The translations under genes and the position numbers were made by a program. A DNA stretch of 38,862 nt, taken from contig CANPXC010000002.1 of assembly GCA_947585605.1 (NCBI GenBank), positions 1 through 38,862 of the forward strand. Direction: 5' to 3'. Each line of letters begins with the position of its first letter. Within the stretch, counting starts at the first letter, position 1. The DNA is from Candidatus Gastranaerophilales bacterium. Lineage in GTDB: Bacteria; Cyanobacteriota; Vampirovibrionia; Gastranaerophilales; Gastranaerophilaceae. The notes beneath the pieces are model-generated. The model did no database searches and was not told the DNA's origin. It saw nothing but the letters and a program-made list of their open reading frames with translations. Below, piece after piece: positions 1 through 38,862 of this stretch.

Positions 1-849
1 GAAATTGATTTCGCTAATCTGACGCTTGCCGATAAGTGGATTTTAAACAAATTAAATGAAACCGCAAAAGAAACAAATGAAAATATTGAAAATTACAGAA
101 TAGGCGAAATGGCACACACATTATATGACTTCTTCTGGAATTATTATTGCGATTGGTATGTGGAAATAGCAAAAATTCAGCTTCAGGATGAAGAATTAAA
201 ACCTAATACTCAAAGAGTTTTAAGATATGTTCTTGATATGACCTTAAGACTGCTTCATCCTGTTATGCCTCATATCACGGAAGCTATATGGCAACTGCTT
301 CCCAAAAATACGGATGTAAAAGCCATTATGCTTAGCAAGTTCCCCGTTTATGAAAAAGAATTGGAATTTAAACAGGAAAATATCCAAATGGAACTTGTTT
401 TTGAAACCATAAAATCTTTAAGAAACGTCCGCCAAAGCTTTAATATCCCCGTTTCAACAAAAGTTAATATTGAAATACTTGCAGCAAGCGGCGAAGAAGA
501 AATTTTTAAAAAGGTTGAAGCATACATTCACCGCTTAGCAAGGGTTGAAGATATAAAATATGTTGATGAAACACATAAAACCGAAAAACAATCTGCTTCT
601 ACCGTTGTAAGCAACTCAAAAATCATTATTCCTCTTGCCGGTTTAATCGATTTAAATGAGGAAATTAAACGACAGAATAAAAAGCTTGAAAAACTTATAA
701 ATGAAAAAAACAGTCTGCTCGCAAGGGTAAACAATGAAAAGTTCATGGCTAACGCAAAACCTGAGTTGATTGAACAGACCAAAAACAGAATAGAAGAAAT
801 AACAGTTCAGGAAAATGCCGTTAACGCTTTGATTTTGTCATTGAAGTAA
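1..849 (+). CDS. valS: Valine-tRNA ligase, C-terminal part (5' end outside window)
   Basis: Class I aminoacyl-tRNA synthetase that charges tRNA-Val in the cytoplasm. Frame 1 is open from the first base, so the ORF-track start at 109 is internal; the first 36 codons (LADKWILNKLNETAKE...) are also valS-like. The visible 282 residues cover the end of the catalytic region, the helical anticodon-binding domain (DFFWNYYCDWYVE, HPVMPHITEAIWQ), and the C-terminal coiled-coil tRNA-binding arm (LAGLIDLNEEIKRQNKKLEK, then NEKFMANAKPELI), which is characteristic of bacterial ValRS. The protein ends normally at a TAA. The following SGNH-like gene begins 13 bases later and may be cotranscribed. Identity is confident; only the start is missing. 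Confidence 0.96.
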   Translation, partial: EIDFANLTLADKWILNKLNETAKETNENIENYRIGEMAHTLYDFFWNYYCDWYVEIAKIQLQDEELKPNTQRVLRYVLDMTLRLLHPVMPHITEAIWQLLPKNTDVKAIMLSKFPVYEKELEFKQENIQMELVFETIKSLRNVRQSFNIPVSTKVNIEILAASGEEEIFKKVEAYIHRLARVEDIKYVDETHKTEKQSASTVVSNSKIIIPLAGLIDLNEEIKRQNKKLEKLINEKNSLLARVNNEKFMANAKPELIEQTKNRIEEITVQENAVNALILSLK

Positions 850-862
850 AAGGATAATATTA

Positions 863-1768
863 TTGAAAATTACAAAAATAATTATTATTAATTTAGTTTT
901 ATCTATAATTTTTATAATTATTTTGGATTTTATATGCGGCTGTATAATGATGAGCCGCATAGGAGTAGCACCAGGCAAATTAATTTCGGAAATATACAGA
1001 AATAAATTTGCTGAAACGAATTACAGAAAACATGATGGCGGGTTGTGGTACATCAAAGAAAATTACATTGCCCAAGCCGGCAACAAAAAACCTGAAATTA
1101 TATTAATCGGATGTTCTTTCACCTACGGCGACGGATTAGAAAGAAAAGACGCATTTTACAGCGTTTTAAGCAGATATACAAACAGAACCGTATATAATTT
1201 TGGGATTTCTGGCCAAGGTCCGCAAGAATTCCTTTATGTATTAAAAGATGAAAATATATATAAATTATTACACGATACAAATAATACGGAATACGTTATA
1301 TACACCTACATCCCGGATCATAAACGAAGAATATATTCTACCGGCAGGTTTCCTTTAGGCGCAGAATTTTACCTTAAAAACGGTGAATTAAAAACAGATA
1401 ATCACGACGGACTAAAAATTTTATTCTGTTATCTTTATAAAACGTATAAGAATTTATATTGGTTAATAAGCAATTATTTTGATTTAGACTGGAAATTATT
1501 TGAAATATATTTAAATGAAATGTATAAAGAAACTCAAAAACACTTAAAAAACAAAGATAAAAAAACAAAATTTGTTGTATTGGTTTATGAGAAATCGTTT
1601 AAAAAAGATAAGTGGGATAAAATAAATAATGAAAATATAATAGTTATTGATTTAAATACATTAATACCGGATTTAAATAATGAAGAATACAAATTACCTG
1701 ACAGACATCCGAGTAAACAAGCGTGGGAAAGAATTGTTCCGGCTATTTCGGAAAAATTAAATCTTTAA
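863..1768 (+). CDS. Membrane-anchored SGNH-hydrolase-like protein (paralogue 1)
   Basis: The start codon is TTG, preceded by AAGGA at an 8-base spacing; no nearby ATG competes. The 301-residue protein starts with one hydrophobic segment (about residues 5-28, IIIINLVLSIIFIIILDFI), so it is probably anchored with the bulk outside the cytoplasm. Around residue 82 lies GCSFTYGDGLE, resembling the Ser-containing block I of GDSL/SGNH esterases, followed by NFGISGQGP and, near the C-terminus, DRHPSKQAWE, a plausible Asp-x-His block V. The family usually removes or transfers acyl groups on glycans or lipids; the substrate here is unknown. It shares GCSFxYG, a central DHKRR and HPxxxAWExIVPA with the gene at 7804, and the first two with the gene at 38338. 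Function is inferred from motifs only. Confidence 0.7.
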   Translation: MKITKIIIINLVLSIIFIIILDFICGCIMMSRIGVAPGKLISEIYRNKFAETNYRKHDGGLWYIKENYIAQAGNKKPEIILIGCSFTYGDGLERKDAFYSVLSRYTNRTVYNFGISGQGPQEFLYVLKDENIYKLLHDTNNTEYVIYTYIPDHKRRIYSTGRFPLGAEFYLKNGELKTDNHDGLKILFCYLYKTYKNLYWLISNYFDLDWKLFEIYLNEMYKETQKHLKNKDKKTKFVVLVYEKSFKKDKWDKINNENIIVIDLNTLIPDLNNEEYKLPDRHPSKQAWERIVPAISEKLNL

Positions 1769-1828
1769 TTATTGAAAAAAAATAAAAAAATTGATAATAT
1801 TAGATATAGGTAGATAGAAAGGTCTAAT

Positions 1829-2764
1829 ATGAGTGAGATTTATACATTATATACCAGGTCCAATTTTGACGGTTTGGTATGTGCTTCATTGCTGAAAGAA
1901 ATTGGTTTAATAGAAGAAGTAAAATTTGTACACCCTAAAGATGTACAAGCCGGAAAAATTCAATTAACGGAAAATGATATAACAGCAAGTCTGCCATATT
2001 CAACAGGTGTTTATATGGCATTTGACCACCATTCAAGCGAAGCGGTCAGAACAAAAGACGTTAAAAATAATTATATTATAGAACCTGCAGCACCTTCAAG
2101 TGCCAGAATTATTTATGAATACTTCGGAGGCTCTGACAGATTTTCTTCCAATCTCCATGATTTAATGGAAGCGGTAGATAGAGCAGATTGCACAAGCTTT
2201 TCTCAAGAAGATATTTTAAACCCGTCAGGCTGGGTGCTTCTTAATTACTTAATGGACCCCAGAACAGGTTTGGGAAGATTTAAACACTTTAATATTTCCA
2301 ATTACAACTTGATGTTAAAACTTGTTGATTTATGCGCTCAAAAACCTATTAATGAAATTATGGAAGACCCTGATGTAAGAGAAAGAGTGCAATTGTATTT
2401 CGATGAACAAGATAAATTTAAAGAACAAATTCAAAAATGCACTTATTTAGACGGGGATATTGCCATACTTGATATCAGAAAAGAAAATATTATACACGTA
2501 GGTAACAGATTTATGATTTATGCTCTGTTCCCTAAATGTAATATTTCAATTCATGAATTTTACGGAAAACAAAATCAAAATACGGTATTCGCGGTCGGTA
2601 AATCTATTATAAATCGTTCCTGCCCTATAGATGTAGGTGCTATGATGTATGAATACGCCGGCGGCGGGCATGTTAATGCCGGTACTTGCCAAGTAGACAA
2701 TGATAAAGCTGATGATACGCGCGCAAGTTTAATATCAAAAATTAAATCTTTAAATACACACTAA
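1829..2764 (+). CDS. DHH/DHHA1-family phosphoesterase
   Basis: A 311-residue soluble protein preceded by AGAAAGG six bases before the ATG. The N-terminal half carries DHH-family metal-site motifs: SNFDGLVCASLL (Asp14, replacing the usual HxDxDG), FDHHSS (Asp66-His67-His68, the signature DHH), and a later acidic pair VDRAD (Asp117, Asp120). The C-terminal part ends with AGGGHVNAGTC, the GGGH element of the DHHA1 substrate-binding domain. This family includes RecJ, NrnA-type oligoribonucleases, cyclic-di-AMP phosphodiesterases and exopolyphosphatase-like proteins; there is no GGDEF or membrane domain, and the shortened first motif fits the 'exopolyphosphatase-related' branch. Exact substrate cannot be decided. 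It ends in a strong bidirectional terminator. Confidence 0.8.
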   Translation: MSEIYTLYTRSNFDGLVCASLLKEIGLIEEVKFVHPKDVQAGKIQLTENDITASLPYSTGVYMAFDHHSSEAVRTKDVKNNYIIEPAAPSSARIIYEYFGGSDRFSSNLHDLMEAVDRADCTSFSQEDILNPSGWVLLNYLMDPRTGLGRFKHFNISNYNLMLKLVDLCAQKPINEIMEDPDVRERVQLYFDEQDKFKEQIQKCTYLDGDIAILDIRKENIIHVGNRFMIYALFPKCNISIHEFYGKQNQNTVFAVGKSIINRSCPIDVGAMMYEYAGGGHVNAGTCQVDNDKADDTRASLISKIKSLNTH

Positions 2765-2790
2765 AAAAGGAGCTAAATAGCTCCTTTTTT
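2763..2790. terminator. Bidirectional intrinsic terminator
   Basis: AGGAGCT-AAAT-AGCTCCT stem flanked by A-run on the left and T-run on the right, so it works as a U-tailed hairpin on both strands. It lies between the converging DHH phosphoesterase and zinc-ribbon genes and overlaps both stop codons. Confidence 0.9.
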
Positions 2791-3166
2791 ATTCCTTGCA
2801 CTCTATAAGTTTCTTCTCCGTTAAAAATTTCCCCTCATTCTCTATCCATACTTGACTTGTGGTATTAATATTTTGTTCAACCGTTTCTTTTCTTAATATG
2901 GCATAATTAATATCAGTGAAATTAATGTTATCAAGTTCTTGAATATAATAATTTTCACTTCCGCAATTATGACAAAATTTAGAATCAGGAACAATTTTAT
3001 CAAGTTCGAGATGTGAAACTCTTTTAATATTACAGCAGCTGCACCTGACTATATACCATTTGTTACGTACCAATGCACCGCAATCGGGACAGTATGCTTC
3101 GTCCACGGCCGGACTTACGTGTTTATGAGAACATTCGCATTTTTGTTTTAGAAAATCAAGCAACAT
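2789..3166 (-). CDS. Small multi-zinc-ribbon protein, unknown function
   Basis: A 125-residue protein rich in cysteine pairs: CEC (10-12), CPDCG (about 27-31), CSCC (about 43-46) and CHNCG (about 65-69). The pairing suggests two or more zinc ribbons in the N-terminal 70 residues, followed by an unremarkable charged tail. No enzymatic motif, signal peptide or membrane segment is visible. No clear Shine-Dalgarno precedes the ATG (the upstream is almost pure A/T), so the start is the longest ATG rather than a proven one. It stands alone between a terminator on its left and a short AT-rich gap on its right. I do not recognise the family; zinc binding is inferred from the Cys spacing. Confidence 0.65.
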   Translation of the reverse strand: MLLDFLKQKCECSHKHVSPAVDEAYCPDCGALVRNKWYIVRCSCCNIKRVSHLELDKIVPDSKFCHNCGSENYYIQELDNINFTDINYAILRKETVEQNINTTSQVWIENEGKFLTEKKLIECKE

Positions 3167-3338
3167 ACTTTTTTTATAATTAAATTTTTTTTTAAGTCAA
3201 GTTCACAAAAAATAAAAAATAGCAATATTCTCTCTTATTTATAATTTTTTACATATGCAGAGGAACAAAATATAATAAATTTTGAAAATGACAATGATAA
3301 TTTAATGCCGGTATTTACGGCAATGGGTATGAAAAAAG

Positions 3339-6300
3339 TTAATCCAAAGAGAAAATATCCTGCAGGTCGGCATAAGTGAGAGTTTTACCGATGTTTCTAT
3401 CTACGCTGATAACGGAGTCGACCAAATTTCTCTTATCCTGTTTAAGTTTTTGAATTTTTTCTTCAACAGTATTTTTTGTAATTAAGCGGTAAACAAATAC
3501 TTTTTTAGTTTGCCCTATACGATAAGCACGGTCGGTTGCCTGATCTTCAACAGCAGGGTTCCACCAAGGGTCATAATGGATGACATAATCCGCACCCGTC
3601 AAATTCAATCCCGTACCGCCGGCTTTTAAGCTGACTAAGAAAATAGGTATTGTTTCATCCGTATTAAAGCGTTCGACAACCTCTTGACGATTTTTGGTTG
3701 AGCCTGTTAAGTATTCGTGTTTTATGCCTTCTTTTGTCAGCCATTCTTTTACTATATCAAGCATATCAACAAATTGCGAGAATAATAATATTCTGTGACC
3801 TTCGGAGATAATTTCCTCCAGCATTGATTTTAACTGCTCAAACTTACCTGAGGTTTCTATGCCTTTTTTATTTTCTTTATCATACAGCCTTGGGTGGCAG
3901 CAGATTTGACGCAGTCTTAACAATGCTGAGAATATGCTCATGCGGCTCTTTTCAAGTCCGTTTTCGGCAATGGATTTGAACAATTCTTCTTTTGTTGAAT
4001 CCAATACTTCAAGATAAAAGTCTTTTTGTTCGGGCGTAAGTTCACAGTATGCAATGTTTTCAACTTTATCCGGTAAGTCTTTCGCAACATCTCTTTTCAT
4101 ACGTCTTAAAATGAACGGATAAATTTGTGATTTTAAACGTTTTTCTACTATTTTTTCACCCCTGTCTACAATCGGAGTAACATACCTGTAATTAAATTCC
4201 GATAAACTAAGCAAAAATCCGGGCATTAAGAAATCAAACACGCTCCAAAGCTCTTCAAGTTTATTCTCGATAGGAGTACCTGAAAGTGCCAGTTTATGCT
4301 GGCCGTTCAGCAATTTTATTGATTTTGCCGTTATGGATTCGGGGTTTTTTATATTTTGTGATTCATCCAATATAATATAGCGGAATTCATATTTTTTAAG
4401 TTTTTCAATATCACGTCTTATAAGTGCATAGCTGGTAATAATGATATCGTATTTCGGTATATCTTTAAAATGTTCTTTTCTTTCCATACCGCTTAATTTA
4501 AGACACTTCAAGGAAGGAATAAATTTTTGGACTTCATTTTCCCAGTTAAACACAACGGAAGTAGGACAAACGACCAAATTTGGAGCTTTTTTATCCTTCT
4601 CTTTCGCTTTTTGCAAGAGAGTCAATGCCTGCAATGTTTTACCAAGCCCCATATCATCCGCCAAAATACCGTTAAGTCCGTATTTATATAAGAACCAAAG
4701 CCAGCTGAACCCTTTATATTGATATTCTCTTAATTCCGCATTAATTCCTTTCGGCAGAGGCGCATTATCCATAGTTGAAAATGTTGAAATCTGCTTCCAA
4801 AATGCCGAAAATCTGCGGCTCATTTTAAGTTTAAATCCTAAGTTCTGCATTTCGGAAAGCAAACCGGCTCTAAATGTTTTTACAATATATTTATTGTCTT
4901 CATTTTTATAAACATCAAACGTATTAAACGATTTTAAAATAGCGAATATATCTTGCCCCGGTACTTCAACAAATCCGTAATTTTTGACCCTTAAATACTT
5001 GTCGCCTTCAACTATCAAATTATAAATTTCATCAAAAGAAATTTCTTCATCGCCTACTCTGCCGTATAAATTGACTTCAAAACTATCCGTAGAATCAATA
5101 GCAAAATCAATATCCGCAACCATTTCAAACGGTTTGGGTGATAATTTGAAAAAGCTCATATCATCTTTTTCTTCAAACTTCCAGCCTTCTCCTGCCCGTT
5201 TTAGGTAGTAATTGTAGAAATCTATGGCATTTTCTTTCTCAATAGCAAGATTATTTGTCTGCATTGGAGCAAATTTGCATGCCAAAAGCATTTGATATGC
5301 GCGTTCTTCGTGCGCAATATTCCGTTTAACCCAATATAATAAATCTTCTTTCGGTTTTTTAATTGTTACATAAGGACTTTTTGAAGCGGATTTTGAATAT
5401 GCAACTCTTGTTCCGTCATAATCAAATTCCAGCTCCGCTTTTAAGGCACCGTCATAATCAAGTCCCATTGTTACAACGTTAAGCGGAGGTCTTTGTTCCA
5501 AAGTCAATTTATCTATAATTTCAGACACTTCGCACGGGATTAATTCTCTTAATTTAGGCAGTTCTTCATATAAAAATTTAGCACCGTCCGCGTCTTTAAC
5601 ATCCGTAAATGTAGATTTTATAAGCGTTTGAGGCAGTGAAGAAAGTGCAATATTTATCGGGAATATTTTATTTTTATATCTTCCCCATTTTAATTGTCTT
5701 GAGAAATATCTTACTTCTTCAAACGGAATTATATCGTCCTTATCAGGTCTTTGCCAGTATAAAGATAACAAAACATTTCCCACCATTGAAAAATTAACTG
5801 CCATGGAAAGTTTCCATTCTTCGCCGCAGAAAACGAGTTTATCTTTTGTCTTTCCGTCAATAACGTCATCTGCCTTGGCGAGCAGCTGAAAAAACCCGTC
5901 AAATTTGGCTATCGGAATATCATACCAGCCTGCTTTTTTGTCCAGCCTTGAATTTTTCATTAATTGTTGAAAAATTGCCAATTCAATTTTTTGAGAATTA
6001 TTTAGTTCAAAATTTTCATCACTGCGCTGAGCTGCAATTACCGCCTTTAACAGCGCTTCTATATCGCGGATTACTTTTCCTGTATTTCTGTCCATAACCA
6101 GTATAGAAAAGAAATTTTGACGTCTTTTGGCATTAAAATGAAAAACATACCCGCCCTGCGGATTTTCATTCATTTGCGTTTCACTGTCCGAATAATCCGG
6201 TTTAATTTTATATCTGCGTTCCAAAAATTCATCATACACGTGTTCATTTATTGCCTTAAATGCAACAGCTATTGCGTGTTTGCACCATTTTTCTTTTAAA

Positions 6301-6515
6301 GGACACGAACAAGAAGGCTCAACTCCATTCTTTTTAAATTTGAGTTCAACATCATAAAAAGATTTAAAATTTCCTTTTACTTTTGCTTTAACACCTGTTT
6401 TTCCCGCTTCAAAAGTTTCCACCTGTTCTTTTTGGTGGTACTCATAACCGCGCCTCCAGCTCCCCGGAGTAGAGTTATCTTTTAAATACTTAAAATTAAA
6501 GTTACAACCTGTCAT
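3339..6515 (-). CDS. SWIM zinc-finger SNF2-family ATPase/helicase
   Basis: A 1058-residue DNA-dependent ATPase of the bacterial HepA/SNF2 type. Order of parts: N-terminal SWIM zinc finger (C69-x-C71...C78-x-H80, CSCPLKEKWCKH); a long middle region matching the bacterial SNF2-associated domain by position; then the helicase core, with Walker A ADDMGLGKT (about 620), box II DESQ (about 715, DEAH variant), motif III LALSGTPIENKLEELWS, and motifs V-VI in VSLKAGGTGLNL...DQATDRAYRIGQ (about 970-1000). It is full length and intact. The start ATG has AAAGAG nearby. A promoter and a long AU-rich hairpin precede it (separate entries). The family remodels or translocates on duplex DNA; a specific bacterial role is not established from the sequence. 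Confidence 0.92.
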   Translation of the reverse strand: MTGCNFNFKYLKDNSTPGSWRRGYEYHQKEQVETFEAGKTGVKAKVKGNFKSFYDVELKFKKNGVEPSCSCPLKEKWCKHAIAVAFKAINEHVYDEFLERRYKIKPDYSDSETQMNENPQGGYVFHFNAKRRQNFFSILVMDRNTGKVIRDIEALLKAVIAAQRSDENFELNNSQKIELAIFQQLMKNSRLDKKAGWYDIPIAKFDGFFQLLAKADDVIDGKTKDKLVFCGEEWKLSMAVNFSMVGNVLLSLYWQRPDKDDIIPFEEVRYFSRQLKWGRYKNKIFPINIALSSLPQTLIKSTFTDVKDADGAKFLYEELPKLRELIPCEVSEIIDKLTLEQRPPLNVVTMGLDYDGALKAELEFDYDGTRVAYSKSASKSPYVTIKKPKEDLLYWVKRNIAHEERAYQMLLACKFAPMQTNNLAIEKENAIDFYNYYLKRAGEGWKFEEKDDMSFFKLSPKPFEMVADIDFAIDSTDSFEVNLYGRVGDEEISFDEIYNLIVEGDKYLRVKNYGFVEVPGQDIFAILKSFNTFDVYKNEDNKYIVKTFRAGLLSEMQNLGFKLKMSRRFSAFWKQISTFSTMDNAPLPKGINAELREYQYKGFSWLWFLYKYGLNGILADDMGLGKTLQALTLLQKAKEKDKKAPNLVVCPTSVVFNWENEVQKFIPSLKCLKLSGMERKEHFKDIPKYDIIITSYALIRRDIEKLKKYEFRYIILDESQNIKNPESITAKSIKLLNGQHKLALSGTPIENKLEELWSVFDFLMPGFLLSLSEFNYRYVTPIVDRGEKIVEKRLKSQIYPFILRRMKRDVAKDLPDKVENIAYCELTPEQKDFYLEVLDSTKEELFKSIAENGLEKSRMSIFSALLRLRQICCHPRLYDKENKKGIETSGKFEQLKSMLEEIISEGHRILLFSQFVDMLDIVKEWLTKEGIKHEYLTGSTKNRQEVVERFNTDETIPIFLVSLKAGGTGLNLTGADYVIHYDPWWNPAVEDQATDRAYRIGQTKKVFVYRLITKNTVEEKIQKLKQDKRNLVDSVISVDRNIGKTLTYADLQDIFSLD

Positions 6516-6532
6516 GAAATCTCTTTAGTAAC

Positions 6533-6571
6533 TCTGCAAAAAAATATTTAATTAATTAAATATTTAGCAGA
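6533..6571 (-). promoter_or_regulatory. AU-rich hairpin in the 5' UTR of the SNF2 gene
   Basis: A perfect 24-base palindrome (half-site AAATATTTAATT) at 6542-6565 sits inside a shorter TCTGC/GCAGA outer stem. On the minus strand the palindrome is followed by a run of seven T. It lies between the predicted promoter and the SNF2 start codon, so it could be an attenuator, or else the terminator of the upstream methyltransferase gene. Structure is seen; role is inferred. Confidence 0.5.
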
Positions 6572-6599
6572 AACAACTTATAATCTGTTCACAAGAATT

Positions 6600-6627
6600 A
6601 TTATACTTAAAATAAAAAAATTGGCAA
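6600..6627 (-). promoter_or_regulatory. Sigma70-type promoter for the SNF2 gene
   Basis: Reading the minus strand, TTGCCA is followed 16 bases later by a perfect TATAAT. A transcript would begin near 6593 and run about 78 bases through the hairpin before the SNF2 start codon. Confidence 0.6.
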
Positions 6628-6668
6628 GTATATATTATATTTTGGGGACTTATATCTTCAAAGTTAAA

Positions 6669-7604
6669 CTATTTCTTAAATATTTCTTTGTATAATTTTA
6701 TTCTGTTTTCCATAGTTTCATTTAAAAACATATAAGCTTTGTGATATCTGTTATCATATTGAGAAATACCAAATCTTGCAGGATTATACAAATGTCTTGC
6801 CCCCTGTTCATCAGAAACAAATTTATCTTTTGTCAAATCGTTTCTTACAAAGAAAGCATTAACTCCGCTTGTTGATGTGCCGACTAAATTATAACCGTAT
6901 TTTTTTAATAAATGATAAAATGCCGATAAACTTGCCCCCTGACAATTATCGCCCTTCCAGCACCAATCCTCTTTATATTCCATTACCCAATCCGTTGAAG
7001 TATCGTTTGCATCATGTGAAGGAGGAATAAGTGAGTTATATTCCGTACATATAACTCTCGGATTAACATATTTTTCATCCAATATAGATTTTAAAACATG
7101 CCAATCATTCCCGTCTATATCAACACTTAAAAAGTCAATTTCTCCGCCAAAATTGTGTTTTTTGAAGATTTGATTAATATTTTCTTTTGTTATAAAAGCT
7201 TGTTCTAATTTTAAATATCCATTTTTTATAGGAGTGGCAAAAATTTTATTTATCTCGTTAATATGCTTTTGACCGGCTTCAATCCATAAACCGTTCCAAA
7301 GTGTTGTTAATAATAAATGTGAATTACATTGTAATCCGTTTTGTACTCCGAATTCTATAAATTTTTTATTAGTCAGACCAATTCTGTGAAAAATTTCATT
7401 TATAATTCCATCTTCATCATTTTGAGAGAACACCCTATATCCAAAACCTTCAAGATATAATTTATTTTTATACCTTTCTTCCAAATCTAAATCCCAAAAT
7501 TCCCCCCCCCTATTGATATTGGGCATTGTATTATTTTTTATGTCAGTTAGCAGTCTTTCTGTTGATTTGCCGGTAATTCTATTAAAAAATTTTTTTAAAC
7601 TCAT
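6669..7604 (-). CDS. FkbM-like SAM-dependent methyltransferase with a poly-G tract
   Basis: The ORF-track ATG at 7616 overlaps the Shine-Dalgarno: GGAGG then ATAAA then ATG puts the real start at 7604, giving 311 residues. FIEFGVQNG (about 82-90) matches the glycine-rich SAM motif of FkbM-type methyltransferases, and DFLSVDIDGNDWHVL (about 157-171) matches the downstream acidic motif; SQNDEDGI is also typical of this group. Such enzymes often O-methylate sugars of surface glycans. No signal peptide or membrane helix is seen, so it should act in the cytoplasm. Codons 31-34 (NRGGE) contain a run of nine G; loss or gain of one G would truncate the protein near its start, as in phase-variable genes. 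The tract is in frame here, so this copy reads ON. Confidence 0.78.
   Translation of the reverse strand: MSLKKFFNRITGKSTERLLTDIKNNTMPNINRGGEFWDLDLEERYKNKLYLEGFGYRVFSQNDEDGIINEIFHRIGLTNKKFIEFGVQNGLQCNSHLLLTTLWNGLWIEAGQKHINEINKIFATPIKNGYLKLEQAFITKENINQIFKKHNFGGEIDFLSVDIDGNDWHVLKSILDEKYVNPRVICTEYNSLIPPSHDANDTSTDWVMEYKEDWCWKGDNCQGASLSAFYHLLKKYGYNLVGTSTSGVNAFFVRNDLTKDKFVSDEQGARHLYNPARFGISQYDNRYHKAYMFLNETMENRIKLYKEIFKK
7502..7510 (-). repeat. G9 homopolymer tract inside the methyltransferase gene
   Basis: Nine consecutive C on the plus strand (G on the coding strand) fall in AGG GGG GGG GAA. Such a run is out of character for AT-rich DNA, and its position within the first tenth of the gene suits slipped-strand ON/OFF switching. 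Confidence 0.9.
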
Positions 7605-7803
7605 TTTATCCTCCATAATTTATAGTTAATTATATCACAAAAACTAATACGCTGTTAAAATCTACGTTCTATCCGCCCGTTGTTACGCTTTTTTTCGGCG
7701 GTTAATCCTCAATTGCTTTTATATTTCGTTTAATTTAGTTTGTTGATTTACTGAATTTTTTAATTGTAATCATTAGAATTTAGATTTAAAATAATATAAA
7801 ACA

Positions 7804-8793
7804 ATGAAGAAAAAACCATTTTTTAAAATACTATTATTTAATATTGTTCTATCAATAATGATTTTAATTATTGCGGAACTGTGTTTTTGTATTTATAATG
7901 CATATTCTGTTTCAAAACAGTTTTTAAAGATAAATAAAGAATATTTAAATATTCATACAAAAAATGCCCAAATAAAACTCTTTAAACGAATTTTAAAAGA
8001 AAATTTACTTGATTATATTAAAAATTCTTCATATTCATACTTCGATTCTAATGAATTTCGTATGCCTTCGATAATATCCGTTTCAAAAACAAATAAAAAT
8101 ATAGTTACAGCAGGCTGCTCATTTGCTTATGGAGCGGGACTTAATGACAATGAAACATTCTCGGCTGTTCTTTCAAAATATACTCATAGTAATGTTTATA
8201 ATATAGCAATCCCCGGTGCCTCCCCCAGAGAACTATTATATATATTAAGAAATCCCGAATTATTAGACAAATTAATTCCCCCAAAAAATATCCAATATTT
8301 TATTTATGTATATATTTACGACCATAAAAGACGATTATACAGCAATATGCGTCCGATAGTTCCTTTTTTTAAAACAGTAAAATATAATAACTTATCCCCC
8401 AAAAACCCCGAACAATATTATACGGGATTAAAATTCATTAAAATTCCGAACACAATTAATTCTTTTTATACTATTAAATATATAAATAATTTTTTATACA
8501 ATCATCAATATTTTAAAAACTCAAACATATTGTTAAACATGTACATAAAAGAAATCCATAAAGAAATTAAAAAAAATTTTGGCGATACTAAATTCGTAAT
8601 CTTTGTTTATAACAATGAAGGAAATGAAAACTTCCAAGAACTTGAAAATGACGGAATTATTATCATTAAATCATCAGATATATTAAAAGAAAATTTAAAT
8701 GATTTAAAATATAAAATCTATGATAAAGAACACCCTAACGCAAAAGCTTGGGAAGTTATTGTTCCGGCTTTTGCCAAAGAATTAAACCTTTAA
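7804..8793 (+). CDS. Membrane-anchored SGNH-hydrolase-like protein (paralogue 2)
   Basis: A 329-residue paralogue of the gene at 863. It has one N-terminal hydrophobic segment (about 8-30, ILLFNIVLSIMILIIAELC), then GCSFAYGAGL near residue 103, NIAIPGASPREL, a central YDHKRRLYS, and KEHPNAKAWEVIVPA at the end. The block I Ser and the C-terminal His are therefore present at the spacing expected for an SGNH-fold esterase or acyltransferase, probably acting outside the membrane. No strong ribosome-binding site is visible ahead of the ATG. It is transcribed away from the FkbM-like methyltransferase, which fits a shared role in modifying surface glycans, but the substrate is unknown. Confidence 0.7.
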   Translation: MKKKPFFKILLFNIVLSIMILIIAELCFCIYNAYSVSKQFLKINKEYLNIHTKNAQIKLFKRILKENLLDYIKNSSYSYFDSNEFRMPSIISVSKTNKNIVTAGCSFAYGAGLNDNETFSAVLSKYTHSNVYNIAIPGASPRELLYILRNPELLDKLIPPKNIQYFIYVYIYDHKRRLYSNMRPIVPFFKTVKYNNLSPKNPEQYYTGLKFIKIPNTINSFYTIKYINNFLYNHQYFKNSNILLNMYIKEIHKEIKKNFGDTKFVIFVYNNEGNENFQELENDGIIIIKSSDILKENLNDLKYKIYDKEHPNAKAWEVIVPAFAKELNL

Positions 8794-8840
8794 AAACCAT
8801 TAAATGATTTTAATTTGTAAAGCTGATAAAGTTAACCATA

Positions 8841-8988
8841 AAAACAAATAACCGCTATTTTTAAGGCAATTTTTGATTTATATTTACAAAATAAATATAA
8901 CTTTAAATACGATATTGTTAACAGCCTTGAAACTATTACGGACTCCGGTTTAGATATTCTGTTCAGGATTACAAAATCAATGAAATAA
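8841..8988 (+). pseudogene. Remnant: 3' end of an unidentified gene
   Basis: A reading frame of about 49 codons without a start codon ends at TAA 8986-8988 and has protein-like composition (DLYLQNKYNFKYDIVNSLE, then SGLDILFRITKSMK). A stop lies immediately upstream and no ATG or ribosome-binding site opens it. It looks like the surviving C-terminus of a deleted gene between the SGNH-like and TPR genes. I cannot name the parent family, and a chance open frame is possible. Confidence 0.35.
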
Positions 8989-8990
8989 AC

Positions 8991-10400
8991 TTATTTCCCG
9001 AAAAGCTTCATGATTTTATCAATAAATCCTTCCTCCGTATTAACCGCAGATGAAGATGAAGTATCCATTTTGGCTAATTTTTCTTTTAATTTTTCCGTAT
9101 CGGGTGAGAGTGGAGCTTTTGCCAAGTACTTTTCATAAGCTTCTTTTGCACTTGATAAATCTTTTACTTTTTCATAAGCGAAGCCCATTTTATTATAAAT
9201 TTCATAATCCGTTATGCCGGCTTTTACTGCTTTTTCGTAGTATTCAAGCGCACTTTTAAATTCATACATATCAGCATAAACATCGCCTAAACCTTTAAGA
9301 GCGAATGTATTATCAGGTTCTTGGCGGACAAGTTTTTCATAAAATTCCATTAAGCTTGTTTTATCGCCGGAAGCTTCATTTATTTTTATTATTTCTTTTA
9401 CGGCACCGCTTTTAGATGGGTCTTGCCTGTGGGCATTAAGATATTCAGCAAGTGCAAGTTCATAGTCCTGTTTAAATGAATAACACTTACCCATATTGTA
9501 ATGATAGCCGTATACATCATTTTTAGCGTCGCAAACCAAGGCTCGCATTTGAAATACCAGCGGATTTTGCGGTGACAGCTTTTCAAACTTATCTATATTT
9601 TCACTGCATTTTTCCATATCCTGCGTATTAAAATAATACTCTGCCATTAAAGCAAAATAATTTGCGTTGGTTTCATCTTTATATTGGTTTAAAAACGCGA
9701 AAGCATTATCATTATCACCTTTCATCAGATATGCTTTTATTTTTGTATACTCACTTCTGGCATTTTCAAGCGCTTTATCATATTGCCCCTCTTTAATATA
9801 AAGCCCCGATAAATATTCACCCAATTCATCCGCATCGGGAAATGCCTTAACACCTCTTTCAAGAGTATTTATTGCACTGTAACGGTCGCCCATTTCGCAA
9901 TATAAATCAGCCAGCTTATAATATATTGCCATGTCATCTTTATGCTCAAGTATTCTGAAATATTCATCAATTGCATTTTGATTTTTGCCAAGAAATTCAT
10001 AAGCTTTGGCAAGTAAAAATCTCGCATTTATAATATCCGCTTCCTCCGCGGTAGAATTAATAGCTTTTTTATAATCATCCACGGATTGAGAAACCTGTTC
10101 ATTTAAAATTTTATATTTTGCTCTGGTAATATAATATTTATAATTGTCTTTGCCGTTATATATATCCAATAACTCCGAATAACCGACCAAAGAATTGGGG
10201 TTAACAACAACTAATTCTTCCCAATACTTTGCGGCTTCTTCATTCAGTTCGAGAGTTTTAGCCAAAAGCGCTATTTTTTCAAGATATTCCGCATCATCTT
10301 TTAACTTTTCATACGAATTTTTTAAGAGTTCATAAGCTCTTTCATATTGTTCTTCATCCGCTAACATTTGCGCTTGTGCTAAAATTCCTGACGTACTCAT
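8991..10400 (-). CDS. Tetratricopeptide-repeat protein
   Basis: The ORF-track start at 10451 is probably too long: AGAGG precedes the ATG at 10400 (MSTSGILAQAQML), giving 469 residues. Nearly the whole protein is built of TPR units; clear examples are AIDEYFRILEHKDDMAIYYK, FALKGLGDVYADMYEFKSAL and EYYEKAVKAGITDYEIYNKM, with the usual small residues at TPR positions 8 and 20. There is no signal peptide or membrane segment, so it should be a cytoplasmic scaffold. A short low-complexity Ser stretch (DTSSSSA) leads to a C-terminal helix. No catalytic domain is attached, and neighbours give no clear partner, so a specific role cannot be assigned. Confidence 0.88.
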   Translation of the reverse strand: MSTSGILAQAQMLADEEQYERAYELLKNSYEKLKDDAEYLEKIALLAKTLELNEEAAKYWEELVVVNPNSLVGYSELLDIYNGKDNYKYYITRAKYKILNEQVSQSVDDYKKAINSTAEEADIINARFLLAKAYEFLGKNQNAIDEYFRILEHKDDMAIYYKLADLYCEMGDRYSAINTLERGVKAFPDADELGEYLSGLYIKEGQYDKALENARSEYTKIKAYLMKGDNDNAFAFLNQYKDETNANYFALMAEYYFNTQDMEKCSENIDKFEKLSPQNPLVFQMRALVCDAKNDVYGYHYNMGKCYSFKQDYELALAEYLNAHRQDPSKSGAVKEIIKINEASGDKTSLMEFYEKLVRQEPDNTFALKGLGDVYADMYEFKSALEYYEKAVKAGITDYEIYNKMGFAYEKVKDLSSAKEAYEKYLAKAPLSPDTEKLKEKLAKMDTSSSSAVNTEEGFIDKIMKLFGK

Positions 10401-10639
10401 TATTTTTCCTCTATCCCTATCGATAAAACTATTATATAACATAAATATCAAAATTTAATTATTATCCCAATAACGCCTTACTGTCTTATTTTTAACACGT
10501 ACATACTGCTTTTATAGGATTCTTTCAAATTAAAAAATAAATTTATTCATAATTATGTATGATTTAAAAACTTATTTGTACTGATAAGATTAACCTATAT
10601 TCCTTGGAAAAAACGATGATACACATATCCCTAATCTAC

Positions 10640-10666
10640 AGCTATGATTAAATCATAGCTTTTTTC
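10640..10666 (+). terminator. Intrinsic terminator pointing right, without a visible upstream gene
   Basis: AGCTATGATT-A-AATCATAGCT stem directly followed by six T on the plus strand. On the minus strand the stem is not followed by a T-run, so it does not suit the converging glycosyltransferase gene, whose stop lies within it. See findings. Confidence 0.65.
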
Positions 10667-12131
10667 TTTTATTTGCGGATTTCCTGTTTTTATCCCAAAT
10701 TATCTCAGGATTTGCAACTTTTTTATATATTTTAAAAGCCTCGCCTTCGCGCGCAATAAAAAGTATTTTATCATCGGAAGCAAAAATTTCTTCATATCCC
10801 AATTCTTTAAATAATGCCGCATTTTCCTGAACTATATAATATTTGGCTTCTTGCGGAAAATCAGACTTTAATTTTGGATTATTTCTGTCAAAATTAAAAT
10901 ACGTTATATAACGATTTTCATCCCAATAATACAATTTTTTATCGGGCAGATAAGCACTTATAGGCGAAAAAGCTTGAAATCCTTTTACAATAAATACTTT
11001 TTCATCATTTAAATTTTTTCGAATAAATTGTGCAACCTGCTTACAGCCTGAAAACTTATATCTGATATCCTCATTCAAAGCGAACACTCCGAGAATAAAA
11101 CTTACGGCAAATAAAGTATAAAATGCTATTTTTAACGGTTTATAATTTTGTTTTACCTCGATTAAAAATATCCAATAACAAAAAATCAAAATTAAAAGAA
11201 GCAAAAAACTTTTTTGATATGAAATACCGCCAAACCATACTTTGGCGAAAATATATAAAAAATAAACTAAATTTAAACCAAAAATTAATGCTGATTTTTT
11301 ACTGTATTTAAAGAATGAATAAAGAATAACAATTATTCCGCCATAAAACAGCAAAAAATTTATCTCACCTGAAAACTTAAAAACAGGATAAAAATAGTTA
11401 TAGCAAAAATCATTCAAGGTCACAAAAAGCGTAAAATGGTGCTGACTATACCCATATACTGCCATATTTTTTTGGTTCATTCCGAAAAAAGAAAAAGCTA
11501 AAAAAGCATAATTTAAAAGTAATAGCACAAATAATATTACTGATTTTATTTTTTCATTTTTATTTTTTAATTTGAATTTACCCGCCTCTTCAAGAAAAAA
11601 CATGCCTGCGAGTAATAAAGTAAAAACGAGCATTAAAAGGTGTGTCTGAGATAACAGTATAATACAAAATAAATATAAAACCGGGTATTTTGAGCGATTT
11701 GGATATAAATATGCCGTCAGGAATACAAGAATAGGGATTAAAGAATAATTTCTGGCAATAACAGGCAAGTAAAAGCACATGCCGGCACTAAATACAATAA
11801 GGAACTTTTGAATTAAATTAAACGGTGATTTAAGTACAAAAAATACAACAGAAGCGAACACCAAAACAAAGCTTGCTATTTGCATGGAGAAAACAGGTAA
11901 TCCGAATTTTGCAAACGGGTAAATTAATAAATACCAGAGCATAGGGTGTCCTTCGTATCTTGCAGCGGTATATAACATCGGGAAATCCAAATCTCTTACA
12001 AGACACCAAGCTTGTGCTTCATCGCGCCATATTTCATGATTAAAAACTGTTATTAAAACAATACAAAAGTACAGTGCAATAATAAATATATTTATATTTT
12101 TTTCGGTAAAAAATTTTTTAATATTATCCAT
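10653..12131 (-). CDS. Multi-pass GT-C type glycosyltransferase-like membrane protein
   Basis: The longest frame opens at a TTG (12146); the ATG five codons later (MDNIKKFFTEKN) is a more usual start, giving 492 residues. Neither has a clear ribosome-binding site. About ten hydrophobic segments are visible (FIIALYFCIVLITVF, FLIVFSAGMCFYLPVI, LLLLILIFCYWIFLI and others). Just after the first helix lies HEIWRDEAQAW, like the acidic first-loop motif of GT39/PMT/ArnT-type enzymes that use polyprenyl-phosphate sugars, followed by EGHPMLWYLLIYP. The soluble C-terminal part (about 370-490) would face the periplasm. Lipid-linked sugar transfer to a surface glycan or protein is inferred from the fold class; the sugar is unknown. 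Confidence 0.72.
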   Translation of the reverse strand: MDNIKKFFTEKNINIFIIALYFCIVLITVFNHEIWRDEAQAWCLVRDLDFPMLYTAARYEGHPMLWYLLIYPFAKFGLPVFSMQIASFVLVFASVVFFVLKSPFNLIQKFLIVFSAGMCFYLPVIARNYSLIPILVFLTAYLYPNRSKYPVLYLFCIILLSQTHLLMLVFTLLLAGMFFLEEAGKFKLKNKNEKIKSVILFVLLLLNYAFLAFSFFGMNQKNMAVYGYSQHHFTLFVTLNDFCYNYFYPVFKFSGEINFLLFYGGIIVILYSFFKYSKKSALIFGLNLVYFLYIFAKVWFGGISYQKSFLLLLILIFCYWIFLIEVKQNYKPLKIAFYTLFAVSFILGVFALNEDIRYKFSGCKQVAQFIRKNLNDEKVFIVKGFQAFSPISAYLPDKKLYYWDENRYITYFNFDRNNPKLKSDFPQEAKYYIVQENAALFKELGYEEIFASDDKILFIAREGEAFKIYKKVANPEIIWDKNRKSANKRKKL

Positions 12132-12201
12132 AAAAATATAATACAATAATTCGGATAATTAGTTTTTTTGTAACACTTTGTAAGCTGAAATGTAATACTA
12201 C

Positions 12202-12230
12202 TTGTAATAGAGGCATATTTTTAATATTCT
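12202..12230 (+). promoter_or_regulatory. Candidate promoter for the AGCS transporter
   Basis: TTGTAA and TATTCT are separated by 17 bases, about 50 bases ahead of the start codon. Four TGTAA words begin at 12169, 12179, 12191 and 12203, the last overlapping the -35, at 10-12 base spacing; these could be activator half-sites (see findings). Confidence 0.4.
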
Positions 12231-12281
12231 TGTAAAGAATAAACGCCGAAGAATATCAGAGCGAATAGAAGGTTGGAATAA

Positions 12282-13808
12282 ATGCGCATATTATTATTTT
12301 GTATACTGAGCTTGTTTTTTTCTGCTCAAAAAGCGAATGCATTTAACATAGATGACAGTATAGAAAAATATTTTGCGCCGTTTTCCGATAAATTTTCAAA
12401 TTTTATATTTGCGCCCGTTGAAATTTTAGGCGCACAAGTGCCTGTTTTAATTTTCCTTATGATTGCAGCGAGTATATTTTGTACATTTTACTTACGCTGT
12501 ATAGGTATATGGGGATTTAAACACTCATTGTATCAAATATTTCACAAAAAAGATACGGAAGGACATAAAGGTGAAGTATCATCACTCGGCGCATTAGCGA
12601 CTGCATTATCAGGTACAATAGGGCTTGGTAATATTGCAGGCGTGGCAATAGCAATATCAATAGGCGGGCCGGGAGCAATGTTTTGGATGTGCATGGGTGC
12701 AATATTCGGAATGGCGCTTAAATTTTGCGAAGTAACTCTGTCTTTAAAATACAGAACATTCAATCAAGACGGCAGTGTATCAGGCGGCCCGATGTTCTAT
12801 ATTGAAAAAGGATTTGCGAAAAAAGGATTTCATAAACTCGGAAAAACACTGGCATACATCTTTGCTATTGCTTGCATTCCCGCGACAGTCGGCGGAGGCT
12901 GTATGCTTCAAACAAATCAAGCCGCACAACAGTTTGTTGTTATAACGGGCGGAGAAAACAGCTTTTTTGCAAATCATACTTGGATTTTCGGATTTTTTGT
13001 AGCGTTTTTGGTAGCTCTTGTTATTGTCGGAGGTATAAAAAGTATAGCAAACGTAACATCAAAAGTAGTTCCTGTTATGTGTATCGTATATTTAACCGCT
13101 TGTTTGATAATTATCGGTGTACATTTTACTCAAATACCGCACGCGGTATATACAATATTGCACGAGGCATTCTTCCCGAAAGCCGTTGCAGGCGGAGTAA
13201 TCGGTTCCGTTATTATAGGTTTAAGACGTTCTATCCAATCAAATGAAGCGGGAATAGGTTCTTCCCCAATTGCATACGCAGCCGTTAAAACCAATGAACC
13301 TGTTTCTCAAGGCTTTGTTTCCATGCTTGAACCTTTTTTGGATACTGTTATAGTATGCTCCATGACAGCATTTGTAATTGTTTTAACAGGAGAGTACTTA
13401 AAATATACTGACGGAATATCGGGGGTCGAGCTTACAAGCAGTGCTTTCCAAAGTGTAATCTCATTCTTCCCGTACATTCTTGCGGTTGTTATTATTTTAT
13501 TTGCACTTTCAACAATACTTTCATGGGCATATTACGGTCAAAAAGCATGGACTTTTCTAGTCGGTGAAGGTGATAAAAGAGTAAAATTATACCAGTTTAT
13601 ATTTTGCCTTTTTATTATTATAGGTTCATCAATGAACATTAAAAGTGTTATTGATTTCACGGACGCTACATACTTAGTAATGGCAGCACCAAACCTTATT
13701 GCAATATTTGTTCTGTTAAAAGATATTAAAGAAGAATTAATTGAATATTGCAAAAGACATAATTTAATTTTTAAAATGAATAAAGTTTGGTTTAAAAATG
13801 AGCAATGA
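12282..13808 (+). CDS. AGCS-family sodium:alanine/glycine symporter
   Basis: A 508-residue multi-pass inner-membrane transporter that imports alanine or glycine with Na+. The ATG follows an AAGG-containing ribosome-binding site (GAAGGTTGG). The N-terminus has a hydrophobic leader ending in AQKANA, possibly a cleaved signal. The family core is plain: SSLGALATALSGTIGLGNIA (about 95-115), then AISIGGPGAMFWMW-like loop, CEVTLSLKYR, and RRSIQSNEAGIGSSPIAYA (about 310-330), which is the conserved AGCS segment. Length is normal for the family. The last codons overlap the start of the downstream APC permease by 11 bases, so the two transporters are translationally coupled. Substrate specificity between Ala, Gly and Gln cannot be told from the sequence. 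Confidence 0.93.
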   Translation: MRILLFCILSLFFSAQKANAFNIDDSIEKYFAPFSDKFSNFIFAPVEILGAQVPVLIFLMIAASIFCTFYLRCIGIWGFKHSLYQIFHKKDTEGHKGEVSSLGALATALSGTIGLGNIAGVAIAISIGGPGAMFWMCMGAIFGMALKFCEVTLSLKYRTFNQDGSVSGGPMFYIEKGFAKKGFHKLGKTLAYIFAIACIPATVGGGCMLQTNQAAQQFVVITGGENSFFANHTWIFGFFVAFLVALVIVGGIKSIANVTSKVVPVMCIVYLTACLIIIGVHFTQIPHAVYTILHEAFFPKAVAGGVIGSVIIGLRRSIQSNEAGIGSSPIAYAAVKTNEPVSQGFVSMLEPFLDTVIVCSMTAFVIVLTGEYLKYTDGISGVELTSSAFQSVISFFPYILAVVIILFALSTILSWAYYGQKAWTFLVGEGDKRVKLYQFIFCLFIIIGSSMNIKSVIDFTDATYLVMAAPNLIAIFVLLKDIKEELIEYCKRHNLIFKMNKVWFKNEQ

Positions 13809-15180
13809 TTTAAAAAGAACTTTAAATTTAAAAGATTCAATATCCGTAGTAGTCGGTTCAATGATAGGCTGCGGAATATTTATAGTATCTGCCGATATAG
13901 CAAGACAGGTAAATAATGCTTGGTTTCTTATATTAGTATGGATTATAGCGGGACTATTTTCACTTTCAGGCGCCATTGCCTATGCTGAACCGGTTTTAAA
14001 TATAAAAGAAGACGGCGGACAATATATTTTTCTAAAAAAAATGTTTAATGACTTAACTGCTTTTTTATACGGCTGGTCGCTTCTTCTGGTTATACAAACC
14101 GCAACTATTGCCGCTGTTTGTATTGCTGTCGGAAAATTTTTAGGAATTTTATTCCCGTTTATTAGTTCAAATAATTACGTTATTGATTTTCCGCTGATTA
14201 AAATTTCAACACAACAATCAACAGCTTTTTTAATATGTATTTTGCTCACATATATTAATTCCAGAGGAGTAAAATACGGAGTATTAACTCAAAATATTTT
14301 CACCGTGACAAAAGTACTTTCCATTGCAGGGATTATAGTATTCGGATTATTTTTAGGCTGCAGCAGTGATATAATAAGCAATAATTTTATAGGGCAACTT
14401 TCTATTGCCGACTTTACCCTTTCAAATGCCAAAATCATTTCAGCAGCTACCGTGGGAGCTATATTTGCGATGGTTACCTGGAATAACATAACATTTATTT
14501 CCGCGGAGGTTAAAGAGCCGGAAAAGAATATTCCGCTTGCACTTTTGTACGGCGTTATCATAGTTATGATAATTTACCTGTTTATAAATGTGCTTTATGT
14601 ATTTTCAATCCCTATAGAACAAATAAAAACAGCGCCGGAGGATATAGTTCCGGTAGTTTTAATGCGCAAAATAACGGGAAGTTTAGGCGAAATAATCACG
14701 GCGGTTATAATATTGATTTCGGCATGCGGAAGTGCAAACGGACTTATAATGACAGGTGCCAGAGTTTACTATCAAATGGCAAGAGATAATTTATTATTTA
14801 ATTGGCTGGGGATAATTAATAAAAAAACAAATGTTCCCGTAAATTCATTACTGCTGCAATGTTTATGGGCGGGAGTATTTATATTATTCTGCGGAAACTA
14901 TACAGAGTTATTGGATTACGTAATATACGCGGCACTTATATTTTATGTACTAACGGCGATAGGGATATTTGTATACAGATATAAATATAAACAAAGTATT
15001 CAAAACAAAGTCAATAGCGCGTTTGGAATATTTTTTATAGCCGTGGGGAGTTTTATTATCTATTCTTTAACCATATATAAATTTGCAAGTTCAATGAAAA
15101 CGCTGTTAATCATTGCAACGGGCATTCCGATTTATATAGTCTGGAAAAAGTATAAATTACAAAAAACTTGTACAAAATAA
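13798..15180 (+). CDS. APC-superfamily amino-acid permease
   Basis: A 460-residue permease with about twelve hydrophobic segments. The N-terminal SVVVGSMIGCGIFIVSADIA matches the GxxIGxGIF motif of helix 1 in amino-acid/polyamine/organocation transporters, and TWNNITFISAEVKEPEKNIP matches the conserved helix 6 to loop region. It starts inside the end of the AGCS gene (ATG overlapping by 11 bases), so the pair forms a coupled operon for amino-acid uptake or exchange. The subgroup resembles L-type/serine-threonine exchanger permeases in layout, but the substrate is not decidable. Full length, no disruption. Confidence 0.9.
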   Translation: MSNDLKRTLNLKDSISVVVGSMIGCGIFIVSADIARQVNNAWFLILVWIIAGLFSLSGAIAYAEPVLNIKEDGGQYIFLKKMFNDLTAFLYGWSLLLVIQTATIAAVCIAVGKFLGILFPFISSNNYVIDFPLIKISTQQSTAFLICILLTYINSRGVKYGVLTQNIFTVTKVLSIAGIIVFGLFLGCSSDIISNNFIGQLSIADFTLSNAKIISAATVGAIFAMVTWNNITFISAEVKEPEKNIPLALLYGVIIVMIIYLFINVLYVFSIPIEQIKTAPEDIVPVVLMRKITGSLGEIITAVIILISACGSANGLIMTGARVYYQMARDNLLFNWLGIINKKTNVPVNSLLLQCLWAGVFILFCGNYTELLDYVIYAALIFYVLTAIGIFVYRYKYKQSIQNKVNSAFGIFFIAVGSFIIYSLTIYKFASSMKTLLIIATGIPIYIVWKKYKLQKTCTK

Positions 15181-15230
15181 GACAAAAATGTTATCATATT
15201 TCCGATAACTATTATTTAAATGAGGTTAAT

Positions 15231-16307
15231 ATGATAATTGATGACTTATTAAAAGAAGTAGTAAGCTACAAAGCCAGCGACTTACATATTTCCGCAGGGC
15301 TGCCTCCGGTTATAAGGGTGGACGGTAACTTACTCAGAACTAAGTATGAACCGTTTACTCCGCAGGGAGTAGAAGATTTATTATTCCCAATGCTCAATAA
15401 TGAACAGAGAAGAAACCTTGAACAAACCTGGGAACTTGATATGTCATACGGTATAGAAGGATTAGGACGTTTCAGGGTAAATATTTACAAGAATAAAGGT
15501 ACATACGCAGCTGCCTTCAGAACAATTACCAGTGTTATTCCTTCATTTGATACATTAGGATTATCTGAAACCGTAAGAAAAATAACAGAACGTCCGAGAG
15601 GATTAATTCTTGTAACAGGGCCTACGGGAAGCGGTAAATCAACAACACTGGCTTCGATGATTGACTATATAAATGAAACAAGAAGCGAACATATACTTAC
15701 GATTGAAGACCCTATCGAATTTGTACATAAATCAAAGAAAAGCGTAATTCACCAAAGAGAACTCGGTCAAGATACGCGTTCATTTGCAAATGCACTTAAA
15801 TCCTCATTAAGAGAAGACCCTGATATTATACTTGTCGGCGAAATGCGTGATATAGAAACAATAAGTTTGGCATTGACAGCAGCAGAAACCGGACACTTAG
15901 TTTTCGGAACACTGCATACATCATCAGCCAGCCAAACCGTTGACCGTATTATTGACGTATTTCCGGAAGGTCAGCAGCAGCAGATAAGAGTTCAGCTCGG
16001 CGGCTGTTTGGAAGGAGTATTTGCTCAAACATTATTACCAAGACTCCAGCCGGACGGTACTAAAAAAGGCCGTGTTATGGCGCAAGAAATTCTTATAAAA
16101 AATAATGCTGTTTCAAATATGATAAGGGAAGGGAAATCGGCACAATTATATTCCGCAATTCAAACAGGTGCGGGGGTAGGTATGCAAACACTTGAAACTG
16201 CATTAAGCGAACTTTATAAAAAAGGACTTGTAAGTGCTGACGATGCGCTCGCAAAATCACAAAGACCTGATGAATTAAGAAGATTAGCAGGGATTAATGC
16301 TTCATAA
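15231..16307 (+). CDS. pilT: Type IV pilus retraction ATPase PilT
   Basis: The ORF-track start at 15168 is too early; GAGG seven bases ahead of the ATG at 15231 gives MIIDDLLKEVVSYKASDLHI, the standard PilT N-terminus, and 358 residues. Motifs in order: N-terminal SDLHISAGLPPVIRVDG, Walker A GPTGSGKSTT (about 130), Asp box and Walker B SLREDPDIILVGEMRD (about 192-207), and His box GHLVFGTLHTSSA (about 221-233). The hexameric ATPase powers pilus retraction in twitching motility and DNA uptake. No other pilus genes are in the window. The C-terminus lacks the AIRNLIRE motif of classical PilT in exact form but has SNMIREGKSAQLYSAIQTG at that place. It converges on mlaE with a gap of six bases and no terminator. 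Confidence 0.95.
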   Translation: MIIDDLLKEVVSYKASDLHISAGLPPVIRVDGNLLRTKYEPFTPQGVEDLLFPMLNNEQRRNLEQTWELDMSYGIEGLGRFRVNIYKNKGTYAAAFRTITSVIPSFDTLGLSETVRKITERPRGLILVTGPTGSGKSTTLASMIDYINETRSEHILTIEDPIEFVHKSKKSVIHQRELGQDTRSFANALKSSLREDPDIILVGEMRDIETISLALTAAETGHLVFGTLHTSSASQTVDRIIDVFPEGQQQQIRVQLGGCLEGVFAQTLLPRLQPDGTKKGRVMAQEILIKNNAVSNMIREGKSAQLYSAIQTGAGVGMQTLETALSELYKKGLVSADDALAKSQRPDELRRLAGINAS

Positions 16308-16313
16308 TTCACA

Positions 16314-17048
16314 TTACACAACATAGAATAAAAATGTTATAATCAAATCCGCCATTAAAAGAAAAACAGTAGACTTAATGGCGGCTTTTGTTGTTGATAT
16401 ACCAACGCCTTTAGCTCCGCCATGGGTTTTATATCCTTGCGTAGCACAAATTAAAGGAATAATTACTCCGAATATAAAGCCTTTAAGAATACTTATATAT
16501 ATATCACGTGTATTTAACCACAGCCAAACAGAAGACATATAACGATTAGGATGAAGTCCTATAGCAAAATACGATACAATCATGCCGCCCAATATACCGA
16601 ATAATTCGGCTAAAATAACAACCATTGGAACAGTAAACGCACCTGCAATAATTCTTGGTGCAAAATAATAACCGACTGGGTCAACCTTCAATGTTTTAAT
16701 TGCATCTACCTGAGAAGTAACTTTCATATTGGCAATTTCCGCACTAATTGCAGTGCCTGCTCTTGCACTTATAGCGAGGGCCGCAAATCCCGGTGCTAAT
16801 TCACGAATTAATGCAACCGCCAAAAAACCGCCGACATAACTTTCTGCACCTGACATCAAAAATTGTTTTGAAATTTGGATTGCAATAACAGCTGCCGCTA
16901 TAAATACAATAGAAAGTGCGATGGGCAGTGAATCATAGCTAATCATTGCCGCTCTCGATAAAACGGAATCTTTTTTTAAATTCCCTTTGAGAATATATTT
17001 AACTGTTTGTATTAAATTTTCTATACACAGTCCTAAAAAACTAATCAT
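16314..17048 (-). CDS. mlaE: MlaE-family lipid-transport ABC permease
   Basis: A 244-residue inner-membrane permease of the MlaE/YrbE/TGD1 family, which works with an MCE-domain protein and an ATPase in phospholipid traffic between inner and outer membranes. The ATG follows AAGGAAAATTAA. Diagnostic sequence: ALIRELAPGFAALAISARAG (about 85-105), then TAISAEIANMKVTSQVDAIK, PVGYYFAPRIIAG and a C-terminal KGVGISTTKAAI. About five hydrophobic segments are visible. The gene starts ten bases after mutL ends and is most likely cotranscribed with it. The partner ATPase (mlaF) and MCE protein (mlaD) are not in the window. Its presence supports a diderm envelope. Confidence 0.92.
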   Translation of the reverse strand: MISFLGLCIENLIQTVKYILKGNLKKDSVLSRAAMISYDSLPIALSIVFIAAAVIAIQISKQFLMSGAESYVGGFLAVALIRELAPGFAALAISARAGTAISAEIANMKVTSQVDAIKTLKVDPVGYYFAPRIIAGAFTVPMVVILAELFGILGGMIVSYFAIGLHPNRYMSSVWLWLNTRDIYISILKGFIFGVIIPLICATQGYKTHGGAKGVGISTTKAAIKSTVFLLMADLIITFLFYVV

Positions 17049-17058
17049 TTAATTTTCC

Positions 17059-18852
17059 TTATTTTACATTTCTGTCAAAGAAAGAAGCGACTTCTTTAAG
17101 CGGGATATAATGCGAAATGGGTCTGCCGTGCGGGCATGTATAGGGATTTTTTGACGCCCTCAATTTTTTAACTATTTCCTCCATTTGCCACAGCGTGAGT
17201 TTCTCTCCTGCTTTTACGGAAGCTTTACAAGATATTGTTATTAATATCTTTTCTTCTATTGTATCCGGATTATTTTCCGGAGAGTCTTTTAAATTTTTAA
17301 TTAATTCCGACAAAATATCTTTCGGTTTTACTTTAGATAATATTTGAGGAATTTTTTTAAATATTATTTGTGTATCAGAAATTTTTTCTATTTTATAACC
17401 GAATTTTTCAAGATGATTAGAAGCATTATCTAAAATTTCAATTTCTTCGGGTGAAACATCAAGCACATCAGAAATAATTAATAACTGAGAAGCGATTTTT
17501 TTTTCTTTTTTAAGCTTTTCATAAATATATCGTTCCTGGGCAATGTGTTGATCAATAATTTCCAAATTATCATCATTTTCGACCAGAATGTATGTATTAT
17601 TGTACTGCCCAATAACATTAATTTGTTTAAGTTTTGAAGGGATTTCAAAGTTTATATCAATTTTCTTTTGTTCAGTTTCTTCCGAGAAATCATTTTCAAC
17701 ATCTTCTATTTTTCTTTCGGCGGGGAACTCTATAAAAACGTCATCATTTTCTTCCTGATTATCACCGGTGCCAAATTGAGGCAATGTTTTCGGGAAAGAA
17801 ATTATTTTATTTGACTGTTTATTTTCATTAATATCAGATTGTTTTTGAGGTTCAGGGTTTGTATTTGAATTTAAAAGTGCGAAATCTATAGCGCTTTGAA
17901 CAAAGCTGAATACTTGATTTGGTGATTTGTAGCGAATTTCACGTTTAGTAGGATGAACATTAACATCAATATCATTAGGACTAATTTGTAAATTAATAAC
18001 AACAAAAGGGTATCTGCCCGAGGGGAGCATATTTTTATAGGCGACATCAATAGCTTTAATTAAAATAGGGCATTTAACCATGCGGGAATTAACGAAAGTA
18101 AATATTGATTTTTTGCTTGAGCGTGTATAAGAAGGGATAGAGGCGTATCCTGTCAGTTTCATTGCGCTGAAAGCGTCAACTTTTTCAATTTTTTTAAGTT
18201 CATTTATCAGGGAAGAAGAGTATAAATGTGTAATTCTCATCATTAAATCAGAATTAACCGTTGTTGAAATGACAGCTGCACCGTCATTTTTAAGGATAAA
18301 AGCTATTTCGGTGTGAGAAAGAGCTAAAGCTTGAATAAGTTCCTGAATATATGCGAATTCCGTTTTAGGATTTTTGAGGAATTTCAAGCGTGCGGGCTGA
18401 TTAAAAAACAGGTCATTAACTTCCATAATTGTACCGTCAGCGCAGCCGATTTTTTGTGATTTTACAACAGAGTTTTCACATGTAACTTTTGTACCGAAGT
18501 CACAATCTTTTGTTTTAGTAGTACAGCAAACGCGGGCAACTGATATAATACTGGCAAGTGCTTCACCTCTAAAACCGAGTGTTTGGATATTAAACAAATC
18601 TTGTTCCGAGTTTAATTTGCTGGTCGCATGTTTGGTAAAAGCCAATTGAATATCATCGGGGTATATTCCGCAGCCGTTATCAGCCACTCTAATATTTCTG
18701 CATTCATTTGAGATAGAGATTTCGATTTTGGTTGCACCCGCGTCAATAGAGTTTTCCACCAATTCTTTAACCACACCTGCGGGTCTGTCTATAACTTCAC
18801 CTGCCGCAATTTGATTTATTAAATTAACGCTTAATTGTTTTATTCTTCCCAT
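17059..18852 (-). CDS. mutL: DNA mismatch repair protein MutL, endonuclease type
   Basis: A 597-residue mismatch-repair protein. The N-terminal GHKL ATPase is complete: LVENSIDAGA (about 32-41), VADNGCGI, TLGFRGEALASI and a KSIFTFVNSRMV / DVNVHPTKREIRY segment. A variable acidic linker (about 330-400) leads to the C-terminal dimerisation domain, which has DQHIAQERYIYE (the DQHA-x2-E-x4-E endonuclease motif with Ile for Ala) and the terminal CPHGRP zinc/metal motif. So this is the nicking type of MutL found in bacteria without MutH. The start is MGRIKQLSVNLINQIAAGEV, the normal family N-terminus. Followed by mlaE in the same direction. Mismatch repair status matters here because two poly-G tracts lie nearby. 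Confidence 0.96.
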   Translation of the reverse strand: MGRIKQLSVNLINQIAAGEVIDRPAGVVKELVENSIDAGATKIEISISNECRNIRVADNGCGIYPDDIQLAFTKHATSKLNSEQDLFNIQTLGFRGEALASIISVARVCCTTKTKDCDFGTKVTCENSVVKSQKIGCADGTIMEVNDLFFNQPARLKFLKNPKTEFAYIQELIQALALSHTEIAFILKNDGAAVISTTVNSDLMMRITHLYSSSLINELKKIEKVDAFSAMKLTGYASIPSYTRSSKKSIFTFVNSRMVKCPILIKAIDVAYKNMLPSGRYPFVVINLQISPNDIDVNVHPTKREIRYKSPNQVFSFVQSAIDFALLNSNTNPEPQKQSDINENKQSNKIISFPKTLPQFGTGDNQEENDDVFIEFPAERKIEDVENDFSEETEQKKIDINFEIPSKLKQINVIGQYNNTYILVENDDNLEIIDQHIAQERYIYEKLKKEKKIASQLLIISDVLDVSPEEIEILDNASNHLEKFGYKIEKISDTQIIFKKIPQILSKVKPKDILSELIKNLKDSPENNPDTIEEKILITISCKASVKAGEKLTLWQMEEIVKKLRASKNPYTCPHGRPISHYIPLKEVASFFDRNVK

Positions 18853-18938
18853 AAGAGTATTGTATTACACATAAGATTAACATGTCCTGTTTAAGGATAA
18901 ATAATGTTACAATTTTTATTTAATAAATTTTTGGGTGA

Positions 18939-18944
18939 TATAAT
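18939..18944 (+). promoter_or_regulatory. Extended -10 promoter of tRNA-Gly
   Basis: TGATATAAT is a perfect extended -10 (TGnTATAAT). A transcript would start near 18951, leaving a leader of about 50 bases before the tRNA. The -35 is poor (TTATTT), as is common with extended -10 promoters. Confidence 0.5.
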
Positions 18945-19003
18945 ATAAATATCCGGGTAAAATATACGATAAATCGGAATGCGTGACGATACCGGATTAT
19001 AAT

Positions 19004-19075
19004 GCGGGCGTAATTCAGTGGTAGAATGCAACCTTCCCAAGGTTGACGCCGAGGGTTCGAGTCCCTTCGCCCGCT
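19004..19075 (+). tRNA. tRNA-Gly (anticodon CCC)
   Basis: Acceptor GCGGGCG pairs with CGCCCGC, with discriminator T. The D arm contains AGTGGTAGAAT, the anticodon stem CAACC/GGTTG holds loop TTCCCAA with anticodon CCC, and the T arm is GAGGG-TTCGAGT-CCCTT. CCA is not encoded. It reads GGG codons. The antisense ORF over it (SNPRRQPWEGC) is the usual tRNA artefact. Confidence 0.96.
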
Positions 19076-19098
19076 GTTTTTTGATGTTTTTTTATTAT
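19069..19098 (+). repeat. Direct repeat, copy 1 (tRNA-Gly 3' end plus T-rich tail)
   Basis: GCCCGCTGTTTTTT followed by GATGTTTTTTTATT. A near-identical copy lies at 19301. The pair bounds a GC-rich element as an att-like duplication would. Confidence 0.75.
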
Positions 19099-19102
19099 AA
19101 AA

Positions 19103-19300
19103 AATAAAAGGGACGAGAAGCCTCTCAAGGTGAAACCTTGATTTGGGTTCGAGCGGAATTTCCGTAAAACGGAGCCGAGCGAAGCGAGCGAGTTTGAAAT
19201 AGTGAGGGCAAGCCGAATGACAAGCGATAGCGCAATGAGGCGCTTGCCCGAGAGGGAGGAAATTCCAAGACAGAATTATTCCCAATTCCCAGCCAATCTT
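19103..19300. repeat. GC-rich folded element inserted at the tRNA-Gly 3' end
   Basis: About 200 bases clearly richer in G and C than the surroundings and full of nested inverted repeats: CAAGGT-GAA-ACCTTG, TCCGT-AAA-ACGGA, GGGCAAGC (19206) with GCTTGCCC (19242), and an outer GGAATTT (19155) with AAATTCC (19260). It also holds GGTTCGAGC, resembling a T-loop, and the iterated GAGCGAAGCGAGCGAG. No believable protein is encoded. It could be a dispersed structured repeat (REP/MITE-like) or a small structured RNA; only one copy occurs in this window. Confidence 0.6.
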
Positions 19301-19330
19301 GCCCGCTGTTTTTAATGTTTTTTATTTTTA
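19301..19330 (+). repeat. Direct repeat, copy 2 (duplicated tRNA-Gly 3' end)
   Basis: GCCCGCTGTTTTTAATG and a T-rich tail repeat the tRNA-Gly 3' end and its downstream sequence 232 bases further on. The rest of a second tRNA is not recognisable. Confidence 0.75.
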
Positions 19331-19381
19331 ATAAAATTAAAAATAATTTACAAATTATTTGGAAACAAATTCTCGGTTTCT

Positions 19382-20527
19382 TTAGGCTTTATTCCAGTCT
19401 AATTTATTGCTGAAACTTACATTACACTTGCTTCCCGGGACACATTGATACGCAAAAGCCGCAAAGTTTAACGGTGTTCTGCCCATGGTAATATAATTTA
19501 CGTTCGTATCATCAACATGATAAGTTGTTTTTTTCCCTACCAATTTACCGCCTTGATAATGTTCTTCCGTCACCCCTTGATGTGTGGGATCAACAGTAAC
19601 CCAGCCGTATTCATCAAAATACACTTCCACCCAGGCATGAGCCGTAACACCGTCTTCAAGCAAGTCGCCCTTAACAATTCTTGCCGGAATTTTTTTCGCT
19701 CTGCATAATGCAGTCATAGCCGCAGAATATTCACTGCACTTACCTTGCTTCCTCATCAGTGCTTTTTTTGCTCCGATTGTAGGTGTTGCCATACTATAAT
19801 GTATATTTTTTTGAAGATAAACATACATATTTTGAAGTATTTCAGCCCTGGAATTACCCTTTATTGAATTAGCGATATTAACTATATAAGGGTCATTAGA
19901 TTCAATAAATTTTTCAGGTTTTAAATACGGAGATAAATCCTGAACGGGAGTAAAATTTTTATTTAGTACTCTTGCCACAGCTAAATCATAAGTTCTGACT
20001 TTAGCAAGCCCTTCGAAAATAATATTAATATTCTTAGACGGCATATCAAACTGGTATTCCGCAATAGTATCAGAGCCAACCTTATATACTTTATTCGGTT
20101 TTTGGGGTATTGAAGTTAATTTTATAAATTGTCTTTCAGGCTCATTTTGAGGAATAATTGTTTTTAAAATAATTTTCTGAACGCGTCCTTTTGGAACAAT
20201 ACTATAAATATATTTAAAATTATAAACTTCAAACGGAGGTAAATCCGGATTTTGTTCGGCAGGTTGAGGTTCTTGCGAATTTTGTGCAGTATCATTCTGC
20301 CCCGGCGCGGGATTTTCAACTTGTTCAGGATTTGTATTATCCTGCTGCGGATTGGGGTTTTCTTGTTGAGCAATATTTTCCTCTTGCTTTGGCTGCTGGG
20401 AATTAATATTATCTGAAGGATTTAGTCTTAAATATAACAAATATCCGACAAAACAAAATGCCAAAATTACAATTACTATAAGTATTTTATTAATTATTGC
20501 AAGTCCGTTATTACCGCTCTTTTTCAT
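19382..20527 (-). CDS. Membrane-anchored transglutaminase-like (papain-fold) protein
   Basis: A 381-residue protein with a strong ribosome-binding site (GAGGTGG, four bases from ATG). Residues 9-31 form one membrane segment (INKILIVIVILAFCFVGYLL), followed by a long Gln/Asn/Pro/Glu-rich linker (about 35-95) suited to spanning the envelope. The C-terminal domain is transglutaminase-like: GKCSEYSAAM (Cys about 263), TAHAWVEVYF (His about 296) and VTVDPTHQG (Asp about 312) give the full Cys-His-Asp triad. Bacterial members are usually thiol proteases or peptide-crosslinking enzymes in the periplasm. It follows the GC-rich element and lies between two tRNAs. Substrate unknown; the domain call is firm. 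Confidence 0.87.
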   Translation of the reverse strand: MKKSGNNGLAIINKILIVIVILAFCFVGYLLYLRLNPSDNINSQQPKQEENIAQQENPNPQQDNTNPEQVENPAPGQNDTAQNSQEPQPAEQNPDLPPFEVYNFKYIYSIVPKGRVQKIILKTIIPQNEPERQFIKLTSIPQKPNKVYKVGSDTIAEYQFDMPSKNINIIFEGLAKVRTYDLAVARVLNKNFTPVQDLSPYLKPEKFIESNDPYIVNIANSIKGNSRAEILQNMYVYLQKNIHYSMATPTIGAKKALMRKQGKCSEYSAAMTALCRAKKIPARIVKGDLLEDGVTAHAWVEVYFDEYGWVTVDPTHQGVTEEHYQGGKLVGKKTTYHVDDTNVNYITMGRTPLNFAAFAYQCVPGSKCNVSFSNKLDWNKA

Positions 20528-20621
20528 ACAACCACCTCAATAAAAAAATTATATCATATTTTTAGATTTTATTGAAAAAAAAATATCTTTAAGATAATAT
20601 AAGCAATAGCGATACGAATTT

Positions 20622-20710
20622 GCCGATGTGGCGAAATTGGTAGACGCATCAGACTCAAAATCTGACGCAGCTCACCCTGTGTGCCGGTTCGAGTCCGGCC
20701 ATCGGCACCA
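20622..20710 (+). tRNA. tRNA-Leu (anticodon CAA)
   Basis: Acceptor GCCGATG pairs with CATCGGC and the 3' ACCA is encoded. The anticodon stem TCAGA/TCTGA holds loop CTCAAAA with anticodon CAA, reading UUG. A long variable arm (about CAGCTCACCCTGTGTG) marks a class II tRNA. T arm GCCGG-TTCGAGT-CCGGC. Confidence 0.97.
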
Positions 20711-20711
20711 T

Positions 20712-20740
20712 AAACCTCCTATTCGGGAGGTTTTTTATTT
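20712..20740 (+). terminator. Intrinsic terminator of tRNA-Leu
   Basis: AACCTCC...GGAGGTT stem followed by TTTTTATTTT, immediately after the tRNA CCA end. Confidence 0.9.
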
Positions 20741-20791
20741 TATGGATTTATTATATAATCAGTTATAACTAAAAACATGAGAAGGAATATT

Positions 20792-21700
20792 ATGGAACGT
20801 GCAGCTGTTTTTGCTCATTACAGTAAAAATAATAAGATAGAAGAATATGTAATTTATTATTTAAAAGAATTAAATAAATTCGTTAAAAACATTATTTTTG
20901 TTTCCGATTGTTCACTTGATGAAAAACAGCAAAATAAAATCAAAGATTATACTTATAAAATTATTGCACAAAGACATGGCGAATATGATTTTGGTTCTTA
21001 TAAAAGGGGATATCAATACCTCCAAGAAAACAACCTGTTAAATAATATTGATGAATTAATTTTCGCAAATGACTCTTGTTATGCACCTTTATATCCATTC
21101 GATGATATGTTTAACACAATGTCAAACAGAAAATGTGACTTTTGGGGCGCAACGGCAAATTCCAGAGGACTAAAACGTATGGGGGGGGGGATTCCTTATC
21201 TGGATATTGATTTCTACCATATACAAAGTTATTTTTTAGTGTTCAAGCCCTCTGTTTTTAATAATAATCTTTTTAAAGATTTCATAAATTCCGTTAAACA
21301 TGAAGCTAACAAAGTCGAAGTCGTTATAGAATACGAATTAGGACTTAGTAAATTACTGCTTGATAACGGTTTTATTTCAGACGCCTACAGCGAATCAAGT
21401 AAAACATATCTTAAAACTTATGACGACAGATACAAAGAATTAATACTTCAAGAAAAATCTCCCTTTTTAAAAAGAAATTTGGTTTTATGTAATTCTTTTC
21501 CGCCAAAAATTATTTTTCACTTGAAAGAAATAATTAATCAAACAAATTATGACTACAATATAATCTTAAAAGACAGAATAAAATATACAAATATAAAAAA
21601 TATTATAAAAATATATAAAAAAAATAAATTCAGACTAAGTCTAAAAGAAAAAAAACTAATACTTTTTAATCATACTTATTATTTTGGGCGAAAAAAATAA
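20792..21700 (+). CDS. Rhamnan-synthesis F (RgpF)-like protein with a poly-G tract
   Basis: GAAGGA lies five bases ahead of the ATG at 20792, so the start is MERAAVFAHYSKNNK (302 residues) rather than the upstream ATG at 20777. The family signature is clear: FAHYSKNNKIEEYVIYYLKE at the N-terminus, YDFGSYKRGYQYL (about 65-77), and LIFANDSCYAPLYPFDDMF (about 90-107). RgpF-type proteins are found in rhamnose-rich polysaccharide and O-antigen clusters and are thought to be glycosyltransferases; here it stands alone. Codons around 130-133 (RMGGGIP) contain a run of ten G; a one-base slip would truncate the protein before its midpoint. This copy is in frame (ON). It follows the tRNA-Leu terminator. 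Confidence 0.85.
   Translation: MERAAVFAHYSKNNKIEEYVIYYLKELNKFVKNIIFVSDCSLDEKQQNKIKDYTYKIIAQRHGEYDFGSYKRGYQYLQENNLLNNIDELIFANDSCYAPLYPFDDMFNTMSNRKCDFWGATANSRGLKRMGGGIPYLDIDFYHIQSYFLVFKPSVFNNNLFKDFINSVKHEANKVEVVIEYELGLSKLLLDNGFISDAYSESSKTYLKTYDDRYKELILQEKSPFLKRNLVLCNSFPPKIIFHLKEIINQTNYDYNIILKDRIKYTNIKNIIKIYKKNKFRLSLKEKKLILFNHTYYFGRKK
21181..21190 (+). repeat. G10 homopolymer tract inside the RgpF-like gene
   Basis: ATG GGG GGG GGG ATT: ten consecutive G in AT-rich coding sequence. Together with the G9 tract at 7502 it is a second candidate contingency tract in a glycan gene. Confidence 0.92.
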
Positions 21701-21720
21701 ACAGAAATTTTTATAATTTT

Positions 21721-21738
21721 TTGTCAACCGGTTAACAA
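21721..21738 (+). promoter_or_regulatory. AdcR-like operator 1
   Basis: TTGTCAAC-CG-GTTAACAA, an imperfect palindrome upstream of the -35 of the metal operon. The core TCAACCGGTTAA differs by one base from the TTAACYRGTTAA consensus described for AdcR/ZitR. Confidence 0.75.
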
Positions 21739-21753
21739 AAATTCATATCAGGA

Positions 21754-21781
21754 TTGACAAACATCAAAAAAAGATTAATAA
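21754..21781 (+). promoter_or_regulatory. Promoter of the metal operon
   Basis: A perfect TTGACA is followed after 16 bases by TAATAA (TAATAT is a second option at 19). The -10 runs into operator 2, so a bound repressor would block RNA polymerase. Confidence 0.6.
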
Positions 21782-21805
21782 TATTGTTAACGAGTTAACA
21801 ATATT
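21780..21805 (+). promoter_or_regulatory. AdcR-like operator 2
   Basis: A perfect palindrome with 12-base arms (AATATTGTTAAC, two-base centre GA, then its complement) overlapping the -10 and the transcription start, ten bases before the regulator's ATG. The core TTAACGAGTTAA matches the AdcR/ZitR box except for the first centre base. Confidence 0.85.
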
Positions 21806-21814
21806 GAGGCTGTA

Positions 21815-22285
21815 ATGCAAACTAATATTCCAAACACTTTATTTACATTATTTGATATTACAAATCAGCTGGATGTCTTATACAAAGAAGAATTTGGAGA
21901 TATTTTAATCAATTATTCCTTTACGGAAATGCATTGCATTGACTGTATTGGTAAAATTGAAAATCCCAATGTAACTAAAATAGCGATGTATTTAAATTTA
22001 ACAAAAGCCGCTATCAGCAAGGCGATTAAAAAATTAACCGATAAAAAAGCCGTTATTACGTATAAAAATCCCGATAATAAAAAAGAAACATATTATAAAT
22101 TAACTCAAACAGGGAAGGAAGTTTTTGACAAGCATTTAAAAATGCACGAAAACTGGTGCGAAAAAGATAAAATATTTTTTAAACGGTTTGATAAAAAAGA
22201 ATTAGAGATTACTTATGCGGTTCTAAACAAATACGCAGAAGCATTACAAGAAAGATTAGACGGCATAAAGGAGAATTTAAAATGA
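21815..22285 (+). CDS. AdcR/ZitR-like MarR-family zinc-responsive regulator
   Basis: A 156-residue winged-helix regulator. The recognition helix LTKAAISKAIKKL (about 62-74) is close to VSQAAVTKAIKSL as I recall it for streptococcal AdcR, and LTQTGKEVFDKH marks the end of the wing and the next helix. His40 and the pair His107-x3-His111 (KHLKMHENW) sit where AdcR places its zinc ligands His42, His108 and His112; Glu25 or Glu26 could supply the fourth. So zinc sensing is likely, though alignment was by eye. Two palindromic operators overlap or flank its promoter, implying autoregulation. Its stop overlaps the next start (ATGA), coupling it to the HMA protein and the efflux ATPase. Confidence 0.85.
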   Translation: MQTNIPNTLFTLFDITNQLDVLYKEEFGDILINYSFTEMHCIDCIGKIENPNVTKIAMYLNLTKAAISKAIKKLTDKKAVITYKNPDNKKETYYKLTQTGKEVFDKHLKMHENWCEKDKIFFKRFDKKELEITYAVLNKYAEALQERLDGIKENLK

Positions 22286-22500
22286 AAAAAACGTACAAAA
22301 TTGAAGTGGATTGCGCTAATTGTGCTAATTTAATGGAAGAAGAAGCAAAAAAGACATACGGAGTCAAAAATGCAGTGGTTAATTTTATGGCACAAAAAAT
22401 GGAAATTGAATTTTTAGATGAAATTGATATTAATAAGGTTATGAAAGAAGTTTTAAAAAACTGCAAAAAAGTCGAAGAAGACTGTGAAATTTTTATATAA
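22282..22500 (+). CDS. Free-standing heavy-metal-associated (HMA) domain protein
   Basis: A 72-residue ferredoxin-like HMA domain. KIEVDCANCANLMEEEA carries the metal-binding CxxC (Cys11, Cys14) at the standard position, followed by GVKNAVVNFMAQKMEIEF, the typical second and third strands. It overlaps the regulator gene by four bases (ATGA) and is preceded by AAGGAG. In many zinc/cadmium ATPases this domain is fused to the N-terminus; here it is a separate protein just upstream of an ATPase that lacks one, so it probably acts as the metal-binding module or chaperone of that pump. Additional Cys residues (CKK, DCEIF) near the C-terminus could take part. Confidence 0.88.
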   Translation: MKKTYKIEVDCANCANLMEEEAKKTYGVKNAVVNFMAQKMEIEFLDEIDINKVMKEVLKNCKKVEEDCEIFI

Positions 22501-22534
22501 ACTTCAGTTTAATAAATCCCTTAAGGTTGATAGT

Positions 22535-24427
22535 ATGAATAAAAAACAAAAGAAAATGTTAATTCGGATTATTATTGCCGCTTTATTACTGGTCGGACTT
22601 CATTTTATACCGATTAAAGGGGTAATAAGATTTACTGCTTATATGTTTCCATATATCATAATAGGATATGATATTATCAAAAAGGCATATAAGGGCATAA
22701 TAAACCGCAAACCGTTTGATGAATCTTTGCTTATGGCAGTAGCTACGCTCGGAGCAATTGCCCTTGCTCTTTACAATGAAGCACACGGGCGGACGGGCGA
22801 TTATGTTGAAGCCATTGCAGTTATGCTTTTTTATCAGGTCGGAGAATTTTTTCAAAGCGTTGCGGTTGCTAAAAGCAGAAAAAATATCTCGGATTTAATG
22901 GATATAAGGCCGGATTATGCGAATATTGAGAAAAACGGAAAAATTGAAAAAGTTAATCCCGAAGAAGTTTCTATAGGTGATACAATTATTATCGCCGCAG
23001 GTGAAAAGGTTCCGTTAGACGGAGTTATTTTGGAAGGTCATTCGTCTTTAAATACCGCTGCCCTTACGGGTGAAAGTATTCCAAGGTATGTTAATGTAAA
23101 CGACGAAATTATTTCAGGCTCAATTAATTTAAACGGATTGCTAAAAGTTAAAGTAACAAAGAATTTTAGCAATTCTACAGTATCTAAAATACTGGATTTG
23201 GTTGAAAATGCAAGTTCAAAAAAATCGAAATCCGAAGATTTTATAGCAAAATTTGCAAGAATTTATACTCCTTTTGTTGTGTATTGCGCTATAATTCTTG
23301 CAATATTACCGCCGATATTTGAAATGTTATTTTTAAACCAACCTGCGATGTGGAGTACATGGCTGTATCGGGCATTAACATTCCTTGTAATAAGCTGCCC
23401 CTGCGCTTTAGTTGTAAGTATTCCCTTATCGTTTTTTGCGGGTATCGGCGGAGCTTCTCGCGCGGGTATTTTAATTAAGGGGTCAAACTATCTGGAAACG
23501 CTTTCCAAAATTAACACTATTGTATTTGATAAAACAGGAACATTAACAAAAGGAATATTTGAAGTTAATGCAATTCATCATAACAAAATAGATGAAGAAA
23601 AAATAATAGAATATGCCGCTCTTGCAGAGAGTGCAAGTTCTCATCCTATTGCCCTCAGCTTAAAGAAAGCATACGGCAAAGATATTGATTTATCACGTGT
23701 TAAAAATATTCAGGAGATAAGCGGCAACGGAATAATTGCGCATATTGATGATTTAGAAATCATCACGGGTAATGAAAAAATCATGGAAAGGTTTAATATT
23801 CCCGCCATTAAATGTCATTCCATAGGTACAATTATTCATATAGCAATTAACGGAAACTATATGGGGCATGTGGTAATTTCGGATGTAATAAAGCCGGAGT
23901 CGGAAGCTGCAATTGAAAATTTAAAAAAATCAGGCATTAAAAATATTATTATGCTTACCGGAGATTTAAATAAAGTTGCCGGGGAAGTAGCAAAAAAACT
24001 TAAAATAGATAAATTTTACGCAGAGCTTCTCCCGGATGAAAAGCTCGCAAAAGTTGAAGAATTAATTAACAACAAAAATTTATCGGCATTTGTCGGGGAC
24101 GGGATTAATGATGCGCCTGTTTTAGCAAGAGCTGATATCGGTATTGCAATGGGAGCTATGGGTTCTGACGCTGCGATTGAAGCTGCCGACGTAGTTTTAA
24201 TGGATGATAATCCCTTAAAAATTGCTGCTGCAATTAAAATTTCTAAAAACTGCTTAAATATTGTTAAAGAAAATATCTTCTTTGCCCTCGGAGTTAAATT
24301 TGTATGTTTGGTTTTAGGGGCTGTCGGTATTGCAAATATGTGGCTGGCGGTTTTTGCGGATGTCGGAGTTATGATAATTTGTATTCTAAACGCCTTCCGC
24401 GCTTTGTTAAATACTAAATTACATTGA
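22535..24427 (+). CDS. P1B-type Zn/Cd/Pb-exporting ATPase
   Basis: The ORF-track start at 22484 is a GTG inside the HMA gene; the ATG at 22535 (MNKKQKKMLIRII), with AAGG upstream, gives 630 residues. Motifs in order: actuator TGES (about 180), membrane CPC in SCPCALVVS (about 288), phosphorylation site DKTGTLTKG (about 331), SSHPIALS with the P1B His-Pro pair, and GDGINDAPVLARADIGIAMG (about 521-540). CPC with these surroundings suits the P1B-2 (ZntA/CadA) class that pumps Zn2+, Cd2+ or Pb2+ out of the cytoplasm. There is no N-terminal metal-binding domain; the separate HMA protein upstream supplies it. The gene converges on the next one with a 9-base overlap. Confidence 0.95.
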   Translation: MNKKQKKMLIRIIIAALLLVGLHFIPIKGVIRFTAYMFPYIIIGYDIIKKAYKGIINRKPFDESLLMAVATLGAIALALYNEAHGRTGDYVEAIAVMLFYQVGEFFQSVAVAKSRKNISDLMDIRPDYANIEKNGKIEKVNPEEVSIGDTIIIAAGEKVPLDGVILEGHSSLNTAALTGESIPRYVNVNDEIISGSINLNGLLKVKVTKNFSNSTVSKILDLVENASSKKSKSEDFIAKFARIYTPFVVYCAIILAILPPIFEMLFLNQPAMWSTWLYRALTFLVISCPCALVVSIPLSFFAGIGGASRAGILIKGSNYLETLSKINTIVFDKTGTLTKGIFEVNAIHHNKIDEEKIIEYAALAESASSHPIALSLKKAYGKDIDLSRVKNIQEISGNGIIAHIDDLEIITGNEKIMERFNIPAIKCHSIGTIIHIAINGNYMGHVVISDVIKPESEAAIENLKKSGIKNIIMLTGDLNKVAGEVAKKLKIDKFYAELLPDEKLAKVEELINNKNLSAFVGDGINDAPVLARADIGIAMGAMGSDAAIEAADVVLMDDNPLKIAAAIKISKNCLNIVKENIFFALGVKFVCLVLGAVGIANMWLAVFADVGVMIICILNAFRALLNTKLH

Positions 24428-25243
24428 TTTAACAATATTTAATCTGGCTTTATCATGATATTCTTCTTTAATTAAATAATATATAAATAAGTCTATTGTT
24501 TCATAAATATTATTCGGAGAATTTTTTATGAGAAACTTATCAATACCGGCTTGTGCAATTTCTTCCAGCTTTTCAAGCGATACAAAATCAGAGTCTGATT
24601 TTAATTCTTCAAAATTGTTATATTTTAAAGGATAATTATTATAATTTACTGTTTGAAATTCAAGAATTTCACTACTTTTTCTGTCGTATAATTCTTTATC
24701 TTCTTTTTCAAAGAAATTTAAGTTTAAAATATACTTTTCAGCCTCAGGTAAAATTTTATCCGTATTATTTAAATAATTACGATATCCGCTTATATATAAA
24801 TCATAAATTTCATTGTTAGTCTCATCCTCTAAAATTTGGGGTTTTATTAGTTTTATATTTGAATACTTTTCCTTAATATATTTTGCAAGAGACTGATTAT
24901 AAACAACCGCGTAAAAATTTGGTTTATCAGATACTTGCAATATATTATTTGAATATAAATCATAAACCGAATGCTCATTTAATTGAGTATTTGTGAAATC
25001 GTAATAAATACCGCAATTATTATTATTTGCTATATATAATACTCTCTGCACCTCCTCAATCGGAATAAAATTTCTGTCTGAATATTCGCTTGACCAAATA
25101 CAATAAGAAAAATGCCCGTGTAAATTTATTGTATCAATATTTTCCCTAAATATTTTAGGATATGATGTTTTTAATTCAATTAATTTGTGACCTAATTTGG
25201 TATATCTGTCTAATACAGATAATATAATATTATATTTATGCAT
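24419..25243 (-). CDS. Unknown protein, degenerate paralogue of the upstream gene
   Basis: The ATG at 25243 (MHKYNIILSVLDRY) overlaps the stop of the upstream gene by eight bases, an ordinary coupled start, so it is preferred over the ORF-track ATG at 25288; this gives 274 residues. It aligns by eye with the upstream protein along most of its length: FREN near the N-terminus, HGHFSYCIWSSEYSD against YGCFPYSVWTVRRKG, LAKYIKEKYSNIKLI against LADYIRKNYPLYNVI, and a shared end (YLIKEEYHDKARL against YLIKPQYQNKIRN). The Cys-containing segment of the upstream copy (NPMCSPDC) is replaced by LNFFEKEDKE, so any metal or catalytic role of those cysteines is lost. No signal peptide or membrane helix. 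Function unknown. Confidence 0.7.
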   Translation of the reverse strand: MHKYNIILSVLDRYTKLGHKLIELKTSYPKIFRENIDTINLHGHFSYCIWSSEYSDRNFIPIEEVQRVLYIANNNNCGIYYDFTNTQLNEHSVYDLYSNNILQVSDKPNFYAVVYNQSLAKYIKEKYSNIKLIKPQILEDETNNEIYDLYISGYRNYLNNTDKILPEAEKYILNLNFFEKEDKELYDRKSSEILEFQTVNYNNYPLKYNNFEELKSDSDFVSLEKLEEIAQAGIDKFLIKNSPNNIYETIDLFIYYLIKEEYHDKARLNIVKSM

Positions 25244-26174
25244 TTTCTTTTCTTTCTTTCCCGGTATAATTTTGTTTAACATATTCATATATTAATAGAT
25301 TTCTTATTTTATTCTGATATTGCGGTTTTATTAAATAATAAATATAACTTTCAATTATATCAAATGTGTTGTATACAACATTTACATCCTGGAAAATTTC
25401 ACAATCTGAAATCATAAAATTAAATCTACCGTTTTGTGGGAATTTTTTTATTGTATCAATTGAAATAAAATTTTTATTTTGCTGAATATCATAAAAATTT
25501 ATATCCGTTTTTAAAGGACATAAAAAATTATTTTCATTTTTGATAAAATGAATTTGAGAATTTGCCGTATATTCCCGGTGAAAATCATATAAATTACAGT
25601 CAGGACTGCACATAGGATTTAAAATTAAATATATATTTTTTTGTTTTTTTAATTTTTCAACATCAAGTAAATGATTATATCTGTCCTCAATTAAAATATT
25701 ATTTTGTTTAACATCGTTAAAATCAACTATTTTAATCACATTATATAAAGGATAATTTTTTCTTATGTAATCCGCTAATATTTTAGATTTCACAAAAACA
25801 CAATTATTTTTTTTATAACACTGCTTTAAAACTATATTAGAAAAAGTATCACACAGATATTCTTTTTTTATTAAATTATTATTAAACATTAAATTTACGG
25901 AAATATTATTTTTTTCATAAAATTCGATTATTGTACTTATAGTTTTAAGATTTGTATATTTGCCTTTTCTTCTCACCGTCCAAACAGAATAAGGAAAACA
26001 TCCGTAAACAAATGAAATCCGATGATTTTCACGGAAATATTCACTATGTTCATTTTGAAGGTTTATTAATAATTTATTAATAAAAAAACCGCTTAATAAA
26101 TTCGGCAATCCGAAGTTCAATAACTTTTTCTCCGATTTAAATAAGTTTAATTTACCCGTAATATTTAAAAACAT
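25236..26174 (-). CDS. Unknown protein, possibly U32-peptidase-like TIM barrel
   Basis: A 312-residue soluble protein. The pattern VYGCFPYSVW..., then a helix and NNISVNLMFNNNLI, LCDTFSNIVLKQC, VFVKSKILADYIRKNYP and LILNPMCSPDCNLYDFHREY recalls, from memory, a group of gut-bacterial proteins distantly like peptidase U32 TIM barrels, where NPxCxxxCxxxxxH is conserved. Cys and His in that segment may bind a metal. The gene overlaps its own degenerate paralogue downstream and is divergent from a UPF0489-like gene, 53 bases apart. No clear ribosome-binding site precedes the ATG. The fold call is a guess; conservation of the pair is seen directly. Confidence 0.6.
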   Translation of the reverse strand: MFLNITGKLNLFKSEKKLLNFGLPNLLSGFFINKLLINLQNEHSEYFRENHRISFVYGCFPYSVWTVRRKGKYTNLKTISTIIEFYEKNNISVNLMFNNNLIKKEYLCDTFSNIVLKQCYKKNNCVFVKSKILADYIRKNYPLYNVIKIVDFNDVKQNNILIEDRYNHLLDVEKLKKQKNIYLILNPMCSPDCNLYDFHREYTANSQIHFIKNENNFLCPLKTDINFYDIQQNKNFISIDTIKKFPQNGRFNFMISDCEIFQDVNVVYNTFDIIESYIYYLIKPQYQNKIRNLLIYEYVKQNYTGKERKENA

Positions 26175-26227
26175 AAATTAATATTATCACATTTGAAAAA
26201 TAAATTATAATATTTTATAATCTAGCA

Positions 26228-27043
26228 ATGTTAGATTTAGAAAAAATTAAACAGTTATTTCAAAATTCTTATACACAAATAAATACAAACCATAGTGAAG
26301 CATATTATGCATTTAAAAGTTTTACAGATAAAACGGAGAAAAAAATTCCGATTTTGGTAAATTATGATACACACTCCGATATTTATCAAAATTTTAAATT
26401 ATCATACAACGATTTAAATATTGCAAACTGGGTTAATTATTGTATTCGTGATTTTCATATTAAAGAAATATTCTGGGTTATTCCTCAATATATTACAGAA
26501 AATAAAAGATATAAAAGAATATATGAAAATCAAAGTGAATGTGAAATTAACAGACCTTTAAGCGGCTTTGATAATACCCCTTTAAATTTAAACGAAATAA
26601 ATAAGCAAGAAGTTTATTTTAATACTAAAACGGGGGAATTAATAAGTCCTCAAAGGAAAATTAAATTAGAAAAAAATTGTAACCAATTTAATATGTCTTC
26701 TGTTTTTGAAAAAGCGGAAAATCTTACAAAAATAAATTTATATATTTTAGCAAGCGGCAAACTTAATTTATTAAAAGGAAAAGAAATACTATTAAGTATA
26801 GACAGTGATTATTTTTGTAACAGCGGATTTGATACAAATGAAGGAATAAATAATAAAATGGTATCAAAAGAAGATTTAATAAACAGTTTTAATACTTTTA
26901 CATCGGAATTATTAAAAAATGAAATCAAACCTATTGCGGTTTCATTATCATATTCACCTATTTACACGCTAAAAAAATTCCGTCCGCAGATACAGGAATT
27001 TTATGAAGCGATAGAAAAATCCTCCCTTCATATAATTCGGTAA
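26228..27043 (+). CDS. UPF0489-like (ureohydrolase-fold guess) protein
   Basis: A 271-residue soluble protein. KKIPILVNYDTHSDIYQNF (Asp47, His49, Asp51) and LLSIDSDYFCNSGFD (about 187-200) look like the paired Asp/His motifs of UPF0489 proteins, whose layout recalls the arginase/deacetylase fold with a two-metal site; NIANWVNYCI and IKEIFWVIPQYI fit the same family. The reaction of the family is unknown to me. It is transcribed divergently from the U32-like pair and could share a control region with it. It ends six bases before the converging HExxH gene with no terminator between them. Assignment by motif memory, not alignment. Confidence 0.55.
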   Translation: MLDLEKIKQLFQNSYTQINTNHSEAYYAFKSFTDKTEKKIPILVNYDTHSDIYQNFKLSYNDLNIANWVNYCIRDFHIKEIFWVIPQYITENKRYKRIYENQSECEINRPLSGFDNTPLNLNEINKQEVYFNTKTGELISPQRKIKLEKNCNQFNMSSVFEKAENLTKINLYILASGKLNLLKGKEILLSIDSDYFCNSGFDTNEGINNKMVSKEDLINSFNTFTSELLKNEIKPIAVSLSYSPIYTLKKFRPQIQEFYEAIEKSSLHIIR

Positions 27044-27049
27044 CGGAAC

Positions 27050-28624
27050 TTAAACCGTAACACCTAACGCTAATTTTTGTTTAATACTTTCTAACGAGTG
27101 ACCGGAGAGCATTGTTAACAAATTACATTGGTATAAAACAAATAATCGGGAATTTATAGCAGATGCTTGCAGTTTTAATTTGAAATCATGAGGATGATTT
27201 CTTAATTGTAATTTTGAATGATAGTTTTCATAATTTAATTTTTCAATTTGTATTTTTGCGAGGTTGCGGTAAATCAGTCTTCTAAGCTTAGTTTTTTCTA
27301 TGAAAGAAGCCTTTTCTTTCTGCGCCTTCAGTATTTCTATTTTCTTTTCATAGCCTGTAATTCTTGCTTCCAATTCTTCTTGGCTGTAATAATATTGCAG
27401 AAAATCTTTATTTGAAGACATACTTCTAGACGCAAACAACTTTTGTATTGCACTCATATTTGCAATTTCATCTCTTGAAATACTAAGTGCCACATTACCG
27501 TCCACGGAATCAATATTTGAAGCTATAGATTCTTTAACCGTTTCACGATTGTAATCATTTGTTTTTGGTATGGCAGTGTTAATTTCAGGCGCGGTATATA
27601 TTTTATATCTGTTAGAAATTGCTATTGCATACTCAAGTAATTCACGTTTCTTTTCTTTTTTATTGGCAATTATATTAAACGGTGAAAATTCTTGCGGTTC
27701 ATAATAGGGATTATCCCTAATTATTTTATTTAATTTATCCAATACGGGTTTTAATTCAATTTCAAGTTCTTTTATTTGAATTTTGTCGGGTTTTTTATTG
27801 TTATACTTAAGCTCATAGTATTTTTTTAATTGAGAAACCGTTTTTTGATTATCCGTTAAAATATAATCTTCAATAAATTTAGAATAAGTTTCTGACATTC
27901 TCTTACTCATTACCGGAGATACCATAACGGAATATTCATTATTTTCGTAAGATTTAACTATTTTATAGCTTTCACCGTTTTTAATATTTTCAAGTAAAAT
28001 TTCGCGGACTATTTTATTTCTTTCTTCTTGCGGAATAGAATTTCTTAAAATGGCTTCTTTAGCGTGATGAAGCTCGTGGCTTATGGTTTCGCCGACATAT
28101 ATTCCGCTTTCTTCATTAAAATTATCAGCTAATACCTTAACGGTATGTGTTTCGGAATTATAAAATGCCAAATCGGTATTGTAAAATTTATCATTTTCAT
28201 CAAGTGCGGTTATTTGCGTTGTACCGTCAGGATTTAATCTGTACTTTTCATTATGATATATAATTTCAAGTGCGGGGCGCAGTTTAGGGTCAATATCCGA
28301 ATTCTTAATACATTCATTATATTTAGCGGATATACTTTCATATACAAGATTATTATCAATTTTTATATTTTTTGTTTTAGTATTTTTAAAAACAGCATTA
28401 TTATCAACCAAAAATTTATATTGATTTATATTTTTTTTATTTAACGGAACGGTAGTTGAGGCTGTAGTGGAGGCTGTTGTTGAAGCGGTAGTAGAAGCCG
28501 TTGTGGAAGCAGTTGTAGAGGCTGTAGTGGAAGCGGTAGTAGAAGCAGTTGTTGAGGCCGTGGTTGATAATAAAACCTTTCCGCCTTGCACGGGGGGATT
28601 TGGGGAAATATTATATACTTTCAT
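27050..28624 (-). CDS. HExxH (zincin-like) protein with N-terminal STTA repeats
   Basis: A 524-residue protein of unknown family. After a short leader (MKVYNISPNPPVQGGK) come ten tandem tetrapeptides: nine STTA and a final STTV. Around residue 181 lies GETISHELHHAKEAIL, a HExxH motif (HELHH) in a helix, the hallmark of zinc metallopeptidases; a third ligand is not certain. The rest is helical and charged, including a coiled-coil-like stretch (ELEARITGYEKKIEILKAQK). No standard signal peptide is present, yet Ser/Thr-rich repeats are typical of extracellular or glycosylated linkers. No strong ribosome-binding site except AGGAGG about ten bases upstream (GGAGGTAAG). It may be a secreted effector or surface protein; this is inference. 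Confidence 0.65.
   Translation of the reverse strand: MKVYNISPNPPVQGGKVLLSTTASTTASTTASTTASTTASTTASTTASTTASTTASTTVPLNKKNINQYKFLVDNNAVFKNTKTKNIKIDNNLVYESISAKYNECIKNSDIDPKLRPALEIIYHNEKYRLNPDGTTQITALDENDKFYNTDLAFYNSETHTVKVLADNFNEESGIYVGETISHELHHAKEAILRNSIPQEERNKIVREILLENIKNGESYKIVKSYENNEYSVMVSPVMSKRMSETYSKFIEDYILTDNQKTVSQLKKYYELKYNNKKPDKIQIKELEIELKPVLDKLNKIIRDNPYYEPQEFSPFNIIANKKEKKRELLEYAIAISNRYKIYTAPEINTAIPKTNDYNRETVKESIASNIDSVDGNVALSISRDEIANMSAIQKLFASRSMSSNKDFLQYYYSQEELEARITGYEKKIEILKAQKEKASFIEKTKLRRLIYRNLAKIQIEKLNYENYHSKLQLRNHPHDFKLKLQASAINSRLFVLYQCNLLTMLSGHSLESIKQKLALGVTV
28448..28567 (-). repeat. Ten tandem 12-base repeats encoding STTA/STTV
   Basis: Units such as TCA ACA ACT GCT and TCT ACT ACC GCT differ mostly at third codon positions while the peptide stays constant, apart from the last unit (STTV). 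The plus-strand ORF of VVEA repeats is its shadow. Confidence 0.95.
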
Positions 28625-28760
28625 TAAAACACTTACCTCCTACACGTTTGGATTTAAAACAACTGATTTAAAAATTTTGCTGTTTTTTAATAATTTATTA
28701 AGTAATTTAAATTTATTCTTGATGTAGAATTATAAATAGAATCAGATTACAGGTATGAAT

Positions 28761-30125
28761 ATGAACAAGAAACATTTAATTGAAGAAGATATTAAATATA
28801 TTTGGCACCCGTTTACCCAAATGAAATCGTTAGAAAATGAAGACAACAAACCGATTTTAATAAAAAAGGGAAAAGGTATTTATTTAGAAGATATTGACGG
28901 AAATAAATATATAGACGCCGTATCATCATGGTGGGTAAATACGCTCGGGCATTCAAATAAACGAATAAACAGAGCGATATATAAACAATCAAAAAAGATT
29001 GAACACGTTATTTTTGCCGGGTTTACCCATGAAAGCGCAATAAAATTTTCAAAAAAACTCATAAAGTTAATGAATAATAAATTAAATCACATATTTTTCT
29101 CCGATAACGGTTCAACGGCGGTAGAAGTAGCATTAAAAATGGCGTACCAATATTTCGTATTAAAGGGGAAAAGCGAGAAAAGGAAATTTATTGCGTTAAA
29201 AAATTCATATCACGGCGACACAATAGGTGCAGTTTCTGTCGGCGGGATTGATATGTATCATAAACTTTATAAACCGCTTTTATTTGAAATAGAACAAGCT
29301 CTAAGTCCTTATTGTTACAGATGTCCGATGAATTGCAATAAAGAAACCTGTCAAACTGAATGCTTATCCTCCGTAGAAGATATATTAAAAAGAGAAGCGG
29401 AAAATATAGCAGGGATAATCATTGAGCCTTTGGTGCAGGCTGCGGGCGGAATGATTATGTATCCGCCGAAATATATTACAAATTTGAGAGCCTTATGTGA
29501 TAAATATAATGTCTTATTGATAGATGATGAAGTTGCGATGGGCTTTTACCGAACGGGTAAGCTGTTTGCATACGAGCATGCCGGCGTAGTCCCCGACATT
29601 GTATGCGCCGCAAAAGGTATTACAGCAGGCTACATGCCGTTATCAATCACTATAACATCGGATGAAATATACAATGCTTTTTATGATGACGATACAGACG
29701 GATATAAAACTTTTTATCACGGACACAGTTACACTGCGTACCCTTTGGCGTTAAGCGTTGCACTGGAAAATTTAAAAATACTGGAAGAATTAAATATAGA
29801 AGAATATTTAAAACCTAAAATAGCAAAATTTTCCAAGGAGCTTGAAAAATTCCGAAATCACAAAAATGTGGGAGATATTCGGCAGACAGGCATGATTTGT
29901 GCTATTGAACTTGTTAAAAATAAAGAAACAAAAGAGCCGTTTTCATACGAAGACGGAATAGGCAAAAAAATATATCATGAAGGATTAAAGCTGGGGGCAA
30001 TTTTACGCCCGATGTGGAATTGCATTTACTTTATTACTCCTTATATTATTACCGAAAAAGAAATAGAAAAACTTACAAATATTGCTTATAAAGCACTAAA
30101 TAAAGTTTTACCCGATAAGGATTAA
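28761..30125 (+). CDS. bioA: Adenosylmethionine-8-amino-7-oxononanoate aminotransferase (BioA)
   Basis: PLP enzyme converting 8-amino-7-oxononanoate (KAPA) to 7,8-diaminopelargonate with SAM as amino donor, in biotin synthesis. The ATG at 28761 sits seven bases after AGG, better spaced than the ATG two codons earlier, and gives 454 residues. Family marks: IWHPFTQMK at the start, SSWWVNTLGHSNKRIN, FFSDNGSTAVEVALKMAYQY, LLIDDEVAMGFYRTGKLFA, and the PLP lysine in CAAKGITAGYMPLS (about 285). A Cys-rich insert (YCYRCPMNCNKETCQTEC) is present, as in some bacterial BioA. bioD follows two bases later. No bioB, bioF or BirA-type operator was seen here, so the cell may complete or import the rest elsewhere. 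Confidence 0.96.
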   Translation: MNKKHLIEEDIKYIWHPFTQMKSLENEDNKPILIKKGKGIYLEDIDGNKYIDAVSSWWVNTLGHSNKRINRAIYKQSKKIEHVIFAGFTHESAIKFSKKLIKLMNNKLNHIFFSDNGSTAVEVALKMAYQYFVLKGKSEKRKFIALKNSYHGDTIGAVSVGGIDMYHKLYKPLLFEIEQALSPYCYRCPMNCNKETCQTECLSSVEDILKREAENIAGIIIEPLVQAAGGMIMYPPKYITNLRALCDKYNVLLIDDEVAMGFYRTGKLFAYEHAGVVPDIVCAAKGITAGYMPLSITITSDEIYNAFYDDDTDGYKTFYHGHSYTAYPLALSVALENLKILEELNIEEYLKPKIAKFSKELEKFRNHKNVGDIRQTGMICAIELVKNKETKEPFSYEDGIGKKIYHEGLKLGAILRPMWNCIYFITPYIITEKEIEKLTNIAYKALNKVLPDKD

Positions 30126-30127
30126 AT

Positions 30128-30790
30128 ATGGAATATTTTATAACCGGAATAGATACTGAAATAGGAAAAACCTTTGTAACTAAATGCTTAGCATATACTT
30201 CATCAGCCTTAGGGAAAAAGACGGGAGTATATAAGCCCGTTCAATCGGGAGCAATAAAAAGGGGAGGAGAACTTTTAGCACCTGATATTGAAGCTGTAAA
30301 AGCGGTTTCAAATAAAATTAATACAAAATATTCGTATTTATTGGAGGGAGAAGTTTCTCCTTCACTTGCTGCCAGACTTGCAAATGTAAAGATTGATGTA
30401 AACAAAATCGTATCGGATTTTAAACAGTTCCGCGCGCAAAATGACGTAACTCTTGTTGAAGGAGCAGGCGGTATACTGGCGCCTGTTACGGAAAAGCTGT
30501 TTTGTGCGGATTTAATTAAATTGCTTAATATACCTATAATTATTGTCAGCGTTCCTTTCCTCGGAAGATTAAACCACACTTTATTAACTGTTCACTACGC
30601 AAAAACAAACGGAATTCAAATAAAAGGAATAATTATTAACCGTATACCGAAAGAAACAAATGATACCGCTACTTTAAACTTTATTGACGAACTAAAACTG
30701 TATACGGATGTTCCAATACTTGGAGAAATTCAGGAAAATTCTGATTTTAATAAAGAAGAAATTGTGAATAAATTTAAGAACATAATATAA
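30128..30790 (+). CDS. bioD: Dethiobiotin synthetase (BioD)
   Basis: ATP-dependent carboxylase closing the ureido ring: diaminopelargonate plus CO2 to dethiobiotin. The 220-residue protein starts two bases after bioA, with AAGGA spanning the bioA stop region. ITGIDTEIGKTFVTK (residues 6-20) is the modified P-loop of BioD; YKPVQSGA (about 37-44) holds the substrate-binding Lys; VEGAGGILAPVT (about 112-123) is the second nucleotide motif; and IIINRIP matches the base-recognition region. Intact and of normal length. The operon ends in a GC-rich hairpin. Confidence 0.95.
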   Translation: MEYFITGIDTEIGKTFVTKCLAYTSSALGKKTGVYKPVQSGAIKRGGELLAPDIEAVKAVSNKINTKYSYLLEGEVSPSLAARLANVKIDVNKIVSDFKQFRAQNDVTLVEGAGGILAPVTEKLFCADLIKLLNIPIIIVSVPFLGRLNHTLLTVHYAKTNGIQIKGIIINRIPKETNDTATLNFIDELKLYTDVPILGEIQENSDFNKEEIVNKFKNII

Positions 30791-30806
30791 AATAGCACAT
30801 TATAAC

Positions 30807-30832
30807 AAGGGCGGCACTGATGTGCCGCCCTT
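30807..30832. terminator. GC-rich hairpin between bioD and the flavoprotein gene
   Basis: Perfect 11-base stem AAGGGCGGCAC with loop TGAT, placed between converging genes. Neither side has a real T-run, so it is terminator-like by position and stability rather than by a U tail. Confidence 0.7.
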
Positions 30833-30844
30833 CATACAATAAAA

Positions 30845-31480
30845 TTATCTTACAAAATTAGTAAACGTAACCTCTTCTTCCATAGGAGGATTAATACCTG
30901 CATTTTTCCCGGCTTCTTTACATTTTAAGAAATACGCCATATTTCTTGCCAAAAATCTGAGGTTTTGTAACCCTTCCAAATCTTCATTAACTTGTCCCGT
31001 GGTCTGACCGTAAACATTATTCCAATATCTGCCGGTAATAACAGGCATTTGAGAAATACCGAAATATTTATTTAACTGGTCTAAAGTAGAACTTGTACCT
31101 GCGCGTCTTGCAACAGCAACTGCTGCAGCAGGTTTATGAGCGAACGGATTTTTTCCGCTGCGCCAGCCGGAGAAAAATGCCCTGCCTAAAAATGCGCTGA
31201 CAGCTCCGCTGGCTCCGGCGTAATGAACCGGAGAACCGACTATTAGCGCGTCTGACTCAATCATTTTACCTACAAATTCATTAACTTTGTCTTTATCGAA
31301 TACACACTTTCCAAGTTTAGCGCAAGCCCCGCAGCCCATGCAGGAAGCTACCGGGTCTTTGCCTATATAAAATATTTCAGAGTCAATTCCGTTTTCTTTA
31401 AGAATTTCTGCAATTTCACTTAAAGATAAATAAGTATTGCCTTGTTCATGCGGTGAACCGTTTAATAATAATACTTTCAT
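30845..31480 (-). CDS. Iron-sulfur flavoprotein / NADPH-dependent FMN reductase family
   Basis: A 211-residue flavodoxin-fold protein, with AAAGGA five bases before ATG. KVLLLNGSPHEQGNT (residues 2-16) is the FMN phosphate-binding loop, and VGSPVHYAGASGAV (about 81-94) the isoalloxazine-side loop. Cys47, Cys50, Cys53 and Cys59 form CX2CX2CX5C, the compact cluster motif of iron-sulfur flavoproteins (Isf), so a 4Fe-4S cluster next to FMN is likely. It should carry electrons in the cytoplasm, perhaps in oxidant defence. The gene starts 11 bases after the DXS-like gene, probably in one operon. Electron partners unknown. Confidence 0.87.
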   Translation of the reverse strand: MKVLLLNGSPHEQGNTYLSLSEIAEILKENGIDSEIFYIGKDPVASCMGCGACAKLGKCVFDKDKVNEFVGKMIESDALIVGSPVHYAGASGAVSAFLGRAFFSGWRSGKNPFAHKPAAAVAVARRAGTSSTLDQLNKYFGISQMPVITGRYWNNVYGQTTGQVNEDLEGLQNLRFLARNMAYFLKCKEAGKNAGINPPMEEEVTFTNFVR

Positions 31481-31491
31481 AATTGTCCTTT

Positions 31492-33261
31492 CTATATTTT
31501 ACAAAGATTTAAGCATTTTTCTATATCTTCACATATAAGTTCTTTAGTTAAATGATAACGGCTGTATAATTCTTCAAGCGGTATTCTGTCCGTAAATTCT
31601 TTTTTAGCACCGAAATTCAGAACTTTGACTGAGGAATCCGAATAAAATCTTGAAATTTTTTCGCCAAATCCGCCGTCCAAAACACCGTCTTCAAGCGTTA
31701 TAACCAATTCATGATTTTGCTTTAAACTTTCAAGCATTTCTTCATCAATTCCCGTTATAAATCTCGGATTTATCAAAGTAGCTTCCGTTCCCAAAACGGA
31801 TTTTAAATGTTCTTTAACCGATTTACCCAGTTCAAAGAAGCTTCCCATTGCAATAATCGCAACCTTTGAACCTTCCGATACCATTTTGTATTTATTTAAA
31901 ATCGAATAGTCAGTTTTATCTTCAACCCCTGTTGATACCAATTCACAAGAAGGAACTCTGATAGCCGCCGGGTATTGAGTTTGATTGACAGCCCAATCAA
32001 GCATTGCAAGATATTCTTCTTTGTTCGTCGGCGCTAAATATACCATATTCGGGATATTACTGATTAACGGTATATCAAAGATACAAAGATGAGTAGCGTC
32101 AGCAGACGATATTCCGCCCCAATAAACAAGCATTGTTACGGGAGAATTATTTAAGCAGATATCTTGTGACAACTGGTCATAAGTTCTTTGAACGAATGAA
32201 CTCATAACTGCCCATAACGGTTTTGCGCCCATTTTAGCTAACGCGGAAGTATATGCGGCTGCATGTTCTTCCGCAATACCAACATCGGTATATTGGTTAT
32301 CCAGCTTCGTTCTAAAGCCTTTATTAAAACCAAAAACACCCGGAGTAGCTGCATTAACAACTATAAAATCAGAATCTTCCTGTACTTTTTTCCAAATATA
32401 ATCATTAGTTACGGAATTATAATCTTCGGTTATTTCAACCTCCTCCGTTTCATTATTTATATCAAGAGTATGAGGCATTATCCAATGGAAAGCTTCTTTA
32501 TTGTGTTCGGCCACCTTCAAACCGCAGCCTTTTAATGTATTTATATGCACAACTACCGGATGATTGATATCTTTAACAATGTTGAATGCTTTTATAAGAC
32601 TTTCAATATTATTTCCTTCATTAACGTATAAATAATCAAAGCCCAATGCTTTAAATAAATTACAAGGCGCTTCGCCGTTGGTTTCACGCAAAAGTTTAAG
32701 ATTATCATACATCCCGCCATGATTTTCAGCGATAGACATATCATTATCATTAAGAACAATAATAATATTTGAAGAAAGAACAGCAGCATTATTAAGCCCT
32801 TCCAATGCTTCACCTCCGCTGAGCGAGCCGTCGCCCACAAGTGCAATAACATTTTCGCTCCCGTTTCTTAAATCACGTGCTTTTGCACTACCAACCGCCA
32901 AACTTACGGCAGTTGAAGTATGTCCTATTTTAAATAAGTCGTAAATACTTTCCTCGGGAGCCGTATAACCAGTATATTCATAATATTTATCAGGATTTAT
33001 AAATCCTTCTTTTCTTCCCGTGAGTATTTTGTGCGTATAACATTGGTGAGAAACGTCAAATATAATCTTATCCTCCGGTGCATTAAAAACATAATGCATT
33101 GCTATTGTTGCTTCAATAATGCCAAGATTCGGCGCCATGTGTCCGCCGGTTGCATTTACTTTTTTTATTATTAAAGCGCGGATTTCTTCCGCCAGCGTAT
33201 TAAGTTCTTCTATTGTTAATTCTTTTAAATCTTTGGGATAATTGACTTTATCTAATATCAT
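31492..33261 (-). CDS. 1-deoxy-D-xylulose-5-phosphate synthase-like enzyme
   Basis: The ORF-track start is a TTG that overlaps the ribosome-binding site; AAAGGA then ATTTTT then ATG places the start at 33261 (MILDKVNYPKDLKELTIEEL), 589 residues. TPP-dependent transketolase-like fold: GGHMAPNLGIIEATIA, IIFDVSHQCYTHKILTGRK, ALVGDGSLSGGEALEGLNNA (TPP diphosphate and Mg site) and VGIAEEHAAAYTSALA (catalytic Glu). Canonical DXS has DVGHQ and KGKGY.PAE; here it is DVSHQ and LKGCGLKVAE, as in a divergent paralogue group. So the reaction may be DXS or a related thiamine-diphosphate condensation. It has its own promoter and leads an iron-sulfur flavoprotein gene. Confidence 0.82.
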   Translation of the reverse strand: MILDKVNYPKDLKELTIEELNTLAEEIRALIIKKVNATGGHMAPNLGIIEATIAMHYVFNAPEDKIIFDVSHQCYTHKILTGRKEGFINPDKYYEYTGYTAPEESIYDLFKIGHTSTAVSLAVGSAKARDLRNGSENVIALVGDGSLSGGEALEGLNNAAVLSSNIIIVLNDNDMSIAENHGGMYDNLKLLRETNGEAPCNLFKALGFDYLYVNEGNNIESLIKAFNIVKDINHPVVVHINTLKGCGLKVAEHNKEAFHWIMPHTLDINNETEEVEITEDYNSVTNDYIWKKVQEDSDFIVVNAATPGVFGFNKGFRTKLDNQYTDVGIAEEHAAAYTSALAKMGAKPLWAVMSSFVQRTYDQLSQDICLNNSPVTMLVYWGGISSADATHLCIFDIPLISNIPNMVYLAPTNKEEYLAMLDWAVNQTQYPAAIRVPSCELVSTGVEDKTDYSILNKYKMVSEGSKVAIIAMGSFFELGKSVKEHLKSVLGTEATLINPRFITGIDEEMLESLKQNHELVITLEDGVLDGGFGEKISRFYSDSSVKVLNFGAKKEFTDRIPLEELYSRYHLTKELICEDIEKCLNLCKI

Positions 33262-33290
33262 AAAAATTCCTTTCAATAATATCTAATATT

Positions 33291-33318
33291 ATAATACCTT
33301 AGATTGGCTATAAGTCAA
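33291..33318 (-). promoter_or_regulatory. Promoter of the DXS-like operon
   Basis: Reading the minus strand, TTGACT, 16 bases, TATTAT. The start would fall near 33284, about 20 bases before the ATG, leaving only the ribosome-binding site as leader. Confidence 0.6.
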
Positions 33319-33352
33319 TCATCACTTATTTTTTACTGATTGAGCCGAGTAT

Positions 33353-33384
33353 AAAAAAACTTCCTTAATAATACATTAAGGAAG
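33353..33384 (-). terminator. Intrinsic terminator, minus strand, upstream of the DXS promoter
   Basis: CTTCCTTAAT/ATTAAGGAAG perfect 10-base stem; on the minus strand it is followed by seven T. On the plus strand it is followed by A. It lies outside the DXS-like transcript, so it ends something transcribed from 33400-33500. Confidence 0.75.
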
Positions 33385-33467
33385 AAAAATTAGTAAAAGA
33401 GACATCAATAATATTATTACCTCTCATTTATTTTTCTTCCACTATGTATGCGAAATATGAAGCAAAC
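33353..33467 (-). ncRNA. Candidate short transcript (sRNA or 20-codon peptide mRNA)
   Basis: This gene-free stretch (33262-33634) holds, on the minus strand, a perfect TATAAT (33479-33474) followed about 115 bases later by the terminator at 33353. Within lies ATG...TAA for a 20-residue peptide (MRGNNIIDVSFTNFSSLMYY) whose last codons enter the terminator stem, with GGAAG upstream. The -35 is weak (TTAAAA). It matches no RNA family I recognise. The same gap also holds two small palindromes on its right side (TTGAATT/AATTCAA at 33491-33506; AAGTATAC/GTACACTT at 33511-33529). Confidence 0.35.
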
Positions 33468-33634
33468 TTAATTATTATAGGATTTAAGACTTGAATTTTA
33501 ATTCAATATTAAGTATACTAAGTACACTTATTAAACTTTTGTAAAATTTTTTAATAATTTTAGGGAAAAAACGCAAATTTATCATTTCAGAAACATTAAA
33601 GAAAAAGTAAGTTAGGTTATGAATTAGGAATGTC

Positions 33635-35560
33635 ATGCAAATAAACAAAGTCAATACAATAATTCCTAAAAGGTTAAACAGAAATCAAACAAATAAAACA
33701 AATGACAAAAGCACTTCATTTAAAGGTGCTTTGGTTGACGCGGGATGTTTAAAAGTTGCGGATTTGATAGAAAACGGAGGGTTGTTCGTATCATTTACCC
33801 TTCAAGATATGCTCGGAACAAACTTGCCCCGTCCGATTATGGGCTTAATGAGAAATAAAAAAGAGAATAAGGGCAAAAAGAATTTTAAATTTGCCGCTAA
33901 AGAAATGGTAAGAGAATTTACCACCGGCCCGAGCATGTTCATAATCCCCGGAATTTTATTAACTATCGGTAAAAAAGTATTCGGTAAGGCAACGGAAGTT
34001 CCGATGAAACTAATAAAATCATTCGGAGAAATACACGCGGCAAATCCGTTAAATGAAGCCGGCGCCGCAATTACCAATGAAGATTTCTATAGAAATGCAT
34101 TTACACAAATACTTAAAAATACAAAAGGTGAAGCGGTATCTTCAGAAGATACATTAAAATGTGCGAAAGATTTTGCAAAAAGACTTGCCCAAAGCGTACA
34201 AGATAATAACGTTAAAGAAAAAGTTCAGGAACTGACAAGCGAATTCATTATTATTGCCAAGAAGAGCGCTGATGACGCCGCTCATACGGATTTTACACGT
34301 GCCGTTATTTCGGAAAATGTTTCAGCACCGTTCAAAGATACCGTTCATTTTATGATGTCTTATGCCGATGACCTTGTAGCTAAAGCAGCAAAACAAAAAC
34401 CGGAAAACATTAAAAATTATGTTAATAAACTTGCAACCAACAAAGTTTTAGGAAGATTTGGTGCAAATATACTAATGTATGCCGCAGTTATGACTTTCTT
34501 ACAAGTTATCCCTATTTTATATAACAGAGCGGAAGGTAAAGATAATGCAGGTTTAAAAGGTTTAATGATTGAAGAAACTTTAAAAAACGATAAAACTGCA
34601 GATATAAAAGATACACCGCAAAATGCTTCAAAGAGTCCGTCTTTTGGCAAATCACAAGCTCATCCTTCATTCGGAAGCAATCCGCAAGCCGTCGTTAATA
34701 AGCTTACGGGAAGCGGATTAATAGGAAGAATGGCTAACGGCATTGAATTTGAAGGCATGAATGTTTCTTTTCCGCTTTTGCTCGGAATTATGGGCTTTGG
34801 TATTCTTTTACCCCGTTTAAAACGTGCAAAAGATAAATATGACAGGGAAGAAATTTTAAGACGTGATTTAATTACTTGCGCCACAATGTGTTTTGCTGAA
34901 AAAGGACTCAGAAAAATATTTTCAAAAGCTAACGAAGCATACTCCGGCTTTGTTCTTGCAAGTAAGGAAAAAGGTTTCAAAGATAAGAATTTATTTAAAC
35001 GCATTTTCGATTATATAAGACCTATAAAAGGCGTAAATGTACTTTCTACGGATAAAATTGTTTCAAAATATTCTCAAATAAATTCTTATAAAGACGGAAT
35101 TCAAGGTTTTTGCGAATTTATTGACAATCAAGGCGGAAATTTAAATAAAATATTCAGTTTTACAAAGAGAACTAAAACTCTGCTTCAAAGTCTTTTATTA
35201 AAAGAAGGCATTGATATTGAACAGGCAAATAATAAAGATATAACTGAAGTACTGAAAAAATATAAAGAATCCAAAGAAGTTTCGGAAATTATTTCAAAAT
35301 TTGCAAGAGAAGATAATCCTTGGGTTCAAAGAGCTAAAACTTTAAATGCTAGATTTACGGCATTATCAGTAATAGTTTTAGTTCCGCTGTTCCTCGGAAT
35401 TTTCCTTCCTTGGATTAATGAAAAAACAACAAAAAAACGTGTACAGGAAGAACATTTAAAGAGTAAAGTTTCCGATAACAATTTATCAAGTCCGAACTTC
35501 TTCGAGCAAGATAAAAAAGCACAAGAAATTTTTTCGGATATGAATAAATTTACAAAATAA
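33635..35560 (+). CDS. Large unknown protein with hydrophobic segments
   Basis: A 641-residue protein of no family I recognise, with AGGA six bases before the ATG. The N-terminal 35 residues are polar (MQINKVNTIIPKRLNRNQ...) and end in STSFKG, which resembles leaders I recall from many Gastranaerophilales proteins. Four hydrophobic stretches follow (PSMFIIPGILLTI; ANILMYAAVMTFLQVIPIL; FPLLLGIMGFGILL; LSVIVLVPLFLGIFLPWI), separated by long helical, Lys-rich regions. Between the second and third lies a low-complexity part with SPSFGKSQAHPSFGS. There is no cleavable signal. It could be an integral membrane protein or an exported, host- or surface-associated protein. It overlaps the converging rqcH gene by 11 bases. 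Confidence 0.7.
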   Translation: MQINKVNTIIPKRLNRNQTNKTNDKSTSFKGALVDAGCLKVADLIENGGLFVSFTLQDMLGTNLPRPIMGLMRNKKENKGKKNFKFAAKEMVREFTTGPSMFIIPGILLTIGKKVFGKATEVPMKLIKSFGEIHAANPLNEAGAAITNEDFYRNAFTQILKNTKGEAVSSEDTLKCAKDFAKRLAQSVQDNNVKEKVQELTSEFIIIAKKSADDAAHTDFTRAVISENVSAPFKDTVHFMMSYADDLVAKAAKQKPENIKNYVNKLATNKVLGRFGANILMYAAVMTFLQVIPILYNRAEGKDNAGLKGLMIEETLKNDKTADIKDTPQNASKSPSFGKSQAHPSFGSNPQAVVNKLTGSGLIGRMANGIEFEGMNVSFPLLLGIMGFGILLPRLKRAKDKYDREEILRRDLITCATMCFAEKGLRKIFSKANEAYSGFVLASKEKGFKDKNLFKRIFDYIRPIKGVNVLSTDKIVSKYSQINSYKDGIQGFCEFIDNQGGNLNKIFSFTKRTKTLLQSLLLKEGIDIEQANNKDITEVLKKYKESKEVSEIISKFAREDNPWVQRAKTLNARFTALSVIVLVPLFLGIFLPWINEKTTKKRVQEEHLKSKVSDNNLSSPNFFEQDKKAQEIFSDMNKFTK

Positions 35561-37178
35561 TTTCACTTTCATTTTTATATGTTACAAAGGCTTGTTTATT
35601 AACGGCCTTTTTAACGTATTTCCTCTTTGTATAAATTATTGATGTTTTGGAATTATTTTTTTGAGAAGAATATTCTTTTGTAATTTGTGCAGCTTTTAGC
35701 AAAACACTTTCGCTTACAGTTTCATTTTTATTATTTAATTTAATAATAACATGCGCGCCTGCGGCATTCAGCGGATGAAACCATAAATCTTCACCCGATG
35801 ATATTTTTGATAATATGTAATCATTTTGTTTTTTGTTTTTGCCTGCATATATTTTAAATCCTTGATATTCAATAAAATCAATATGTTCCGTTTTTTCTTT
35901 TTCAACAGGCTTATTATTCAATTCAGCGTATATGTCGTTTAAATTATCCATATCATCGGCACTATGAGCATAAAAAGCCAATTCTTCAAAATATAATATT
36001 TGAGATTTTGTTTCACTGATTAAAGTTTTAGCATGCTCATTTGCAGATTTTAATTTCTTATAAAGAAGATAATATTTATTTGCATTTTCGCTGACCGAAA
36101 GATTTTCATCCAGTTCAACGGTAATTTTATTACCTTCAAAATCATATAAATCCACTGATTTTTTAACGGGATTAATATAATAAGCATTTGCCATAAGAAC
36201 ATCTGCTTTTAACTTGTAGTTATAGGCATTTTCAATTTTTTCTATTTGAAGTGATTGTTTTTCTTTCAAGGTATTTAATTTTTTTAAGCGGGAGTCAATT
36301 AATCTTATAATTTTTAACCGCAAATTTTCTTTTATAATTTCCGATTGATTGTATGCGAAGTAAGAATCAATCATTTCATTAATTGCAGAAAAAGTATAGC
36401 CGTTATCAAATTTTAAAACGGAAAATTCAGAGTAATCGGCATTAATTGAAGGATAATATTCTTTTAAAGATAAATATTTTTTTAATGCATTAAAAAGCGA
36501 AAGTTTAGAATTATCCTTTAAAGACATGCGGATTTGTTTTAATAAAGGAATTGTAATATAAGCGTATTTTTGAGGAATAAGCACATCAATATCGCCGTCA
36601 GAGGTTTCTTTATCAAACGATTCAAAAGAAACATTCAAAATATCTTTCTTTTTTTGCTTCGGCGGATATGTATAAGGCAATAATCCGGCAAGTTCGCGTT
36701 CTTTACTTTTTTGAGAGCTTACATTATGCGCACAGCCTATTATTACATTAGTATCATAATTATATAAAATAACATTGCTGTACTTTCCCATTAATTCAAA
36801 AGCCAGACACAACACCGATTTATCATTTAATTCATCATAGTATTCAATATAAATTTCAAAAATTCTTTCAAATTTAGGAACCGAAACCTTAATAATTTTG
36901 TTGTTAAGAATATATTTTCTTAACAGCATACAAAACATCGGGGCTGATTTAGGGATAACAATCGAACGTTTTTTTTCATTTTCCTCATTCATAAAACAGA
37001 GGTGATAAAAAGACGGGTTAAAATTGACGTATAATTTACGTGATTGGCCGTCTTTACGGATATGAAAAATCAGTTCATTACGATTTGGCTGCTGAATTTT
37101 TTGAATTTTTGCGCCGGCAAAGAAATCCGAATTTTCTTTTTCAAATAATTTAAGTATTAAAGAATCAAAATTAATCAT
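35550..37178 (-). CDS. rqcH: NFACT-family ribosome quality control protein RqcH (Rqc2 homologue)
   Basis: A 542-residue cytoplasmic protein that binds stalled 50S-peptidyl-tRNA and directs C-terminal alanine tailing of the nascent chain (also called FbpA or NEMF homologue). NFACT-N: MINFDSLILKLFEKENSDFF at the start, KIQKIQQPNRNELIFHIR, CLAFELMGKYSNVILYN. A central coiled coil (about 285-395) contains KTLISETKSQILYFEELAFY-like helices. The C-terminal NFACT-R domain has DFIEYQGFKIYAGKNKKQND and SSGEDLWFHPLNAAGAHVII, the hallmark of the family. Length is close to normal. The start ATG lacks a strong ribosome-binding site. It converges with the unknown membrane protein and is separated from the next gene by a terminator. 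Confidence 0.93.
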   Translation of the reverse strand: MINFDSLILKLFEKENSDFFAGAKIQKIQQPNRNELIFHIRKDGQSRKLYVNFNPSFYHLCFMNEENEKKRSIVIPKSAPMFCMLLRKYILNNKIIKVSVPKFERIFEIYIEYYDELNDKSVLCLAFELMGKYSNVILYNYDTNVIIGCAHNVSSQKSKERELAGLLPYTYPPKQKKKDILNVSFESFDKETSDGDIDVLIPQKYAYITIPLLKQIRMSLKDNSKLSLFNALKKYLSLKEYYPSINADYSEFSVLKFDNGYTFSAINEMIDSYFAYNQSEIIKENLRLKIIRLIDSRLKKLNTLKEKQSLQIEKIENAYNYKLKADVLMANAYYINPVKKSVDLYDFEGNKITVELDENLSVSENANKYYLLYKKLKSANEHAKTLISETKSQILYFEELAFYAHSADDMDNLNDIYAELNNKPVEKEKTEHIDFIEYQGFKIYAGKNKKQNDYILSKISSGEDLWFHPLNAAGAHVIIKLNNKNETVSESVLLKAAQITKEYSSQKNNSKTSIIYTKRKYVKKAVNKQAFVTYKNESEIIL

Positions 37179-37193
37179 ACTGGTATAATAAAC

Positions 37194-37227
37194 GAAAAAA
37201 GCAATGAATAAAACATTGCTTTTTTTA
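37194..37227 (-). terminator. Terminator of the glycine-rich protein gene (bidirectional by sequence)
   Basis: AGCAATG-AATAAAA-CATTGCT stem with T-runs on both sides when each strand is read. It separates the unknown gene at 37249 from rqcH. Confidence 0.8.
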
Positions 37228-37248
37228 TATTATATAAAATTAAATAAA

Positions 37249-38202
37249 TTATGCGGCAATATTGCGAATTCTGTCATTAACGATTTTGTATGAAGCGGAA
37301 CTTGCTGAGTTAGCTGCTACATTTGAATCTGAAGCACAAAGTATTCCTTCATGTCTTAAGCCGCCGTTAACACCGCCCATAATCGCACCGACCGCAGCAC
37401 CTACCGCGCTTCCTTCAAGTACAACTCTTGCAAATTCACCAGTATTGAACTTTTTATCTTCCTCAAAAGCACAATCAATGGCGTAATTAGCACCGCATGC
37501 TATAGCACCTGTTTTCATGCCTGTTTTAGCACTTCTGGCAGCGCCGTTTAAAATGTGACGGGACAATCCTGCTTCTCTTTGGGCATTAAATACTCCTTGC
37601 CCCGTACCTGTAGTAGCTGCTGCGATACCGCCCGTAACAGCTCCGCTCAATGCGTCTTGTGCCATTTGTTTTGCGTCAAGCGCATCTCCTTCAACATCAT
37701 TTGTAGCTCTGTCTGTAAACTTAAATGCTGTTTTTGTAACAGCACCGGCTCCGGCGCCAATTCCGACAGCCGCAAGTATCGGGAGCGCAGCTCCTCCGGT
37801 TAATGCCGTAACTGCTGCCACAGCCCCTATTGCAGCTATACCTGTAACGATGTTAGAAAATAAATTTAAACTGCTGTCTTGTTTATTATCATAATTGTCT
37901 ATTTCATTCATTGCTTCTTCAAATGTAACTTCACCGTTTTTATATTTTTCAATAATTTCGTCACATTTTTCCGAGCTTGTTCCTATTCCGACCTTACCTT
38001 TAAAACTATCCCAAGCATTGAGAATAACCCCGTCATCACTTTGTGCATTATTAAGAGCTTCTTCCAGTAATTGAACATTTTTATCCTCATTCATAAAAAT
38101 GCTTGTTCCATCTTGATTTCTTGCAGCTTGTAATCTTTGTATATCTGCACTTGTCAAGACATAAGATGTATTGTTTGTGTCAAAATCTAACTTATTAACC
38201 AT
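37249..38202 (-). CDS. Unknown protein with Gly/Ala-rich hydrophobic (glycine-zipper-like) region
   Basis: A 317-residue protein of no family I recognise. Residues 1-115 are polar and helical (SADIQRLQAARNQDGTSIFM, CDEIIEKYKNGEVTFEEAM). From about 118 the sequence becomes Gly/Ala-rich: IVTGIAAIGAVAAVTALTGG, AAVGIGAGAGAVTKTAF, LSGAVTGGIAAATTGTGQ and VLEGSAVGAAVGAIMGGVNG, like glycine-zipper membrane-inserting segments of toxins and surface proteins. There is no signal peptide. The ribosome-binding GAAGG is only one base from the ATG, which is unusually close. Local GC is higher than in neighbours, largely explained by Gly/Ala codons. Membrane interaction or secretion by a signal-less route is inferred. 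Confidence 0.65.
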   Translation of the reverse strand: MVNKLDFDTNNTSYVLTSADIQRLQAARNQDGTSIFMNEDKNVQLLEEALNNAQSDDGVILNAWDSFKGKVGIGTSSEKCDEIIEKYKNGEVTFEEAMNEIDNYDNKQDSSLNLFSNIVTGIAAIGAVAAVTALTGGAALPILAAVGIGAGAGAVTKTAFKFTDRATNDVEGDALDAKQMAQDALSGAVTGGIAAATTGTGQGVFNAQREAGLSRHILNGAARSAKTGMKTGAIACGANYAIDCAFEEDKKFNTGEFARVVLEGSAVGAAVGAIMGGVNGGLRHEGILCASDSNVAANSASSASYKIVNDRIRNIAA

Positions 38203-38337
38203 ACCTTCTACCCAAACAAAATCTAACTACTTACATTTATATAAAGTATTTTTTTAATTAAAAATTTCACGATTGTTACAAATTTTTTACAATTTAAAAA
38301 ACTTTTCAAATAATATTTAATATTATAAAATTAAAGG

Positions 38338-38862
38338 ATGAAAAGATTAATAAAAATAGCATTTATAGCTGCCGTAAATATTATATTAATATTTATATTC
38401 ACAGAATCATTATGTTATTATGCCAATGTTATTGATAATGCAGCCCGCAATGAACAACAGTGGAGCAAATTTTCTTTAATTCAAAAATGGAAATACATTC
38501 GGGAACATTATAAATACAGTTGGTTTAAACTTAAAAGTTTTGATGAAGTCTATGAATTAATCAAGACGTCAAAGTTCAGAAAACCTGAAGGTTTAAATTA
38601 TAAAAAACGCCCGATATTATTAATGGGATGTTCATTTGCATACGGATTTGGCTTAAATGAGAATGAAGGCCCGGGGCCTGTATTATCACATTATACAAAA
38701 AGACCTTTATATAACAGAGCTTTTCAATGGTGGTGGGGCGTTCAGACAATGTTATATCAAGCAAGACGCCAAGATTTCTATAAAAAAGTGCCGAATCCCG
38801 AATATGTAATTTATATATTTATTGATGACCACATTTCAAGAATGCGCACAAGCGTTGTAGAG
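38338..38862 (+). CDS. Membrane-anchored SGNH-hydrolase-like protein (paralogue 3, 3' end outside window)
   Basis: Not in the ORF track because it runs off the window; 175 codons are visible. One hydrophobic segment (about 5-24, IKIAFIAAVNIILIFIFTES) is followed by a polar region, then LLMGCSFAYGFGLNENEGPG near residue 95-105 (block I of the SGNH type) and YIFIDDHISRMRTS near the edge, matching the DHKRR segment of the genes at 863 and 7804. The C-terminal His block would lie beyond the window. AAGG abuts the ATG directly, a poor spacing, but no other start fits. It is likely an anchored esterase or acyltransferase acting on envelope glycans; substrate unknown. Confidence 0.7.
   Translation, partial: MKRLIKIAFIAAVNIILIFIFTESLCYYANVIDNAARNEQQWSKFSLIQKWKYIREHYKYSWFKLKSFDEVYELIKTSKFRKPEGLNYKKRPILLMGCSFAYGFGLNENEGPGPVLSHYTKRPLYNRAFQWWWGVQTMLYQARRQDFYKKVPNPEYVIYIFIDDHISRMRTSVVE

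Follow-up and report, generated by a model that had tools for sequence, protein, structure and literature searches.

In Neisseria, poly-G/C tracts in the promoter spacers of porA and opc act as switches. The nadA gene of the same genus carries distal promoter repeats (PMC2791445), and phase variation has been indicated in 115 genes of the Neisseria meningitidis phasome (PMC5084427). Campylobacter jejuni NCTC11168 has 29 poly-G/poly-C tracts of 7 or more (PMC4965091), and in this species length change is established for G8–G12 tracts (PMC4965091). Here we characterize a G10 tract in an RgpF-family glycan gene, contained in a 38.9-kb stretch of DNA (the whole stretch analysed, hereafter the window) from a Gastranaerophilales MAG (1.79 Mb, 172 contigs, 84% complete, 32% GC). 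Gastranaerophilales are a non-photosynthetic cousin of the cyanobacteria. The RgpF tract falls outside the Neisseria promoter-spacer class; with the other tracts of its genome, it looks like one of many switches that turn cell-surface genes on and off at random, a kind of system described chiefly in pathogens, Campylobacter among them.

We consider it very probable that slipped-strand phase variation acts on the G10 run, making it a simple-sequence contingency locus and one of a genome-wide set of such poly-G loci. Briefly, slippage of DNA polymerase would gain or lose one G at the tract, and the resulting +1 or –1 change would shift the frame of the RgpF-like gene, so that cells would alternate, randomly and reversibly, between a 302-aa full-length product (G10) and a shortened one that is presumably inactive. 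Across the bacterial family, tracts within genes would act through translation and those in promoter spacers through transcription, with tracts near ribosome binding sites perhaps acting through translation initiation; the targets would mostly be surface-exposed glycans and proteins, together with pilin-like proteins. Four sets of observations are described below: the tracts themselves, their excess, their placement, and the occurrence of paralogs and orthologs both in frame and out of frame. As a mechanism, slipped-strand mispairing is the most economical one.

The two poly-G tracts of the window

Ten G were confirmed at 21181–21190 on the plus strand, in the frame ATG GGG GGG GGG ATT. They lie in a gene at 20777–21700 (plus strand) whose longest ORF starts at 20777 and encodes 307 aa; the likely start is the ATG at 20792, with AAGGA upstream, which gives 302 aa and places the tract at codons 130–133, as the original prediction had it. 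The prediction had also called the gene RgpF-like, and its product matched Pfam PF05045 (RgpF) at 1e-37 and 130.4 bits (gathering score 25), over profile positions 1–280 of 503. Judged only by its family, the product is a putative transferase for surface polysaccharide synthesis. The gene stands alone, flanked by a tRNA-Leu gene and a MarR gene. The product is 307 aa at G10 (longest ORF), 153 aa at G9 and 144 aa at G11.

A second in-frame poly-G tract had been claimed within 14 kb of the first, and it is present as a G9 tract at 7502–7510 on the minus strand (C9 on the plus strand). It lies in frame within an FkbM-type methyltransferase gene at 6669–7616 (minus strand; PF05050, 7.8e-05, just above the cut-off) whose product is 315 aa at G9, 42 aa at G8 and 49 aa at G10. 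At their assembled lengths both genes are thus ON, in agreement with the earlier reading. Apart from these two tracts the window has no G/C run of 7 or longer, and the two runs of at least 9 compare with 0.026 expected under a first-order Markov model; the pair is not a product of chance. The tract-bearing FkbM gene adjoins a gene for a Snf2-family helicase (3339–6515), for which the best NCBIfam match, below the cut-off, is a 'pilus expression-regulating Snf2 family helicase'. The window also encodes, at 19004–19075 and in an AT-rich genome, a tRNA-Gly(CCC) that could decode GGG codons within the tracts.

A genus search recovered homologs of the RgpF-family protein in 12 other genomes of the genus, and the G tract was absent from all of those found; a contig search using the same protein gave no match. 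The position of the tract, between FWG and HIQSYF, falls in a loop where the lengths of the homologs vary. Because the homologs of the genus lack the tract, it is best read as a species-level gain, which fits phasomes that differ between strains, and ON and OFF lengths are therefore seen at other loci and not at the RgpF locus. The lack of conservation of the RgpF tract across the genus is a point against phase variation. For the FkbM gene, the homolog search returned a single homolog (in G009), also without the tract.

Genome-wide tracts and their reading frames

Across the genome we counted 39 G/C runs that reach 9 or more, compared to ~1.2 expected under a first-order Markov model, which bears out the claim that chance is an unlikely source of such tracts in an AT-rich genome. 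The survey covered mononucleotide G/C tracts in one assembly per species. By length, 17 tracts are G9, 21 are G10 and one is G11. The entire genome has just 2 runs of exactly 7, indicating that tract lengths are bimodal and not the tail of one distribution; in the stretches around the tracts, which were picked for their long tracts, runs of G6, G7 and G8 together number 2 and runs of G5 number 30. The original prediction had foreseen four surface states from independent switching of the two window tracts, a figure that is far too small because the genome has ~39 tracts.

We classed the stretches around all 39 tracts by hand from their reading frames. Among the clear intragenic cases, the two sides of the tract share one frame (ON) in 18 of 21 and differ in frame (OFF) in the other 3. 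The remaining tracts lie just before a TATAAT box (5), near the 3' end of a gene (5), or in intergenic, 5'UTR or ribosome-site positions (6), and 2 are ambiguous. Most tracts are in glycan genes or promoters. Judged by Pfam and NCBIfam, the tract genes are concentrated among surface-structure genes, with RgpF, FkbM (three), WbsX, GT2, GT9, TupA ATP-grasp (three), WbqC, acyltransferase, hexapeptide transferase, AlgX/DHHW, FkbH-like and KdsC-like members; as far as such family matches predict function, they form a surface-glycan repertoire.

The three OFF genes, an FkbH-like gene (L011), a TupA gene (L036) and a KdsC-like gene (L039), each change frame precisely where the tract lies. For L011, the motif LVIWDLDETFWSGTLSE of FkbH enters the tract in one frame and the remaining FkbH sequence continues in another, with the NCBIfam FkbH match running from profile position 38 on. 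An ortholog from G053 (L155) carries a G10 run at the corresponding position and is likewise out of frame, and three homologs with no tract there (L156, L157 and L158) read through in a single frame. The out-of-frame TupA gene has a paralog of identical layout (L032) that is in frame. In the KdsC-type phosphatase gene, the TIGR01670 match covers residues 5–138 and extends to profile position 139 of 154, up to the tract, and the Gly-rich tail is in a different frame from the KdsC part. Ordinary gene decay would not be expected to break each of these genes at its tract.

These frames also bear on the possibility that the tracts are stable coding sequence, that is, poly-Gly or poly-Pro loops retained for the sake of the protein and not for switching. 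A stable Gly or Pro stretch would likewise produce the 18 of 21 in-frame tracts, and the position of the RgpF tract in a loop of variable length also speaks for one. However, GGG makes up 11% of the Gly codons in the window, tracts excluded, such that GGG-GGG-GGG for three consecutive Gly is unusual there, and selection on the protein would not pick GGG three times. Tracts are also found in promoters and out of frame, and runs of 6–8 are almost absent. We therefore regard stable coding as very unlikely, and favor slipped-strand phase variation.

Promoter spacers, prepilin genes and distribution across the order

At loci other than RgpF, tracts form part of a promoter element, TTGCnnY-G(9/10)-TAAAARTGG-TATAAT, that occurs in 15 of the 41 genomes of the genus with up to ~10 copies per genome. 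The core layout is TTGC-G(n)-TAAAAGTGG-TATAAT, and the search pattern was GGGGGGGGGTAAAA(G/A)TGGTATAAT plus close variants; a reversed control of this pattern gave zero matches in the 41 genus genomes. TTGC lies seven bases before the first G in ~27 of 31 promoters, and TATAAT lies 9 nt after the tract. Because the position of TTGC is fixed upstream, the tract forms part of the spacer that separates a –35-like box from an extended –10 box. If TTGCNN is taken as the –35-like hexamer, G9 gives a spacing of 19 and G10 one of 20 (usual 17); these may be weak promoter states, and tracts of 7–8 would then be predicted to give more activity. One promoter pair from two species (L061 and L080), with 89% identity upstream and 83% downstream, has G9 in one member and G10 in the other. 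The genes that follow often share a leader and the N-terminus M-S-D-D-K-E, and then differ in their bodies (Kelch, TPR or unknown), Kelch-type proteins being frequent among them. This promoter-leader module is found at L055–L084, with six copies within 20 kb at G049:C6:101657-121407, and the copies resemble a family of cassettes. We rejected an origin of the element in phage, as viral contigs gave no match.

A different placement is seen in G042, a genome of the same genus with 119 tracts, of which we sampled 47. There, 21 of the 47 tracts fall in members of a large gene family encoding prepilin-like proteins (FTLAEVLITLVVIGIIAA), ~8 codons past an ATG that has a strong ribosome site. Relative to the frame of the ATG, 3 of these tracts are in frame, 10 show a shift of one and 8 a shift of two, and the G9 form often leads directly to TAG or TAA. 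As these are paralogs of one family within one genome and yet differ in frame, they provide the clearest sign of random frame states.

The prepilins also speak to a second alternative, in which transcriptional slippage or programmed frameshifting yields a mixture of frames in each cell and leaves the DNA unchanged. Runs of G9–G11 can be slippery for polymerases, and the OFF genes remain open downstream, as slippage would allow. A programmed site requires a constant offset, though, and none was found: the G042 paralogs show offsets of 0, 1 and 2, a pattern that also disfavors transcriptional slippage with a fixed offset, and the promoter tracts would be left unexplained. We consider this alternative highly improbable, and return to changes in the DNA itself.

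MutS1 is present in 39 of the 41 genus genomes, including nearly all of the tract-rich ones, and MutL is encoded in the window (17059–18852, minus strand). Because these mismatch repair genes are present, we rejected loss of repair as the cause of tract expansion. MutS and MutL would be expected to dampen slippage, which is a point against phase variation. The assembled tract lengths are narrow, mostly 9–10; a consensus assembly can hide or produce such narrowness.

Scanning ~85,000 species for the promoter element gave matches only in Candidatus Gastranaerophilales MAGs, all with 'Lapin' (French for rabbit) in their sample names, plus one 'Bacilli' contig. That 'uncultured Bacilli' contig (L112; CANQOR010000094.1) carries two copies of the Gastranaerophilales promoter element; its MAG has 5 tracts in total, 2 of them on this contig, which is probably mis-binned. 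Tract-rich genomes are common in family f1, reaching 176 runs of G≥9 in G083, 151 in G198 and 132 in G194. In genera g31 and g32, the majority of genomes have almost no tracts, and other families have 0–6. Within a single family, the genera range from ~0 to >100 tracts per genome, with g31 and g32 contrasting with g15 and g16. Very long G runs occur in G013 (C108:1-32) and G019 (C55 and C60), some at contig ends, and are probably sequencing artefacts distinct from the 9–11 tracts. That the tracts as a whole arise from poly-G sequencing or assembly artefacts, for example through two-colour chemistry, is scarcely credible, since despite these long runs in some related MAGs and the origin of all promoter matches in one rabbit-gut data set, the tracts are internal, 9–11 long and consistently positioned, both within a conserved promoter and in orthologs of different species, and recur in many genera of family f1 and not in others.

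The contingency-locus reading of the original prediction is thus well supported by the genome-wide excess in surface-glycan genes, the OFF copies in this genome and in relatives, and the promoter version of the tract. We infer further that slippage, and hence length variation, is live in populations, that the cell surface changes as a result, and that phages or the immunity of the host exert selection.

Comparison with known phase-variable systems

In the open-access literature, whose silence is weak evidence of absence, we found no paper joining Gastranaerophilales and phase variation, and the sole Melainabacteria match was a flagellin survey. Although phase variation of this type is an established mechanism, that literature appears to contain no report of it in this lineage or on this scale, nor of the repeated promoter element. 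In its broadest form, a proposal to which we give even odds, this host-associated Gastranaerophilales family would have one of the largest mononucleotide phasomes of any bacterium, with tens to ~176 poly-G switches, intact mismatch repair genes, a G-tract promoter cassette and prepilins that are mostly OFF, each cell differing in its glycans, pilins and Kelch surface proteins. Tract-rich genera of gut commensals and their near-tractless sister genera offer a natural contrast for asking why phasomes arise. In consensus MAGs of these tract-rich bacteria, spurious 'pseudogenes' are to be expected, as is the merging of surface types, and the candidate poly-G switches would offer a possible route to evading phages or host immunity.

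Like the promoters of Neisseria porA, opc and nadA, the promoter class described here has its tract between or near core promoter elements, where its length would set promoter strength. It differs in being one conserved element, present in up to ~10 copies per genome before varied membrane and surface proteins, and known at the level of sequence. The likeness to the Neisseria meningitidis phasome lies in the many loci per genome and their presumed independent switching; here, however, the loci surveyed are mononucleotide G/C tracts and the organism is an uncultured gut commensal. The closest parallel is with the loci of Campylobacter jejuni, which likewise has a small AT-rich genome with G tracts of ~8–11, mostly in surface-glycan genes, and ON/OFF switching by frameshift. 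Unlike C. jejuni, the genomes studied here are gut commensal MAGs from another phylum in which mismatch repair genes are present, some relatives have more tracts (up to 176 runs of G≥9), and the tracts include two further classes, one in repeated promoters and one in prepilin genes.
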